Below are positions 1 to 64,000 of a stretch of 64,000 bases of DNA, one piece after another; position 1 is the first letter of the stretch; every line of letters begins with the position of its first letter. The stretch covers positions 1,240,001 to 1,304,000 of the forward strand of contig NZ_CP013373.1 of the NCBI RefSeq assembly GCF_001522585.2, read 5' to 3'. Origin of the DNA: Burkholderia sp. NRF60-BP8. GTDB lineage: Bacteria; Pseudomonadota; Gammaproteobacteria; Burkholderiales; Burkholderiaceae. A model generated the notes under the pieces. That model saw only the letters and a program-made list of their open reading frames with translations, had not been told where the DNA came from and did no database searches. The position numbers and the translations under genes are program-made.

Positions 1-132
1 ACCGGCATCGGCAAGCTGATCGTGGACGCGCAAGGCAACAGCAAGATCTCGGCGGAAGATTACGCGGTCGCGTTCGTCGACGCGCTCGAGCAGGACAGCT
101 TCGTGCGCGAGATCGCGACGGTCGCGTATTGA
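1..132 (+). CDS. NAD(P)-binding oxidoreductase, C-terminal end (5' truncated)
   Basis: The first 43 codons of the window are open and end at TGA 130-132. The peptide runs TGIGKLIVDAQG, then SAEDYAVAFVDALE, then ATVAY. This looks like the C-terminus of an atypical short-chain dehydrogenase of the YwnB/NmrA-like NAD(P)H-binding group, where a conserved 'S-x-E-D-Y-A' helix precedes the end. The Rossmann nucleotide-binding part lies outside the window, so cofactor and substrate cannot be judged. It is followed by a 250-base gap before the Lrp-type regulator. Confidence 0.5.
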   Translation, partial: TGIGKLIVDAQGNSKISAEDYAVAFVDALEQDSFVREIATVAY

Positions 133-347
133 GCGGCGTGACGGCCGGCGGCGGGTAAGCGCCGGCCCGGGCGCGACGTGCAAGCGGCGACGCGCAGCCA
201 TGTCAGGCGATTCCGCCCTCGCGGGCGGCGTCGCCTGTTTCATTTGGCGCGGCGCGCGGCGAAAGCGTCGCGTGCATGACGGATCGGTATTTACACCGGT
301 CGACGCAACGAGGCAGTTTTCATATTGTTCCCCGTTGGACAGGATGA

Positions 348-364
348 ATAGAATAAATTTCTAT
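348..364. promoter_or_regulatory. AT-rich dyad upstream of the Lrp/AsnC gene
   Basis: ATAGAA (348-353), a 5-base spacer and TTCTAT (359-364) form an inverted repeat in an AT-rich patch just before the regulator's start codon. A possible promoter overlaps it, with TTGTTC upstream of TAGAAT. Lrp/AsnC proteins usually autoregulate through AT-rich dyads, so this is a plausible operator. That role is inferred from position and symmetry only. Confidence 0.3.
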
Positions 365-382
365 CGACGAGGGAATGGAGAA

Positions 383-853
383 ATGGACGCCATCGATCGT
401 AAGCTGCTGGAGCTGCTGCAGGCGGATGCCACGCTGCCGATCGCCGAGCTCGCGCAGCGCGTGAACCTGTCGCAGACGCCGTGCTGGAAGCGCGTGCAGC
501 GGCTGAAGGAAACCGGTGCGATTCGCGCGCAGGTCGCGCTGTGCGATCCGCGCAAGCTCGGGGTCGGCACGACCGTGTTCGTCGCGATCCGCACGAATCA
601 GCACACCGAGGAATGGGCGCAGCGTTTCACGCAGGCGGTGCGCGACATGCCGGAAGTGGTCGAGGTCTACCGGATGAGCGGCGAGACCGATTATCTGCTG
701 CGCGTCGTCGTCGCGGGTATCGACGACTACGATCGCGTCTACAAGCAACTGATTCGCACGGTGCCGCTGTTCGACGTCAGTTCGTCGTTCGCGATGGAGC
801 AGATCAAGTATTCGACCGCGCTGCCCGTGCGCGATCTGGCCGAGCCCGCCTGA
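383..853 (+). CDS. Lrp/AsnC family transcriptional regulator
   Basis: The 156-residue product has the family layout. An N-terminal winged helix-turn-helix (residues about 1-60) begins MDAIDRKLLELLQ and has LAQRVNLSQTPCWKRVQRL as its recognition region. A C-terminal ligand-binding/oligomerisation (RAM) domain follows, with the GETDYLL and FDVSSSFAMEQIKYSTALP segments. The length matches the family (about 150-165). I chose the ATG at 383 over upstream in-frame starts because the family begins at the MDxxDRKLL helix and GGAG lies directly before it. The effector is probably an amino acid. It converges on the fbpC-like gene with only 30 bases between stops, so the target is not obvious from the neighbours. 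Confidence 0.9.
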   Translation: MDAIDRKLLELLQADATLPIAELAQRVNLSQTPCWKRVQRLKETGAIRAQVALCDPRKLGVGTTVFVAIRTNQHTEEWAQRFTQAVRDMPEVVEVYRMSGETDYLLRVVVAGIDDYDRVYKQLIRTVPLFDVSSSFAMEQIKYSTALPVRDLAEPA

Positions 854-883
854 CGGGCACGCCGTCGCGTCGGCGGCGCGGTG

Positions 884-1657
884 TCAGCGGCCGCGCGCGA
901 GGGCGCGTGCGCGCTCGTCGGCCAGGGCGTCGCGGCGCACGAAATCCGCGACGAACGGGCTGGCCGGATGATGGTGCAGCGCGTACGGCGTATCCCATTG
1001 CGCGAGCCGGCCGTCCTTCATCACGCCGATCCGGTCGGCGATCGCGAACGCTTCCGCCTGATTGTGCGTGACGAGGATCGCGGTGTGGCCCGTGTGCTTC
1101 AGGATGTCGCGCAACTCGAACGCGAGCCGCTCGCGCGTATCGACGTCGAGATTCGAGAACGGTTCGTCGAGCAGCAGCAATTCCGGCGACGGCGCGAGCG
1201 CGCGCGCGAGGGCGACGCGCTGCTGCTGGCCGCCGGACAGTTCGTGCGGATACGCGTCGCCGGAATCGGCGAGGCCGACGAGCTCGAGCATCTGCGCGAC
1301 GCGCAGGCGCCGTTCGGCTTTCGGCCTGCGCCGCAGGCCGAACGCGACGTTGTCGGCCGCGCTCAGGTGCGGGAACAGCGCGTAATCCTGGAACATCATG
1401 CCGATGCGCCGCCGCTCGGGCGGCACGTCGAGCGACGGCGCCGCGACCGGCGTGCCGTCCAGCACGATGCGCCCCATGCGCACGGGTTCGAAGCCGGCGA
1501 TCGCGCGCAGCACGGTGGTCTTGCCGCAGCCGGACGCGCCGAGCAGGCAGCCGATGTCGCCGCGCGGCAGCGCGAGGCTCAGGCCGTCGACCACGGTGCG
1601 GCGGCCGTGCGGCGTGTCGTAGGCGACGCAGAGGTCGTCGAGTTCGAGCAGGTTCAC
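884..1657 (-). CDS. fbpC: Ferric iron ABC transporter, ATP-binding protein
   Basis: This 257-residue ABC ATPase has Walker A at residues 40-48 (GASGCGKTT), a Q-loop at MMFQDYALFPH (about 87-97), signature LSGGQ at 140-144 and Walker B LLLDEP at 160-165, followed by the H-loop THNQAEA. It is shorter than the roughly 350-residue FbpC of Neisseria and lacks most of the C-terminal TOBE region. It is the third gene of a minus-strand operon (substrate-binding protein, permease, ATPase), with 4 bases to the permease stop. It should power ferric iron import at the inner membrane. Iron specificity is inferred from the binding protein and the Fur-like box upstream. Confidence 0.85.
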   Translation of the reverse strand: MNLLELDDLCVAYDTPHGRRTVVDGLSLALPRGDIGCLLGASGCGKTTVLRAIAGFEPVRMGRIVLDGTPVAAPSLDVPPERRRIGMMFQDYALFPHLSAADNVAFGLRRRPKAERRLRVAQMLELVGLADSGDAYPHELSGGQQQRVALARALAPSPELLLLDEPFSNLDVDTRERLAFELRDILKHTGHTAILVTHNQAEAFAIADRIGVMKDGRLAQWDTPYALHHHPASPFVADFVRRDALADERARALARGR

Positions 1658-1661
1658 GGTG

Positions 1662-3344
1662 TCAGGCTCCGATCTTGTGGCGGGTGCGGGCGAGCAGGAT
1701 CACGGGCACGAGCCCGGCCAGCACGATCGCGAGCGCGGCGACCGCGCCTTCTTCATAGGTGCCGCGCGCGGCTTCCGCATACAGCCACGTCGCGAGCGTG
1801 TCGAAGTTCAGCGGGCGCAGCAGCAGCGTGGCCGGCAGCTCCTTCATCGCGTCGACGAACACCAGCAGCGCGCTCGTCGTGAGCGCGGGCCGCAACAGCG
1901 GCAGATGGACGCGGCGCAACGTGCCGCCGGCCGTCTCGCCGAGCGAGCGCGCGGCCTGTTCGAGCGACGGCGGAATGCGCGCGAGGCCGGCTTCGATGCC
2001 GCCGGCCGGGATCGCGAGGAAGCGCACGGTATACGCGATCACGAGCGCGGTCGCGGAGCCCATCAGCAACAGTCCGTCGCGGCCGAGCGCCACGCCGAAC
2101 AGCCGGTCGGCCGCCGCGAACGGAATCAGCAGGCCGATCGCGAGCACGGTGCCCGGCACCGCGTAGCCGAGGCTCGCGATCCGCGTGCACAGGCGGGCAG
2201 GGCCCGCGCGCGCGCTGTCGCGCTGCGCGCGCGCGGCCCACGCGACGACGAGCCCGCACGCGAGCGTCGTGGCGGTGGCGGCGGTCGCGATCGTCAGCGT
2301 GTTCGCGAGCCCCGTCATCAGTTGCGCGGATACGCCGCCGACGAGGTGCAGTCGCTTGCCGGTCTCGACCGCGAGATAGGCGGCCGGCGCGCCGAAGCCG
2401 AGCAGGACGGGCAGCCAGCCGAGCGCCGCGGCGCCCAGCGCGGCCGCGCCGGCCAGGCGGCGCGGCGCGATCGGCCGCATGCGCCGGCCGTGCGCGTAGC
2501 GCTGGCGGCGGCGCCCGTAGCGTTCGAGCGCGATCATGCCGACGACGATCGCGAGCATCGCAAGCGCGATCTGCGCGGCGCCGGCGAGATCGGAGCGCGT
2601 GATCCACGTCGTATAGACGGACACGGTCAGCGTCTGCACGCCGAGAAATTCCGACGCGCCGATATCGTTCAGCGTTTCGAGCAGCGCGAGGCTCATGCCG
2701 ACCGCGATCGCCGGCCGGGCAAGCGGCACGACGACGCGCCAGAACGTCGCGACGCGGCCGGCGCCGAGCGTGCGCGCGGCCTCGAGCAGGCTCGCGGACT
2801 GCGTGACGAACATCGCGCGCGTGCTCAGATAGACGTACGGATACAGCACGAAGCCCAGCACGAAGATCGCGCCGGGCAGCGAGCGCAGGTCGGGCAGGCG
2901 GAACTGGCGCGGACTGTCGAAGCCGAGCAGCCAGCGGATCGCGCCCTGCACGGGGCCGATCGGATGCAGCAGGTCGAGATACGCGAACGCGACGATGTAG
3001 GTAGGCACCGCGAGCGGCAGCAGCAGCGCCCAGGTCAGGATCCGGCGGCCGGGAAAATCGTAGGCGGTGACGAGCCATGCACAGCCGGTGCCGACGATCG
3101 ACACGATCGTGCCGACACCCGCGAGCAGCAGCAGCGTATTGACGAGTGCCTGCGGCAGCACGAATTCGGCGAGATGCCGCCAGTGCGCGAGATCGGCGTC
3201 GAACGCGGCGGCCACGAGCACCACGAGCGGCGCCGCGACCGCCGCGGCGATCGTCAGCGCTGCGAGCAGCCACAGGCTGCCCGCGCGCGGCCGCGAACGA
3301 CGCGGCTCGCGACAGGCGCGGACAGGCGATGCATCAGTTGTCAA
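1662..3344 (-). CDS. fbpB: Ferric iron ABC transporter, fused two-domain permease
   Basis: The 560-residue inner-membrane protein has about 12 hydrophobic segments. Two binding-protein-dependent transport domains are arranged in tandem, the layout typical of FbpB/SfuB permeases. EAA-like cytoplasmic loops occur in each half: EAARTLGAGRVATFWRVVVP in the first and EQAARSLGETAGGTLRRVHLP in the second. Both contact the ATPase. The start overlaps the end of the upstream substrate-binding gene by 11 bases, which implies translational coupling. The first about 30 residues are arginine-rich and cytoplasmic. Together with its neighbours it forms a complete importer. Confidence 0.87.
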   Translation of the reverse strand: MTTDASPVRACREPRRSRPRAGSLWLLAALTIAAAVAAPLVVLVAAAFDADLAHWRHLAEFVLPQALVNTLLLLAGVGTIVSIVGTGCAWLVTAYDFPGRRILTWALLLPLAVPTYIVAFAYLDLLHPIGPVQGAIRWLLGFDSPRQFRLPDLRSLPGAIFVLGFVLYPYVYLSTRAMFVTQSASLLEAARTLGAGRVATFWRVVVPLARPAIAVGMSLALLETLNDIGASEFLGVQTLTVSVYTTWITRSDLAGAAQIALAMLAIVVGMIALERYGRRRQRYAHGRRMRPIAPRRLAGAAALGAAALGWLPVLLGFGAPAAYLAVETGKRLHLVGGVSAQLMTGLANTLTIATAATATTLACGLVVAWAARAQRDSARAGPARLCTRIASLGYAVPGTVLAIGLLIPFAAADRLFGVALGRDGLLLMGSATALVIAYTVRFLAIPAGGIEAGLARIPPSLEQAARSLGETAGGTLRRVHLPLLRPALTTSALLVFVDAMKELPATLLLRPLNFDTLATWLYAEAARGTYEEGAVAALAIVLAGLVPVILLARTRHKIGA

Positions 3345-4377
3345 AGCCGACCTTGTCGACGAGCTGGCTTGCCTGCTTGCGATACTTCGCGATATCCGCC
3401 AGCGGCAGCGGGTCCACCTTCAGCGGGCCGAAGCTCGCGATCACCGGATCGAGCTTCACGTTCGCGCGCACCGGGTATTCGTAGTTCGCCTGCGCATACA
3501 GCGCCTGCGCTTCCGGCGACACCAGGTATTCGAGCAGCTTCACCGCATTGGCCTTGTGCGGCGCATGCTTCGCGACCGTCGCGCCGCTGATGTTCACGTG
3601 CGTGCCGCCGCTCTTCGCGTTCGCGAACGTCGGGCGCACGACCTTGATCGCATCGCCCCATTTGCGGGCATCGGTGCCGGCTTCCGCGTTCTTCATGTGG
3701 CCGACGTAGTATGCGTTCGCGAGACCGACGTCGCAGATGCCGCCGAGAATGTCGCGCGCGACGTCGCGGTCGCCGCCCGTCGCCTTGCGCGCGAGGTTCG
3801 CCTTCACGCCGCGCAGCCACTTCTCGGTCGCGGCTTCGCCGTCGTGCGCGATCATCGCGGCGACGAGCGCCGTGTTGTACGGATGCTGGCCCGAGCGGAT
3901 GCAGACCTTGCCCTTCCATTTCGGATCGGCGAGATCCTCGTAGCGGAACGCATCGACCTTCAGGTCCTTTTCGACGTACAGCACGCGGTCGCGCAGCGAC
4001 AGCGCATACCAGTCGCCCTGCGCGCCGCGCAGGTTCGCGGGAATCGCGTCGTCGAGCGCCTTCGAGCGCACCGGTTGCGTGACGCCGCCGTCGACGAGGT
4101 CGAGCAGGTTGCCGACGTCGACCGTCATCAGCACGTCGGCCGGCGACTGCGCGCCTTCCGCCTTCACGCGCTCGAGCAGGCCGTCCTTCACGAATACGGT
4201 GTTGACCTTGACGCCGCTTTGCTTCGTGAACGCGTCGATCAGCGGCTGGATCAGCTTCGGTTCGCGGGTGGTGTACAGACTGACTTCCTCGGCTGCCTGG
4301 GCAAGCGGCGCGAAGGCGGCCGCAGCCAGGGCGAGAGCGCCGGCGAGCGGCAGCAGGCGGGTACGCGGATTCGACAT
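3334..4377 (-). CDS. fbpA: Periplasmic ferric iron-binding protein
   Basis: The 347-residue product begins with a clear Sec signal peptide (h-region LLPLAGALALAAAAFAPLAQA, cleavage near AQA|AEE). The mature part is a class II periplasmic binding protein that starts VSLYTTREPKLIQPLIDAF. The late segment LANAYYVGHM supplies the paired tyrosines that ligate Fe3+ in FbpA/FutA proteins. It is the first gene of the operon, so it would be made in excess over permease and ATPase. A Fur-box-like sequence lies about 100 bases upstream. Spermidine or thiamine binders share the fold, but the Tyr-Tyr pair and the operator favour iron. Confidence 0.87.
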   Translation of the reverse strand: MSNPRTRLLPLAGALALAAAAFAPLAQAAEEVSLYTTREPKLIQPLIDAFTKQSGVKVNTVFVKDGLLERVKAEGAQSPADVLMTVDVGNLLDLVDGGVTQPVRSKALDDAIPANLRGAQGDWYALSLRDRVLYVEKDLKVDAFRYEDLADPKWKGKVCIRSGQHPYNTALVAAMIAHDGEAATEKWLRGVKANLARKATGGDRDVARDILGGICDVGLANAYYVGHMKNAEAGTDARKWGDAIKVVRPTFANAKSGGTHVNISGATVAKHAPHKANAVKLLEYLVSPEAQALYAQANYEYPVRANVKLDPVIASFGPLKVDPLPLADIAKYRKQASQLVDKVGFDN

Positions 4378-4479
4378 GGAGAACTCCGGTGGGGCAGGTG
4401 GACGAGGAAGCGTTCCGGCGCGCGCCTGCCGCCCGAGCGACTCGGAACATTACAAAACGAAAGATTTGCGATTCTAGAT

Positions 4480-4498
4480 CGAAATGGGAATGATTATC
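4480..4498 (-). promoter_or_regulatory. Candidate Fur box upstream of fbpA
   Basis: Read on the minus strand, the segment GATAATCATTCCCATTTCG matches the classical 19-base Fur consensus at 12 positions by eye, including GATAAT and the central CATT. It lies in the intergenic region shared by fbpA (minus) and a small membrane-protein gene (plus), and could control either. Repression by Fe2+-Fur would fit an iron uptake operon. The match is imperfect in the right half. Confidence 0.5.
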
Positions 4499-4619
4499 AA
4501 ATGAAAGCTTTCGAAAGCCGTCGGGAAGACGCCGGGCGGAGAGCGCGACGGCACGGTGCGGCGCGGATACAAGCGCGTAGAATGCCGGCTTCAACGAATT
4601 CGACGGAGCCGCCCCGACC

Positions 4620-4787
4620 ATGAACGATCAGCGCAAGAAGAACCCTGTCCGCAACGTGAGCATTCTGATCGTCGTGGCCGTGCTGCTCGTGATCGGGACG
4701 ATCCTGTACAACGCGATCTCGCAGAAGCACGCGTACGACGAGGCCCATCCGGCCGAGGCCGCGAGCGCGAGCGCCGCGTCGCATTGA
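4620..4787 (+). CDS. Small single-pass membrane protein, unknown function
   Basis: This 55-codon ORF has ATG at 4620 and TGA at 4785-4787, with GGAG (4605-4608) at good distance. The product starts with a basic stretch (MNDQRKKNPVRN), then one transmembrane helix of about 20 residues (VSILIVVAVLLVIGTILYN), and ends in a short His/Glu/Ala-rich tail. Positive-inside charge predicts the N-terminus in the cytoplasm and the tail in the periplasm. It diverges from fbpA across the Fur-like box, so iron control is possible. No family is recognised. Confidence 0.6.
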   Translation: MNDQRKKNPVRNVSILIVVAVLLVIGTILYNAISQKHAYDEAHPAEAASASAASH

Positions 4788-4911
4788 CGCGTCGTGCCCG
4801 TGCGTGATCGCCGCGCGGCCCGGGACGGGGCCGCAGCGATGCGCAGGTACGGGAACGGGAGAGCGGGACTGCGGTGGGCGGTACGATGCGTCGTGTGACG
4901 CTGTGGGATCC

Positions 4912-4947
4912 GCGAGAGACGCGAGAGACGCGAGAGACGCGAGAGAC
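4912..4947. repeat. 9-bp tandem repeat, four copies
   Basis: The unit GCGAGAGAC is repeated four times without interruption between the convergent ends of the small membrane-protein gene and the proY-like permease. It sits in non-coding DNA, so copy-number change would not shift a reading frame. Confidence 0.9.
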
Positions 4948-4991
4948 GCGGGCGCCGGAGCCGGCGCACCGCATGGAGAGTCAGCCGTGCG

Positions 4992-6359
4992 TCACCGTGA
5001 CGCAGGCGCGAACTTCGGCCGGATCCGGGCATAGAACACGGCCGCGAGCAGCGCGAGCCATGCCGCGCCGACATACAGCGCGACGCGCGTATCGTCGAAC
5101 CAGCCGAGCATCACGATCACGAAACCCATGAAGGCGATCGTCAGCGCGGGCGCGACGGGCCACAGCGGCACCTTGAACTTCAGCGCCGCGACTTCCGCGC
5201 GCGACAGGCGCCGGCGCATCGCGACCTGCGACAGCAGGATCATCAGCCACACCCACACGGTCGCGAACGTCGCGATCGCGGCGACCACCAGGAACACGTC
5301 CTTCGGCATCAGGTAGTTGAGCAGCACGCCGACCAGCAGCGCGGCGGCCATCACGAGCACCGTGACCCACGGCACGCCGTGGCGCGACGTCGTCATCAGC
5401 ACGCGCGGCGCCTGACCCTGCCGCGCCATCCCGAACATCATCCGGCCCGCGCCGAAGATGTCGCTGTTGATCGCCGAGATCGCCGCGCTGATCACGACGA
5501 GGTTCAGGATCGTCGCCGCCGACTTCACGCCGAGCGCCGAGAAGATCTGCACGAACGGGCTGCCGTCGCTGCCGACGCCGGTCCACGGTCCGATCGACAT
5601 CAGCACCACCATCGTCAGCACGTAGAACAGCAGGATGCGCGCGGGCACCGCGTTGATCGCGCGCGGAATCACGCGCTCCGGGTCCTTCGCCTCGCCGGCG
5701 CTCATCCCGATCACCTCGATCCCGCCGTACGCGAAGATCACGACCGACAGCGACGCGATCAGCCCGCCGATTCCGTTCGGCAGGAAGCCGCCGTGGTTCC
5801 ACAGGTTCGCGAACGTCGGCACGTCGGCCGAATGACCGAAGTGCATGCCGGTCAGCAGGATCGCGACGCCGCCGCCGATCATCGCGACGATCGCGCCGAC
5901 CTTGATGATCGACAGCCAGAATTCGAGCTCGCCGAACACCTTCACGTGGCATAGGTTCAGCCCGCAGATGATCGCGACGACACCGAGCACCCAGATCCAT
6001 TGCGGGACATCCGGAAACCAGAAGCCCATGTAGATGCCGAACGCGGTGATGTCGGCGATCGCGACGATCACCATTTCGAGTGTGTAGGTCCAGCCGGTGA
6101 CGAAGCCCGCGAACGGGCCGAGGTTCTCGGTCGCGTAGTGGCCGAACGAGCCCGCGACGGGTTCGCGCACGGCCATCTCGCCGAGCGCGCGCATCACCAT
6201 GTAGACGGCCGCGCCGCCCAGCAGGTACGCGAGGATCACCGCCGGGCCCGCGAGCTGAATCGCGGACGCCGACCCGTAGAACAGGCCCGTGCCGATCGCC
6301 GAGCCCAGTGCGAGAAAGCGGATGTGCCGCGCGCTCAGGTGGCGCTGCAAGTTTTTCAT
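4992..6359 (-). CDS. proY: Amino-acid permease of the AAT family (ProY/HutT-like)
   Basis: The 455-residue protein has about 12 transmembrane helices. It opens with the family hallmark [24 protein letters not shown] and has the conserved loop [18 protein letters not shown]. It follows enterobacterial ProY closely by eye, including the stretches [23 protein letters not shown] and [11 protein letters not shown]-family permeases of this kind import an amino acid with a proton. ProY-type proteins have been linked to proline and, as HutT, to histidine. The operator upstream (6418-6439) has the form expected for a HutC repressor, so histidine or urocanate-responsive control is a real alternative to the proline name. 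Confidence 0.87.
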
Positions 6360-6417
6360 CGAGTCTCCGATATCGTTTTATGCGACGAACCGGGCGAGCG
6401 CGGCCGGTCCGATTGGC

Positions 6418-6439
6418 TCAAGTTGTCTATACAACTTGA
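6418..6439. promoter_or_regulatory. HutC-like (GntR family) operator upstream of the permease
   Basis: Nine-base arms TCAAGTTGT (6418-6426) and ACAACTTGA (6431-6439) flank CTAT. The core TTGTCTATACAA fits GT-N-TA-N-AC, the half-site pattern generally given for HutC-subfamily GntR repressors. It lies about 59-80 bases before the permease start codon on the minus strand, a normal place for a repressor site. A second site with the same core is at 49423-49434 before an NCS1 permease. Confidence 0.65.
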
Positions 6440-6654
6440 ATGTGAACGAATGATAACAAGCCGGGCCTGGTGACCGGAATCGGGTATTCCCTGACTGGCG
6501 CGGCGAGAGGAACGGCGCATGGAACACTCGCGCGCCCGCAGGTGCGGGCCGTGTGAGCGGGTGGGGCATGCTTCGGGGCAACCGTCAAGCCGGCGCGCGC
6601 CGGCGGCCCGGTCGCGACGTGCGCGGGCCGGCCTGCCGGCGCGGACATGCGCGG

Positions 6655-8946
6655 TCAGGCGGGCAGGCGGATCACGCTCGCATCCTTGCGGATCAGCAGC
6701 GACGACGCGAGCATCTGCTTGCACTGGTGCGCGAGCACCTTCAGGTCGTGCGTGAGCTCGGCGCCGACCGCGTCGGATTTTTCCGCGGACACGACCATCG
6801 CATCGAGATCGCGCGTGATCTGCTTCGACGTTTCGAGCTGGTCGGCAGGCGGCGGCTCGCCGGCTTCGGCCTTTTCGAGATTCTCGAGCACGGCGGCGAG
6901 GCCGCGCTGCAGCGCGTCGTCGTGGACGAGGCCGCCATCGGCCGCGCATGCGCTGCGAATCAGCGGCGCGGCAGCCGTGATCTGCGCGCCGAGCACGTGC
7001 GTCTGCACGAGCAGGTCGTTCAGTTCGGGCACGAAGCGCTGGTGCGCCTTCGGCTCGATCATCATCCGCTGGAACGCCTGCCCGAGGTTCGCGAACGCGA
7101 TGTGCACGTCCTTGCGGGCGAGGCGGTAGCGGTAGTCGTCGTCGAGCGGGCTGACCGGCGTTTCGATCGCCGCGGCGACGACGGGTACGACGGCCGCGCC
7201 GTCGGCGGTCGGCACCGGCGGCGGCGACATGCCGCGCCCGGCGCGCCACACGGCCTCGAAATACTTGCGGGTGGACGTCAGCATGTCGGTGACGAGCTTG
7301 CCCATCAGCCGGTATTCCCAGTACGGGAACAGCCGGCTCGCGGCGATCGCGATCATGCAGCCGACCACCGTGTCGATCGCGCGCTCGCCGATGATCCGCA
7401 TGCTGCCCGGCGCGAGCAAGTGAAACATCAGCAGCACGTACGACGACGTGAACACGACGCTCGCCGCATAGTTGAACAGCAGCAGGCTGTAGCTCATCAC
7501 CATCGACCCGAACATGATCGCGATCAGCAGGTGCGGCTCCTTCACCGTGTAGATCAGCGCGATGCTCGCCGCGCAGCCGATCAGCGTGCCGATGATCCGC
7601 TGCGCGTTGCGCTGCTTGGTCAGCGAGTAGCCGGGCTTCAGGATGATGATGGTGGTCATCACGATCCAGTACGCGTTCGTGAGCGGCAGCAGCCGGCCGA
7701 TCCAGAAGCCGACCGCCACGGCGATCGTCACGCGCAGTGCATGGCGGAAGCTCGGCGAACGCATGTTCAGGTTCGAGAAGATCAGCAGCGGCGACATGCG
7801 GCGGCGCTGCAGGAAACGCGTGAGCGCCTTGTCGATCTTCAGTTCGGTTTGCTGCGGATCGGCGTGGCCCGACAGGTTGCGGCGCATCCGGTCGATCAGG
7901 CGCGTCGCGCTCCAGATGCGCCGGAACGTCGCGAGCACGGCCGCATACGCTTCCGCGTGGGTGGCCGCGAAGTTCTTCTTGCGCATCAGCTCGATCTCGT
8001 ACTCGATCGCGCGCAGCTCGGCCTTCACGCTGATCCGCGAATGCGGCGCGCGGTTCTCGAGCACCGCGAGACCGATTTCCTCGAGATCGGCCGCGGCCTT
8101 GCGGATCAGGTCGCGGTAGAAAATGATGAGATCCGAGCCGCCGAACGTGTTGCGCACGAGCGGGTAATCGGTATGCGCGCCGACGAACAGCTCGTGCAGG
8201 TCGACGCTGTTGATGAACAGGTTGTACATCGTCGTGCGGCCGGGATCGAGCTTGCCGCGCCGCAGCTTCGGCAGGTTGCGCAGCACGATGTCGCGCGCGG
8301 TTTCCTGCGTTTCGACCGCGGTGATCTGCCGGGCGACGAGATTGCGATAGCACTCGTCGAGATCGGCGTCGAGATCGTAGAACTGCGCGCGCGCGAGCAG
8401 GTAGTCGGCACAGGCGAACAGGCTTTCGGCCAGCGCCTGCTGCTCGATCCGGCGGGCCTGCCATTGCGACACCAGCGTGGCCCAGTACGTGTACCAGAGG
8501 CCGCCCGCGAGAATCCAGCCCGCGTTGACGAACGCCTGCAGCGGCGTGAATTTTTCCTCGAGCGTCATCACCATCATGAACAGCGTCGCGAAGCTGATCT
8601 GCGGCCAGCGGTTGCCGTAGACGACGATCAGCGACAGCACGAACGTGAGCGGCACGATCGTGAGCCACAGCGCGAAGATGTTCGGTGTCGCGAGGCCGGT
8701 GGCGAGCGCGGCCAGGAAGCCGATCACGCTGCACGCGAGCATTTCGTTGTGCTTGTACTTGAGCGGGCCCGGCATGTCGACGACGCAGGCGCCGAGCGCG
8801 CCGGTCGAGATCGTGAAGCCGAGCTCCCGGTTGTGAAACACGATCAGGCACAACACGGCCGGCAGCGACACGCCGACCGCGATCCGCAGGCCGCCGAAAA
8901 AGTACTGGCTGTAGAAAAACTTTCTGATTTCGACCGAATAGCGCAT
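6655..8946 (-). CDS. FUSC/YccS family inner-membrane protein
   Basis: The 763-residue product has the duplicated YccS/YhfK layout. A block of about six transmembrane helices (residues about 20-160) is followed by a long cytoplasmic helical region, a second six-helix block (about 385-520) and a C-terminal soluble region. The second block opens with SFRHALRVTIAVAVGFWIGRLLPLTNAYWIVMT, typical of FUSC domains related to aromatic acid efflux pumps. I chose ATG at 8946 (MRYSVEIRKFFYSQYF) over the upstream in-frame ATG because the earlier 40 residues are basic and of low complexity, and YccS proteins begin near this motif. Substrate unknown. It diverges from recC. Confidence 0.82.
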   Translation of the reverse strand: MRYSVEIRKFFYSQYFFGGLRIAVGVSLPAVLCLIVFHNRELGFTISTGALGACVVDMPGPLKYKHNEMLACSVIGFLAALATGLATPNIFALWLTIVPLTFVLSLIVVYGNRWPQISFATLFMMVMTLEEKFTPLQAFVNAGWILAGGLWYTYWATLVSQWQARRIEQQALAESLFACADYLLARAQFYDLDADLDECYRNLVARQITAVETQETARDIVLRNLPKLRRGKLDPGRTTMYNLFINSVDLHELFVGAHTDYPLVRNTFGGSDLIIFYRDLIRKAAADLEEIGLAVLENRAPHSRISVKAELRAIEYEIELMRKKNFAATHAEAYAAVLATFRRIWSATRLIDRMRRNLSGHADPQQTELKIDKALTRFLQRRRMSPLLIFSNLNMRSPSFRHALRVTIAVAVGFWIGRLLPLTNAYWIVMTTIIILKPGYSLTKQRNAQRIIGTLIGCAASIALIYTVKEPHLLIAIMFGSMVMSYSLLLFNYAASVVFTSSYVLLMFHLLAPGSMRIIGERAIDTVVGCMIAIAASRLFPYWEYRLMGKLVTDMLTSTRKYFEAVWRAGRGMSPPPVPTADGAAVVPVVAAAIETPVSPLDDDYRYRLARKDVHIAFANLGQAFQRMMIEPKAHQRFVPELNDLLVQTHVLGAQITAAAPLIRSACAADGGLVHDDALQRGLAAVLENLEKAEAGEPPPADQLETSKQITRDLDAMVVSAEKSDAVGAELTHDLKVLAHQCKQMLASSLLIRKDASVIRLPA

Positions 8947-9128
8947 CGATGGGCTGAATGGCAGACGAAGACGCCCGGGGGCGGCGTATTGACTGGCGAC
9001 GAGTCTATCGTATTTCGCGGCTCGCAAAAGCTGGCTTTCCGGCCGAGGTTCGCGGCGGCGGCCCATTTGCTATCCTTGGTGATCCTGTTCGCCCGATCCC
9101 GCCGGTGCGAGGTTCCGACGCCCGCTTC

Positions 9129-12100
9129 ATGCTCCATCTTTTCTATTCGAACCGTCACGAAACGCTGGCCGACGCGCTGCTCGAGGATCTGGCCGCGTTC
9201 CCGGCCCGCAACGGCCCGTGGGCGCCGCAACAGGTCATCGTGCCGAGCGCGGCGCTGCGCCGCCGCCTCGAGCTCGACATCGCCGCGCGCAACGGCGTGT
9301 GCGCGAACGTCGAGTTCACGTATCTCGCGCAGTGGCTGTGGGCGCAGATCGGCCGCGTGCTGACGGTGCCCGCGCGCTCGCCGTTCGCGCCCGACCGGCT
9401 CGTGTGGCGCTGCTACCGGCTGTTCGCGCAGGCGGCCGACGGTGCGCCGTGGCGCGCGTCGCCGCGGCTGGCCGCGTATCTGTCGGCGTCCGACGATGCG
9501 ATGCGCTACGAACTGGCTCATCGCGTCGCGGCCGTGCTCGATCATTACCTGACCTATCGCCCCGAATGGCTGGCCGCGTGGCAGGCCGGCGAATCGGTGC
9601 TCGCGGGCGACGGCGCGCCGCGCGGGATCGGCGACGCCGCGCGCGACGACGAGCGCTGGCAGGCCGCGCTGTGGCGCGCGCTGCTCGCCGAGCTGAGCGA
9701 CAGCGGCACGCCGCCGGCGCACCGCTTTCTCGTCGAAGCGCGCCATCTCGATGCCGATGCGCTCGCGCGCGCCGACTGGCCCGAATCGGTCAGCGTGTTC
9801 GCGCTGCCGACGATGCCGCCGCTGCACGTCGCGCTGTTGCGCGAACTGTCGCGCTGGATCGACGTGCGCGTCTACGCGCTGAATCCGTGCCGCGAATTCT
9901 GGTTCGACATCGTGACCGCCGCGCACGCCGAGGCGCTCGATGCGGCCGGGCGGCGCGACTTCCAGGAGGTCGGCCATCCGCTGCTCGCCGAATGGGGCAG
10001 GCAGACGCAGGCGCAATTGCACATGCTGCATGAGCTGACCGAAGGCGCCGCATCAGGCGATGCGTCGCGTTTCGTCGAGAATCCCGCGCCCACCTGGCTC
10101 GCGCGCGTGCAGAACGCGATCCTCGAACTGCAACCGGAGGCCGAAATCGGCGACACGCCGGTCGAGCGCGGGATCGAGGTGCACGTGTGCCACAGCCTCG
10201 CGCGCCAGCTCGAGGTGCTGCACGACCGGCTGCTCGCGTGGTTCGACGCCGATGCGAGCCTGCAGCCGTCCGACGTGCTCGTCGCGGTGGCCGATCTCGC
10301 CGCGGCCGGGCCGCTGATCGACGCGGTGTTCGGCACGGCCGGCGCCGGCGGTGCGCGGGTGCCTTACCGGATCACCGGCCTGCCGCCGTCGCAGGCGAAT
10401 CCGGTCGCGCGCGTGCTGCTCGACTGGCTCGCGTTGCCGGAGCGGCAGGTCGGCGCGCCGGAGCTGGTCGAATGGCTGCGCGTGGATGCGGTGGCCGCGC
10501 GCTACGACATCGACGCGGCCGCGCTCGAAACGGCGCAGACCTGGCTCGCGGCCGCCGGCGCGCGGCGCGGGCTGTCGCCGCTCGCAAGCGACGACGCGGC
10601 CGTGCCCGCGCCGCGCCATACGTTCTCCGATGCGCTCGCGCGGCTCTTTCTCGGCTATGCGATGCCCGAAGGGGCGGCGCCGATCGGGGCGTGGCTGCCG
10701 ATCGAGGCGGCCACGGGCAGCGAGGCCGAACTGCTCGGCCGGCTCGCACGGTTTACCGACGATCTCGACGGCTTCGCGCGGCGGCTCGCGGAGTCGCACA
10801 CGCCGCGCGGCTGGAGCGAACTGTTCGCGGACACGCTCGCGCGCTTCTTCGACTCGGGCGCCGCGTATGCGGACGCGCTGGCCGGCGTGCGCGACGCGCT
10901 CGACGCGATGCTGGCCGCGATGACGGAGGGCGCGCCCGACGAGGCGTTGCCGGCGGCCGTCGTCCGCGCGGGGCTCGCCGCGGCGCTCGACGATCCGGCC
11001 CGCGGCGGCGTGCCGTGGGGCGGCGTCACGTTCTCGTCGCTGACGAGCTTGCGCGGGCTGCCGTATCGCGTCGTCTGCCTGCTCGGGATGGACGACGGCG
11101 TGCTGCCGAGCCTCGCGCGCGCGGACGAGTTCGACCTGATGGCCGTGCTGCCGAAGCTGGGCGACCGGCAGCGCCGCGACGACGAGCGCAATCTGTTTCT
11201 CGACCTGTTGCTCGCCGCACGCGACCGGTTGCTGATCGCCTATACGGGCCGCAGCATTCGCGACAACGCGCCGTTGCCACCGGCGGCGCTGGTCGACGAA
11301 CTGCTCGATCATCTCGCGGACGTCACGGCCGGGCCCGGCGCCGCACCGGACGCGGTCGATGCCGCGCGCCGCGCGTTCATCGTCGAGCATCCGCTGCAAC
11401 CGTTCGCGGCCGCGTATTTCCAGCCGGGCAGCGGCCTCGTTTCGTACGACGCCGAGCGCGCGACGCTCGCGTCGCTGCTGGCCGCCGAGGCGTCGCGCGA
11501 CGGGCCGCGCGAGCAGCCGTTCTTCGCGCAGCCGCTGCCGGCGGAGCCGGTCGAGCCCGTCGCGTTCGGCGAATTCGAACGTTTCTGGCGCCATCCGGCG
11601 CGCGCGTTGCTGCGCGGCCGGCTCGGCATCGTGCTGGCCGATGCGCAGGCCGAACTGCTCGATACCGAGCCGTTCGCGCTGGACTTTGCCGGCAGCGACG
11701 CGCTTGCCGAGCGCGTGCTGCCGCTCCTGATCGAAGCCGGCGACGGCGGCGTGCACGATCATGCGCTGCGCATTGCGGACGCGAGCCCCGAACTGCCCGG
11801 CGGTGCGACGGGCGCGGTATGGCGCGATCAGGCGCTCGGTTCGATGACGCAGCTTGCGTCGAACGTGCGCCGTGCGCTGGCCGACGGCATCGAGCGGCGG
11901 CCGTTCTCGCTCACCGTCGTGCCGACGTGGCCCGATACCGAGCAGGCGCTGTTCGGCGCCGACGACGAATTGCTGGCGGCCGACGCGGTGAGCGCGCCGC
12001 TCGAATTGCACGGCACGCTGAATCGGCTGACGCCGGCCGGGCAGGTCATCTATCGCTATGCGCGGCCGAGTGCGCGCGATTACCTGTCCGCGTGGCTCGC

Positions 12101-12467
12101 GCATCTCGTCTACTGTGCGATCGAGCCCGGCGGCCCGCGCCGCACGCTGTGGTTCGGCAGCGGCGGTGCGTTCGAGCTGACGCCCGTCGCGGCGCCGCTC
12201 GAACGGCTCGCGCCGCTGGCCGCGCTGTTTCGCGCGGGGCGACGCATGCCGCTGCGGTTCTTCCCGCGCAGTGCGTGGGCGCGGGTGTCCGACGGCGAGG
12301 TCAAGGCCGCGAGCGTGTGGATCAACGAGCGGGTGGCGAGCGAAGCCGACGATCCGGCCATCGCGATCGCATGGCGCGGCGCGCATCCGTCGCTCGACGA
12401 GCCGTTCGGCACGCTCGCGCGGCTCGTGTTCGAGCCGCTCGTCGAGCATCTGAAGGAGGTCGCATGA
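9129..12467 (+). CDS. recC: RecBCD enzyme subunit RecC (exodeoxyribonuclease V gamma chain)
   Basis: The 1112-residue protein begins MLHLFYSNRHETLADALLEDL, matching the start of RecC proteins, and is close to the E. coli length (1122). Family features include the early Q-Q-V-I-V-P-S motif, CANVEFTYLAQWLW, a central FSSLTSLRGLPYRVVCLLGMDDG segment, and RARDRLLIAYTGRS-type sequence in the degenerate helicase half. RecC recognises Chi and splits the duplex for RecB and RecD in double-strand break repair. ATG 9129 is preferred to the in-frame ATG at 8958, which would add 57 non-conserved residues overlapping the divergent promoter region. Its TGA overlaps the recB ATG. Confidence 0.93.
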   Translation: MLHLFYSNRHETLADALLEDLAAFPARNGPWAPQQVIVPSAALRRRLELDIAARNGVCANVEFTYLAQWLWAQIGRVLTVPARSPFAPDRLVWRCYRLFAQAADGAPWRASPRLAAYLSASDDAMRYELAHRVAAVLDHYLTYRPEWLAAWQAGESVLAGDGAPRGIGDAARDDERWQAALWRALLAELSDSGTPPAHRFLVEARHLDADALARADWPESVSVFALPTMPPLHVALLRELSRWIDVRVYALNPCREFWFDIVTAAHAEALDAAGRRDFQEVGHPLLAEWGRQTQAQLHMLHELTEGAASGDASRFVENPAPTWLARVQNAILELQPEAEIGDTPVERGIEVHVCHSLARQLEVLHDRLLAWFDADASLQPSDVLVAVADLAAAGPLIDAVFGTAGAGGARVPYRITGLPPSQANPVARVLLDWLALPERQVGAPELVEWLRVDAVAARYDIDAAALETAQTWLAAAGARRGLSPLASDDAAVPAPRHTFSDALARLFLGYAMPEGAAPIGAWLPIEAATGSEAELLGRLARFTDDLDGFARRLAESHTPRGWSELFADTLARFFDSGAAYADALAGVRDALDAMLAAMTEGAPDEALPAAVVRAGLAAALDDPARGGVPWGGVTFSSLTSLRGLPYRVVCLLGMDDGVLPSLARADEFDLMAVLPKLGDRQRRDDERNLFLDLLLAARDRLLIAYTGRSIRDNAPLPPAALVDELLDHLADVTAGPGAAPDAVDAARRAFIVEHPLQPFAAAYFQPGSGLVSYDAERATLASLLAAEASRDGPREQPFFAQPLPAEPVEPVAFGEFERFWRHPARALLRGRLGIVLADAQAELLDTEPFALDFAGSDALAERVLPLLIEAGDGGVHDHALRIADASPELPGGATGAVWRDQALGSMTQLASNVRRALADGIERRPFSLTVVPTWPDTEQALFGADDELLAADAVSAPLELHGTLNRLTPAGQVIYRYARPSARDYLSAWLAHLVYCAIEPGGPRRTLWFGSGGAFELTPVAAPLERLAPLAALFRAGRRMPLRFFPRSAWARVSDGEVKAASVWINERVASEADDPAIAIAWRGAHPSLDEPFGTLARLVFEPLVEHLKEVA

Positions 12468-15400
12468 GCGCCGTGTCGCAGCCGCAGGCGCTCGAACTCG
12501 ACGTGTTCGCGTGCCCGCTCGACGGCGTCAACCAGATCGAGGCGTCGGCCGGCACCGGCAAGACGTGGAACATCTGCGCACTGTATGTGCGTCTGCTGCT
12601 CGAAAAGGATCTCGGCGCGGACGAAATCCTCGTCGTGACCTTCACGAAAGCGGCGACGGCCGAACTGCACGAGCGGATTCGCAGCAGGCTCGCGCAGCTT
12701 GCGCATGCGCTCGACACGGGCGACGACGGCGGCGATCCGTTCATCGCGCGTCTGTGGGAGACCGCGCTCGGCGTCGACGGTGCGCTCGATCCGGAGACGG
12801 CTGCGAAGCGGATCCGGCGCGCGCTGCGCGCGTTCGACCAGGCCGCGATCCATACGATCCACGCGTTCTGCCAGCGCGCGCTGCAGGAAGCGCCGTTCGC
12901 GGCCGCGATGCCGTTCGCGTTCGACATGGAGGCCGACGATGCGTCGCTGCGCTTCGAACTCGCCGCGGATTTCTGGCGCACGCGCGTCGAACCGGCGGCC
13001 GCGCGCTGGCCGGGCTTCGCGACCTGGCTCGTCGAATCGGGGGCCGGCCCGGCCGCGCTCGATGCGCAACTCGCACGCCGGCTGAAGAAGCCGCTTGCCG
13101 CGCTGCGCTGGGACGGCGTGACCGAGCCGGACGAATCGGCCGAAGCGGCCGCGGCCGAATGCTTCGCGCAAGCCGCGCGCATGTGGGCGGCCGAGCGCGA
13201 GGCGATCGATGCGCTGCTGCGCGCCGCGCAGCCCGCGCTCAATCAACGCTCGCACAAGCCCGACGCGCTCGCCGATGCGCTCGCCGCGTGGGCGGTGCAT
13301 TTCGAGCAGGGCGACGCGACGGCCGCGCTGCCGAAAGCCGCGCTGAAGCTCACGCAAACCGCGCTCACGAAGGCGACGAAAAAAGGCGGTACGACGCCCG
13401 CACACGCGTTCTTCGAGGTGGCCGACGCGCTCGAAGCGGCCGTGGCCGCGGCCGAGGCCACGCAGCGCGCGCGCTGGCTCGCGCTGATCGCCGAATGGCT
13501 CGACATGGCGCCGCGCGAATTGGCCGAGCGCAAGCGCACGCGGCGCGTCGTGTCGTTCGACGATTTGCTCGCGAACCTGTATCACGCGTTGCACGCGCAT
13601 CCGTGGCTCGCCGACACGCTGCGCGCGCGCTATCCGGCCGCGCTGATCGACGAGTTCCAGGATACCGATCCGCTGCAGTTCGCGATCTTCGACCGGATCT
13701 TCGCGCCGGGCGGCCCGCTGTTCCTCGTCGGCGATCCGAAACAGGCGATCTACAGTTTTCGCGCGGCCGATCTGCATACCTATCTCGCCGCGCGCGCACG
13801 GGCGAGCGCGTGCTACACGCTCGCGGTCAATCAGCGCTCGACGCCCGCGATCGTCGATGCGTGCAACCGCTTCTTCATGTCGAATCCGCGCGCATTCGTG
13901 CTCGACGGGCTCGACTATTACGCGGTGCGCGCCGGCACGCGCGTGCGGGCGCCGTTCGTCGACGAAACCGATCCGGGGCCGGCGGGCGATTTCCGGATAT
14001 GGGCGCTGCCGGGCGGCGAAGGCATGTTGCTCAAGCGCGACGCGCAAGCGCAGGCTGCCCAGGCCTGCGCGGCCGAGATCGCGCGGCTGATGCGCGGTGC
14101 ACGTGAAGGGCGCGTGCGGCTGGGGGACACGCCGTTGTCGCCGGGCGACATCGCGGTGCTCGTGCAAACGCACCGGCAGGGTAGCCTCGTGAAGCGCGTG
14201 CTCGCGACGTGGGGCATCGGCAGCGTCGAGCTGGCGCAGGCGTCGGTGTTCTCGACCGGCGACGCCGAGCAGCTCGAACGCGTGCTCGCGGCGATCGATG
14301 CGCCGGGCGACCTGCGGCGTCTGCGCGCGGCGCTCGCGTCCGACTGGTTCGGGCTCGACGCCGGCGCGCTGTGGCGCATGGAGCAGGGCGACGGCGATGC
14401 GTCACCCGGCGCGTCGGCGGCCGACAGCGCTGATGCGATGAGCTGGGTCGAGCGCTTCTCGCGCTATCGGCTGCTGTGGCGCGAACGCGGTTTCGCGGTG
14501 ATGTGGCGCACGTTCACGCGCGAGCTGCGGATCGCCGAACGGCTGATGGCCGGTGCGGACGGCGAGCGCCGCGTGACCGACGTCAACCATCTGGCCGAGT
14601 TGACGCAAGCGCGGGCGTCCGCACAGCCCGGCATCGCGCCGACGCTGCGCTGGCTCGCCGCGCAACGACTCGACGGCGGCGGCGAGGAAGCGCAACTGCG
14701 GCTCGAATCCGATCGCAACCTCGTGCAGATCGTCACGGTACACAAGTCGAAGGGCCTCGAATACGCGATCGTGTTCTGTCCGTTCCTGAACGACGGCGGG
14801 CTGCGCGAGCCGCCGTCGTCCGCGCTGCCCGATGCGCGCGAGTATCACGACGACGCGGGCGATGCGGTGCTGCATTACGGATGCGACGACGAGGCGGCCG
14901 CGCACGCGGCGCGGCAGGCGCTGCGCGAGCAGGCCGCGGAACGCGCGCGGCTCGTCTACGTGGCGCTCACGCGCGCGGTGTATCGCTGCTATGTCGTCGC
15001 CGGGCCGTACCTGTCGTCGCGCTCGACGCGCGAAGCGCGGCGCAGCGTGCTCAACTGGCTCGTCGCGGGTGCCGGCCATGCGTTCGACGCGTGGCTCGAC
15101 GAGCCGCCCGACGAGGCCGCGCTCGATGCGGCATGGCGCGCGCTCGCGGGCGGCCCCGTGAGCATCGCGCCGCTGCCCGTGCCTGCGCGCCGCGAGCGTC
15201 TCGCGGCCGGGCACGACGCGTCGCAGACGCTCGCGGCGCGCCATGCGACGCGCATACTGCGCGATGCGTGGCGGATGGCGAGCTTCAGCTCGTTGACCGC
15301 GTCGATGGCGCGCGAGGAGGCGGGCGTCGCGGCCGTGCCCGACGACGAATTGCGGCCCGATCACGATGCGCTTGCCGCGGTGGCGCCGGATGGCGAACCG

Positions 15401-16171
15401 ATACTGGCCGACACGGTGGCGGCCGCCCCGCCGGACGACGACATCCTCATGTTCCCGCGCGGGGCGGCGGCCGGCGAATGCTTGCACCGCCTGTTCGAGC
15501 TCAGCCGGTTCGCGGAGCCCGAATCGTGGCACAAGGCCGCACTCGGCGCGCTGCACGACCGGCCGGTCGAGGCCGAGCCGGCGCTCGCGGCACGCCTGCC
15601 GGCGATGATGGCGCGGCTCGTCGACGACGTCGTGCACACCGAGCTCGTGCCGGGCATGCGGCTCGCCGATCTCGATCCGGCCAAGCGGCTCGACGAAATG
15701 GGCTTCCTGTTCCCGGCGCCGTCGCTCGACCTGACGGCGCTGCGCCGGCTGCTGGTCGCGCACGGCTATCCGGACGTTGCACTGGAGGCGGGCACGCTCG
15801 CCGGTTTCATCAAGGGTTTCATCGACATGATCGTCGAACACGACGGCCGTTTCTGGATCGTCGACTGGAAGTCGAACCACCTCGGCACGACGCCGGATGC
15901 CTATGGCCCGCGCGCGCTCGACGTCGCGATGGCCGATCACGCGTATCACCTGCAGGCGCTGCTTTATACGGTCGCGCTGCATCGCTACCTGCGCGGCCGG
16001 CTGCCCGATTACGACTACGACACGCACATCGCCGGTTACCTGTACCTGTTCGTGCGCGGCGTGCGTCCCGGCTGGCGCAGCGGCGGCGAGCCGGCCGGCG
16101 TGCATGCGCGGCGGCCCGCGCGCGCGCTCGTCGACGCACTCGACCGGATGATGGAAGGGGGCCGCGCATGA
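12464..16171 (+). CDS. recB: RecBCD enzyme subunit RecB (helicase/nuclease, beta chain)
   Basis: The 1235-residue SF1 helicase-nuclease has Walker A at about 27-34 (EASAGTGKTWN), motif Ia VVTFTKAATAELHERI, motif II LIDEFQDTDPLQF, GDPKQAIYSFRAAD, and a late VTVHKSKGLEYAIVFCPF motif. The C-terminal nuclease domain has GFIKGFIDMIVEHDG followed by VDWKSNHLG, which supplies the catalytic Asp and Lys of the RecB nuclease. A strong ribosome site AAGGAGG lies at 12453-12459. ATG 12464 overlaps the recC stop, and the recB stop overlaps the recD start, so the three subunits are probably made in balanced amounts. Confidence 0.94.
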   Translation: MSAVSQPQALELDVFACPLDGVNQIEASAGTGKTWNICALYVRLLLEKDLGADEILVVTFTKAATAELHERIRSRLAQLAHALDTGDDGGDPFIARLWETALGVDGALDPETAAKRIRRALRAFDQAAIHTIHAFCQRALQEAPFAAAMPFAFDMEADDASLRFELAADFWRTRVEPAAARWPGFATWLVESGAGPAALDAQLARRLKKPLAALRWDGVTEPDESAEAAAAECFAQAARMWAAEREAIDALLRAAQPALNQRSHKPDALADALAAWAVHFEQGDATAALPKAALKLTQTALTKATKKGGTTPAHAFFEVADALEAAVAAAEATQRARWLALIAEWLDMAPRELAERKRTRRVVSFDDLLANLYHALHAHPWLADTLRARYPAALIDEFQDTDPLQFAIFDRIFAPGGPLFLVGDPKQAIYSFRAADLHTYLAARARASACYTLAVNQRSTPAIVDACNRFFMSNPRAFVLDGLDYYAVRAGTRVRAPFVDETDPGPAGDFRIWALPGGEGMLLKRDAQAQAAQACAAEIARLMRGAREGRVRLGDTPLSPGDIAVLVQTHRQGSLVKRVLATWGIGSVELAQASVFSTGDAEQLERVLAAIDAPGDLRRLRAALASDWFGLDAGALWRMEQGDGDASPGASAADSADAMSWVERFSRYRLLWRERGFAVMWRTFTRELRIAERLMAGADGERRVTDVNHLAELTQARASAQPGIAPTLRWLAAQRLDGGGEEAQLRLESDRNLVQIVTVHKSKGLEYAIVFCPFLNDGGLREPPSSALPDAREYHDDAGDAVLHYGCDDEAAAHAARQALREQAAERARLVYVALTRAVYRCYVVAGPYLSSRSTREARRSVLNWLVAGAGHAFDAWLDEPPDEAALDAAWRALAGGPVSIAPLPVPARRERLAAGHDASQTLAARHATRILRDAWRMASFSSLTASMAREEAGVAAVPDDELRPDHDALAAVAPDGEPILADTVAAAPPDDDILMFPRGAAAGECLHRLFELSRFAEPESWHKAALGALHDRPVEAEPALAARLPAMMARLVDDVVHTELVPGMRLADLDPAKRLDEMGFLFPAPSLDLTALRRLLVAHGYPDVALEAGTLAGFIKGFIDMIVEHDGRFWIVDWKSNHLGTTPDAYGPRALDVAMADHAYHLQALLYTVALHRYLRGRLPDYDYDTHIAGYLYLFVRGVRPGWRSGGEPAGVHARRPARALVDALDRMMEGGRA

Positions 16172-18471
16172 CCGCGTCCGACGACATGCTCGAATTCACC
16201 GGCGGCCTCGTCGCGCGGCTGCCCGAGCCGGCCGATTTCGGCATCGCGCTCGCGGAAGGCTTCGCACGCCGCATCGGCGACCTCGCGCGCCGTGCCGGTG
16301 CGCCGGCCGCGGCGGCGCGCTGGGCCGCGCGCGCCGCGTTCGCGACGAGCCGTGCGACCGCCGGCGGCCACGTGTGCGTCGCACTTGGCGCGCTCGCGCA
16401 GCGCTACGAAGCGTCGCTCGACGAGGTGCGCGCGGCGCTGGCCGCGAGCGGCATGGTCGCGTTCGGCACGCTCGCGCGCGGCGACGAGCGGCCGCTGATC
16501 GTCGACCGGCTCGATCATCTGTACCTGTCGCGCTATTTCGATTACGAACGGCGGCTCGCCGATGCGCTCGTCGCGCAGGCCGGTGTCGCCGCGCCGGACG
16601 AAAGCCTGTCGCCCGACCGGCTGCGCGACAGTCTCGCCCGTTACTTCGGGCCGGCCACCGGCGAAGTCGACTGGCAGCGCGTGGCGGCGATCGTCGCGCT
16701 GACCGGCCGCGTGACGATCGTCAGCGGTGGGCCGGGCACGGGCAAGACGACGACCGTCGTCGGCGTGCTGGCCTGCCTGCTCGATGCTCACCCGGGGCTG
16801 CGCATCGCGCTGGCCGCACCGACCGGCAAGGCCGCGCAGCGGATGCAGGAGGCGCTGCACGCGCGCGCCGGCGATCTGCCGCCCGAACTCGCGGCGCGCC
16901 TGCCCGACACGTCGTACACGCTGCATCGGCTGCTGGGCGGCGGCGGGGCGGCCGGCTTCCGGCATCATCGCGACAATCCGTTGCCGTACGATCTGATCGT
17001 CGTCGACGAGGCGTCGATGATCGACGTCGCGCTCGCCGCGCATCTGCTCGACGCGCTCGCGCCGGGTGCGCGTCTCGTGTTGCTGGGCGACAAGGATCAA
17101 CTGGCCGCGGTCGAGGCTGGCGCCGTGTTCGCGGAGCTGAGCGCACGGCCGGCGTTCACCGCCGCGGCCCGCACGCGCATCGCGCAGGCGCTGGGCATCG
17201 ACGAGGCGGCGTTCGTCGCGGCGTTGCCGGTGCCGGACGAAGCCGCGCCGGCAGCGGATGCGCGCGCGCATCCGGTTTCCGCGTCCGCACGGGCGCCGGC
17301 TTCGCCGTCGGCATCCGCGCCTGTTGCGCGCAAATCGGCGCCTCGGCCGAAAGTCGATGCGCGACAGGCGTCGCTCTTCGACGACGAACCGCAGGATGAC
17401 GAAGCGTCGTCGGCCGACATCGCGCCGTCGCCGTCATCCGGGTCGGCACCGGTCGATGCCGGCGCACCGGGCGATGCGCCGGCCTGGATCGAGGCCGACG
17501 AGCTCGCTTGGCTCGACGCCGTCGAGCTGGCGCCGTTCCACGCAGACGATGCGGCGCTGGCGTCGGCGGCGGCGGCCGCATCGCCATGGGCCGGCGAAGC
17601 CGCTGCCGCATCCGCAGGCACGCCCGCTCCGGCACCGCTCGCGGACTGCGTCGTGTGGCTCGAACGCAATTACCGCTTCGGTCTCGATTCGCCGATCGGC
17701 CGGCTGTCGCTCGCGATCCGCCGCGGCGACGTGCAGGCGGCGCTCGATGCGCTGCCCGCCGACGACTCGGCAGCCGCATCGTTTCACGACGATGCGGGCG
17801 ACACGCTGGCGTCGTCGACGGTCGAGCGGCTCGCACGGCGTTTCGGCGCATACCTCGATGCATTGCGCGACACGCTGGCCGCGCCGGCGCCCGATCCGCT
17901 ACCGCTGTTCGACGCGCTCAACCGGTTCCGGATCCTGTGCGCGACCCGCAGCGGCTCGCGCGGGGCGGAACACGTCAATGCGCTGGTGGCCGCGCACGTG
18001 CGGCATGCGGCGCGCGTGCCGCTCGCGGTCGGCGCGCACTGGTTCACCGGGCGGCCGATCATGGTCACGCGCAACGACTATGCGCTCGGGCTGTTCAACG
18101 GCGACATCGGCATTGCGCTGCCCGACGCGCACGGTGTGCTGCGCGTGTGGTTCCGGCGCGCGGACGGCGCCGCGCGCGCGGTGTCGCCGGCCGCGCTGCC
18201 ACCGCACGAAACGGCGTTCGCGCTGACGGTGCACAAATCGCAGGGCTCTGAATTCGACGAAGCCGCGCTCGTGCTGCCTGCGTCGTTCGGCCGGGTGCTC
18301 ACGCGCGAGCTCGTCTATACGGCCGTCACGCGCGCGCGCACGCGTGTGCAGGTGATCGGGCCGCGGCGCGTGCTGGCGCAGGCGGTCGCGACGCGCACGC
18401 AGCGCGATTCGGGGCTCGCGGCCCGCGTCGACGAGGCGCTCGCCCGGCGCCGCACGGAGGCTTCGCGATGA
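16168..18471 (+). CDS. recD: RecBCD enzyme subunit RecD (5'-3' helicase, alpha chain) with a large insertion
   Basis: This 767-residue SF1B helicase has Walker A at about 187-194 ([10 protein letters not shown]), motif [42 protein letters not shown], and a C-terminal [16 protein letters not shown] motif with TAVTRAR. E. coli RecD has 608 residues. The excess sits mainly in one Ala/Pro/Asp-rich loop of about 130-150 residues (about 335-485) between the GDKDQL and NYRFG motifs, where E. coli has only a short linker. The loop holds QASLF (residues 400-404), which resembles the beta-clamp binding pentapeptide. ATG 16168 overlaps the recB stop. Confidence 0.93.
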
Positions 18472-18872
18472 TGATTCGCTACACGCTCGATCCGGCCGAG
18501 GTCGAATGGACGGCCGTGCGTGCGCAGGGCGCGGGCGGGCAGAACGTGAACAAGGTGTCGAGCGCGATTCATCTGCGCTTCGACATCCGCGCGTCGTCGC
18601 TGCCGCCGGTCATCAAGGAGCGGCTTCTCGCATTGTCCGACCAGCGCATCACGCGCGACGGCGTCGTCGTGATCAAGTCGCAGGAGTATCGGACGCAGGA
18701 GAAGAACCGCGAGGCCGCGCTCGCGCGGCTCGATGCGCTGATCGGCAGCGTCGCGCACACGCCGCGTGCCCGGGTCGCGACGCGGCCGACGCGCGCGTCG
18801 AAGGAGCGGCGGCTCGAGCACAAGTCGCGCCGCAGCGTGGTGAAGTCGGGGCGTGGGAAGGTGGTCGACTGA
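18468..18872 (+). CDS. arfB: Alternative ribosome-rescue factor ArfB (YaeJ-type peptidyl-tRNA hydrolase)
   Basis: The 134-residue protein has the catalytic GGQ at residues 23-25 in [21 protein letters not shown] and the basic unstructured tail of ArfB ([24 protein letters not shown]) that enters the mRNA channel of stalled ribosomes. It lacks the codon-recognition domains of RF1/RF2. E. coli ArfB has 140 residues. The first ATG (18468) overlaps the recD stop; a second ATG follows at once (18471), so one residue is uncertain. It is the last gene of the recC-recB-recD transcription unit, an association of position rather than of known function. Confidence 0.92.
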
Positions 18873-18922
18873 CCAATGAACGCTCACGCGCGTCGCACGC
18901 GCTCGTCCGCCGCGCGCGGCGG

Positions 18923-20203
18923 CTACCGCATCACGGTTCCCGCGCTGTCGAGCACGAAGTCGACGCAGAACACGACGAGCCGGCTCTGCGCGCGGATCGC
19001 GACGGCGGCCGTATAGCAGTCGCGGCCTTCCGTCAGCGAGAAATGCGGGCCCATCAGCGCGACGCGCCCGGGGGCGGCGATCGCGCGCTGGAAATACGGG
19101 CGCCGCGACCAGTTGCTGTGGGTTTCCGGGAAGAGCGGCGCGAGGCGGGTCACGCTCGCCTGGCTGTCGTCGGGCGGCGCACCGATCGACGGCAGGAACT
19201 GTTCGCCGGTCTCGTCGGTGACGAACACGCGCCGCGCGGCCGGTACCGCGAACACGCGTTGCGCGGCGTCCTGCAGGTTGCCGCTCGCCGAAAACGCGGC
19301 CGCGCCGGTGAGCACGAGCCGTTCGATCGCGTCGAAGCCCGGCTGCTGGGCGGCCACCGGCGTGTGCCGGCGGGCGATGAAGCGCCGCCACGCGGCATCG
19401 AGCATCGCGGGCGCCGCCGCGCTCGCGTGCGCGATCGATGCATCGGGCTGGCCGAACTGGAAACCCTGCACGAAATCGATGTCGGCTTCCATCAGCGCCT
19501 GCAGTGCGTCGTCGCTTTCGACGCCTTCGGCCAGCACCATCGCGCCGGCCTGATGCAGCATCGACACGAGGTGATGCATGATGCGGCGATCGTCGGCCGA
19601 GGCGGTCGAGCGCTCGACGAGCGAGCGGTCGAGCTTCACGATGTCGGGCCGCGCCCGCCACACGCGGTCGAAGTTCGAGAACCCCGTGCCGAAATCGTCG
19701 ATCGCGATCAGGAAATCGCGATGCTGGATCATGTCGATCGTGCGGGCAAGCGCGGCTTCGTCGCGTGCCGGCTGCTCGACCACTTCCAGCACGATGCGGT
19801 TCGGCGGCAGGGCGAAATGCCGGCACAGCGCCTCGACGAACTCGCGCTGCACGAGGCCCGTGTCGAGCACGCGCGGCGTCACGTTCAGGAACAGCCAGCC
19901 GTCGCCGATTCCCTGCGTGACGAAGTTGGCCGTGTGCAGGCAGCGCGCGAGCCGGTCGAGCAGCAGCGCGTCGGCGTCGCCGCGCGTCTTGTCGAACAGG
20001 GCGGTGGGCGACACCAGCGCGCCGTTCCCGTCGACGACGCGCAGCAGCGCCTCGTAGCCGACGACGCGCTTGTGCGTGATCGACAGCACGGGCTGGAACA
20101 CGCTGCGCAATGTCGTGGCGCGGTAGGTGGCGAGCCAGCCGTGGGGCGTCGGCGTGAGGCGTTCGAGCAGGGCGTCGAGCGACAGGTCGCGGCTGGACTT
20201 CAT
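18923..20203 (-). CDS. EAL-domain cyclic-di-GMP phosphodiesterase with C-terminal sensor-like domain
   Basis: The 426-residue protein has an EAL domain at about 30-265. The residues needed for metal and c-di-GMP binding can be read: E51 (YEALLR), N107, E143, D169-D170 (DDFGTGFSNFD), K190 (KLDRSLVE), E226 (AEGVES) and Q246 (QGFQFG). It therefore looks active in turning c-di-GMP into pGpG. There is no GGDEF domain. Residues about 280-426 contain WSRRPYFQRAI and GPHFSLTEGRDCYTAAVAIR, which resemble a PAS/Cache-like ligand domain, as in the EAL protein YkuI. No transmembrane segment is evident, so it is probably cytosolic. I preferred ATG 20203 to longer arginine-rich extensions. Confidence 0.88.
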   Translation of the reverse strand: MKSSRDLSLDALLERLTPTPHGWLATYRATTLRSVFQPVLSITHKRVVGYEALLRVVDGNGALVSPTALFDKTRGDADALLLDRLARCLHTANFVTQGIGDGWLFLNVTPRVLDTGLVQREFVEALCRHFALPPNRIVLEVVEQPARDEAALARTIDMIQHRDFLIAIDDFGTGFSNFDRVWRARPDIVKLDRSLVERSTASADDRRIMHHLVSMLHQAGAMVLAEGVESDDALQALMEADIDFVQGFQFGQPDASIAHASAAAPAMLDAAWRRFIARRHTPVAAQQPGFDAIERLVLTGAAAFSASGNLQDAAQRVFAVPAARRVFVTDETGEQFLPSIGAPPDDSQASVTRLAPLFPETHSNWSRRPYFQRAIAAPGRVALMGPHFSLTEGRDCYTAAVAIRAQSRLVVFCVDFVLDSAGTVMR

Positions 20204-20707
20204 GTCGACGGTGCCCGGGAGCGGGCGGCGGCGCACCGCCACGCCGATGCAGCCGCATGCGCAGGCGGACGCGAAAGAACGGGGGGCATCGAAACCGCCT
20301 TCTGCGGATGAGTGTTCCGAGTGTAACGGGATTGCCGCGGCGCGCGTATCAGGGTAACTCCAGACGCAAACGGTACACCGCGATTCCGGCCCGCGCGCTG
20401 CGGCGCGGCGACCGGCCTCGCGTGCATGCGTACGGTGCATGACCGTCGCGAAACGAAGCGCGCCGCGGCGGCGGACGACGATCCCGCGTCCCGCCACCGG
20501 GCGGCGGCATGGCCGTGCGTCGCTGCCGTCCGATGCGCAGGCCGATGCGGGAAATCCCGGCGGCCGGAGCCGCCGCCGTCAGACGAATGAGCCAGATGCG
20601 TGCGCGCCGCGGCGCGATCGGCGGCGCGTCCGCATACCCGCGTCGCGTCGCGTCGCCATCGGCATTGCCGGCGGACGGCGGTCTCCGCGCGCCGGCCGCG
20701 CCGATCG
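20204..20707. other. Intergenic region without recognised feature
   Basis: About 500 bases separate the EAL gene from the EamA gene, both on the minus strand. Open frames here are arginine/alanine-rich and lack ribosome sites. I see no terminator with a T-run and no convincing promoter. Confidence 0.4.
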
Positions 20708-21634
20708 TCAGGCCGCTTCGCCGCCGCGCGGTCGGACGCCGGGAATCCGCTTGATCACGCCGGTCGCGAGGGCGGTGCCGACGAGCACGATCGCGCAGCC
20801 TTCGATCATCACGGCCGACACGTGTTCGCCGAGGAACAGCGCGCCCCACAGCAGCCCGAACACGGGGATCACGAACGTCACGGTAATGGCGCGGGCGGGC
20901 CCGATATGCGCGATCAGGTAGAAGAAGATGAAATACGCGATGCCCGTGCACGCGATGCCGAGGGCGAGCACCGCGCCCCATGCGTGCGCGCCGACCGGCG
21001 CGGCCGGCCACGTCGCGATCGCGAACGGCAGCAGCAGGACGGTCGAGCCGATCATGCTGCCGGCCGCGTTGACGAGCGGATCGACGCCGCCGAGCTTGCG
21101 TTTCGTATAGTTGGCCGCGATGCCGTACAGCAGCGTCGCGCCGAGCGCGGCCGCCGCGGCGAGCGCGGTCGCTGCGGCGCCCGTGTCGCCGTGCGCGTTC
21201 GCGATCTGGTTCCACACGAGCGTGAGCACGCCGGCAAACCCGATGACGAGGCCGAGCGCGCGCGGCAGCGACAGCTTGTCCTTCAGCCACAGGTAAGCGA
21301 CGAGTGCGCCCCACAGCGGCGTCGTCGCGTTGATCACCGACGTCACGCCGGCCGACAGCGTCAGCTCGGCGAACGCGAACAGGCAGAACGGGATGCCCGA
21401 ATTCAGCGCGCCGACGACGAACAGCGGCCACGCATGACGGCGCAGCCGGGCGCCGAGATCGGCGGGTGTGAAGCGCGTCAGCGCGAAGCCCGCGAGAAAC
21501 AGCGCGCCGATGCCCACGCGCAGCGCCATCAGCGGCGCGACGCCGAAATCGACTACGCCGATCCGGATGAACAGGAAGGAGGCGCCCCACAGGGCGGCGA
21601 GCACGGTCAGCAGGAAAGCGTTCTTGGGCGACAT
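20708..21634 (-). CDS. EamA/DMT superfamily transporter
   Basis: The 308-residue protein has about ten transmembrane helices in two EamA repeats. The first opens LLTVLAALWGASFLFIRIGV and the second includes FVIPVFGLLWGALFLGEHVSAVMIEG, the usual signature near the end of each repeat. Members export amino acids or other small metabolites; the substrate cannot be told. The tail after helix 10 is short (GVRPRGGEAA). It lies alone between the EAL gene and a small lipoprotein gene. Confidence 0.87.
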   Translation of the reverse strand: MSPKNAFLLTVLAALWGASFLFIRIGVVDFGVAPLMALRVGIGALFLAGFALTRFTPADLGARLRRHAWPLFVVGALNSGIPFCLFAFAELTLSAGVTSVINATTPLWGALVAYLWLKDKLSLPRALGLVIGFAGVLTLVWNQIANAHGDTGAAATALAAAAALGATLLYGIAANYTKRKLGGVDPLVNAAGSMIGSTVLLLPFAIATWPAAPVGAHAWGAVLALGIACTGIAYFIFFYLIAHIGPARAITVTFVIPVFGLLWGALFLGEHVSAVMIEGCAIVLVGTALATGVIKRIPGVRPRGGEAA

Positions 21635-21779
21635 CGATCGGCGAGGGCGGGGACGGGATGCGACGAATCTTACACCGCGTTACCGCACCGTCGTTTCACG
21701 ATCGGATGAAACGACAAGAAACGGGAATTGCGCCGCTTGGCGCCGACGGCGGACGGCCACACGCCGGCGGCGCGATCGA

Positions 21780-22037
21780 TCAGTGATGACGCCAGCCGCC
21801 GCGTCCGCCGAAGCCGAAATTGAGCGACAGCGCGGGGCCCCAATAACTGCCCCACGCGGGCGCATACGCGGGGGCCGGATAGTAGTAGGCGGGGCCGGGA
21901 TCGACATACACGGGCGCGGGCTGTACCGGCACGGGCGCCGCCGTGTAATAGCCGCCCGGATAGTAGCCGTACGGGTAATAGCAGCCGGCGAGCGTCGTGC
22001 AGGCGAGCGCTGCGGCGACGAAGGTCCTGTTCATCAT
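21780..22037 (-). CDS. Small Tyr/Pro-rich lipoprotein
   Basis: The 85-residue protein has a lipoprotein signal (MMNRTFVAAALACTTLAGC, lipobox LAGC), then a tail dominated by Tyr, Pro, Gly and Ala (YYPYGYYPGGYYTAAPVPV and similar) and a terminal His-His. GGAG lies about 8 bases before ATG 22037. An in-frame ATG at 22100 would put 21 residues before the signal peptide and is rejected. Function unknown; similar YXXY-rich lipoproteins are common in Burkholderia envelopes. Confidence 0.75.
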   Translation of the reverse strand: MMNRTFVAAALACTTLAGCYYPYGYYPGGYYTAAPVPVQPAPVYVDPGPAYYYPAPAYAPAWGSYWGPALSLNFGFGGRGGWRHH

Positions 22038-22162
22038 GTGTCTCCGGCGAAAGCCGGCCATCGGCAGATGCTTGAAGCTTAGGCCGAGTACCGATGACAC
22101 GGTATGAGAAACGGTAACCGATCATTTCCGGGCCGCGGCCGGACCGGCTGCGATGCCGCATG

Positions 22163-22197
22163 CGAAAACGGCGCTTCCGCGGTGCGGAAACGCCGTT
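22163..22197 (-). terminator. Intrinsic terminator after the glycine-zipper lipoprotein gene
   Basis: AACGGCG-C-TTCCGC (22167-22180) pairs with GCGGAA-A-CGCCGTT (22184-22197) around a 3-base loop, with one C/A mismatch. On the minus strand the stem is followed by TTTT. It lies about 50 bases after the stop at 22249. Confidence 0.75.
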
Positions 22198-22248
22198 GAA
22201 CCGACCGGCCGACGGCTGGGCGACGCCCAACCGGCCGATGCGACTGCT

Positions 22249-22461
22249 TTACTTGCCGACCTGGTTACCGATGATGCCGCCGGCCGCCGCGCCGCCCAGC
22301 GTCGACAGCGCGTTGCCGCCGATCGCCGCGCCGGCGACGCCGCCGACACCCGCACCGATTGCCGTATCGCGCTGGCGTCGCGACATCGAATCGCAGGCCG
22401 ACAGGCTGGCCACCGTCGCGACGAGCAGAGCGCATACCCCAAAACGCCGAATCGAGTTCAT
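22249..22461 (-). CDS. Glycine-zipper 2TM lipoprotein
   Basis: The 70-residue protein starts with a lipoprotein signal (MNSIRRFGVCALLVATVASLSAC, lipobox LSAC). Its mature part is mostly a glycine zipper (GAGVGGVAGAAIGG, then GGAAAGGIIGNQVGK) like the OsmB/Rickettsia 17-kDa antigen-type domains. These small outer-membrane lipoproteins are often stress induced. ATG 22461 has an AAGGA-like site upstream. An intrinsic terminator follows. Confidence 0.82.
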   Translation of the reverse strand: MNSIRRFGVCALLVATVASLSACDSMSRRQRDTAIGAGVGGVAGAAIGGNALSTLGGAAAGGIIGNQVGK

Positions 22462-22626
22462 GATCGTTGTCCTTGTGGTAGTGAACGGAAGGCGCACGAC
22501 CGGCTGGCGGCCGCGCATGTCCCCAATCTACGCGCCGTCCCGCGACGCTGCTGTAAGGACTTGTTAAGGCTCGCGCGGTTTCGTAATCAATTGTTTCGTC
22601 TGGGCCGGCAGGCACGCGACATGCGC

Positions 22627-22650
22627 AAAAAAGCCCGCTCGAAAGCGGGC
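22627..22650 (-). terminator. Intrinsic terminator of thiC
   Basis: On the minus strand GCCCGCT, loop TTCG, AGCGGGC is followed directly by six T residues. It lies about 42 bases after the thiC stop codon. Confidence 0.88.
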
Positions 22651-22691
22651 TGCGTGCATCGCGATGCGAGCCGGTGCGGCTCGCGGCGCGC

Positions 22692-24858
<2,167 letters not shown>

Positions 24859-25134
24859 TAGCAAGGGCACACGATACACCGGCTTGCCGGCGGTTTCAAC
24901 CGGGTGCGAAGCCGATGCCGCCGGGCGACGGGCGGATCGCGACCGCCGGCGCGCGCACGGTGCGCCGCAGCAAGCGCGGCCGTCGACGCGCGATGCCGTC
25001 CGGGACGGAAGAGGCGGGCAGTGCAGCATTTCCATCCCGTGTTTCCGGCTTCAAAAAATTTTTCGACATCGCTGTCATTTCCGGCGGCGTCCTCCGTCTA
25101 TTCGGCTCCCAAACCCATGTATCGGAGAGATGTC

Positions 25135-25407
25135 ATGAAAAACGTATTCCTCGCCGCCTGTGTCGCCGCACTTGCCACGATCGCAACGGGCGCTCACGCG
25201 CAGAACGACGCAATGTCGAAGGACGGCATGTCGATGTCGAAGGACGCGATGGGCCACGACGCGATGGCGAAGGACGGCGCGATGAAGAAGGACGGCATGA
25301 AGAAGCATGCGATGAAGAAGGACGCGATGGGCCACGACGCGATGAAAAAGGACGACGCGATGAAGAAAGACGCGATGAAGAAAGACGCGATGAGCCCGTC
25401 GAACTGA
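25135..25407 (+). CDS. Secreted pentapeptide MXKDX repeat protein
   Basis: The 90-residue protein has a Sec signal peptide (MKNVFLAACVAALATIATGAHA, cleavage before QND) followed by imperfect five-residue repeats of the MxKDx type (DAMSKDGMS, KDAMKKDAMKKDAM). This pattern defines a known small-protein family of beta-proteobacteria and relatives. The mature part is almost only Met, Lys, Asp, Ala, Gly and His, so it is likely disordered and could bind metal through Met/His/Asp. GGAG precedes ATG 25135. It is the first gene of an apparent operon with a cytochrome b561-like protein and a molybdenum oxidoreductase. Function unknown. Confidence 0.88.
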   Translation: MKNVFLAACVAALATIATGAHAQNDAMSKDGMSMSKDAMGHDAMAKDGAMKKDGMKKHAMKKDAMGHDAMKKDDAMKKDAMKKDAMSPSN

Positions 25408-25483
25408 CGAACGCGTGCGGGGCGCGACCGGCCGGTTGCCGGCGCGCACCGCGTCCCGCCGCTTCATCCCGGGAGTCATCATC

Positions 25484-26116
25484 ATGCAAACGGTTCCTGT
25501 CACGGATCGCGCGGGCGTGCCGCCGCCCGCGCCGACGATCCATCCGCGCTGGGTGCGCGCGAGTCACTGGCTCAACGCGCTCGCGGCGATCCTCATGGTG
25601 TTGTCCGGCTGGCGCATCTACGACGCGTCGCCGATCTATCCGTCGTTCACGTTCGCGCACGGCATCACGCTCGGCGGCTGGCTCGGCGGCGCGCTGCAAT
25701 GGCATTTCGCGGCGATGTGGCTGCTGGTCGGCAACGGGCTGTTCTACCTGGCGATGTCGATCGCGACGGGGCGCTTCGCGCGCAAGTTGCTGCCGGTCAC
25801 GCCTGCATCGGTGTGGCGCGACGTACGCGCCGCGCTCGGCGGCCGGCTGTCGCACGACGACCTGAGCGTCTACAACGCGGTGCAGCGTGCCGCGTACCTG
25901 ACCGCGATCGTCGATCTCGTCGTGTTGGTGCTGTCGGGCCTCACGATCTGGAAATCCGTGCAGTTTCCGCTGCTGCGCGAGCTGTTCGGCGGTTACGACG
26001 ACGCGCGCATCGTGCACTTCTGGGCGATGTCGCTGCTGGTCGCATTCGTCGTCGTTCACGTCGCGATGGCGTTGCTGGTGCCGCGCTCGCTGCTCGCGAT
26101 GCTGCGCGGCCGCTGA
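25484..26116 (+). CDS. Cytochrome b561-type membrane haem protein
   Basis: The 210-residue protein has four to five transmembrane helices with histidines placed for haem ligation: H20 and H28 (HPRWVRASHWLNALAAI), FAHGITLGGW, WHFAAMWLL, and HFWAMSLLVAFVVVHV in the last helix. This matches the PF01292-like cytochrome b561/Ni-Fe hydrogenase b-subunit family, which passes quinol electrons to periplasmic partners. GGGAG (25471-25475) precedes ATG 25484. It lies between the MXKDX gene (76 bases) and the molybdenum enzyme gene (29 bases), so it is the likely membrane electron donor or acceptor for that enzyme. Confidence 0.87.
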   Translation: MQTVPVTDRAGVPPPAPTIHPRWVRASHWLNALAAILMVLSGWRIYDASPIYPSFTFAHGITLGGWLGGALQWHFAAMWLLVGNGLFYLAMSIATGRFARKLLPVTPASVWRDVRAALGGRLSHDDLSVYNAVQRAAYLTAIVDLVVLVLSGLTIWKSVQFPLLRELFGGYDDARIVHFWAMSLLVAFVVVHVAMALLVPRSLLAMLRGR

Positions 26117-26145
26117 CCCGCGCGTCGCGGGCGAAGGAAATCATC

Positions 26146-26934
26146 ATGTCGGAATCCGAAAAAAACCGCGGCGAGCCGCGCTGGACGCTCGATCGGCAGT
26201 CGCTCGAACTCGACGTGCGCCGCACGCTCGAGATGCCGTCGCGACGGCTCTTCAACCGGCGCGTGCTGACGCTCGGCGGCCTCGCGATGCTGACCGGCTG
26301 CACGTTGCAGGACGACGCGTCGGTCAACACGTTCCTCGAGAAAGTGTCGCGCATGAACGATCGCGTGCAGGCATGGCTGTTCAGCCCCGACCGGCTCGCG
26401 CCGACCTACACCGAAGCCGACATCACGCGGCCGTTCCCGTTCAATGCGTACTACGGGATCGACGACGTGCCGCACGTCGACGCATCGACGTATCGGCTCG
26501 TGCTGTCCGGCCGCGTGACGGGCAAGCGCGTGTGGACGCTCGACGAGCTTCGGGCGCTGCCGCACGCGGAACAGATCACGCGGCATATCTGCGTGGAAGG
26601 GTGGAGTGCGATCGGCCGCTGGGGCGGCACGCCGTTCGGCGCGTTTCTCGCACGCGCGGGTGCCGATACCGGTGCGAAATACGTCGGCTTCAAATGTGCC
26701 GACGATTACTACGAAAGCATCGACATGCCGACCGCGCTGCATCCGCAGACGCTGCTCGCGTTCGACTACGACGGCCGCCGGCTGCCGCCGGAATACGGTT
26801 TCCCGATGAAGCTGCGGATGCCGACCAAGCTCGGCTACAAAAACCCGAAGCACATCATGGAAATCTTCGTGACCGATACGTTTCCGGGCGGCTACTGGGT
26901 CGATCAAGGGTACAACTGGTTCGGCGGCTCGTGA
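26146..26934 (+). CDS. Sulfite-oxidase-family molybdopterin oxidoreductase
   Basis: The 262-residue protein matches the SUOX/MsrP molybdopterin domain. The predicted molybdenum-ligating cysteine is C149 in TRHICVEGWSAIGRWGGTPF, and the end MPTKLGYKNPKHIMEIFVTD is typical. The N-terminus has RRLFNRRV before a hydrophobic stretch ending in LTGC, so export by Tat and lipid attachment are both possible, though the twin-arginine motif is weak. It follows the cytochrome b gene by 29 bases and probably exchanges electrons with it, as MsrP does with MsrQ, although that partner is not MsrQ-like here. Substrate unknown. Confidence 0.85.
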   Translation: MSESEKNRGEPRWTLDRQSLELDVRRTLEMPSRRLFNRRVLTLGGLAMLTGCTLQDDASVNTFLEKVSRMNDRVQAWLFSPDRLAPTYTEADITRPFPFNAYYGIDDVPHVDASTYRLVLSGRVTGKRVWTLDELRALPHAEQITRHICVEGWSAIGRWGGTPFGAFLARAGADTGAKYVGFKCADDYYESIDMPTALHPQTLLAFDYDGRRLPPEYGFPMKLRMPTKLGYKNPKHIMEIFVTDTFPGGYWVDQGYNWFGGS

Positions 26935-26971
26935 CCGGCGCATGCGCGCCGCAATGCATCGCGCATGGGCG

Positions 26972-27253
26972 TCATGCGGATTCCCGCACCTGAAGCTCGA
27001 CGTGCAGGCCGGCCGCCGCCGCCATGTTGACGAGCGCGTCGAGTGCGAACAGGTTGATCTTGCCGCGCATCAGGTCGGACACGCGCGGCTGCGTGACGCC
27101 CAGCAGTTTCGCGGCCTGCGCCTGGCTCAGTTCAAGCTGCGCCAGGCGTTGCTTGAGCGCGATCATCAGTTCGGACCGCAGCTTCATGTTCTCGGCCTCG
27201 GCCGGCTGTTCCTCGATCGCGTCCCAGATGCTCTTGTAGCGTTCGTTGGTCAT
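26972..27253 (-). CDS. XRE-family antitoxin (HigA-like)
   Basis: The 93-residue protein has a helix-turn-helix at about residues 36-63 (RLAQLELSQAQAAKLLGVTQPRVSDLMRGK) of the HTH_37/HigA type and a short C-terminal sheet (GLHVELQVRE). ATG 27253 overlaps the toxin gene stop as ATGA, so the toxin is first and the antitoxin second, the HigBA order. It should neutralise the toxin and repress the shared promoter, whose -10 region carries a perfect palindrome at 27598-27613. Confidence 0.88.
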   Translation of the reverse strand: MTNERYKSIWDAIEEQPAEAENMKLRSELMIALKQRLAQLELSQAQAAKLLGVTQPRVSDLMRGKINLFALDALVNMAAAAGLHVELQVRESA

Positions 27254-27603
27254 CGTTTCCACTCCGTCAACAGGGCGCGATAGCGCCGGGCGGCCAGTTC
27301 GATATCGGCCTTGCACGTGCGTGCCGATTGCTTCCGGAAGCAGTGCAGCACATAGACCGCGTCGGCAAACGTCGCGACGTAGACGATCCGGAACGCGCCG
27401 CTCGCGTCGCGCAGGCGAATCTCCCGTACGCCGACGCCGATGGTGCGCATCGGTTTCCAGTCGTCGGGCGCCAGGCCGCGCTGCACCTGATCGATTTGAT
27501 GACCGGCTTCGCGTCGTACGGCAGGTGGGAAATCGCGAAGCGCGTCGAGGGCGCTGCCGATGAAAACGACCGGCTTCGGCGGGAGAATGGCAAGATTATA
27601 CAA
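27250..27603 (-). CDS. RelE/HigB-type toxin (phage Gp49-like), start codon uncertain
   Basis: The coding frame reads PKPVVFIGSALDALRDFPPAVRR, then GLAPDDWKPM, GVGVREIRLRDASGAFRIVYVATFADAVYVLHCFRKQSARTCKADIELAARRYR. These are family hallmarks of Gp49-like mRNA interferases, including the VYVLHCFRKKT-type strand. No in-frame ATG or GTG lies near the natural N-terminus. TTG at 27603 gives 117 residues; an ATT at 27588 would sit almost at the predicted transcription start and give 112. The TTG lies within the operator palindrome, so a leaderless or non-standard start is possible. The toxin is otherwise intact. Confidence 0.8.
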   Translation of the reverse strand: MYNLAILPPKPVVFIGSALDALRDFPPAVRREAGHQIDQVQRGLAPDDWKPMRTIGVGVREIRLRDASGAFRIVYVATFADAVYVLHCFRKQSARTCKADIELAARRYRALLTEWKR

Positions 27604-27623
27604 AATTTTGTATGAGCGTGAAG
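27595..27623 (-). promoter_or_regulatory. Promoter and palindromic operator of the toxin-antitoxin operon
   Basis: ATACAAAATTTTGTAT (27598-27613) is a perfect 16-base palindrome. It overlaps a consensus -10 TATAAT (27600-27595 on the minus strand), with TTCAC-type sequence about 17 bases farther upstream as a possible -35. Such overlap is the usual arrangement for autorepression by the HigA-type antitoxin. Transcription would begin near 27588, close to the toxin start. Confidence 0.65.
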
Positions 27624-28084
27624 GTGCAGTTCGAACGGAGCGTGCGGCGCGCAGCACGCGTCGCCCCGTCACGATAAGGGCGAAACGGCGACGGCCATGC
27701 ACAACTGGCCGTTCGGCCGACGGCTCGCGCGCGATGGGCCGAATGCGGCACGGGCGGCAATGTCGAGCCCCATTTTCCAGCCGCCGCTTTCCTCCGGCGT
27801 CGCGCGAAAAATGTCGCGCCGAAACATCAGTCGATATGCTTTCAGACAGGTCCGACGATGCTTTCGAATCCTTGATGCCATAATGCCGAGCGTGTGCACC
27901 GGATACGGTTGCGCACGTTTTTTTTGCCTTTTGCCGCCGCTCGCCGGTTCTCTTTCGTCGCCGTTCGCACTGCCATGTCGTTCCGCACGTTCGCTCTGCC
28001 TTCCCGGTCCCGCGTGGATCGTTTGCCGGCATCGCCGGCGTCTTTCAGCGGGGCACGCGGCGTGACGTGCGGGCGGGCCGCACG
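27604..28084. other. Intergenic region with an orphan plus-strand terminator
   Basis: About 480 bases lie between the divergent toxin-antitoxin operon and the EamA transporter gene. No protein-coding frame here has a family signature. The one clear element is the hairpin with a T-run at 27892-27925, described separately. Confidence 0.5.
27892..27925 (+). terminator. Intrinsic terminator with no annotated upstream gene
   Basis: GTGTGC (27892-27897) pairs with GCGCAC (27911-27916), with one G-T pair. ACCG and CGGT extend the stem, separated by a GATA tetraloop. A G and eight T residues (27918-27925) follow. It ends transcription on the plus strand, yet no plus-strand gene lies upstream in the gap. 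It is therefore either the end of a short RNA or an attenuator in the leader of the EamA gene at 28085. Confidence 0.72.
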
Positions 28085-29266
28085 ATGACGCCGCTCGACC
28101 GCCTCCTCGATTTCCTCGCCCGCTTTTCGTTCCGGATCCGCCTGCCGCAAAGCCGCGGCGGCCGTGTGGCGCTCGCGCTCGTCTTCATCTATTTCGTCTG
28201 GGGCTCGACCTACAGCGGGTTGCATTTCGCGCTGCAATCGTTCCCGCCGCTGTTGCTGTCGGGGCTGCGCAACCTGCTCGGCGGGGTCGGCCTGTTCATC
28301 TTCGCGCTGCGGCGCAAGCCCGAATGGCCGACGCTGCTGGAAATCCGCAACGCGGCGATCGTCGGCACGATGCTCGTCGCGTTGTCGTCCGGCACGATCG
28401 CGCTCGGCATGCGCACGGTCAGCAGCGGTTCGGCCGCGGTGATGGTGGCCACGGTGCCGTTGTTCGCGACCGTGATCGCGGCGGTCGCCGGGCGGCCGGT
28501 GACGAAGGGCGAATGGGCGGCCGTCGCGCTGGGGATGGTCGGCATCGTCGTGCTGAATTCGGGCGGCGCGGCCGCCGCGAACTCGGCGCTCGGCACGATC
28601 TGCGTGCTGGCCGGCGCATTGTTCTGGGCAGGCGGCGCGCATCTCGCGACGCGGCTCAAGCTGCCGTCCGACCTGTTTCTGTCGACGTCGCTGCAGATCG
28701 GCCTCGGCGGGCTGATGTCGACGATCGTCGCGTGGCTGCTCGGCGAACGCGTCGAACAGCTGGCCGTCGGGTCCGTGTTCGCGTTCGTGTACCTGATGGT
28801 GTTCTGCACGATGGCCGCGTACGTCGCGTACGGCTATCTGATTCGCCACACGAGCCCGATCATCGCGAGCAGTTGCATGTACGTGAATCCGATCGTCGCG
28901 GTCGCGCTCGGTGCGTTGCTGCTGGGCGAACCGGTGACGATGGCGACCGTGGTCGCGACCGTCGCGATCCTCGGCAGCGTCGGGTTGTCGTTCGTGTTCG
29001 ATCCGGCGCGCCGGCCCGCGGCGGCGGCCACGGCCACCGGTTCGCCGGCCGTCGCGGCCGAGCAGGCCGGTGCGGCGGACGCTTCTGCCGTCGCCGAGCC
29101 GATCGCCACGCCGGATGCGGCGCCCATCCTCGCGCCTTCCGCTGTCCCGCTCGCGGTGCCGGCGCCCGCGGCGGTGATGGATCCCGGCGCAGTGATCGAC
29201 CCGGCCCCGGCGTTCGCGCCGCCGCCCGCCGCCGCCGAGCCGGCCGCCTCGCGCACCGACGCGTGA
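28085..29266 (+). CDS. EamA/DMT superfamily transporter with Ala/Pro-rich tail
   Basis: The 393-residue protein has about ten transmembrane helices in two EamA repeats, starting VALALVFIYFVWGSTYSGLHFAL, the hallmark of YedA-type exporters, and including MYVNPIVAVALGALLLGEPVT in the second. Residues about 315-393 form an extra low-complexity tail rich in Ala and Pro with scattered acidic residues, expected in the cytoplasm and absent from most relatives. ATG 28085 is taken over an earlier in-frame ATG at 28067, because family members begin shortly before the first helix. Substrate unknown. Confidence 0.86.
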   Translation: MTPLDRLLDFLARFSFRIRLPQSRGGRVALALVFIYFVWGSTYSGLHFALQSFPPLLLSGLRNLLGGVGLFIFALRRKPEWPTLLEIRNAAIVGTMLVALSSGTIALGMRTVSSGSAAVMVATVPLFATVIAAVAGRPVTKGEWAAVALGMVGIVVLNSGGAAAANSALGTICVLAGALFWAGGAHLATRLKLPSDLFLSTSLQIGLGGLMSTIVAWLLGERVEQLAVGSVFAFVYLMVFCTMAAYVAYGYLIRHTSPIIASSCMYVNPIVAVALGALLLGEPVTMATVVATVAILGSVGLSFVFDPARRPAAAATATGSPAVAAEQAGAADASAVAEPIATPDAAPILAPSAVPLAVPAPAAVMDPGAVIDPAPAFAPPPAAAEPAASRTDA

Positions 29267-29287
29267 CGCCGCGGTGGCCGGCCGCGC

Positions 29288-30487
29288 TCAGCCGCGCCGG
29301 CCGCCGCGATGGTGGGACCAGCCGGCGAGCGCGGTAAACAGCAGGCCGGCCGCGCACATGCCGGTCCAGCCGAACGCGCGCCATGCGGCGACGCCGGCCG
29401 ACGAGCCGAGCGCGCCGCCGATGAAATAGCACACCATGTACACCGTGTTGACGCGGCTGCGCGCGTCGGGCTTCAACGCATAGATGCGCGACTGGTTCGA
29501 GATCTGCGCGGCCTGTACGCCCACGTCGAGCACGACCACGCCGATCACGAGCCCGACGAGGCTCGACCCCGACAGCGCGAAGATCACGAACGACAGCGCG
29601 AGCAGCGCGATCGCGAGCGAGATGATCGCCCGCGGGCCGCGCGTGTCCGCGAAGCGGCCCGCATACGGCGCGGCGAGGGCGCCCGCGGCCCCGACGATCC
29701 CGAACAGGCCGGCCGCCTGCGGGCCGAGATGGAACGGCGCGCCGGCGAGCAGCAGCGTGAGCACCGGCCAGAACGCGCTGAACGCCGCGAACAGCGCGGC
29801 GCCCGTCAGCGACGCCTCGCGCAGCCCGCGCAGTTCGACGGCCAGGTGCCACATCGAGCCGAGCAGCTTGCCGTACGACAGCGTCGACGTCGGCGAGCTG
29901 CGCGGCAGCCGCAACACGATCACGACGGCGAGTGCGACGAGCGCCGCGACCGATGCGGCGAACACCGCGCGCCAGCCGAAATACTCGGCGACGAAGCCGG
30001 CGGCGGTCCGCGCGAGCAGGATGCCGAGCAGCAGGCCGCTCATCACGGTGCCGACCGCGTGGCCGCGTTCGGCCGGCGGCGCGATTTCGGCGGCGAACGG
30101 CACGGCCTGCTGCGCGATGGTCGCGAGGATGCCGATCGCGAGGCTCGCGGCCGCGAGCACGGCCAGCGACGGCGCGGTGGCCGCCACGATCAGCGCGATC
30201 GACAGCCCCGCGATCTGCAGCAGGATCAGCCCGCGGCGATCGAAGCGGTCGCCGAGCGGCGCGAGCAGGAACATGCCGGCCGCATAACCGAGCTGCGTCG
30301 CGGTCGGCACCGCGCCGATCCACGATGCGCCGTCCGGAAAGGCCGAGCGGAAGCTGTCGAGCAGCGGCTGGTTGTAGTAGATGTTCGCGACCGACACGCC
30401 CGCGATCGTCGCGAGCAGCAACAGCAGGCTGCGCGAGTAGTGGGGCGAGGCGGCGTCGGTCGGACGGTCGGTGGAGGCGGTGGACAT
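29288..30487 (-). CDS. MFS transporter (YgaY/YdeA-like drug or metabolite exporter)
   Basis: The 399-residue protein has 12 transmembrane helices. It opens with GVSVANIYYNQPLLDSF, typical of one MFS subgroup, and has motif A as APLGDRFDRRGLILLQIAG. Later segments AFWPVLTLLLAG and RSRVNTVYMVCYFIGGALGSSAG are also typical. ATG 30487 begins MSTASTDRPTD, giving a short hydrophilic N-terminus. The open frame continues upstream through the tandem repeats, but those residues (Met-Cys-Arg-Leu repeats) are repeat-derived and not credible protein. It converges with the EamA gene, 21 bases apart. Confidence 0.88.
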   Translation of the reverse strand: MSTASTDRPTDAASPHYSRSLLLLLATIAGVSVANIYYNQPLLDSFRSAFPDGASWIGAVPTATQLGYAAGMFLLAPLGDRFDRRGLILLQIAGLSIALIVAATAPSLAVLAAASLAIGILATIAQQAVPFAAEIAPPAERGHAVGTVMSGLLLGILLARTAAGFVAEYFGWRAVFAASVAALVALAVVIVLRLPRSSPTSTLSYGKLLGSMWHLAVELRGLREASLTGAALFAAFSAFWPVLTLLLAGAPFHLGPQAAGLFGIVGAAGALAAPYAGRFADTRGPRAIISLAIALLALSFVIFALSGSSLVGLVIGVVVLDVGVQAAQISNQSRIYALKPDARSRVNTVYMVCYFIGGALGSSAGVAAWRAFGWTGMCAAGLLFTALAGWSHHRGGRRG

Positions 30488-30601
30488 GGCGGCAGGCACG
30501 GAGTGGGGCGGCGCGGCAGGCGGCGCACGCGTCGGGTGCGCAGGCGGGCCGGGCGCCGGTCGAGGTTGCCGATCATACCGGAGCGGCGTGAATCCTGCCG
30601 G

Positions 30602-30755
30602 CGGCGAACCGGCGAACCGGCGAACCGGCAAATCGGCAAATCGGCAAATCGGCAAATCGGCAAATCGGCACAACCGGCACAACCGGCACAACCGGCACAA
30701 CCGGCACAACCGGCACAACCGGCACAACCGGCACAACCGGCACAACCGGCACAAC
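30602..30755. repeat. Compound short tandem repeat: 3 + 5 + 10 units
   Basis: Three related units follow each other without gaps: CGGCGAAC three times (30602-30625), CGGCAAAT five times (30626-30665) and CGGCACAAC ten times (30666-30755). The common core is CGGC followed by 4 or 5 bases. It lies between two minus-strand genes, about 115 bases before the MFS start codon and 40 bases after the phosphodiesterase stop. The 10-copy block is perfect, which suggests recent slippage. Confidence 0.97.
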
Positions 30756-30794
30756 CGGCCGGCCGCCGCCGGTCACGGCACGCGCTTCACGTCG

Positions 30795-31619
30795 TCAGTC
30801 GACCAGCTCGCCAGTCGGCTCATAGAACGGATACGGCCCCGCCCCTTCGTCCACGTAGACGTGATGCGACGTCATCCCCGTCTCGGGTGCATGACGATGG
30901 ACCGCGAACGCCGGCGGTTCGAGCCGGAATGCGGACGGCGCATCGGCTCGCAGGTCGAAGGCGACCTGGTGCGCGGGCGACGGCACCGCGCACGCGAGCG
31001 TGCCGCCGAAGCGTGTGAACATCGTGCGGTGCACGTGGCCGCACAGCACGCGCTCGACGTTCGGATGACCGCGCAGCAGCGCATCGAGTTTCGCGGCGGC
31101 GGCGGGCGCGAGACGCAGCCTGTCCATGTGGCCGATGCCCGACGCGAACGGCGGGTGATGCAGCGCGACGATCACCGGCCGGTCGCGCGCGGCGTCGAGC
31201 TGCGCGGCGAGCCACGCGAGGCGCGCGTCGCACAGGTCGCCGTGGCTCGCGCCCGGCACTTGCGAATCGAGCGCGAGCACGCGCACCGCGCCGACGTCGA
31301 GCGCGTACTGCACGAATTCGCCGTCCTGCAGCTCGGCGCGATCGGCGAACGCGCGGCGCAATCCGGCGCGGTCGTCGTGATTGCCGATCATCAGGTAGTA
31401 CGGAATCTCGAGCGCCGCGAGCAGCCCGCGCAGATTGCCGTACTCCTCGTCGTGGCCGAAGTCGGTCAGGTCGCCGGTGACGAGCACGGCGTCGGGGCGC
31501 GGCACGAGCGCGTTCAGCTTCGCGATGCAGCGGGCGAGCGCGGCCGCCGTATCGACGCGCCGGTACGCGAGCTGGCCCGGGCGCTTGATGTGGAGATCGC
31601 TGATTTGAGCAAGCAGCAT
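30795..31619 (-). CDS. GpdQ-like binuclear metallophosphodiesterase
   Basis: The 274-residue protein has all calcineurin-type metal motifs: D8 and H10 (ISDLH), D50 (VTGDLTD), N80-H81 (IGNHDD), H154 (LHHPPF) and H195/H197 (CGHVH). Its overall line follows glycerophosphodiesterase GpdQ from its first residues (MLLAQISDLH) and through the conserved GxVHQV-like segment (SPAHQVAF). The related CpdA/Icc cAMP phosphodiesterases share the motifs. It is likely cytosolic, with no signal peptide. It lies 84 bases downstream of an ABC importer operon on the same strand, which suggests it hydrolyses the imported compound. Confidence 0.85.
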   Translation of the reverse strand: MLLAQISDLHIKRPGQLAYRRVDTAAALARCIAKLNALVPRPDAVLVTGDLTDFGHDEEYGNLRGLLAALEIPYYLMIGNHDDRAGLRRAFADRAELQDGEFVQYALDVGAVRVLALDSQVPGASHGDLCDARLAWLAAQLDAARDRPVIVALHHPPFASGIGHMDRLRLAPAAAAKLDALLRGHPNVERVLCGHVHRTMFTRFGGTLACAVPSPAHQVAFDLRADAPSAFRLEPPAFAVHRHAPETGMTSHHVYVDEGAGPYPFYEPTGELVD

Positions 31620-31703
31620 CGTCGTTCCTCGGAATCGTCTGGTTGTCGTCCCGGCGGCGTGCGCCGCCGTGGGGTGTTGCGTGAATGATGCCCGATCGAA
31701 GGC

Positions 31704-32735
31704 TTACGCGCCGAGCGCGATCAGGCCTTCCGGCGCGATCGTGAGGCCGACCGCCGTACCGCGTGCGAGCGCGATGCGGCCCGGTACGTCGATCACGAGC
31801 GCGTCGGGCGCCGCATGCTCGATCGTGAGCCGCGTGCGCTCGCCGAGGAACGCGCACGCGCCCACCGCGCCGCGCAGCGGCGCATGCGCGGGATCGACGA
31901 GCTGCGCATCCTCGGGGCGGAAGAACCATTCGTCGGCCGCATGCGGCGTGACGATCGCACCGCCCGTCGTTGCGAGCGCGCCGTCGCGCCACTGGCCCGC
32001 CAGCCGGTTCAGCGTGCCGATGAACTGCGCGACCGTCCGGTTCGCGGGGTGATAGTAGATCTCGCGCGGCGTGCCGATCTGCTCGATGCGGCCCGCGCCC
32101 ATCACGACGATCCGGTCGCCGAGCTCCATCGCCTCGGCCTGGTCGTGCGTCACGTAGACGGTCGTCACGCCGAGCGCGCGCAGCAGCGTGTTCATGTCGC
32201 GGCGCAGCACGTCGCGCAGCTTCGCGTCGAGCGCGGTCAGCGGTTCGTCGAGCAGCAGCACGCGCGGACGCACCGCGAGCGCGCGCGCCAGCGCGACGCG
32301 CTGACGCTGGCCGCCCGACAGTTGATCGACCGGTTTGTCCGCATGTGCGTCGAGCCGCATCATCGCGAGCAGTTCGTCAACGCGTTCGCGCAACGTGCGC
32401 GGTTCGGTCTTGCGGATCTTCAGCCCGTAGCCGACGTTGCCGCGCACCGTCAGGTTCGGAAACAGCGCGTAGTTCTGGAACACCATGCCAACCTGCCGGC
32501 GCTCGATCGGCAGCAAGGTGACGTCGTCGTCGCCGAATGCGATCTTGCCGCCGGCGTCCGGCGTGTCGAGGCCCGCGATCAGGCGCAGCGTGGTCGTCTT
32601 GCCGCAGCCCGACGGCCCGAGCAGCACGAGCGTTTCCCCGGCGCCGATCGACAGGTCGAGCGGTTCGAGCACGCGGGTGCCGCGGAACGTCTTCGCGCAG
32701 CCGGTCAGGGTGATGGGAGTGGAATCGAGTTTCAT
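31704..32735 (-). CDS. ABC importer ATP-binding protein (PotA/PhnT-like)
   Basis: The 343-residue ATPase has Walker A at 40-48 (GPSGCGKTT), VFQNYALFPNL, signature LSGGQ at 139-143 and Walker B LLLDEP at 160-165, then THDQAEAMEL. A C-terminal TOBE domain of about 100 residues (WFFRPEDAQLV and onwards) is typical of the PotA/FbpC/PhnT cluster. It is the fourth gene of a minus-strand transport operon after the binding protein and two permeases. The cluster is often named for 2-aminoethylphosphonate, polyamines or iron, so the substrate cannot be set by sequence reading alone. Confidence 0.87.
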   Translation of the reverse strand: MKLDSTPITLTGCAKTFRGTRVLEPLDLSIGAGETLVLLGPSGCGKTTTLRLIAGLDTPDAGGKIAFGDDDVTLLPIERRQVGMVFQNYALFPNLTVRGNVGYGLKIRKTEPRTLRERVDELLAMMRLDAHADKPVDQLSGGQRQRVALARALAVRPRVLLLDEPLTALDAKLRDVLRRDMNTLLRALGVTTVYVTHDQAEAMELGDRIVVMGAGRIEQIGTPREIYYHPANRTVAQFIGTLNRLAGQWRDGALATTGGAIVTPHAADEWFFRPEDAQLVDPAHAPLRGAVGACAFLGERTRLTIEHAAPDALVIDVPGRIALARGTAVGLTIAPEGLIALGA

Positions 32736-32747
32736 GTCTGCAAGAAA

Positions 32748-33650
32748 TCAGCGCGGGCGCTTCTTCGGCGCGCGCGTACCGGACGGATCGACGCCGAGCC
32801 ACTGCATCGCGACGAGCAGCGGCAGCGTCATCAGCAGGAACAGGATCGTGTATGCGCTGCCGACTTCGAGGCGCAGCGATGCATACGTATCGGCGAGCCC
32901 GACCGGCAGCGTCTTGGTGTCGGGCGTGTGCAGCATCCACGTGAGATTGAATTCGCCGATCGACAGCGTGAGCACCGCGAGCGCGCCGGCGACGATCCCG
33001 GGCCGCAGGTTCGGCAGCACGATCGTGACGAAACGCGTGACGAACGATGCGCCGAGGCTCGCCGCGCCTTCCTCGAGCGTGCGCAGGTCGGCGCCGGCCG
33101 CGACGGCCGCCACCGCGCGCACCATGAACGGCAGCGTGAACACGACGTGGCCGACGACGATGAACCACAGGCTCATCCGGAACGCGGTGAAGCCGCCGTA
33201 CACGACCAGCAGCGCGAGCGCCGAAGCCAGCCCCGGCAGCGCGACCGGCAGCACGAGCGCTTCCTCGATCGCACGCGCGATACGGCTCTTGCTGCGCGCG
33301 AGCGCATAGCCGGCCGGCACGCCGACGACGAGCACGATCGCGAGCGTCGCGAACGCGACGTAGAGCGACAGCGCGACCGAGCCGTGATACTGCTGCCACA
33401 CTTGTTCGAGCCAGCGCAGCGTGAGGCCGCTCGACAGGCCGCGGAAATAGTTGACGGTGAGGCCCGCGAGTACCGACATCACGACGGGCACGATCAGGAA
33501 CGCGCACAGCAGCAGCGTGACGCCCCATTGCAGCGTGGCGATCGCACGCGCGCCGGCGACGCGCGGCGCATGCCGCGCGACGCGCTTGGTCTGCAAGGGG
33601 GCCGGCGCGGGGGCCGGCGACGGCGCGGAAGAACCGGAAAGCGATTGCAT
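32748..33650 (-). CDS. ABC importer permease 2 (PotC/PhnV-like)
   Basis: This 300-residue protein has six transmembrane helices and the EAA loop EEGAASLGASFVTRFVTIVLPNL. A proline/alanine-rich cytoplasmic N-terminus of about 40 residues precedes the first helix (MQSLSGSSAPSPAPAPAP), longer than usual. It lies 12 bases upstream of the ATPase gene and 10 bases after the first permease gene, so it should pair with that permease to form the membrane channel. Confidence 0.87.
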   Translation of the reverse strand: MQSLSGSSAPSPAPAPAPLQTKRVARHAPRVAGARAIATLQWGVTLLLCAFLIVPVVMSVLAGLTVNYFRGLSSGLTLRWLEQVWQQYHGSVALSLYVAFATLAIVLVVGVPAGYALARSKSRIARAIEEALVLPVALPGLASALALLVVYGGFTAFRMSLWFIVVGHVVFTLPFMVRAVAAVAAGADLRTLEEGAASLGASFVTRFVTIVLPNLRPGIVAGALAVLTLSIGEFNLTWMLHTPDTKTLPVGLADTYASLRLEVGSAYTILFLLMTLPLLVAMQWLGVDPSGTRAPKKRPR

Positions 33651-33660
33651 GCGGGAATCC

Positions 33661-34485
33661 TCAGGCCGCCGCGGCGGCGGTGTGGCCGGTGAAGCGGCGC
33701 GCGAGCGCGAGCACGGCCCAGGTGACGATGCCGAGCACGATCGACAGGCCGGCCGCCGTCGCGATGTTCGCGTTCAGCGTGAATTCGGTATAGATCGTCA
33801 TCGGCAGCACGTTCAGATCGGTGGCGAGCGTGAACGCGGTGCCGAACGCGCCCATCGCGGTCGCGAAGCAGATCGCGCCGGCCGCGATCAGCCCCGGCGC
33901 GAGCGCGGGCAGCACGATGTCGACGAAGATGCGCCACGGCGACGCGCCGAGCGAACGCGCGGCTTCCTCGAGCGACCCGTCGAGCTTCGACGCGGCCGCG
34001 ATCACGGTGACGAGCACGCGCGGAATCGAGAAGTACAGGTAGCCGACGAACAGGCCCGCCACCGAATAGGCGAACACCCACTTGTCGCCGACGAGCTTCG
34101 CCGACAGCATGCCGATCAGCCCCTGGCGCCCCGCGAGCATGATCACCATGAAGCCGACGACGACGCCCGGGAACGCGAGCGGAAACGTGAGCAACGCGAG
34201 CAGCACGCGCTTGCCGGCGAATTCGCGGCGCGCGAGCAGCAGGCCGGAAACGGTCGACAGCGCGAGCGTCGCGAGCGTGACGCCCGCGGACAGCGCAACC
34301 GTCTCGCCGAGGCTCTTCATGTAACGCGCGTTGCCGAGCAGCGCCGCGTAGTGCGAGAAGAAGGCGCCGTCGGCGGACACCTGCACGAGCGCAGCCATCG
34401 GCAGCAGCCAGAACGCGGCGAATACCGCCAGCGCCGGCGCGACGAGCGCGACGCGCCAGCGCAGCGGGAAAGTCAGGTCGAGCAT
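33661..34485 (-). CDS. ABC importer permease 1 (PotB/PhnU-like)
   Basis: The 274-residue protein has six transmembrane helices and the EAA loop EEAARSLGASPWRIFVDIVLPAL, which docks on the ATPase. ATG 34485 (MLDLTFPLRWRVALVAPAL) gives a short cytoplasmic N-terminus; the frame stays open far upstream only because of GC bias. It follows the binding-protein gene by 17 bases. Confidence 0.88.
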   Translation of the reverse strand: MLDLTFPLRWRVALVAPALAVFAAFWLLPMAALVQVSADGAFFSHYAALLGNARYMKSLGETVALSAGVTLATLALSTVSGLLLARREFAGKRVLLALLTFPLAFPGVVVGFMVIMLAGRQGLIGMLSAKLVGDKWVFAYSVAGLFVGYLYFSIPRVLVTVIAAASKLDGSLEEAARSLGASPWRIFVDIVLPALAPGLIAAGAICFATAMGAFGTAFTLATDLNVLPMTIYTEFTLNANIATAAGLSIVLGIVTWAVLALARRFTGHTAAAAA

Positions 34486-34502
34486 GACGTGGGACCGGCC
34501 GC

Positions 34503-35531
34503 TTACTGCATCACTTGCAGGTACTGCTGTCCGAACGCCTGCTGGCCGGCCGCCATCTTGCCGAAGTCGACCGACTTCGCCCGCGCGTATTCGCTCGCCG
34601 GCAGGAACTTCGCGGCGACGTCGGCGCCGAGCGCCTGCGCGCGCACCGGGCGCAGGTATGCGTTGGCCCACAGCTTCTGGCCTTCGTCGGACAGCACGAA
34701 GTCGAGCACCTTCTTGCCGTTCGCGTCGTGCGGCGCACCCTTCACGAGGCTCATCACGTACGGCACCGCGATCGTGCCTTCCTTCGGGATCACGAACTCG
34801 ACGTTCGCGTTGTCCTTGTATTTCGCGCGATACGCATCGAAGTCGTAGTCGAGCAGGATCGGAATCTCGCCGGACAGCACGCGTGCATACGCGGTCTGCT
34901 TCGGTACGATCGGCGCGTTCGCCTTCAGCTTGCGGAACCAGTCGAGGCCCGGTTTGAAGTTGTCGAGGCTGCCGCCGAGCGCCTGGTTGACGGCGACCGC
35001 GCCCGCGTAACCGACGAACGCGCTCGACGGATCGAGATAGCCGACCATGCCCTTGTATTCGGGCTTCAGCAGATCGGCCCACGAACGCGGCACCGGCTTG
35101 CCGTCGAGCGCGTCCTTGTTCACGAAGAAGCCGAGCGTGCCCGAGTGAATCGCGAACCAGTAGCCTTGCGGGTCCTTCAGGTTCGCGGGGATGTCGTTCC
35201 AGTGTGCGGGCTTGTACGGCGCGATCACGCCCTTGTCCTTCGCCTGGAACGCCGACGACACGCCGAGGTAGACGACGTCGGCGACCGGGCTCTTTTGCTC
35301 GGCGATCAACTGCGCGATCGACTGGCCCGAGTTCTTGTTGTCGAACGGCACGCGGATGCCGGTCTTCTGCTTGATCGCGGCGATCTGCGCGGCCCAGTCG
35401 GCCCATTCGGGCGGGCAGTTGTAACAGATCGCCGTTTCGTCGGCGTGGGCCGCGGGGGCGCCGGCGACGAGCGCGGCGCAGGCGAGCGGCGCGGCGAGCG
35501 CGCGCAGCAGCGAGATCAGGCGAAAGGACAC
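34503..35531 (-). CDS. ABC importer periplasmic substrate-binding protein
   Basis: The 342-residue protein starts at GTG 35531, with GGAG 7 bases upstream and a signal peptide straight after (SFRLISLLRALAAPLACAALVAGAPAAHA). An in-frame ATG at 35606 would add 25 residues before the signal and is less likely. The mature part is a class II binding protein, starting DETAICYNCPPEWADWAAQI, with an unusual Cys-x-x-Cys near its N-terminus. It may form a disulphide. Other segments include ADVVYLGVSSAFQAKDKGVI and YDFDAYRAKYKDN. It heads the operon. No tyrosine pair of the iron type is seen. Confidence 0.84.
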   Translation of the reverse strand: MSFRLISLLRALAAPLACAALVAGAPAAHADETAICYNCPPEWADWAAQIAAIKQKTGIRVPFDNKNSGQSIAQLIAEQKSPVADVVYLGVSSAFQAKDKGVIAPYKPAHWNDIPANLKDPQGYWFAIHSGTLGFFVNKDALDGKPVPRSWADLLKPEYKGMVGYLDPSSAFVGYAGAVAVNQALGGSLDNFKPGLDWFRKLKANAPIVPKQTAYARVLSGEIPILLDYDFDAYRAKYKDNANVEFVIPKEGTIAVPYVMSLVKGAPHDANGKKVLDFVLSDEGQKLWANAYLRPVRAQALGADVAAKFLPASEYARAKSVDFGKMAAGQQAFGQQYLQVMQ

Positions 35532-35602
35532 GGTGAGTCTCCGGGCGAGTGGGTGTGGCGCTGGGGTGGTGTGGTATCGGTGTGCGTGGACGGGGCCTGC
35601 GG

Positions 35603-36628
35603 TCACGCCTTGCGCAAGTGCAGCTCGGCGGCCGGCGGCGCAATCGTCGCGCCGTCGCGTACCGCATGCGACAGGATCATCGACGTGCGGTCGATCGCCG
35701 CGCCGCCGATGGATTCGACGAGACGCTGCCAGGCGTGGCGGCCGATGTCGCGGTTCGGCGTCGCGACGCTCGCGAGCGGCGGCGCGAGCAACTCGCCGAT
35801 CGCGATCCCGTCGAAGCCGAGCACCGACAGGTCGTCGGGAATCGAGAAACCCGCGCGACGCAGGCCGCGCATCACGACCATCGCGAGCAGGTCGTTGCTG
35901 CAGAAGAGGGCGGTCGGGTGCGTGGCGTGCGCGGTGAGGTGCGCGAGCACCGCATCGGGCAGCTCGGGCGCGTTGAAGTCGACTTCGACGGGCGGCAACG
36001 GCGCCACGCCGATTTCCTCGAGTGCCTGCGCGTAACCGAGATGACGCTGGCGCGCGCGATCCGACGCCGCGAGCGAACCGGCCAGCATCAGCACGCGGCG
36101 ATGACCGTGCGCGGTCAGCATCTTCACGCCGTCGTAGGCGGCGCGGCGGTTGTCGACCGACACCGACGGACGGCGCTGCGTGTCGTTGTGCATCAGCACG
36201 TAGTGCGGGCCGTCGCGGTCGAGCATGTCGAGCAGCGGGTGCGTATCCGCATCGGCGACGGTGAGGATCAACCCTTCGACGCGCTGCTCGCGCAGCGTCT
36301 CGATCGCATGACGCTCGCGCGCCGCGTCGTATTCGGTCGTCATCAGGATCAGCTTGAAGCCGGCCGCGGTCGCGAGCGCATCGATGCCTTGCAGGCAGTC
36401 GGCGAACACCGGGTTCGACAGCGTTGGCACGACGACGCCGACGAGCCGCGTGCGCTCGCCGCGCAGTTGCCGGCCGAGCGGGCTCGGGCGGAACTGCAGC
36501 GTGTCGATGGCGGTGCGGATCGTCTGCAGCGTGGCGGGGCTGACCGTATGCGGCGCGTTGATCGCACGCGAAACGGTGGCGATCGAGAAGCCCGCGAGGG
36601 CGGCGACGTCCTTGATGGTCGAGGTCAT
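35603..36628 (-). CDS. LacI family transcriptional repressor
   Basis: The 341-residue protein begins MTSTIKDVAALAGFSIATVSRAIN, the classic LacI helix-turn-helix and hinge, followed by a periplasmic-binding-type sensor domain (LVGVVVPTLSNPVFADCLQGID, ALFCSNDLLAMVVMRGL, IPDDLSVLGFDGI). ATG 36628 is chosen because the HTH starts right there; the frame extends upstream without family similarity. Two AAACGTTT palindromes lie directly upstream (36644-36678), so it probably represses itself. The transport operon that begins 72 bases downstream on the same strand is its likely target, and may be co-transcribed. Confidence 0.92.
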   Translation of the reverse strand: MTSTIKDVAALAGFSIATVSRAINAPHTVSPATLQTIRTAIDTLQFRPSPLGRQLRGERTRLVGVVVPTLSNPVFADCLQGIDALATAAGFKLILMTTEYDAARERHAIETLREQRVEGLILTVADADTHPLLDMLDRDGPHYVLMHNDTQRRPSVSVDNRRAAYDGVKMLTAHGHRRVLMLAGSLAASDRARQRHLGYAQALEEIGVAPLPPVEVDFNAPELPDAVLAHLTAHATHPTALFCSNDLLAMVVMRGLRRAGFSIPDDLSVLGFDGIAIGELLAPPLASVATPNRDIGRHAWQRLVESIGGAAIDRTSMILSHAVRDGATIAPPAAELHLRKA

Positions 36629-36643
36629 GAAGTCATGCGATGT

Positions 36644-36678
36644 AAACGTTTTCGGCCGGGGAATTATCGAAAACGTTT
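36644..36678. promoter_or_regulatory. Paired LacI-type operators
   Basis: AAACGTTTTCG (36644-36654) and CGAAAACGTTT (36668-36678) form an 11-base inverted repeat. Each arm contains AAACGTTT, itself an 8-base palindrome with the central CG step that LacI hinge helices bend. They lie 16-50 bases before the repressor start codon. Confidence 0.7.
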
Positions 36679-36922
36679 GTGACTTCGCGATGACGCATGC
36701 GACGCTTGTTTCGCGATGAGCACGATACAAACGTCAGACGGTTCAGGCCGTCCGACACGCGCGGTCGATTGTATCGGCCGAAGGTGCGGCGCGGGACGAA
36801 ATCGTCGGCCGTGCGGTATCGGTGTCGTATCGGTGCCGAATGCGCGGGAGGAAACGGTGCGACGATGGCCGGTGTCGCGATGCGGCGCGGCGCAATGAGG
36901 GAACGCATGCGCCAAGCAATGG

Positions 36923-36928
36923 TAGAAT
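36923..36928 (+). promoter_or_regulatory. Probable -10 element of the tRNA-Leu gene
   Basis: TAGAAT lies 15 bases before the mature tRNA 5' end. No good -35 hexamer is visible at 16-18 bases upstream. Confidence 0.5.
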
Positions 36929-36943
36929 CGCGTCCGCCCTCTT

Positions 36944-37277
36944 GCCGGGGTGATGAAATTGGTAAACATAGCGGACTTAAACGATTGAGTGCCCGGCCGG
37001 AAACGGTCGGTGCAGAACCCTTCAAATTCGGCGAAACCCCTGATGTGCGCATCGAGGCAACGCCGAGCCAAGCCTCGCGGCACGCGCGAGGAAGGTGTAG
37101 AGACTAGACGGGGGGCACCTAAGGCGCACGGGCAGTGGTCACGCCCGCGCGCGACGGTGAAGGCATAGTCCAGCGCACGAACGGTTCGCGCACGCGACGC
37201 CGGCTTCGAAAGAAGCAGTGTGACGAAAATCCGCCGCCTTAATTGGCTTGCCGGTTCAAGTCCGGTCCCCGGCACCA
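36944..37277 (+). tRNA. tRNA-Leu(UAA), interrupted by a group I intron
   Basis: Exon 1 is 36944-36978 and exon 2 is 37226-37277, giving an 87-nt mature tRNA with encoded CCA (37275-37277). Acceptor GCCGGGG pairs with CCCCGGC (37267-37273). The D stem is ATG/CAT around AAATTGGTAAA. The anticodon stem GCGGA (36971-36975) pairs with TCCGC (37230-37234) and the joined loop is CTTAAAA, anticodon TAA. A class II variable arm (GCC, loop TTAATT, GGC) and a T arm (GCCGG, TTCAAGT, CCGGT) complete it. The intron sits between U34 and A35. Gene finders may report only fragments here. Confidence 0.95.
36979..37225 (+). ncRNA. Group I intron in the anticodon loop of tRNA-Leu(UAA)
   Basis: The 247-nt insert starts AAACGATTGAGTG and ends in G (37225), the omega-G. 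P1 forms between exon ACTT (36975-36978) and intron GAGT (36987-36990), with the hallmark U-G pair at the 5' splice site. P2 is GCCCGGCCG / CGGTCGGTGC around GAAA (36991-37013). P4 pairs TTCGGCG with CGCCGAG; the latter is followed by CCAAG as in element Q. Element R is at about 37098-37118 (TAGAGACTAGACGGG) and S at about 37162-37171 (GGCATAGTCC), pairing as P7 through GACTA/TAGTC. The layout follows the cyanobacterial tRNA-Leu(UAA) IC3 introns. No homing endonuclease ORF is present. Confidence 0.93.
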
Positions 37278-37313
37278 TCGATCGCCCGACGCGATTCGAT
37301 TCGATGAAGGTGT

Positions 37314-37351
37314 AAAAAACCCGCGAGAAATGCAGCGCTCGCGGGTTTTTT
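37314..37351 (+). terminator. Intrinsic terminator of the tRNA-Leu gene
   Basis: AAAAAACCCGCGAG pairs with CTCGCGGGTTTTTT around a 10-base loop. It lies about 37 bases after the encoded CCA and would also work on the minus strand. Confidence 0.92.
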
Positions 37352-37493
37352 GTTTGGTGCGGATGCATGCAGCGGCACGCGCGTGCGGCTCGCGCTGCGC
37401 GTCGATGCGACGAAAGCGCCGCCATGTGATACTTGGCACGCGCGTCTTACCGACGCATTCCAACGCAGTTCGCCTCTCGCCATCCCATCCGTC

Positions 37494-38120
37494 ATGACCG
37501 ACTCGACCCATCACTATTACGAACCGTCGCAAGGCCACGGCCTGCCGCACGATCCGTTGAACGCGATCGTGGGCCCGCGCCCGATCGGCTGGATCTCCTC
37601 CCGCGGCAGCGACGGCACGCTCAATCTCGCGCCGTACAGCTTCTTCAACGCGTTCAACTATCGCCCGCCGATCATCGGCTTTTCGAGCACCGCCGCGAAG
37701 GACAGCGTGCGCAACGTGCAGGAGACCGGCGAGTTCGTGTGGAACCTCGCGACACGCGATCTCGCCGAGCAGATGAACCAGACCTGCGCCGCCGTGCCGT
37801 ACGACGTGAACGAATTCGAACTGGGCGGCTTGACCGCGGTGCCGTCGCGCCTCGTCGACGTGCCGCGCGTCGCGGAAAGCGGCGTGAACTTCGAATGCAA
37901 GGTGACGGACGTGATCCGGCTGCGCGATCACCACGGCGTCGAGACGCCGGCCACGCTGGTGCTCGGCGAGGTCGTCGCCGTCCATATCCGTCGTGACCTG
38001 CTGAAGGACGGCATTTTCGACACGTTCGGCGCGGGCATCATCCTGCGTGCGGGCGGCCCGTCGGCCTACGTGCACGTGACGCCCGACAGCCGCTTCGACC
38101 TGTTCCGTCCCGACGCGTGA
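37494..38120 (+). CDS. Flavin reductase-like, FMN-binding split-barrel protein
   Basis: The 208-residue protein has the flavin reductase-like domain: PLNAIVGPRPIGWISSRGSDGTLNLAPYSFFNAFNYRPPIIGF near the N-terminus, a family signature for FMN contact, then KDSVRNVQETGEFVWNLATRDLAEQMN. Relatives reduce FMN with NAD(P)H or bind FMN without a known reaction. ATG 37494 is preferred because the frame upstream is unlike the family. It lies alone between two strong terminators, so it is a single-gene unit. Confidence 0.87.
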   Translation: MTDSTHHYYEPSQGHGLPHDPLNAIVGPRPIGWISSRGSDGTLNLAPYSFFNAFNYRPPIIGFSSTAAKDSVRNVQETGEFVWNLATRDLAEQMNQTCAAVPYDVNEFELGGLTAVPSRLVDVPRVAESGVNFECKVTDVIRLRDHHGVETPATLVLGEVVAVHIRRDLLKDGIFDTFGAGIILRAGGPSAYVHVTPDSRFDLFRPDA

Positions 38121-39756
<1,636 letters not shown>

Positions 39757-39758
39757 TC

Positions 39759-40799
39759 ATGGCGCAACACGAGACAGGGACGGCGACGCAGCCGATGACG
39801 ATGATCCAGGCGCTGCGCTCCGCGATGGACGTGATGCTCGGGCGCGACGGCGACGTGGTCGTGTTCGGGCAGGACGTCGGCTATTTCGGCGGCGTGTTCC
39901 GCTGTACCGAAGGACTGCAGAACAAATACGGCAAGTCGCGCGTGTTCGATGCGCCGATCTCGGAAGGCGGGATCGTCGGCGCGGCGGTGGGGATGGGCGC
40001 GTACGGGTTGCGGCCGGTCTGCGAGATCCAGTTCGCCGACTATTTCTATCCGGCGTCCGACCAGATCGTGTCGGAAGGCGCGCGGCTGCGCTACCGCTCG
40101 GCCGGCCAGTTCACCGCGCCGATGACGATCCGGATGCCGTGCGGCGGCGGCATCTACGGTGGGCAGACGCACAGTCAGAGCCCGGAGGCGATGTTCACGC
40201 AGGTGTGCGGGCTGCGCACGGTGATGCCGTCGAATCCGTACGACGCGAAAGGGTTGCTGATCGCGTCGATCGAGAACGACGATCCGGTGATCTTCCTCGA
40301 GCCGAAGCGGCTGTACAACGGGCCGTTCGACGGCCATCACGAGCGGCCCGTCACGTCGTGGCTCAAGCATCCGGCGAGCGCGGTGCCCGAAGGCTACTAC
40401 ACGGTACCGCTCGATACGGCCGCCGTCGTGCGGCCAGGCAACGACGTGACGGTGCTCACGTACGGCACGACGGTGCACGTGTCGCTCGCCGCGGCCGAGG
40501 AGACGGGCATCGACGCGGAAGTGATCGACCTGCGCACGCTGTGGCCGCTCGATCTCGACACGGTCGTCGCATCGGTGCGCAAGACCGGGCGCTGCGTCGT
40601 GGTGCACGAGGCGACGCGCACCTGCGGCTATGGCGCGGAGCTCGTCGCGCTCGTCCAGGAGCACTGCTTCTACCACCTCGAAGCGCCGGTCGAGCGCACG
40701 ACGGGCTGGGACACGCCGTATCCGCATGCGCAGGAGTGGGCGTACTTTCCGGGCCCGGCCCGGGTCGGTGAAGCGTTGCGACGCGTGATGGAGGCGTGA
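39759..40799 (+). CDS. bkdA2: Branched-chain 2-oxoacid dehydrogenase E1, beta subunit
   Basis: The 346-residue transketolase-like beta subunit has VVVFGQDVGYFGGVFRCTEGLQNKYG, FDAPISEGGIVGAAVGMG and the conserved Q-F-A-D-Y and GGIYGGQTHSQSPEA segments, then a transketolase C-domain (DLRTLWPLDLDTVVASVRKTGR). It lies 2 bases after the alpha gene, with GGGAG before ATG 39759, and 1 base before the E2 gene. This is the second gene of a tight four-gene operon. Confidence 0.94.
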   Translation: MAQHETGTATQPMTMIQALRSAMDVMLGRDGDVVVFGQDVGYFGGVFRCTEGLQNKYGKSRVFDAPISEGGIVGAAVGMGAYGLRPVCEIQFADYFYPASDQIVSEGARLRYRSAGQFTAPMTIRMPCGGGIYGGQTHSQSPEAMFTQVCGLRTVMPSNPYDAKGLLIASIENDDPVIFLEPKRLYNGPFDGHHERPVTSWLKHPASAVPEGYYTVPLDTAAVVRPGNDVTVLTYGTTVHVSLAAAEETGIDAEVIDLRTLWPLDLDTVVASVRKTGRCVVVHEATRTCGYGAELVALVQEHCFYHLEAPVERTTGWDTPYPHAQEWAYFPGPARVGEALRRVMEA

Positions 40800-40800
40800 G

Positions 40801-42114
40801 ATGGGGATTCATGTCATCAAGATGCCGGATATCGGCGAAGGGATCGCCGAGGTCGAGCTGGTGGCCTGGCACGTGGAAGTCGGGCAGACGATCAAGGAAG
40901 ACCAGCCGCTCGCCGACGTGATGACCGACAAGGCGGCGGTCGAGATTCCGTCGCCGGTGGCGGGCAAGGTGATCGAGCTGGGCGGCCGGATCGGCGAGAT
41001 GATGGCGGTCGGCAGCGAGCTGATACGGCTGGAAGTCGAAGGCGACGGCAACCTGAAGGCCGCGGCGCCGGTGCGGGAAACGAAGGTGGAAACCGCACCG
41101 GTCGCGGCGGCCGCGCCGTCGAAGCCGTCGGCCGACGCGCCGGCCGAGCGGCCGGCGCAGCCCGCGGCGCCGCGCGCACCGACGAAACCGCACCGCGACG
41201 AACCGGCCGCGCCGCCGCGCGCGGCGCTCGCGCCCGGCGAACGGCCGCTCGCATCGCCGGCCGTGCGTCAGCGTGCGTGGGACATGGGCATCGAGCTGCG
41301 CTACGTGCGCGGCACCGGCGAAGCCGGGCGGATTCTGCATGCGGATCTCGACGCGTATGCGCGCACCGGCGGCAGCCCGGCGCACGGATCGCAACCGCGC
41401 GGCTACGACGAACGCCACGACGAAACCGAAGTGCCGGTGATCGGTTTGCGGCGGGCGATCGCGCGCAAGATGGAGGAAGCGAAGCGCCGCATCCCGCATT
41501 TCAGCTATGTCGAGGAGATCGACGTCACCGAGCTCGAATCGTTGCGCACGGAACTGAACCGCCGCCACGGCGACACGCGCGGCAAGCTCACGCCGCTGCC
41601 GCTGCTGATCCGCGCGATGGTGATCGCGCTGCGCGACTTCCCGCAGATCAACGCGCGTTTTGACGACGAAGCGGGCGTCGTCACGCGCTACGGCGCGGTG
41701 CACATGGGCGTCGCGACGCAGACGGACGGCGGCCTCACGGTGCCCGTGCTGCGGCATGCGGAAGCGCGCGACGTGTGGTCGATCTCGGCGGAAGTCGCGC
41801 GGCTCGCCGATGCGGTGCGCGCGAACCGCGCGCAGCGCGACGAGCTGAGCGGGTCGACGATCACGATCTCGAGCCTCGGCGCGCTCGGCGGCATCGTATC
41901 GACGCCGGTGATCAATCATCCGGAAGTCGGCATCGTCGGCGTGAACCGGATCGTCGAGCGGCCGATGATCCGCGACGGCGCGGTCGTCGCGCGCAAGATG
42001 ATGAACCTGTCGTCGTCGTTCGACCATCGCGTTGTCGACGGCGCGGACGCGGCCGAATTCATCCAGGCCGTGCGCGCGGTGCTCGAGCGCCCGGCACTGC
42101 TGTTCGTGGAGTGA
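40801..42114 (+). CDS. bkdB: Branched-chain 2-oxoacid dehydrogenase E2, dihydrolipoyl acyltransferase
   Basis: The 437-residue protein has one N-terminal lipoyl domain with the lipoylated lysine at K44 ([12 protein letters not shown]). An Ala/Pro-rich linker follows, then a peripheral-subunit binding domain ([37 protein letters not shown]). The catalytic acyltransferase domain ends with the HxxxDG motif ([14 protein letters not shown]). It forms the core of the complex and binds E1 and E3. Confidence 0.94.
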
Positions 42115-42118
42115 GCCG

Positions 42119-43510
42119 ATGAAGAACGAACACACCACGCTGCTCGTCGTCGGCGGCGGCCCGGGCGGCTACGTCGCCGCGATCCGCGCCGGCCAGCTCG
42201 GCATTCCGACGATACTCGTCGAACGCGACCGGCTCGGCGGCACCTGCCTGAACATCGGTTGCATTCCGTCGAAGGCATTGATCCACGTGGCCGACGCGTT
42301 CGAACAGGCGTGCGGTCATGCCGGCGAGGGCGCGCTCGGGATCCGCGTGCGCACGCCCGAGATCGACATCGCGAAAAGCGTCGCGTGGAAGGACGGCATC
42401 GTCGACCGGCTGACGCGCGGCGTCGGCGCGCTGCTCAAGAAGAACGGCGTGCGCGTGCTGCACGGCGAAGCGCGCGTGATCGACGGCAAGACCGTCGAAG
42501 TCGTCGGCGGCGGCCATGCGGTGCGGATCGGTTGCGAACACCTGCTGCTCGCGACCGGGTCCGAGCCGGTCGAACTGCCGTCGATGCCGTTCGGCGGTCA
42601 TGTCGTGTCGTCCACCGAGGCGCTGTCGCCCGCGACGCTGCCGAAGCGGCTGGTCGTCGTCGGGGCCGGCTATATCGGGCTCGAACTCGGGATCGTCTAT
42701 CGCAAGCTCGGCGTCGACGTCAGCGTCGTCGAAGCGGCCGAGCGCGTGCTGCCTGCGTACGATGCCGAACTCGCGCGGCCGGTTGCCGATTCGCTCGCGC
42801 GCCTCGGCGTGCGGCTGCGGCTCGGCCACAAGGTGCTCGGGCTGGACGCGCACGGCGCGGTGCGCGTGCAGGCGGCCGACGGCGCCGAGCACACGCTGCC
42901 GGCCGATCGCGTGCTGGTTGCCGTCGGCCGGCGGCCGCGCGTCGACGGATTCGGGCTCGAGTCGCTGATGCTCGATCGCAACGGGCGCGCGCTGCGGATC
43001 GACGACGCGTGCCGGACCTCGATGCGCAACGTCTGGGCGATCGGCGACGTCGCGGGCGAACCGATGCTCGCGCATCGCGCGATGGCGCAAGGCGAGATGG
43101 TGGCCGAGTTGATCGCCGGCCGGCGTCGCCGGTTCACGCCCGCATCGATTCCGGCCGTGTGCTTCACCGATCCCGAGATCGTGACGGCCGGCTGGTCGCC
43201 GGACGACGCGCACGCGGCCGGCGTCGACTGCCTGAGCGCATCGTTCCCGTTCGCGGCGAACGGGCGCGCGATGACGTTGCAGGCGACCGACGGGTTCGTG
43301 CGCGTCGTCGCGCGGCGCGACGATCACGTGATCGTCGGCTGGCAGGCGGTCGGGCGCGGGGTGTCGGAGCTGGCCGCGGCGTTCTCGCAGTCGCTGGAGA
43401 TGGGCGCGCGGCTCGAAGACATCGGCGGCACGATTCACGCGCATCCGACGCTCGGCGAGGCGCTTCAGGAAGCGGCGCTGCGCGCGCTCGGGCACGCGCT
43501 GCACGTGTGA
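42119..43510 (+). CDS. lpdV: Dihydrolipoamide dehydrogenase (E3) of the branched-chain complex
   Basis: The 463-residue flavoprotein has the FAD-binding start [21 protein letters not shown], the redox pair C43/C48 ([13 protein letters not shown]), a NAD-binding [10 protein letters not shown], and the FAD contact segment [21 protein letters not shown]. The C-terminal dimerisation domain has the catalytic His in THAHP-like form ([11 protein letters not shown]). It is the last gene of the bkd operon, 4 bases after E2, as in Pseudomonas bkdA1-bkdA2-bkdB-lpdV. Confidence 0.94.
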
Positions 43511-43558
43511 CGCGTTCGCCGAACGCACGCGCCGCAGCGCCGCGCGCGCATCGGCGTG

Positions 43559-43592
43559 CGGCGGGCCTGCATCGGGCGTGCACGGCCCGCCG
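43559..43592. terminator. GC-rich hairpin between convergent genes
   Basis: CGGCGGGCC (43559-43567) pairs with GGCCCGCCG (43584-43592) around 16 bases. It lies between the ends of lpdV and the alpha/beta hydrolase gene. No T-run follows on either strand, so termination here would be weak or Rho-dependent. Confidence 0.35.
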
Positions 43593-43639
43593 CCGTGTCG
43601 GAACCGCTCCGAAACGGCTGGCCGCGTATGCGCCGGGTG

Positions 43640-44614
43640 TCAGGCGAGCGCGCTCGGATCGGCGTGCCGCGTCGTCACGTCACGATAGAACGCGTCGATC
43701 GCTTCGACCATCTGCGACAGTCCCGGCTGTTCGAGCGGATAGTGACCGGCGTTCTCCAGCATCTCGACCTTGACCGGCACGTGGCGAACCCGCGCGAGGA
43801 ACGGCTCGCTCAGATGCAGCGGCGTCCAGCGATCCGCGGCCGGTTGCGTGAGCAGGATCGGGCACACGGAAAAATCCTCCGGTTCGACCACTGGCCGGTA
43901 CGACATGTAGGAATCGAGGAACGCCATCGTCATCGCGTTGCCGGCCGAGGTCCGGTCGGACATCCATACCTTCAGCGCGTCGTCGCGGTTCACGAGCGCG
44001 TGCATCTTGCTCGCGAGCGACATCGGGATGCGCATGGCGCGCAGCGGCGTCTTCGCGGCGAAGTGCGTCATCGGGCCACCGACGCGGCTCATGAACAGAT
44101 TGCGCGCGGTTTCGTCGCGCACCTGCTGCAGGCGCTGGTCGAGAAAGGTCATGCCGACGATGCCGTCGACTTTCCCGTTCAGCGCGGCGACGTGGTACGT
44201 CAGCATGCCGCCCGCGCTCAACCCGTACAGCACGATCGGCCGATCGTCCTTCGCGCGCTCCGCGTCGATCAGGTCGCTGCCGGCGCGCACCCAGTCGTCG
44301 TAGCGCACCAGCGCGCCGCGCGCCACTTCGGTCATCCCGTATTCGGGCATGTCGACCGCGATCGTCTCGTAGCCGCGGCGTGCCAACTGCTCGCCGACGA
44401 TCATCGACATCTGCCGTCCGTTCGTGCCGACGCCATGGAACAGGATCACCTTCACCTGCGCGCGGGGATTGCGATACGTATCGAGATGAAGACGATGGCC
44501 CCTCCAGCGCCACCATTGCTCGTCGGGCTGGCGATCGGCCGCCCACTGGAAGTCGGGCGGCAGGAACGCCTGCATGGCGCGCCAGACGGGCTGATCTGCA
44601 TAGGTCCTGGACAT
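43640..44614 (-). CDS. Alpha/beta hydrolase
   Basis: The 324-residue protein has an alpha/beta hydrolase layout: VKVILFHGVGTNGRQMSMI for the oxyanion region, nucleophile elbow VLYGLSAGGML (Ser in G-L-S-A-G), an acid in the SVCPILLTQPAADRWTP region, and the catalytic His in MLENAGHYPLEQPG. ATG 44614 has GGAG 9 bases upstream; the frame opens further upstream but overlaps the divergent promoter. It diverges from an AraC regulator gene, its probable controller. The substrate could be an ester or lipid; this cannot be settled from sequence. Confidence 0.83.
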   Translation of the reverse strand: MSRTYADQPVWRAMQAFLPPDFQWAADRQPDEQWWRWRGHRLHLDTYRNPRAQVKVILFHGVGTNGRQMSMIVGEQLARRGYETIAVDMPEYGMTEVARGALVRYDDWVRAGSDLIDAERAKDDRPIVLYGLSAGGMLTYHVAALNGKVDGIVGMTFLDQRLQQVRDETARNLFMSRVGGPMTHFAAKTPLRAMRIPMSLASKMHALVNRDDALKVWMSDRTSAGNAMTMAFLDSYMSYRPVVEPEDFSVCPILLTQPAADRWTPLHLSEPFLARVRHVPVKVEMLENAGHYPLEQPGLSQMVEAIDAFYRDVTTRHADPSALA

Positions 44615-44701
44615 GGCATCGGACTCCGGTCGGTCGAGTGAAAGGGCGGTTGCGATGGAGCCATCATCGCGCGGCACGCGGCGCTCGCCCATGCTGGCGC
44701 G

Positions 44702-44729
44702 GGCCAACCGCTTTAGAATCGAGGCCAAC
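44702..44729 (+). promoter_or_regulatory. Direct repeat spaced 21 bp, possible AraC-family site
   Basis: GGCCAAC occurs at 44702-44708 and again at 44723-44729, exactly two helical turns apart, between the divergent hydrolase and AraC genes and just before the AraC start codon. Direct repeats with this spacing are the usual binding layout of AraC proteins. Confidence 0.4.
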
Positions 44730-44748
44730 ACACGTCACGAGGCGCCCG

Positions 44749-45765
44749 ATGAACGTCTGGAACTTTGTCCGCAGCCCGGCTTCAGTCCTGCTGATGATCG
44801 CGTTCGGGCGCGACCGCGGGATCGCGCCGGCCGCGCTGCTGAAGGGCTCGCAGCTCACGCTGAAGCAACTCGCCGATCCGGATTTCACGGTGCTGGCCGC
44901 GCAGGAACGGGTCGTCGCGTCGAACCTGCTCGCGCTGGCCGGCGACGAGCCGGGCGTGGGCTTGACGGTCGGCCTGTCGTACCAGCTTTCCGCCTACGGA
45001 TTGCTCGGATACGGGCTGCTGAGCAGCGCGACCGGGATGGATGCGGTCGCGCTCGCGGGCCGGTATCTGGCTCTGACCTATACATTCGTCGGGATGACGT
45101 ACCGTCGCGCGGGGCGGCACGGCACGATCGTGTTCGACGCGGCGCCGGAGTTGTCCGCGCCGCTGCAGCGCTTCTTCGTCGAGCGCGCGATGGGCGCCGC
45201 GTGCCGCGTGCTGCGCGACGTGATCGGCAGCGCGTTCACGCTCGCGACGTTCGACCTCGCGTACGACGCCGAACCCGGCGGCCGGCACGTGCTCGGCACG
45301 CCGGTCCGGTACCGGCGGCCGGCCAATGCGATCACGTTCGAGCATGCGCACCTCGAACGGCCGTTGCCGCAGGCCAATGCCGCGACGGCCGCGATGTGCG
45401 AGCGCATGTGCGCGGAGCTGATCGCGCGCCGGCGGACGCGGGTCGACCTCGTGTCGTTCCTGAACGAATACCTGTCCACGCGGCCGTTCGACCGGCCGCC
45501 GCAACTGAAGGACATCGCGACGCTGCTGAACACGAGCGAGCGCACGCTCAAGCGTCGGCTACGGGAGGAGGGTGCGTGTTTCCGCGACATCTCGAATGCG
45601 GTGCGCAAGGCGCGGGCGCAGACGCTGATTGCCGAAGGGCGACTGTCGATCAAGGAAATCGCGGACGAACTGGGGTTCAGCGACATCTCGTCGTTCTCGC
45701 AGGCGTACAAGCGCTGGACGGGCGTGGCGCCGAGCGTGTCGCGGCAGGCGGCGCTCGGTTCATAG
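44749..45765 (+). CDS. AraC family transcriptional regulator (Arabinose_bd type)
   Basis: The 338-residue protein has an OruR/ArgR-like N-terminal domain of about 200 residues (ALLKGSQLTLKQLADPDFTVLAAQE, LSYQLSAYGLLGYGLLSSATG) and a C-terminal double helix-turn-helix (LKDIATLLNTSERTLKRRLREEGACF, and LSIKEIADELGFSDISSFSQAYKRWTGVAPS). Its start at ATG 44749 is 134 bases from the divergent hydrolase start. It probably activates that hydrolase in response to a lipid or small ligand. A terminator follows at 45889-45909. Confidence 0.9.
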   Translation: MNVWNFVRSPASVLLMIAFGRDRGIAPAALLKGSQLTLKQLADPDFTVLAAQERVVASNLLALAGDEPGVGLTVGLSYQLSAYGLLGYGLLSSATGMDAVALAGRYLALTYTFVGMTYRRAGRHGTIVFDAAPELSAPLQRFFVERAMGAACRVLRDVIGSAFTLATFDLAYDAEPGGRHVLGTPVRYRRPANAITFEHAHLERPLPQANAATAAMCERMCAELIARRRTRVDLVSFLNEYLSTRPFDRPPQLKDIATLLNTSERTLKRRLREEGACFRDISNAVRKARAQTLIAEGRLSIKEIADELGFSDISSFSQAYKRWTGVAPSVSRQAALGS

Positions 45766-45888
45766 CGGGGCGCGGGCGGGGCGGCGGTCGCGGTTGACCG
45801 TCCCGCGCGAACCGTTCATCGTGTCGCTATCCCGCCTGATTCATCGGCCGCGCACCGGCGGGTTCGCCGCGGTGCGGCATGGCGAAAC

Positions 45889-45909
45889 GCCGCGCGCACG
45901 CGGCTTTTT
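45889..45909 (+). terminator. Short intrinsic terminator after the AraC gene
   Basis: GCCGCG (45889-45894), loop CGCA, CGCGGC (45899-45904), then five T residues. It lies about 120 bases after the AraC stop and 43 before the next start. Confidence 0.7.
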
Positions 45910-45951
45910 CTGCCGATTGGCGCACACGTGCGCGTCACGGAACGACCGGAC

Positions 45952-46581
45952 ATGAAACTGTTGCTCATCGGCGCGACCGGGCTCGTCGGGCGCCACGTCC
46001 TCGAAGTCGCGCTCGCCGACGCGCGGGTGGACCAGGTCGTCGTGCTCGCGCGCCGGCCGTTGTCGCCGCATCCGAAGATGCGCGCGCTGGAGGTCGACTT
46101 CGATCGACTGCCGGAGGCGGCCGACTGGTGGCGGGCCGATGCGGTGATCTGCACGCTCGGCACTACGATGCGCGTCGCGGGCTCGCAGGCCGCATTCCGC
46201 CGCGTCGATCACGACTATCCGCTCGCGGTCGCGCGGCTTGCGCACCGGCACGGCACGCCGACCTACGTGCTGAATTCCGCACTGGGCGCGGACGCCGCAT
46301 CGCGCATCTTCTACAACCGCGTGAAGGGCGAGGTCGAACAGGCGCTCGCCGGCGTCGGGTTCGATTCGCTCACGTACGTGCGACCGGGCCTGATCGACGG
46401 CAGCCGCGACGAGTTCAGGTTCGTCGAGCGGCTGTTCGTGTTCGCGTTGGGCGCCGTCGGGCCGGTGCTGCCGGCCAAGTGGCGCGTGAATCCCGCGGCG
46501 CGGATTGCGCGCGCGATGCTCGACGCGGCGATCGACGCACGGCCGGGTGTGCAGGTCATCGCATCGGATCGGCTCGTCTGA
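45952..46581 (+). CDS. NAD(P)H-binding oxidoreductase (atypical SDR)
   Basis: The 209-residue protein begins MKLLLIGATGLVGRHVLEVAL, a GxxGxxG Rossmann motif, and continues with VVVLARRPL, AVICTLGTTMRVAGSQAAFRRVDHDYPLAVARLA and YVLNSALGADAASRIFYNRVKGEVEQAL, a degenerate SDR active-site region with Y-N-R-V-K. These proteins resemble TIP30/YwnB-like atypical SDRs. ATG 45952 is chosen because the family starts at MK-LLIGATG; the earlier ATG at 45928 adds eight residues. It converges on a LysR gene. Substrate unknown. Confidence 0.84.
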   Translation: MKLLLIGATGLVGRHVLEVALADARVDQVVVLARRPLSPHPKMRALEVDFDRLPEAADWWRADAVICTLGTTMRVAGSQAAFRRVDHDYPLAVARLAHRHGTPTYVLNSALGADAASRIFYNRVKGEVEQALAGVGFDSLTYVRPGLIDGSRDEFRFVERLFVFALGAVGPVLPAKWRVNPAARIARAMLDAAIDARPGVQVIASDRLV

Positions 46582-46608
46582 TGCGGCGCGGGCGACGCGC
46601 CCGCCCGG

Positions 46609-47526
46609 CTAACCATCTGCGTTCGCATCGAGCGCGCCGAACTGCTCGGCGAGCGCCGCCGTGAACGCATCCAGCGCTTCGCTGCCGTCGGAATTCCTCG
46701 GTGTCGCGAGCTGAAATTCGACCGCGTGGCTCAGCTTGCTCGCCAGCAGCCGGCGCATCTTCCCGGCGGCGACCCACGGCGCCGCGACGTGGTCGGGCAG
46801 GAAGCCGACATGCGCGCCCGACAGGATGAAGATCACGTCGGCGTCGACGTTTTCCGAAAACGCGGTCGGCTGCGTGTTGCGCAGCGCCGCCCCGGACGTG
46901 TTCGTCTTGTAGAGCCGCGCGACGTTGCTCGCGCGGGCGATGTCGTTGACCGACACGGTTTTCTTCGCGAACAGCGGATGGCGGGCGCCGCAATGCAGCG
47001 ACTGATGCTCGACGAACAGCGGCGCGTAGTGCAGGCCGGCCTGATGGCCGGAGAAATAGCCGATCGCGAGGTGCAGTTCGCCTTTCAGCAGTCGGCGTTC
47101 CAGCTCGTCGGGCGGCACCGCGATCATTTCGATCAGCACGTCCGGCGCGCGCTCGCGAAAGCGCCCGACGGCCGCCGCGATCGATTCGACGACGTCGGGG
47201 GAGAGCCGCTCGGACAGGCCGATGCGCAATTCGCCGAGCAACGTGCCCGATACGTGCTGCGTGTCGCGCGTGAACACGTCCATCGCGTGCAGGAGCCGGC
47301 GTGTCGACTGCAGCACGCGTTCGCCCTTCGGCGTCAGCCGGAAGCCGCTTTTACCGCGATCGCAGAGCCGGAACCCGAGCCGCGTCTCGAGCTTGGCCAT
47401 CTGCGTGCTGATCGTGGACGGCGCCATGCCGAGCGTACCCTGCGCGGCGCTGAAGCCGCCGCTTTCGACGATCGTCAGAAAGAGCCGCAGCAACTGCACA
47501 TCCATGTCTCTGAGTCGGGTCAGCAT
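46609..47526 (-). CDS. LysR family transcriptional regulator
   Basis: The 305-residue protein has the LysR helix-turn-helix near the N-terminus (MDVQLLRLFLTIVESGGFSAAQGTLGMAPSTISTQMAKLETRLGFRLCDR) and a substrate-binding domain (GELRIGLSERL, LIEMIAVPPDELERRLLKGELHLAIGYF). A second in-frame Met at 47505 could be the true start. It diverges from the agmatinase-like gene, with 128 bases between starts, so that gene is the likely target. Confidence 0.9.
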   Translation of the reverse strand: MLTRLRDMDVQLLRLFLTIVESGGFSAAQGTLGMAPSTISTQMAKLETRLGFRLCDRGKSGFRLTPKGERVLQSTRRLLHAMDVFTRDTQHVSGTLLGELRIGLSERLSPDVVESIAAAVGRFRERAPDVLIEMIAVPPDELERRLLKGELHLAIGYFSGHQAGLHYAPLFVEHQSLHCGARHPLFAKKTVSVNDIARASNVARLYKTNTSGAALRNTQPTAFSENVDADVIFILSGAHVGFLPDHVAAPWVAAGKMRRLLASKLSHAVEFQLATPRNSDGSEALDAFTAALAEQFGALDANADG

Positions 47527-47654
47527 GGCGATACATCGTATTTTGTGAAGTCGGCTTATGTTAGTTCATATTTTTCGTTGCGTACGGGGGAGGCAGAATC
47601 GGCCACGAGGTCGCCAACCGCGCGACCGTGTCCCCTTCAGACAGGAATCCGACG

Positions 47655-48623
47655 ATGAGCCAGAACGATTTCGCGTTCACGCGCGACAGCCTCTACGGCA
47701 CCCGGGCCGAACCGAGTTTCGCGGGCGCGACGAGCTTCATGCGCCGGCGTTTCAGCCGCGATCTCGACGGCGTCGATCTCGCGATCACCGGCGTGCCGTT
47801 CGATTCCGCCGCATCGCACCGTCCCGGCACGCGGTTCGGCCCGCGCGGGTTGCGGATCGCGTCGACGGGCATCGCGTGGGAGCGCCCGTGGCCGTGGTCG
47901 TTCGATCCGTTCGACGTGCTGGCCGCGGTCGATTACGGTGATTGCGCGTTCGATCTCGGGCAGCCCGAATCGGTGCCGGGCGCGATCGAGCGGCATGCCG
48001 ACGCGATTCTCGCGCGTGGCTGCGCGATGCTGACGCTCGGCGGCGATCACTTCATCACGTATCCGCTGCTCAAGGCGCATGCGAAGGTGCACGGGCCGCT
48101 GTCGCTCGTGCATTTCGACGCGCACACCGACACGTGGCCCGACCGCGGCGTGAAGCGCATCGATCACGGGACGATGTTCTATCACGCGGCGCGGGAAGGG
48201 TGGGTCGTGCCCGAACGGTCGGCCCAGATCGGCATCCGCACGACCAACGACGAACCGATGGGGTTCGACATCCAGGATGCGCGCCACGTGCATGGGTCGA
48301 CGCCCGCCGCGGTCGCCGCGCGCATTCGCGAGCGCGTCGGCGATCGTCCGGTGTACCTGACGTTCGACATCGACTGTCTCGATCCGGCGTTCGCGCCGGG
48401 CACCGGGACGCCGGTCTCGGGCGGCCTGTCGAGCCATCAGGCGTTCGAAATCCTGCGTCACCTCGACGGCATCGACCTGGTCGGTATGGACGTGGTCGAA
48501 GTGTCGCCGCCGTACGATCATGCGGAAATCACGTCGCTGGCCGGTGCGACGATCGCGCTGGAGCTGATCTGCCTGTATGCGTCGCGCCGGCGGCAGAAAA
48601 AGGACGCGTCGATCGATGGATGA
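47655..48623 (+). CDS. Agmatinase/guanidinobutyrase-like ureohydrolase
   Basis: The 322-residue enzyme has all Mn-binding residues of the arginase family: H132 (GGDHFITY), D155, H157 and D159 (FDAHTDT), D238 and D240 (FDIDCLDPAFAPGTGTP). It should split a guanidino compound into urea and an amine; agmatine to putrescine is the usual call, but guanidinobutyrate is equally possible from sequence. The length matches SpeB-type enzymes (about 306-320). AGGA lies 9 bases before ATG 47655. The LysR gene is divergent, and the acetyltransferase gene overlaps its end by 8 bases. Confidence 0.9.
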   Translation: MSQNDFAFTRDSLYGTRAEPSFAGATSFMRRRFSRDLDGVDLAITGVPFDSAASHRPGTRFGPRGLRIASTGIAWERPWPWSFDPFDVLAAVDYGDCAFDLGQPESVPGAIERHADAILARGCAMLTLGGDHFITYPLLKAHAKVHGPLSLVHFDAHTDTWPDRGVKRIDHGTMFYHAAREGWVVPERSAQIGIRTTNDEPMGFDIQDARHVHGSTPAAVAARIRERVGDRPVYLTFDIDCLDPAFAPGTGTPVSGGLSSHQAFEILRHLDGIDLVGMDVVEVSPPYDHAEITSLAGATIALELICLYASRRRQKKDASIDG

Positions 48624-49080
48624 CCTCACCTGGCGCAAGGCCGTTCCCGGCGACGCCGCCGAATGCATCGCGCTGCGGGCACGCACCCGCGAGAACGCGT
48701 TCACCGAAGCGCAGTTGCGCGCGCTCGGCATCACCGTCGAAAGCTGGGACGACGGTATCCGCGACGGGCTGTTCTCGGGCCACGTGTGCTGCGCGCGCGG
48801 ATGCATGGTCGGCTACTGCTTCGGCAACACCGTCTCGGGCGAGATCGTCGTGCTCGCGATGCTGCCCGAGTACGAAGGAGCGGGAATCGGCAAGCGGTTG
48901 CTGCGGCATGTGATCGACGATTTCGCGGCGAACGGCATCACGTCGCTGTTTCTCGGCTGCTCGACCGATCCCGCGTCGCGCGCGTACGGGTTTTATCGTC
49001 ACCTCGGCTGGACGCCGACCGGCGAGCTGGACGACGCGGGGGACGAGATCCTCACGTTTCAGGTCGGGCAGCGCGGCTGA
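48616..49080 (+). CDS. GNAT family N-acetyltransferase
   Basis: The 154-residue protein has the GNAT core: GEIVVLAMLPEYEGAGIGKRLLRHVIDDFAANG, with the acetyl-CoA loop E-G-A-G-I-G-K, followed by YGFYRHLGWTPTGE. ATG 48616 overlaps the ureohydrolase stop (48621-48623), so the two are coupled. The acceptor might be the amine produced by the ureohydrolase, for example putrescine or an aminoacid, but this rests on position only. Confidence 0.85.
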   Translation: MDDLTWRKAVPGDAAECIALRARTRENAFTEAQLRALGITVESWDDGIRDGLFSGHVCCARGCMVGYCFGNTVSGEIVVLAMLPEYEGAGIGKRLLRHVIDDFAANGITSLFLGCSTDPASRAYGFYRHLGWTPTGELDDAGDEILTFQVGQRG

Positions 49081-49392
49081 TCGGACGCGTTGTTCGGATC
49101 TCGACGCTTCCCCGGTTCGGACAACTGCTTGGTCAGACCACGCAATCGGGTCATTGCCGCATGCGCGCGCCGACCGCGCGACGTCGTGGCGCTGCGTCGC
49201 CACGACGCCAACGCGTGGCGGCGCGCGCGACATCGACGCCGCACGACACCTGCCGCACCTCCTCCCGCCGGCGCCATGGCAGCCACGCCTGGCCGGCCAC
49301 CCCCGATCGAGCTTTCACTTTCCCGACGCCCGGCTTGTGGCAAAACCTGCGCAGGTAGACCGCGATTGCTCGGACAATTTCGAAAGTCGATC

Positions 49393-49415
49393 GATATCGG
49401 GTAATCACCGATATC
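49393..49415. promoter_or_regulatory. GATATC-containing inverted repeat
   Basis: GATATCGG (49393-49400) and CCGATATC (49408-49415) are perfect 8-base arms around GTAATCA. It lies 7 bases before the HutC-like site and about 200 bases before the NCS1 permease start. A second regulator may bind here. Confidence 0.5.
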
Positions 49416-49422
49416 TCGCAAG

Positions 49423-49434
49423 TTGTATATACAA
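49423..49434. promoter_or_regulatory. HutC-like (GntR family) operator before the NCS1 permease
   Basis: TTGTATATACAA is a perfect 12-base palindrome of form GT-N-TA-N-AC, the same core as the site at 6418-6439. The flanks AAG before and AAGA after are only partly symmetric. It lies about 180 bases upstream of GTG 49616. Confidence 0.55.
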
Positions 49435-49615
49435 GATCATCCGCTGGCAATGTCGGCACGCGTCGTGCCGCTTTGCGCGCCAGCGGGCAGACCCTGCGTG
49501 CGTGGCGCATGCCGGCGATCCACGGCGCCCCGCATTCGCCGAGCCGAAAGGGCGGCTCGCAGTTTCCCGTCTCGTTCAAACCATATGTGATCCTGAGTAT
49601 TTTGGAGATTGACCC

Positions 49616-51046
49616 GTGTCAACGAATTCCAGTGGAAAAGCCGGCGGACTGATCGAGGTTCGCTCGATCGACTTCATTCCCGACGCCGAGCGCCACGGCG
49701 GCGTGCTGAGCCAGTTCACGCTGTGGCTGTCGGCGAACATGCAGATCACGGCCATCGTCACGGGCGCGCTCGCGGTCGTGCTCGGCGGCGACGTGTTCTG
49801 GTCGCTGGTCGCGCTGCTGCTCGGCCAGCTCGTCGGCGGCGCGGTGATGGCGCTGCACGGTGCGCAGGGGCCGCAGCTCGGTCTGCCGCAGATGATCTCG
49901 AGCCGCGTGCAGTTCGGCGTGTACGGCGCGATGATCCCGATCGTGCTGGTGTGCCTGATGTACATCGGCTTTTCCGCGAGCGGCTCGGTGCTGGCCGGGC
50001 AGGCCGTCGCGCAACTGCTGCACGTCGACGACGCGGCCGGCATCCTGCTGTTCGCGGCCGTGATCGTGGTGCTGACCGTGTTTGGCTATCGCGCGATCCA
50101 TTTCGTCGGCCGGATCGCGAGCGTGGTCGGCATCGTCGCGTTCGTCTACATGTTCGCGCAATTGTTCGCGAACCACGACATCGGCGCGCTGCTCGCGAAC
50201 CGGCATTTCTCGCTGCCGAGTTTCCTGCTCGCGATGTCGCTGTCAGCGTCGTGGCAGATCGCGTTCGGCCCGTACGTGGCCGACTATTCGCGCTATCTGC
50301 CGCGCTCGACGTCGTCGGTCGCGACGTTTCTCGCGGTCGGCCTCGGCTCGGTGATCGGCGCACAGGCGGCGATGGTGTTCGGCGTGTTCGCGGCCGCGCT
50401 CGCCGGCAGCCAGTTCGCGCACCATGAAGTGTCGTACATCGTCGGCCTGGGCTCGACGGGCGCCGTGGCCGCGCTGCTGTATCTCAGCATCGCGTTCGGC
50501 AAGGTGACGGTGACGGCGCTCAACGCGTACGGCAGCTTCATGTCGATGGCCACGATCGTCAGCGGTTTTCGCGGCAAGGGCGCGGTATCGTCGAAGAGCC
50601 GCCTCGTCTACATCTTCGGGATGATCTGCGTGTCGACGCTGATCGCGCTCGCGGGCCGTCATTCGTTCCTGAAGGAATTCACCGCGTTCATCCTGTTCTT
50701 GCTCGCGTTCTTCACGCCGTGGAGCGCGATCAACCTGGTCGACTACTACTGCTTCACGCGGTCGCGCTACGACGTGCCGGCGCTGTCCGATCCGGATGGC
50801 CGCTACGGCCGCTGGAACGCGATGGCCATCGCGATCTACGTGATCGGCATCCTGGTGCAGTTGCCGTTCATGTCGACGCACATCTACACGGGGCCGCTCG
50901 TCGATGCACTCGGCGGCACCGACATCTCGTGGATCCTCGGCCTCGTCGTGCCGGCCGTGCTGTATTACGTCGGCGCCCGCGCGTCGCGACGCAGCATTCC
51001 CGAGCGACTGATCCTGCCGCTCGAACGCGGCGAAGTCCACCACTGA
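49616..51046 (+). CDS. NCS1 family permease (cytosine/purine/allantoin type)
   Basis: The 476-residue membrane protein has about 12 helices and NCS1 hallmarks: RHGGVLSQFTLWLSANMQITAIVTG near the start, a loop GLPQMISSRVQFGVYGAMIPI, and AFGPYVADYSRYLP. The start is GTG 49616, with GGAG 10 bases upstream. NCS1 proteins import nucleobases, hydantoins, allantoin or thiamine. Relatives also occur in histidine utilisation clusters, which would agree with the HutC-like operator upstream. It is followed by a porin gene, suggesting a two-membrane uptake route. Confidence 0.87.
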   Translation: MSTNSSGKAGGLIEVRSIDFIPDAERHGGVLSQFTLWLSANMQITAIVTGALAVVLGGDVFWSLVALLLGQLVGGAVMALHGAQGPQLGLPQMISSRVQFGVYGAMIPIVLVCLMYIGFSASGSVLAGQAVAQLLHVDDAAGILLFAAVIVVLTVFGYRAIHFVGRIASVVGIVAFVYMFAQLFANHDIGALLANRHFSLPSFLLAMSLSASWQIAFGPYVADYSRYLPRSTSSVATFLAVGLGSVIGAQAAMVFGVFAAALAGSQFAHHEVSYIVGLGSTGAVAALLYLSIAFGKVTVTALNAYGSFMSMATIVSGFRGKGAVSSKSRLVYIFGMICVSTLIALAGRHSFLKEFTAFILFLLAFFTPWSAINLVDYYCFTRSRYDVPALSDPDGRYGRWNAMAIAIYVIGILVQLPFMSTHIYTGPLVDALGGTDISWILGLVVPAVLYYVGARASRRSIPERLILPLERGEVHH

Positions 51047-51204
51047 CGACACGTCTCGCGCATCGGACCGGCAAGCCGCCGGCCTGAGCGCGAAGCCGGG
51101 CGCAGCCTGCGCCGGGCGCTGTCGACGCAATCCCGTATCCCGCGATGGCGGTGCGGCATTCGTGCCGCGCCACGCATCGTTTCAACCTCTGTCCATTGAA
51201 TAGT

Positions 51205-52275
51205 ATGACTAAGCATAGTGAAGTGCGTGGTATCGATGGCCGCGCGCAGCCGGTGCACGCCGGTGTTCGTGTCGCGGTGGCGATCGCCTGCGTCGCCGGT
51301 TCGGGCGCTGCGCGCGCGCAGGACGGCGTCACGCTGTACGGCGTGATCGACGAATTCGCGCAGTACGTGAATACGGGCAACGGCTATACGGCCGCGATCA
51401 ACTCGGGCGGCCAGTGGGGCAGTCGATTCGGATTGAAGGGCGGCGAGGATATCGGCGGCGGCCAGAAGATCGAGTTCGCGCTGGAAAACGGCTTCAATCC
51501 GAACGACGGCTCGCTCGCGAGCGCCGGCAGCATGTTCAACCGGCAGGCGTGGGTCGGCATCGCGGGACAGTGGGGCAAGGTGCGCGCGGGCCGGCAGAAT
51601 TCGCCGCTATTCAACGATCAGGGCGGGCAGGATGCGTTCGGCGGCGTCACGCAGGCGTCCGGCATGGACAACCTGACCGTGTTCGCGTTCCGCACGAGCA
51701 ACACGCTGTCGTACCAGAGCCCGGAGATCGCCGGTTTCCAGGGCGGGCTGTATTTCGGATTCGGCGACGCGGGCGGCGTACGTTCGGCCGGTTCCAGCCA
51801 GCAGTTCGACCTGACTTACGAACACGGCCCGTTCGGCGCGTTCGTCGCGGGCCAGTGGTTGAAGAACGCCGCGGCGACCGCGACCGATCGCACGCTCATG
51901 GCCGGTGCGTCTTACGCGATCGGCAAGGCGACCGTGTACGGCGGCTTTTCCGCAGTGAAGTGGGCCGACCTCGGGATCGATTCGCGCGTGTACGGGTTGT
52001 CGGTCAAATACCAGTTCAACCCTGCCAGCTACGTCGCGCTCGGTTACGCGTATCTGCACGACCAGTCGTCGCAAGGCAACAATGCGGATCAGCTCGGGCT
52101 GATGTATGAGTACGATCTGTCGAAGCGCACGAGCTTCTACGGTGCGCTGTCTTACCTGCGCAACCGCAACCAGGCCGGCTACACGCTCGCCGGTGCGGCG
52201 AACCCCGGCCTGCCGCTCGCGTACCCGGGCGCGAATGCGCGCGGCGTGCAACTCGGTATCGTGCATCGCTTTTAA
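51205..52275 (+). CDS. Outer-membrane porin (Gram-negative 16-strand type)
   Basis: The 356-residue protein has a signal peptide with an extended basic start and h-region [18 protein letters not shown], cleaved before QDGVTLYGVIDEF, the standard start of Burkholderia porins. Amphipathic strands alternate through GSRFGLKGGEDIGGGQKIEFALENGF and RQAWVGIAGQWGKVRAGRQ, and the C-terminus ends in Phe (GIVHRF), the signal for BAM insertion. ATG 51205 is preferred to 51145, which would put 20 more residues ahead of the signal. It lies 158 bases after the NCS1 permease gene. Confidence 0.9.
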   Translation: MTKHSEVRGIDGRAQPVHAGVRVAVAIACVAGSGAARAQDGVTLYGVIDEFAQYVNTGNGYTAAINSGGQWGSRFGLKGGEDIGGGQKIEFALENGFNPNDGSLASAGSMFNRQAWVGIAGQWGKVRAGRQNSPLFNDQGGQDAFGGVTQASGMDNLTVFAFRTSNTLSYQSPEIAGFQGGLYFGFGDAGGVRSAGSSQQFDLTYEHGPFGAFVAGQWLKNAAATATDRTLMAGASYAIGKATVYGGFSAVKWADLGIDSRVYGLSVKYQFNPASYVALGYAYLHDQSSQGNNADQLGLMYEYDLSKRTSFYGALSYLRNRNQAGYTLAGAANPGLPLAYPGANARGVQLGIVHRF

Positions 52276-52332
52276 CGCGCGACGCGCCGGGGCCTTGGGC
52301 GCCCGGCGCGTGCTCCGGCCGCACGCGCGCCG

Positions 52333-53289
52333 TCATTTCCCGAGCCGCTCCGCGAGCGAGTAGCGCTGCATGCAGCGCTCCATCGCATCGAGAAACGCGT
52401 GCTCGGCCGCATTCATCTTGCGGTCGCGATGCCACAGCAGGAACACGTCGACATCGACGAGCCCGTCGTCGGGCGGTAGCCGCCACAGCCGTTGTTGCGC
52501 GATGTCGTCGCGCACGATGTGCTCGGGCAGGCAACCGATCCCATAGCCCGCGAAGATCAGCCGCCGCACTTCCTCGAGGCTCGGCGACGACGCGACGATG
52601 CGCCCCGTGAAGCCTCTCTGGTCGCGGAACACGGTGAGCGGCGACAGGCTGTCGCCGATCTGGTCGCTCGTGAACGACACGAAATTCTCCGCGAGCAGGT
52701 CGTCCATCCGCAACTGCGTCTGCCCGAACAGCCGGTGATGGCGGCCGCAGTAGATCGCGTAGCGCTGGCGCAGGAAGCAGCGCATCTCCAGCTTGTCGTG
52801 CGGCGTGCGGCACAGGCCGAGCCCGGCCGTGGCCGTTTTCTGCAGCAGCGACGACAGGATGTCCGACGAGCGCATCACTTCGATCTGCAGATCGATACGC
52901 GGATACGCACGATGGAAATCCGCGAGGAACTCGTCGTAGACGGGCGACTCGATGCGGCTCACCGTCAGCAGCCGGATCGAGCCGGTCAAGTCGGCCGTGC
53001 TGTCGTCGATTTCGGTCTCGAGGCGCGAGATGCCGCCGTAGATGTCGCTCGCGATCCGGTACACGGCTTCGCCGGCCGGCGTCGGCGCGAAGTGCGCGCC
53101 GCGCCGCTCGATCAGCCGGCGCTCGAGCGTCTCCTCGAGCCGCCGCAGCGCCTGGCTGACGGCCGGCTGCGTGACGTGCAGGCGCGCGGCCGCGCGGCTC
53201 ACGCTGCGCTCCTGCATGATCACCAGATAGGTGCGCAGCAGGTTCCAGTCGAGGCGGTCGTTCAGGAACGGGGCGAGATCGGGGCGCAT
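52333..53289 (-). CDS. LysR family transcriptional regulator
   Basis: The 318-residue protein has an N-terminal helix-turn-helix (LDWNLLRTYLVIMQERSVSRAAARLHVTQPAVSQALRRLEETLERRLIER) and an effector domain (GSIRLLTVSRIESPVYDEFLADFHRAYP, GYGIGCLPEHIV). It diverges from the MHS transporter gene, with 179 bases between starts containing a TCATTAGT/ACTAATGA inverted repeat. The transporter-hydrolase-deacetylase operon is its probable target. Confidence 0.91.
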   Translation of the reverse strand: MRPDLAPFLNDRLDWNLLRTYLVIMQERSVSRAAARLHVTQPAVSQALRRLEETLERRLIERRGAHFAPTPAGEAVYRIASDIYGGISRLETEIDDSTADLTGSIRLLTVSRIESPVYDEFLADFHRAYPRIDLQIEVMRSSDILSSLLQKTATAGLGLCRTPHDKLEMRCFLRQRYAIYCGRHHRLFGQTQLRMDDLLAENFVSFTSDQIGDSLSPLTVFRDQRGFTGRIVASSPSLEEVRRLIFAGYGIGCLPEHIVRDDIAQQRLWRLPPDDGLVDVDVFLLWHRDRKMNAAEHAFLDAMERCMQRYSLAERLGK

Positions 53290-53305
53290 CGGGTCTCCGG
53301 AGCGG

Positions 53306-53355
53306 TCATTAGTTCGATTTATATCATGAATAATAACTTGAAATTTGACTAATGA
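53306..53355. promoter_or_regulatory. Inverted repeat in the LysR/MHS divergent promoter region
   Basis: TCATTAGT (53306-53313) and ACTAATGA (53348-53355) are perfect arms 34 bases apart in an AT-rich segment. The arms could be a pair of half-sites for the divergent LysR protein; their wide spacing is more than a single T-N11-A box. Confidence 0.4.
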
Positions 53356-53468
53356 TTTGCGGTCGCCGATAAAGGAGGGGCGCCGCAGCGTGCGGCGCGA
53401 GGCCGCGACAGACGGCCGTCGTCACGATATTGCGCGTCGCCCCGCCGCGGCGTGCGTCAGGAGCCCGC

Positions 53469-54779
53469 ATGACCCAGTCCCTTCCTTCCGCCCGCCAGCC
53501 GGGACGCGCCGCGACGGCCGCGTTCATCGGCACGATGATCGAGTGGTACGACTTCTACATCTACGCGACCGCCGCCGCGCTCGTGTTCGGCGAACTCTAT
53601 TTCCCGTCGCACGATCCGTTCGTCAGCACGATGGCGTCGTTCGCGACGTTCGCGGTCGGCTTCTTCGCGCGTCCGCTCGGCGGCGTGATCTTCGGCCATC
53701 TCGGCGACCGCATCGGCCGCAAGAAGGCGTTGATGACGACGCTGATGATGATGGGCGTCGCGACCGTCTGCGTCGGGCTGCTGCCCGATTATTCGAAGGT
53801 CGGCATCCTCGCGCCGGTGCTGCTCGTCGCGCTGCGCATCGTGCAGGGGATCGCGGTCGGCGGCGAATGGGGCGGCGCGGTGCTGATGGCGGGCGAGCAT
53901 GCGCCGCAGGGGCGCCGCACGTTCTTCGCGTCGTTCGCGCAGCTCGGCAGCCCGGCCGGGCTGATCCTGTCGCTGATCGCGTTCCGCGCGGTCACGTCGA
54001 TGGACAAGGCCGACTTCCTCGCATGGGGCTGGCGCCTGCCGTTTCTCGCGAGTTCGGTGCTGCTCGTGGTCGGCATCCTGATCCGGCTCGGCGTGAACGA
54101 GTCGCCGGAATTCGCGCGGGTCAAGGAAGCCAACCGCACGGTGAAGCTGCCGGTCGCGGAAGTGTTCCGTTCTGCGTCGGGGCTCGTGCTGCTCTGCATC
54201 GGCGCGAACACGATCGGCATCGCGGGCGTCTATTTCACGAATACGTTCATGATCGCGTACACGACCCAGTACGTCGGCGTTTCGCGCTCGCTGATCCTCG
54301 ACAGCCTGTTCGCGGTCGCGATCATCCAGTTCTTCGCGCAGCCGCTCGCCGCATGGATCGCCGAGCGCATCGGCGGGGCGCGCTTCCTGAAACTCGCGGC
54401 ACTGCTCGCGATGCTGTCGCCGTATCCGATGTTCATGCTCGTGCAGGGCGGCACGTCCGCTTCGCTGGTCGCGGGCATCGCGCTCGCCGTCGTCTGCATG
54501 GCCGGCTTCTACTCGGTGATCGCGGGTTTCGTCAGCGACGTGTTTCCCGCACACGTGCGTTATTCGGCGATCTCGCTCGCTTACCAGATTTGCGGCGCGA
54601 TCGCGGGCGGCCTGACGCCGCTCGTCGGCACGTGGCTCGCGCATCGCTTCACGGGCCAGTGGTGGCCGCTCGCGGTGTTCTACACGTGTCTCGCCGGCAT
54701 TTCGCTGCTCTGCATCGTCGCGCTCGATGCGCGCCGCGCCGCGCGGCCGGCCGCCGCCGAAGCGCTCGGCTCGCATTGA
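53469..54779 (+). CDS. MFS transporter of the metabolite:H+ symporter family
   Basis: The 436-residue protein has 12 helices and MHS-family hallmarks: AAFIGTMIEWYDFYIYATAAALVFGELYFP in helix 1, motif A as FGHLGDRIGRKKALMTTLMMMG, and VGGEWGGAVLMAGEHAP in the following loop. Family members carry citrate, ketoglutarate, proline/betaine, shikimate and similar acids. AGGAG (53459-53463) precedes ATG 53469. It heads a unit with an N-carbamoyl hydrolase and an acetylpolyamine deacetylase, so the substrate may be an acylated or carbamoylated amine or amino acid. Confidence 0.9.
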   Translation: MTQSLPSARQPGRAATAAFIGTMIEWYDFYIYATAAALVFGELYFPSHDPFVSTMASFATFAVGFFARPLGGVIFGHLGDRIGRKKALMTTLMMMGVATVCVGLLPDYSKVGILAPVLLVALRIVQGIAVGGEWGGAVLMAGEHAPQGRRTFFASFAQLGSPAGLILSLIAFRAVTSMDKADFLAWGWRLPFLASSVLLVVGILIRLGVNESPEFARVKEANRTVKLPVAEVFRSASGLVLLCIGANTIGIAGVYFTNTFMIAYTTQYVGVSRSLILDSLFAVAIIQFFAQPLAAWIAERIGGARFLKLAALLAMLSPYPMFMLVQGGTSASLVAGIALAVVCMAGFYSVIAGFVSDVFPAHVRYSAISLAYQICGAIAGGLTPLVGTWLAHRFTGQWWPLAVFYTCLAGISLLCIVALDARRAARPAAAEALGSH

Positions 54780-54810
54780 ACCTCAACGAACGAATCGATC
54801 GGGAATGCTT

Positions 54811-56082
54811 ATGAACGACCTGCTGGAAATCGACGGCGCCCGCTTGTGGCGCAGCCTGGCCGACATGGCGCGCGTCGGCGCGACACCGCGCGGCGGCGTG
54901 CGGCGCGTCGCGCTCACCGATGACGACCGGCGCGGACGCGATCTGTTCGCGCAATGGTGCCGCGACGCGGGGCTGGCGGTGAGCGTCGATGCCGTCGGCA
55001 ACCTGTTCGCCCGGCGCGACGGCGCCGATGCGCACGCCGCGCCGGTGCTGATCGGCAGCCATCTCGACACGCAGCCCGAAGGCGGCCGCTTCGACGGCGT
55101 CTACGGTGTGCTCGCCGCGCTCGAACTCGTGCGCACGCTGAACGACGCGGGCATCGCGACCGACAAGCCGCTCGAGATCGTGTCGTGGACCAACGAGGAA
55201 GGCGCGCGCTTCGCGCCGGCGATGCTCGGTTCGGCCGTGTTCACGGGCGCGTTGCCGCTCGACGACGCGCTCGCGACGCAGGACGCCGACGGCGTCACGC
55301 TCGGCGCGGCGCTCGACGCGTGCGGCTATCGCGGCACGCGCGCAACGGGCGGCGCGGTCGACGCGTATTTCGAGGCGCACATCGAACAGGGGCCGGTGCT
55401 CGAGGCGAACGGCACGACGATCGGCGTCGTCACGGGCGGGCAGGCGATCCGCTGGCTCGACGTGACGGTGACGGGCGTGGCTGCGCACGCGGGCACGACG
55501 CCGATGCCGTATCGCAAGGATGCGTATTTCGCGAGCGCGCAGATTGCGCTCGAGCTCGAACGGATCGTCGCCGCCTACGCGCCGCGCGGGCTCGCGACGA
55601 TCGGGCAGGTCGGGATTCGCAACGCATCGCGCAACACGATTGCCGGCGACCTGACGTTCACGGTCGACCTGCGTCATCACGACGATGCCGAAGTCGATGC
55701 GATGGAGCGCGACCTGCGCGACGCATGCGCGCGCGTCGCCGCCGTGCGCGGCGTGCAGGTGGCGATCGATACCTGCTGGCGCAGCCCGGCGACGCCGTTC
55801 GACCGCGATTGCGTCGGGCTGGTCGCGCAGGCGGCGGCCGCATTCGGCTACACGCACGAGCGGATCGTGAGCGGCGCCGGCCACGACGCGATCCTGCTCG
55901 CGCGCCGCTGCCCGACCGCGATGGTGTTCATTCCGTGCGTCGACGGGCTGTCGCACAACGAAGCCGAGGACGCGTTGCCTGACGACGTGACGCGCGGCAC
56001 GAACGTGCTGCTCCATGCGGTGCTGGCGCGCGCGGGCATCGCGACGCGCGTCGACGCGCCGGCCGTGACGCACGGCGCCTGA
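54811..56082 (+). CDS. M20 family N-carbamoyl-L-amino-acid hydrolase/allantoate amidohydrolase-like
   Basis: The 423-residue enzyme carries the binuclear-metal motifs of the AmaB/HyuC/AllC group: H84 and D95 (GSHLDTQPEGGRFDGVYG), E129-E130 (WTNEEGARF), the His in EAHIEQGPVLE, and VDGLSHNEAED with the last His. The peptidase-dimerisation domain starts near GVVTGGQAIRWLDVTVTG. GGGA lies six bases before ATG 54811; an ATG at 54805 would add two residues. It would free an amino acid or amine from a carbamoyl group, giving CO2 and ammonia. The exact substrate cannot be told from sequence. It sits 31 bases after the MHS transporter gene. Confidence 0.87.
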   Translation: MNDLLEIDGARLWRSLADMARVGATPRGGVRRVALTDDDRRGRDLFAQWCRDAGLAVSVDAVGNLFARRDGADAHAAPVLIGSHLDTQPEGGRFDGVYGVLAALELVRTLNDAGIATDKPLEIVSWTNEEGARFAPAMLGSAVFTGALPLDDALATQDADGVTLGAALDACGYRGTRATGGAVDAYFEAHIEQGPVLEANGTTIGVVTGGQAIRWLDVTVTGVAAHAGTTPMPYRKDAYFASAQIALELERIVAAYAPRGLATIGQVGIRNASRNTIAGDLTFTVDLRHHDDAEVDAMERDLRDACARVAAVRGVQVAIDTCWRSPATPFDRDCVGLVAQAAAAFGYTHERIVSGAGHDAILLARRCPTAMVFIPCVDGLSHNEAEDALPDDVTRGTNVLLHAVLARAGIATRVDAPAVTHGA

Positions 56083-56106
56083 TACGGCGAATCGACGAGG
56101 ACCTTC

Positions 56107-57129
56107 ATGAAAACCTATTTCCATCCCGAACAGCTGCTGCACCATCCGCGCAGCTACCTGTCGCGCGGGCAGATGCGCGAGCCGCAGGAAGTGCCCGAGC
56201 GCGCGGCGCGGCTCGTCGCGGCCGTCCGCTCGCTCGACTTCGACGTGCGCGAGCCGGCCGACCGCGGCGCCGCGCCGATTGCTGCCGTGCACGACATGAA
56301 CTACCTGCGCTTTCTCGAGGACGCGCACCGCGACTGGAAGCGGATGCCCGACGACTGGGGCGACGAAGTGATGTCGAACGTGTTCGTGCGCGATCCGAAC
56401 CCGCTGCGCGGCGTGCTCGCGAAAGCCGCGCGCTATCTCGCCGACGGCAGTTGCCCGGTGGGCGCGAATACGTGGCGCTCGGCGTACTGGTCGGCGCAGG
56501 ACGCGCTGGCCGCGGCCGCCGACGTCAACGACGGCGCACGCGAGGCCTACGCGCTGTGCCGGCCGCCCGGTCATCATGCGCGCCGCGACGCGGCCGGCGG
56601 CTTCTGCTACCTGAACAACGCGGCGATCGCCGCGCAGGCGCTGCTCGGCCGCCATCGCCGCGTCGCGATTCTCGATACCGACATGCATCACGGGCAGGGT
56701 GTGCAGGAGATTTTCTACGGCCGCGACGATGTGCTGTACGTATCGATTCACGGCGACCCGACCAACTTCTACCCGGTCGTCGCGGGCTACGAGGAAGAGA
56801 CGGGGGCGGGCGCCGGCGCCGGCTTCAACCTCAACCTGCCGATGCCGCACGGCGCGCCGGAGTCGGCGTTCTTCGAGCGGCTCGACGACGCGCTGCGCGC
56901 GCTCGCGCGGTTTCAGCCCGATGCGCTCGTGCTCGCGCTCGGCTTCGACATCTACAAGGACGATCCGCAATCGCAGGTCGCGGTCACGACCGACGGGTTC
57001 GGGCGACTGGGCGGCGCGATCGGCGCGCTCGGATTGCCGACGGTGATCGTGCAGGAGGGTGGCTATCACCTCGAGAGTCTCGATGCGAACGCGCGCGCGT
57101 TCTTCGGCGGGTTTGCCACGGGGCGCTGA
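56107..57129 (+). CDS. Acetylpolyamine aminohydrolase (histone-deacetylase superfamily)
   Basis: The 340-residue protein follows Mycoplana acetylpolyamine amidohydrolase (341 residues) along its length by eye. The active-site H156-H157 are in CRPPGHHARRDAAGGFCYLNN. Zinc ligands D192 and H194 are in ILDTDMHHGQGVQEIFYGRDDV, and D281 is in LGFDIYKDDP. VSIHGDPTNFYP and GYEEETGAGAGAGFN match the family's polyamine channel region. It should deacetylate N-acetylputrescine or related amines. It starts 24 bases after the amidohydrolase gene, so transporter, carbamoylase and deacetylase are probably co-expressed. Confidence 0.9.
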   Translation: MKTYFHPEQLLHHPRSYLSRGQMREPQEVPERAARLVAAVRSLDFDVREPADRGAAPIAAVHDMNYLRFLEDAHRDWKRMPDDWGDEVMSNVFVRDPNPLRGVLAKAARYLADGSCPVGANTWRSAYWSAQDALAAAADVNDGAREAYALCRPPGHHARRDAAGGFCYLNNAAIAAQALLGRHRRVAILDTDMHHGQGVQEIFYGRDDVLYVSIHGDPTNFYPVVAGYEEETGAGAGAGFNLNLPMPHGAPESAFFERLDDALRALARFQPDALVLALGFDIYKDDPQSQVAVTTDGFGRLGGAIGALGLPTVIVQEGGYHLESLDANARAFFGGFATGR

Positions 57130-57227
57130 CCGGGCCGGCGGAATCGGACCGTCCGTCGAAAATGAAAACGGCCGCATGTGGACCACATCCCGAAAGTTGG
57201 ACTAGATCCAGCCTTTGGGGTGTTTTT

Positions 57228-57277
57228 CATTGAACCGCCTGGACGTCAACAGTCCAGCTTCATGGATCGGTTCAATG
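57228..57277. other. Nested inverted repeat in a relatively AT-rich gap
   Basis: CATTGAACCG (57228-57237) pairs with CGGTTCAATG (57268-57277). Inside, CTGGAC (57239-57244) pairs with GTCCAG (57252-57257). Close by, ATGTGG-A-CCACAT (57176-57188) is another palindrome. The gap of about 200 bases between the deacetylase gene and the MFS gene end has a different feel from its surroundings and may be a degraded mobile element or bidirectional terminator. Confidence 0.5.
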
Positions 57278-57331
57278 GCGCGGCCGTGAAAATGCGTGCG
57301 GAAGGCGGCAGGCGGTCCGGGCGCGCAGTGC

Positions 57332-58531
57332 TCACGAATTCGCGGCGGCCGGCGCGCGGCGGCGCTGCGTGACCTGCAGCATGACGAGCGCGAGTCCGGC
57401 GGCGGCGATCAGCGCGCCGACGAGCGGCACCGCCGCGTAGCCGAACCCGGCCGAGATCGCCGCACCGCCGGCGGCGGCGCCCACCGCGTTGCCGAGGTTG
57501 AACGCGCCGATGTTGACGGCCGACGCGAGGCCCGGCGCTTCATGGGCCGCGCGCATCACGCGCATCTGCAGCGGCGGCACGACCGCGAACGTCGCGATTC
57601 CCCAGACCAGCAGCGTGACGCCGGCGCCCGCATGCGTGGCGGCGAGCAGCGGGAACGCCGCCATCGTCGCGATCAGCAGCACCAGGAAGCCGATCAGCGT
57701 GCCGTCGAGCGAGCGGTCGGCCAGCCGGCCGCCCGCGACGTTGCCGATCGAGAAGCCGACTCCGATCAGCACGAGCATCGCGGTCACGAAGCCGGGCGTC
57801 GCGCCCGTCAGGTGTTCGAGCGTCGGTGCGACGTACGTATAGAGCGTGAACATCGCGCCGGCGCCGAGCACCGTCGTCCCGAGCGCGCCGAGCACGACGG
57901 GCCGCGTCAGCACGGAGAGTTCGGCGCGCAGGTCGGGCATCGTGCCGGCTTCGCCCTTCGGCAGCGCGGCGAACAGGCCGGCGATCGCGATCACGCCGAG
58001 GCCGGCGGTCGCCGCGAACGACATGCGCCAGCCGATGAGGTGGCCGAGCCAGGTCGCGGCCGGCACGCCGCCGACGTTTGCAATCGTCAGGCCCATGAAC
58101 ATCGTCGCGACCGCGCTGGCCTGCTTGTCGCGCGGCACGAGGCTCGCCGCGACCACCGAGCCGAGCCCGAAGAACGCGCCGTGGTTGAGACTCGTCACGA
58201 GCCGCGCGAGCAGCAGCGTCGTGTAGTCCGGTGCGACGGCCGACAGCAGGTTGCCGATCGTGAAGATCGACATCAGCGCGATCAGCGCGGCGCGGCGCGA
58301 CCAGCGCGCGAGCAGCAGCGTCATCAGCGGCGCGCCGACCATCACGCCGATCGCATACGCGCTGATCAGCATGCCGGCTTGCGGTATCGACACGTGCACG
58401 CCGTCGGCGATCACGGGCAGCAGGCCCATCGGCGAGAACTCGGTCGTGCCGATGCCGAACGCGCCGGCGGCGAGCGCGAGCAGCGGCAGGGCGGCGCCGC
58501 CGCGGGACGGGGAGGAAGTCGTGGGGTTCAC
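57332..58531 (-). CDS. MFS transporter, DHA1 family (sugar/arabinose or drug efflux-like)
   Basis: The 399-residue protein has 12 helices and the typical start LPLLALAAGAFGIGTTEFSPMGLLPVIADGVHVSIPQAG of the AraJ/YdhP efflux subgroup, with LVTSLNHGAFFGLGSVVAASLV and ATMFMGLTIANVGGVPAATWLG. GTG 58531 is chosen as start because AGGAG lies 8 bases upstream and it fits the family N-terminus. An ATG at 58600 would add 23 basic residues. The candidate small RNA lies upstream on the same strand. Confidence 0.87.
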   Translation of the reverse strand: MNPTTSSPSRGGAALPLLALAAGAFGIGTTEFSPMGLLPVIADGVHVSIPQAGMLISAYAIGVMVGAPLMTLLLARWSRRAALIALMSIFTIGNLLSAVAPDYTTLLLARLVTSLNHGAFFGLGSVVAASLVPRDKQASAVATMFMGLTIANVGGVPAATWLGHLIGWRMSFAATAGLGVIAIAGLFAALPKGEAGTMPDLRAELSVLTRPVVLGALGTTVLGAGAMFTLYTYVAPTLEHLTGATPGFVTAMLVLIGVGFSIGNVAGGRLADRSLDGTLIGFLVLLIATMAAFPLLAATHAGAGVTLLVWGIATFAVVPPLQMRVMRAAHEAPGLASAVNIGAFNLGNAVGAAAGGAAISAGFGYAAVPLVGALIAAAGLALVMLQVTQRRRAPAAANS

Positions 58532-59093
58532 GCGGTGAGCTCCTGTAAGCGGGGAACGACGGCGCGAGGCCGTCGAGGACAGCGTGAAGTGTGCCAGCAT
58601 GACTTTTGCGGAAAAAGCCGCATCCGGGCGAAATTATCTTGATTTCATGTCAACAATGCAGCGTGCGGGCGAACGCATGGCGTGACCTGGGAGCCATGCT
58701 TCGGCGGGGAAGGCGAGCGCCGATGGCCGACGTCGCGCAATAGCCGGAAAGCCTTTCACCGCCGGGCTCGACGGCAAAAAAGCCCCGACCACAGGGGGAC
58801 CGTGGCCGGGGCGGAAACGCATCCTCTCTTTGGCACGAGGGGTTGGATGCGCGCGCAGTATATTTCGGGCCATGACGATTCGAATCGGCGTTAAACGACT
58901 GTTTTTGGTGTCAATTTGAAAATTGCGGGGTCGTGGCGTCGTCCGTCGGCGTTCCGAAAGATTTTTCGAAGACGCGATGGCGTCGTTTAGTCCACGAAAA
59001 CCGCAGAAACGCCGGGATCGCGGAAATGGGCCTTCCGTTCGTCGGCGTGGCAACGTGCGTCGTCCGATCGCGCGCCGATGCATCCGCCTTCGT
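58532..59093. other. Intergenic region with candidate small RNA
   Basis: About 560 bases between the MFS start and the LysR stop, both on the minus strand. It contains a promoter-like element, two hairpins and a strong terminator on the minus strand (58776-58862). No coding frame is credible. Confidence 0.5.
58776..58862 (-). ncRNA. Candidate small RNA or attenuated leader
   Basis: On the minus strand TATACT (58862-58857) is a good -10. About seven bases on, near 58850, a hairpin begins (GCATCC pairing with GGATGC) with a C-rich loop holding AACCCCTC. Then GCCCCG-G-CCAC pairs with GTGG-T-CGGGGC around a C-rich loop (GGTCCCCCT), followed by six T residues ending at 58776. The predicted RNA is about 75 nt. 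It ends about 245 bases before the MFS start codon, so it could be an independent RNA or a terminated leader of that gene. No -35 of good quality is seen. Confidence 0.6.
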
Positions 59094-60005
59094 TCAGCCC
59101 GATTCGCCGGCCGCCTCGCGGACCGCCGCCAGGAAACGCGCGACGACCGGCGACGGCGCCGCCGCCGCGCCGTCGAACACGAACTCGATGTCGAAGCGGC
59201 TCGCGAGTTCGTCGAGCGCGACGAGCCGGACCGTGCGCGGGCAGGTCGGCGACGCGCTTTCCGGCACGAACGCGCAGCCCATCCCGGCCGCGACGAGACC
59301 GATCAGCGTCGGGATGTCGCTGCCGACCTGCGCGATGCGCGGCGTGAAGCCGGCCTGCTGGCACTGGGTCATCAGGAACCGGTGGTGCGCGGCGGAGCGC
59401 TGCGCATCGAACCAGACGAACGGCTCGTTCGCGACGTCGGCCAGCGTGCGCGGCGCGACGAAGCGGCCGCCCGGCGGCGCGGGCATCGCCAGCACGAAGC
59501 GATCGCTCAACAGCCGTACGCCCGTCAGGTGCGGCGCTTCCTCGCGACGCCACGCCATGATCCCGGCGTCGAGCTGGCCGCGCATCAGCGCGTTCGCCTG
59601 TTCGGCCGACAGCATCGGCGCGATCGACAGTTTCACGTCCGGGCACGCGTCGCGAAACGCCTTCAGGACGTTCGCGACGACCGGCAACGGCAGGCAGTTC
59701 GGCAGCGCGCCGAGCCGCAGTTCGCCGAGCTGGCCGGCCGCACTGCGCAACGCGCGCTCGCGGCTGTCCTGCAGCATCGCGAGCAGACCGGTCGCGTCGT
59801 GCAGGAAGCTCGTGCCGGCCGCCGTGAGCGTGACGCCCGTCGCGCGGCGAATCAGCAGCGGCGTGCCGATCGCGTCCTCGAGCTCGCGGATCTGCCGCGA
59901 CAGCGCCGGCTGCACGATGCCGGCCGCGCGGGCGCCGGCCATCACGCTGCCGGCTTGGGCGACGGCGACGAAGTAGCGCAGGTGACGCAGTTCGATCTGG
60001 CGCAT
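59094..60005 (-). CDS. LysR family transcriptional regulator
   Basis: The 303-residue protein begins MRQIELRHLRYFVAVAQAGSVMAGARAAGIVQPALSRQIRELEDAIGTPLLIR, the LysR DNA-binding domain, and has an effector domain (GELRLGALPNCLPLPVVANVLKAFRDACPDVKLSI, VGSDIPTLIGLVAAGMGCAFVPES). ATG 60005 is chosen because the HTH begins there. It diverges from a PLP-dependent dehydratase-like gene with 165 bases between starts, the likely regulated partner. Confidence 0.91.
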   Translation of the reverse strand: MRQIELRHLRYFVAVAQAGSVMAGARAAGIVQPALSRQIRELEDAIGTPLLIRRATGVTLTAAGTSFLHDATGLLAMLQDSRERALRSAAGQLGELRLGALPNCLPLPVVANVLKAFRDACPDVKLSIAPMLSAEQANALMRGQLDAGIMAWRREEAPHLTGVRLLSDRFVLAMPAPPGGRFVAPRTLADVANEPFVWFDAQRSAAHHRFLMTQCQQAGFTPRIAQVGSDIPTLIGLVAAGMGCAFVPESASPTCPRTVRLVALDELASRFDIEFVFDGAAAAPSPVVARFLAAVREAAGESG

Positions 60006-60170
60006 GCGGTGTCCGGTCCGGTGAGTGGATATGCCTGCCAAGCATAGCAAACGCCATTCGATGGTATTGGAAAGCATGACGAGCGTGCCGTACGATGACC
60101 ACCGTCGTTGCCGCATTCGCTTCGTCGCGCGTCGCGTGCGTTTTCCTCCGTCCTCATTGCGTCCCGTCCC

Positions 60171-61091
60171 ATGCCGCTTCATATCCCGACTCCTTATATC
60201 CGCTCGCCCATCGCGTCCCGTCGGCTCGGCAAGGTCATCCGGCTGAAGCTCGATGCGCTGCAGCCGTCAGGCTCGTTCAAGCTGCGCGGCATCGGCGCCG
60301 TCTGCGAGGCGCGCCAGGCGGACGGGGCCCGGCGGTTCGTGTCGTCGTCGGGCGGCAACGCGGGCATCGCGGTCGCGTATTGCGGCCGCGAGCTGGGCGT
60401 GCCGGTGCGCGTCGTCGTGCCGGAAAGCACGTCGGCCCGGGCGCGCGAGCTGATCCGCGTCGAAGGCGCGGAACTCGTGGTGCACGGCGCGAGCTGGGCG
60501 GAGGCGAACGCGTTCGCGCAGTCGGCGCTCGGCGAGCACGACGCGTTCGTGCATCCGTTCGACGACCGCATCCTGTGGCAGGGGCACGCGACGATGATCG
60601 ACGAGATGGCGGCGGTAGGCCCGAAGCCCGACGCGGTCGTGCTCGCGGTCGGCGGCGGCGGTCTGCTGTGCGGCGTGCTCGAAGGGCTGGCGCGCAACGG
60701 CTGGTACGACGTGCCGGTCGTCGCGGCCGAGACGGAAGGCGCCGACTGCTACGCGCGCTCGCTCGCGCAGGGGTGTCCGGTCGAACTGGCGGCCATCGCG
60801 AGCATCGCGACGACGCTCGGCGCGAAGCGGCCGTGCGACGCGGCGGTCGAATGGGCGACACGCCACGCGATCCATCCGGTCGTCGTGTCCGATGCCGACG
60901 CGGTGGCTGCATCGCTGCGGTTTCTCGACGAACACAGGATCGTCGTCGAGCCTGCGTGCGGCGCTGCGCTGGCCGCGCTGGAGCGGCCGGTGCCGGTGCT
61001 CGCGTCGGCAGCGGACATCGCGGTGATCGTCTGCGGCGGCGTGACCACGACCGTCGAGCATTTGCAGACGCTGCGCGCGACGTTGCGGTAG
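60171..61091 (+). CDS. PLP-dependent serine/threonine dehydratase-like enzyme
   Basis: The 306-residue protein has fold type II features: the PLP lysine K37 in SGSFKLRGIGAV, the phosphate-binding or substrate loop SSSGGNAGIAVAY, and a glycine-rich PLP-phosphate segment AVGGGGLLCGVLEGL. It lacks the regulatory C-terminal ACT domain of biosynthetic IlvA and resembles short catabolic L-serine/L-threonine dehydratases, which make pyruvate or 2-oxobutyrate plus ammonia. ATG 60171 is preferred to 60108, which adds arginine-rich residues. The LysR gene is divergent. Confidence 0.87.
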   Translation: MPLHIPTPYIRSPIASRRLGKVIRLKLDALQPSGSFKLRGIGAVCEARQADGARRFVSSSGGNAGIAVAYCGRELGVPVRVVVPESTSARARELIRVEGAELVVHGASWAEANAFAQSALGEHDAFVHPFDDRILWQGHATMIDEMAAVGPKPDAVVLAVGGGGLLCGVLEGLARNGWYDVPVVAAETEGADCYARSLAQGCPVELAAIASIATTLGAKRPCDAAVEWATRHAIHPVVVSDADAVAASLRFLDEHRIVVEPACGAALAALERPVPVLASAADIAVIVCGGVTTTVEHLQTLRATLR

Positions 61092-61360
61092 GCAACGGCG
61101 CCGGCGGACAGCACAGTCGCGAGACGGCGAGACGGCGGGCCGTCTGTGATCGTCGCGTGTGGTGAACTGCGGTTTTGGGCCGCGTGCGGCCAGCGGCGAT
61201 GCGTCGGCGTTACCTCGCCGTCATCCCTTCAATCCCGCGCGGCCATGCGCGGCGGGCGTACGGCCGCATGGACGTGAACGGTTTCGGGGAATGACGCGGA
61301 AGGGAGGCGTACCGTCGCGCTACGGTGCATTCGCCCGGGCGCGACGATACGGGAGGGCGA

Positions 61361-62539
61361 TCAGTGCGCGGTTGGCGCGCTCGCGCCGGACGGCGCGGAC
61401 GATGCGACCGGATCGGCGGCAGCCGGCGCAGGCGATGCGCTCGGCGGCGCCGATGCCGATGCCGACGCGGGTGCCGTCGCTGCCGCCGAAGGCGCGGACG
61501 CGGCCGACGACGGAGCGGCGGTGGCCGGCGCTGCTGCCGGACTCGGAGCAGACGCGGGCGCGGAAGCCGGTGCGGCCGTCGAACCTGAGGTCGACGAAGG
61601 GGCCGGCGCGGTTGCCGGCCCGGAAGCCGGCACAGGCGCTGATGCGGGAGCAGGCGCTGATGCGGGAGCCGACGCAGGCGCCGGACCGGCCGCCGAAGCC
61701 GGCGCAGGCGCGGACGCCGCTGCGGGCGCGGCGCCCGAAGCCGGCACCGACCCGGACGCCGCCGCCGGCGCGGCAGCGCGCGTTGCAGGCGCCGCGACAG
61801 CCGATGCCGCCGACGGCACGGCATTCGCACCCGACCCCGGCGCGACGCCCGGCGCCGAAAGCGGCACCGGCGCCGCGGGCGGCGTCGGCACGACCGGCGT
61901 CGTCATCTTCATCGGCTCGCCCTGCGGCGTCGGCGCGGGCTCGGGCAGCGGCGCGACGGGCTCCTTCTCGGCAGCCTTCACGGTCGCACGGTCGCGGCGC
62001 GCCGGATCGATCTTCAGGAAATGGTCGACGAGATTGAAGAAGCGCTCATAGAACACGCCGGCGGGAATCGTCTCGCTCGCGGTCTTGACGAGCGCATCGT
62101 CGCTCGACCCGATCGGCAGCGACAGCGAGCCGAACACGCTGAGGCCGACGCTGGCCGACGTATTCGACTTCTTCAGCGTATAGCGGTCCTGCACGGCGTT
62201 CACGTACGCGATGCTCGACGAGCCGTCCGCATTCGCATCCGCGCACACGACGTGAAACTCGATCACGACGTGCATGTCGTTGCTCGGCTGGAAATTCTTG
62301 CTGCCGTCGACGGCATCGTTGCGCGACGACGACACCACGTAGCCCTGGCTCAGCAGCGCGCGCCGCGCGGCCTCGCAGGCCGCGTCGGATTTCGAGTGGA
62401 ACGTATGCGCATACGGGCTGCTGGTCGCGTCGAACTGTTCCTGCTGGTAGATCGGCTTGGGCGGCGACGAGCATGCCGCCAGCACGGTCGCGGCCGCGAG
62501 CGCGCACGAAACGGAAAACAGGCGAAATCGGTTGTGCAT
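61361..62539 (-). CDS. DUF2242-type lipoprotein with Ala/Pro/Ser-rich tail
   Basis: The 392-residue protein has a lipoprotein signal (MHNRFRLFSVSCALAAATVLAAC, lipobox LAAC). Its conserved domain covers about residues 25-195 (YQQEQFDATSSPYAHTFHSKSDAACEAARRALLSQGYVVSSS, GVFYERFFNLVDHFL), which matches my memory of DUF2242. Residues about 215-392 are almost only Ala, Pro, Ser and Gly, a flexible tether that may reach through the periplasm or wall. Function unknown. ATG 62539 is used; the earlier open frame is not signal-like. Confidence 0.82.
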   Translation of the reverse strand: MHNRFRLFSVSCALAAATVLAACSSPPKPIYQQEQFDATSSPYAHTFHSKSDAACEAARRALLSQGYVVSSSRNDAVDGSKNFQPSNDMHVVIEFHVVCADANADGSSSIAYVNAVQDRYTLKKSNTSASVGLSVFGSLSLPIGSSDDALVKTASETIPAGVFYERFFNLVDHFLKIDPARRDRATVKAAEKEPVAPLPEPAPTPQGEPMKMTTPVVPTPPAAPVPLSAPGVAPGSGANAVPSAASAVAAPATRAAAPAAASGSVPASGAAPAAASAPAPASAAGPAPASAPASAPAPASAPVPASGPATAPAPSSTSGSTAAPASAPASAPSPAAAPATAAPSSAASAPSAAATAPASASASAPPSASPAPAAADPVASSAPSGASAPTAH

Positions 62540-62655
62540 GGCGTCTTTCAGAAGGCTCGGCGAGAGGCGGCGCAAGGGTGGTGCCCGGATGGGCGTGCAC
62601 ACACGTCTCGTGTGGCCGGGGCGACATTATAGTTTCGTTTGATGTCGCGCTCGCT

Positions 62656-63549
62656 TCAGACGGCCGGCGCGCCGTGCGCCGCGGCCAGCAAGCGCGACGT
62701 CAGCGGATGATGTTCGCCGCGCCGCGAGCGGATCGCGTGGATTTCCTCGGTCACGTCGCCCGCCCGGCCGAGCCGCCTGAGCCCGCGCAACAGCGACGCA
62801 TCGTTCGCGCCGAGTTCGCTCAGCGGAAACACGCCGAGGCCGCGCGCCGCGAACACGGCCATCAGCGCGCTGTCCTCGAACTCTCCGGCCACCCGCGGCA
62901 CGATCCGCTCGCTTTCCAGCCACCGGTCGAGACGCGCGCGCAATGCCGAATGCGCGGTCGGCAGCAGCACCGGCAGGCCGGCGAGGCACTGCGGAAAGCG
63001 CTGCCGTGCGCTCGGCGTGACGAGTGCCGCGGGCCCGTACCAGTCGACCGGCGACGCGACGAGGCGCTCGCTCGTCACGCGCAGGTTCGACCCGGACGGC
63101 GCGCCTTGACCGGCCAGCACGAGATCCAGATGATGCAGCGCGAGTTCCGCGAGCAGCGCGTCGTGCTCGCCCTCGTGGCACAGCAGCCGCAGCGTGGGCG
63201 TGTCGAGCACCGGGGCCAGGATCGCGTGCGCGGCGAGCTTGGAGATGCCGTCCGCGAGGCCGACCGCGAGCCGCACGGTCGGCTGGCTGGCCGCCGCGCG
63301 TACGTCGTCGGGAATCAGCCGGCCCATCTCGAAGATGACCTCCGCGCGCGCGAAGGCGGCTTGCCCCGCGTCGGTCATCGCGACGCCGCGCCCGGCCGGC
63401 CGCAGCAACTGGTGCCCGAGCGATTTCTCCAGTTCGCGCACCTGCGCGCTGATCGTCTGCACGGCCATGTCCAGCCGGGCGGCCGCACGCGCGAAGCCGC
63501 CTTCCTTCACGACGACCCAGAAATAGTACAGATGTCGAAAATTCAGCAT
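62656..63549 (-). CDS. nhaR: NhaR-like LysR family regulator
   Basis: The 297-residue protein begins MLNFRHLYYFWVVVKEGGFARAAARLDMAVQTISAQVRELEKSLGHQLLRPAGRGVAMT, very close to NhaR, the Na+-responsive activator of nhaA. Other NhaR-like parts are VGLADGISKLAAHAILAPVL, PCLCHEGEHDALLAELALHHLDLVLA-like sequence and GEFEDSALMAVFAARGLGVFPL. ATG 63549 is used because the HTH starts there. No nhaA is in view; the divergent neighbour is a TerC-family gene, which may be its target in this lineage. Confidence 0.86.
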   Translation of the reverse strand: MLNFRHLYYFWVVVKEGGFARAAARLDMAVQTISAQVRELEKSLGHQLLRPAGRGVAMTDAGQAAFARAEVIFEMGRLIPDDVRAAASQPTVRLAVGLADGISKLAAHAILAPVLDTPTLRLLCHEGEHDALLAELALHHLDLVLAGQGAPSGSNLRVTSERLVASPVDWYGPAALVTPSARQRFPQCLAGLPVLLPTAHSALRARLDRWLESERIVPRVAGEFEDSALMAVFAARGLGVFPLSELGANDASLLRGLRRLGRAGDVTEEIHAIRSRRGEHHPLTSRLLAAAHGAPAV

Positions 63550-63660
63550 CGGAGCAGGATATATCGTAAAAACCGAACCTAATGTCAGATTCTCTCTGAT
63601 TTTTCCGAAGTGTGGGGGCGGCATATCATCGGGCTTTCCACTTTCGTATCGGCCCATTCC

Positions 63661-64000
63661 ATGGACTACCTGCTGACGCTTGCCGCCGACCCCGCCGTCT
63701 GGGCCGCGCTCCTCACGCTCGTCGTGATGGAAGTCGTGCTCGGCATCGACAACCTGATCTTCATCTCGATCCTCAGCAACAAGCTGCCCGAGGCGCAGCG
63801 CGCGCGGACGCAGCGCCTCGGCATCGCGCTCGCGCTGGTGATGCGCCTCGCGTTGCTGGGCAGCGTCGCGTGGATCGCGAGCCTCACCGAACCCGTGTTC
63901 ACGCTGTTCGACCATGCGTTCTCGTGGCGCGACATGATCCTGCTGTCGGGCGGCCTGTTCCTCGTGTGGAAGGCGACCACCGAGATCCATCACCACGTGT
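63661..64000 (+). CDS. TerC family integral membrane protein (3' truncated by window)
   Basis: The first 113 codons encode a membrane protein opening [62 protein letters not shown]. The acidic transmembrane motif VLGIDN and the following loop are hallmarks of TerC/YgdQ-type proteins, which are linked to metal export (manganese, calcium) and tellurite resistance. Further helices follow ([34 protein letters not shown]). It diverges from the nhaR-like gene with 111 bases between starts. Confidence 0.88.

What the first reader, a model, noticed from the sequence alone, without database searches (positions are those of the whole stretch)
36944..37277. Group I intron splitting a proteobacterial tRNA-Leu(UAA) gene
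The tRNA is complete only when 247 bases between U34 and A35 are removed. The insert has a U-G pair at the 5' splice site, terminal G, P1, P2 with a GAAA loop and recognisable P, Q, R and S elements in the order of the cyanobacterial and plastid tRNA-Leu(UAA) introns. Self-splicing introns at this exact site are classic in cyanobacteria and uncommon in proteobacteria. It may mark horizontal transfer of the intron or whole tRNA locus, and splicing of an essential tRNA would then limit growth under conditions that disturb ribozyme folding. I do not claim that it is unreported.
Basis: partly seen in the sequence, partly recalled or inferred. Interest (0 to 1): 0.78.

Follow-up and report, generated by a model that had tools for sequence, protein, structure and literature searches.

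The report
Ribozyme intron in an essential tRNA-Leu
The gene for the only tRNA found that reads the leucine codon UUA in this bacterium is split by an RNA intron of the self-splicing kind; every genome of its genus that was examined carries it, so it is an old resident of a known kind rather than a recent import from cyanobacteria.

Summary
A 334-nt tRNA-Leu(UAA) gene (36944-37277, +) is interrupted by a 247-nt group I intron (36979-37225) exactly between U34 and A35. All 78 hand-assigned pairs P1-P9b are standard in the window; on 37 relatives 94.4% of cells pair (36-41% in slid controls) and 33 pairs show two-sided changes. No other tRNA-Leu(UAA) gene was found in the genome. All 65 genus genomes held have the intron; none shows a strong uninterrupted copy. 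In a sister genus (code g20), the 59 genomes listed split 32 with intron to 27 without: a natural, base-exact empty site, with the same neighbour gene in 22 of the 27. A neighbour-gene tree puts 21 of those 22 in one clade nested among carriers, which suggests loss. In an intron tree the window sits in a mainly betaproteobacterial clade, far from cyanobacteria. Introns at this site are not uncommon in proteobacteria: 36 of 80 named loci read. So: real, old, known kind. By-product: an alphaproteobacterial-type intron-bearing tRNA-Leu(UAA), beside aac(3)-II in all six records read, matches 1,293 of 72,556 plasmid records and 635 of 5,426 E. coli genomes.

The parts
36944..36978 (+). 5' exon of tRNA-Leu(UAA), ends at U34
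   Evidence: ARAGORN on spliced and unspliced sequence; exon and junction identical in 36 of 38 intronless relatives
36979..37225 (+). Group I intron, 247 nt, last base G
37226..37277 (+). 3' exon of tRNA-Leu(UAA), A35 to encoded CCA
36975..36990 (+). P1: exon ACUU (36975-36978) with internal guide GAGU (36987-36990), U-G at the splice site, extended by A36979-U36986 and A36980-U36985
   Evidence: 222 of 222 cells paired in 37 introns
36991..37013 (+). P2 with GAAA loop (37000-37003)
   Evidence: 96.1% of cells paired, 4 pairs with two-sided change
37018..37023 (+). P3 5' strand (3' strand 37110-37115)
   Evidence: 222 of 222 cells paired
37028..37066 (+). P4 (37028-37033 with 37061-37066) enclosing P5 (37039-37057)
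   Evidence: P4 97.7%, P5 93.8% of cells paired
37067..37096 (+). P6 (37067-37069 with 37094-37096) and P6a (37073-37091)
   Evidence: P6 111 of 111 cells; P6a 81.3%, 7 of 7 pairs with two-sided change
37102..37106 (+). P7 5' strand (3' strand 37166-37170), G-binding helix
   Evidence: 185 of 185 cells paired, invariant
37116..37159 (+). P8, length-variable
   Evidence: Outer 4 pairs 100%; inner part 85.2% paired, 9 of 9 pairs with two-sided change
37175..37221 (+). P9.0 (37175-37178 with 37218-37221) enclosing P9 (37182-37202) and P9b with GAAA loop (37203-37216, loop 37208-37211)
   Evidence: P9.0 148 of 148 cells; P9b 98.4%
37313..37352 (+). Terminator-like hairpin with flanking A and T runs downstream of the tRNA
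   Evidence: -21.9 kcal/mol, z -3.77; the consensus scan found none, its loop limit being 8 and this loop 10

Best explanation
This is the sole tRNA-Leu(UAA) gene found in a Burkholderia-type genome (genus name inferred), carrying an old group I intron without a homing-enzyme gene between U34 and A35. Shown by sequence: gene, exact boundaries, conserved ribozyme fold, intron in 65 of 65 genus genomes with no strong uninterrupted copy, base-exact empty sites in a sister genus. Inferred from established group I chemistry: the pre-tRNA folds, guanosine bound at P7 attacks after U34 (the U-G pair in P1), the 3' OH of U34 then attacks after the terminal G, and the halves join; without this no tRNA would read UUA. 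[quoted passage not shown] It behaves as a passive passenger.
For: Boundaries and tRNA. Rfam: 38.2 bits, sole match in the genome. Structure: 78 of 78 assigned pairs standard in the window; on 37 introns 94.4% of cells paired against 86.8% shuffled (0 of 500 as high) and 36-41% slid, 33 pairs with two-sided change. Sole gene: of 67 tRNA matches in the genome, the 13 of class II size were read and none has anticodon UAA; BLAST with the spliced tRNA gives the two halves of this gene, Leu(CAA) and Leu(GAG) genes and two short matches without a tRNA. Genus: 65 of 65 with intron; in each the best match to the uninterrupted tRNA is the 3' half, E 1.5e-20 or weaker, against 1e-26 to 1e-35 for real intronless g20, g10, g11 and g15 genes. 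Sister genus, 59 genomes listed: 32 with intron, best uninterrupted-tRNA match 1.6e-14; 27 without, all tRNA-Leu(UAA) by ARAGORN. Loss: 21 of 22 intronless loci with the LacI-family neighbour form one clade (99% SH-aLRT) nested among carriers. Intron tree: window in the genus clade (99%), in a 52-row mainly betaproteobacterial clade (99%), cyanobacterial introns outside on a branch of 1.37. Longest stop-free stretch in the intron 82 codons.
Against: No RNA data: splicing, GTP dependence and rate are not shown. RF00028 stays below its gathering score (38.2 of 50). A single-strand fold of the pre-tRNA prefers a structure without P3 and P7 (the program cannot draw pseudoknots). Both trees are quick ones without bootstrap and warn of long branches; the forks that nest the intronless clade among carriers have only 83-88% and the root is a midpoint. 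Type-A introns of the family are one side of a branch (78%, weak) but not. LacI-gene descent is a proxy for the species tree; 16 of 38 intronless and 15 of 70 intron-bearing loci lacked a long LacI match and were left out. 24 of the 67 tRNA matches (class I size) were not read.
Confidence: 0.95

Rival explanations
1. The intron or the whole tRNA locus came into this lineage recently from a cyanobacterium, another class or a phage.
For: Such transfers seem to occur elsewhere: 2 of 3 gammaproteobacterial introns nest among betaproteobacterial type-B introns; at least 32 of 80 viral-contig loci read carry tRNA-Leu(UAA) introns; an alphaproteobacterial-type copy rides on plasmids.
Against: 65 of 65 genus genomes carry it; 30 of 32 viral introns fall outside the 54-row, mainly betaproteobacterial clade that holds the window and none falls with the window's genus; cyanobacterial introns are far outside; the same neighbour gene flanks many carriers and non-carriers. 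Intron G+C is 0.65 in a window of 0.69.
Confidence: 0.03
2. The intron needs a protein helper and is not efficiently self-splicing.
For: Not excluded: no RNA test. The pre-tRNA has strong competing folds.
Against: Compact core, two GAAA-capped helices in the window and P3, P7 and P9.0 paired in every cell, like tRNA introns recalled to self-splice in vitro (Anabaena, Azoarcus).
Confidence: 0.15
3. The gene is silent and UUA is read by another tRNA.
For: UUA is rare: 2 of 1,622 leucine codons in 40 ORFs picked mechanically.
Against: No other tRNA-Leu(UAA) gene found; P1, P3, P6, P7, P9.0 pair in every cell of 37 sequences; both halves of the tRNA are intact in all 30 genus genes read.
Confidence: 0.01
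4. The intron is kept because splicing gates the supply of the UUA-reading tRNA, so that a few UUA-bearing genes respond to conditions that affect ribozyme folding (like bldA control in Streptomyces, recalled).
For: Sole tRNA found for a very rare codon; intron in 65 of 65 genus genomes.
Against: No RNA or phenotype data; part of the sister genus lacks the intron; persistence needs no benefit if demand for the tRNA is low.
Confidence: 0.05

Closest known systems
[quoted passage not shown]
   Same: Same tRNA, same U34/A35 site, same core order, U-G at the 5' splice site, terminal G, similar size (Anabaena 250 nt by PMC2729099).
   Different: In the intron tree four cyanobacterial introns form a separate group on a branch of 1.37 outside the proteobacterial ones.
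Other proteobacterial tRNA-Leu(UAA) introns (alpha, beta, gamma; found here; one gammaproteobacterial report by Vepritskiy et al. 2002 is recalled, the paper is not held)
   Same: Same site; the mainly betaproteobacterial ones are the nearest relatives in the tree.
   Different: Different tRNA scaffold and often a shorter intron in type B (for example L079: 226 nt, CAAGGGACTT exon).
tRNA-Ile2 introns of Acidovorax and Burkholderia (tRNAscan-SE 2.0, PMC8450103, passages read)
   Same: Group I introns in anticodon loops of the same or related genera, missed by a tRNA finder.
   Different: Other tRNA; the 11 Met/Ile2(CAT) introns in my tree fall outside the window's 52-row clade.
Azoarcus tRNA-Ile and Agrobacterium tRNA-Arg(CCU) introns (recalled)
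   Same: Small proteobacterial tRNA ribozymes (recalled).
   Different: Other tRNA genes; no Azoarcus or Agrobacterium sequence was compared here.

Membership tests
Group I intron | 5' splice site after U paired with G in P1 | tested here: met
   U34-G9 in 37 of 37 introns
Group I intron | Intron ends in G | tested here: met
   All 30 genus introns read end in G before AAAATCC
Group I intron | P3-P7 pseudoknotted core with P4, P6, P8, P9.0 | tested here: met
   P3, P6, P7, P9.0 100% paired, P4 97.7%, outer part of P8 100%
Group I intron | Covariance-model match | tested here: met
   RF00028 E 1.6e-7 in the 3-kb stretch, 8.9e-8 in the genome
Group I intron | Rfam gathering score (a curation threshold, not a biological definition) | tested here: not met
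   38.2 of 50 bits. In the 14 control genomes the family rings in 4 and passes the cut-off in 2
Group I intron | Guanosine-initiated self-splicing | not testable with these tools
   Needs RNA
tRNA-Leu(UAA) intron family | Insertion between U34 and A35 of tRNA-Leu(UAA) | tested here: met
   empty site in relatives
tRNA-Leu(UAA) intron family | Common descent with the cyanobacterial introns at this site | tested here: inconclusive
   The cyanobacterial group lies apart on a long branch beside other tRNA introns and beside viral introns; the tool warns that long-branch joins are often false
Mobile (homing) group I intron | Encoded homing endonuclease | tested here: not met
   Longest stop-free stretch in the intron 82 codons; the longest intron called in the family loci read was 368 nt

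The most novel reading that the evidence does not exclude
A ribozyme gate on a rare codon: in all 65 genus genomes examined the only UUA-reading tRNA found must be spliced by its own intron, so ribozyme folding (Mg2+, temperature, GTP) could set the expression of a small set of UUA-bearing genes, an RNA-catalysed counterpart of bldA control.
Probability: 0.05. Interest if true: 0.8.

Novelty: new member of a known kind. Interest (0 to 1): 0.4.

Why it matters
A bacterial genus seems to depend on a ribozyme to make one tRNA, yet plain ARAGORN and the default Rfam cut-off both miss the gene, so a routine annotation could report no tRNA for UUA. The sister genus holds natural intron-plus and intron-minus versions of the same locus, which makes the cost or use of a tRNA ribozyme directly testable. 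The same blind spot hides an intron-bearing tRNA gene on over a thousand plasmid records.

Tried and rejected
Rejected: recent transfer from cyanobacteria. Rejected: a second tRNA-Leu(UAA) gene. I first suspected that the gene marks a secondary replicon, because the plasmid search hit large plasmids of Mycetohabitans and plasmids of Vallotia; in this genome the replicon holds the only DnaA-family match, so it is taken as the main chromosome. No phage record matched the gene. No promoter consensus was found upstream. Neither aac(3) nor tmrB was found in the 18 alphaproteobacterial loci tested, several of which come from the same genomes.

Rows dropped before counts: structure alignment, 37 of 55 type-A genes fetched. 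Intron tree: 6 of 30 genus introns; L097 (368-nt call in a doubtful region) and L063 left out; named loci without a clear tRNA left out. Tree: Leu introns and viral ones only; L097, L135, L118 and L063 left out. LacI tree: see the Against line; genus rows thinned to 8. Family search: 71 genomes without a match were not listed, so g20 members could be among them.

Papers: PMC8450103, PMC3984707, PMC11835236, PMC4033280, PMC7228111, PMC11915505, PMC8172020, PMC2729099, PMC4476775 and PMC5733544 were seen as passages only; others as search listings. Searches. No title or abstract start listed there reports the tRNA-Leu(UAA) intron in Burkholderia or the intron-bearing tRNA beside aac(3)-II; (tmrB with group I intron) found no paper. 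Most subscription papers are not held, so this is weak evidence of absence.

Full report
What is there. The window holds a tRNA-Leu(UAA) gene at 36944-37277 (+) split by 247 nt at 36979-37225. Without the insert the gene folds into a standard 87-nt class II tRNA with encoded CCA. Plain ARAGORN finds no tRNA in the 64 kb. Rfam's group I model matches at 38.2 bits, E 1.6e-7, under its gathering score of 50, so the default scan shows only a TPP riboswitch. In the 7.08-Mb genome it is the only RF00028 match at E <= 0.001.

Structure. I assigned P1, P2, P3, P4, P5, P6, P6a, P7, P8, P9.0, P9 and P9b by hand, helped by the Rfam alignment; all 78 assigned pairs are standard in the window. The structure was counted on a MAFFT alignment of 37 family introns that was not fitted to it. 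94.4% of cells pair, against 86.8% in shuffles (0 of 500 as high) and 36-41% when partners are slid; 33 pairs have two-sided changes. P1, P3, P6, P7 and P9.0 pair in every cell. P1 joins exon ACUU to the guide GAGU with U-G at the splice site in 37 of 37. L2 and L9b are GAAA loops in the window. Because the structure was drawn on the window, the slid control is partly favoured by construction; the two-sided changes in P2, P5, P6a, P8, P9 and P9b are the stronger part. The weakest helices are P6a (81.3%), inner P8 (85.2%) and P9 (89.2% and one pair at 71.4%).

Only gene found for its codon. A covariance search finds 67 tRNAs in the genome at E <= 0.01, none at this gene. The 13 of class II size were read: three Leu(CAG), one each of Leu(CAA) and Leu(UAG), two Leu(GAG), four Ser, one Tyr and one SeC; none has UAA. 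Of the other 54, all of class I size, 30 were read and none is Leu; 24 were not read. BLAST with the spliced tRNA gives the two halves of this gene, Leu(CAA) and two Leu(GAG) genes, and two short matches without a tRNA. The replicon holds the only DnaA-family match, so it is taken as the main chromosome. UUA makes up 2 of 1,622 leucine codons in 40 mechanically picked ORFs with high G+C at third positions; these ORFs are not proven genes.

Spread. All 65 genomes of the genus have the intron. When the same 65 are searched with the uninterrupted tRNA, the best match in each is the 3' half (E 1.5e-20 or weaker); no genome shows the 1e-26 to 1e-35 match that the intronless genes of g20, g10, g11 and g15 give. 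Weaker matches over positions 6-87 (79%) are the Leu(CAA) gene in the window's genome; in the others they were not read. The family search (398 genomes) shows a mixed picture. In the code genus g20 (Paraburkholderia-like, my inference) one search lists 59 genomes: 32 with a match spanning the intron and 27 without. All 27 have an uninterrupted tRNA-Leu(UAA); in the 32 carriers the best match to the uninterrupted tRNA is 1.6e-14, so no such copy. The family includes Mycetohabitans and Vallotia, since the coordinates of G108, G156 and G071 equal those of named records. The name Burkholderia for the window's genus is inferred; no tool states it.

Empty site and direction of change. The LacI-family gene upstream of the tRNA (35603-36730, Pfam LacI and periplasmic-binding domains) is also beside the intronless gene in 22 of 38 intronless loci, all 22 in g20, where 27 were read. 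The 5' exon and the first 10 bases of the 3' exon run through the junction unchanged in 36 of the 38 intronless loci. In the tree of this neighbour protein, 21 of the 22 intronless loci form one clade (99% SH-aLRT) nested among intron carriers, and one (L239) falls near it: the tree needs two changes, starred branches force one. The nesting forks have 83-88% and the root is a midpoint, so the direction is likely, not proven. The simplest reading is presence in the common ancestor and one or two exact losses. How an intron is lost exactly (recombination with a copy of the spliced RNA, or replacement by an intronless relative's gene) is not shown.

Relatives. After correcting one-base shifts in ARAGORN's calls, 43 of the 80 are tRNA-Leu(UAA) introns: 36 proteobacterial, 4 cyanobacterial, 2 acidobacterial, 1 Eremiobacterota. 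Others were called in tRNA-Arg, Met/Ile2(CAU), Thr and Asn genes, and some loci had no clear tRNA. In a tree of 117 introns the window lies in its genus (99%), inside a 52-row clade of mainly betaproteobacterial Leu introns (99%); the cyanobacterial introns lie outside on a branch of 1.37. The type-A introns of the family are one side of a branch there with weak support (78) and not. The trees are quick, without bootstrap, on 222 and 218 columns, and warn of long branches.

How it works. By established group I chemistry, guanosine bound at P7 attacks the phosphate after U34, U34 attacks after the terminal G, and the tRNA halves join. This is inferred; nothing here shows RNA. There is no homing-enzyme ORF, so the intron is best seen as an immobile passenger kept by descent. 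Low demand for the tRNA may let a slow ribozyme persist (inference).

Novelty. Group I introns at this site are known from cyanobacteria and plastids (passages of PMC4476775 and PMC2729099), bacterial tRNA introns from alpha- and betaproteobacteria (PMC4033280), and tRNA-Ile2 introns from Burkholderia (PMC8450103). A gammaproteobacterial tRNA-Leu(UAA) intron is recalled (Vepritskiy et al. 2002; not held). The window's intron is a new member of a known kind; the genus-wide presence, the sole-copy status and the natural empty sites are the parts I did not find in the listings.

By-product: plasmids. The plasmid search with the window gene gave a distant second group. It is a whole tRNA-Leu(UAA) gene with an intron of 212 nt in L059. 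In five of the six records read an AAA-type ATPase gene (TmrB-like by recall) and aac(3)-II lie beside it; in the sixth, L063, aac(3)-II is listed nearby but no ATPase gene. It matches 1,293 of 72,556 plasmid records, 1,260 of them over at least 80% of the query, 944 predicted conjugative, and 635 of 5,426 complete E. coli genomes. The plasmid gene table holds no RNA genes, so its blanks say little; in the E. coli collection, whose annotation includes RNA genes, the 30 listed of 658 records show no feature under the match and the two read show none. In L063 a hypothetical CDS is annotated over it. Its intron groups with alphaproteobacteria (99%). Among the 14 genomes and the 385 the best match is 94%, to a Bradyrhizobiaceae MAG; similarity there begins about 160 bases upstream of the gene. 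So this stretch of the resistance unit appears to come from an alphaproteobacterial chromosome (inference); the donor was not found.

By-product: viruses. The collection may include prophage edges with host DNA; at least one contig is plainly phage, L391, which encodes RIIA and RIIB (4 of 10 proteins tested from four contigs had PHROG matches). 30 of the 32 lie outside the mainly betaproteobacterial clade that holds the window, and none lies with the window's genus.

Noticed in passing
L059:3990-4287, L063:1111-1410, L366:4001-4322, L367:4001-4322, L497:2501-2822, L498:2501-2822: An intron-bearing tRNA-Leu(UAA) of alphaproteobacterial type lies near aac(3)-II in the six records read, no tRNA being annotated in the two E. 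coli records; it matches 1,293 of 72,556 plasmid records and 635 of 5,426 E. coli genomes.
   Followed up: partly
L368-L447 (viral contigs), e.g. L391:9631-9671: Viral contigs carry tRNA-Leu(UAA) genes with group I introns at the same site (at least 32 of 80 loci read): possible vehicles for such introns.
   Followed up: partly
L080, L081, L082, L083, L095, L099: tRNA-Leu(CAA) genes with introns at the same position; in the tree these introns nest among type-B tRNA-Leu(UAA) introns, suggesting spread between paralogous tRNA genes or an anticodon change. In G139, G108 and G156 (G108 and G156 being Mycetohabitans by coordinates) both Leu tRNAs are split.
   Followed up: partly
L061, L062, L085: In Mycetohabitans and Vallotia the intron-bearing tRNA-Leu(UAA) sits on a secondary replicon recorded as a plasmid; whether it is their only UAA copy was not tested.
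   Followed up: no
L100, L101, L102: Single genus members carry further tRNA introns, called by ARAGORN as Thr(UGU), Arg(CCU) and Met/Ile2(CAU).
   Followed up: no
L060:2001-2178: Cupriavidus necator pBB1 matches only the 5' part of the tRNA-Leu intron gene (query 1-176) and no tRNA is called: apparently a remnant.
   Followed up: no
window 24748-24864 (-): TPP riboswitch, 64.7 bits.
   Followed up: no
window 18923-20497 (-) and 58933-59976 (+): The only two of 40 mechanically picked ORFs in the window with a UUA codon, one each.
   Followed up: no
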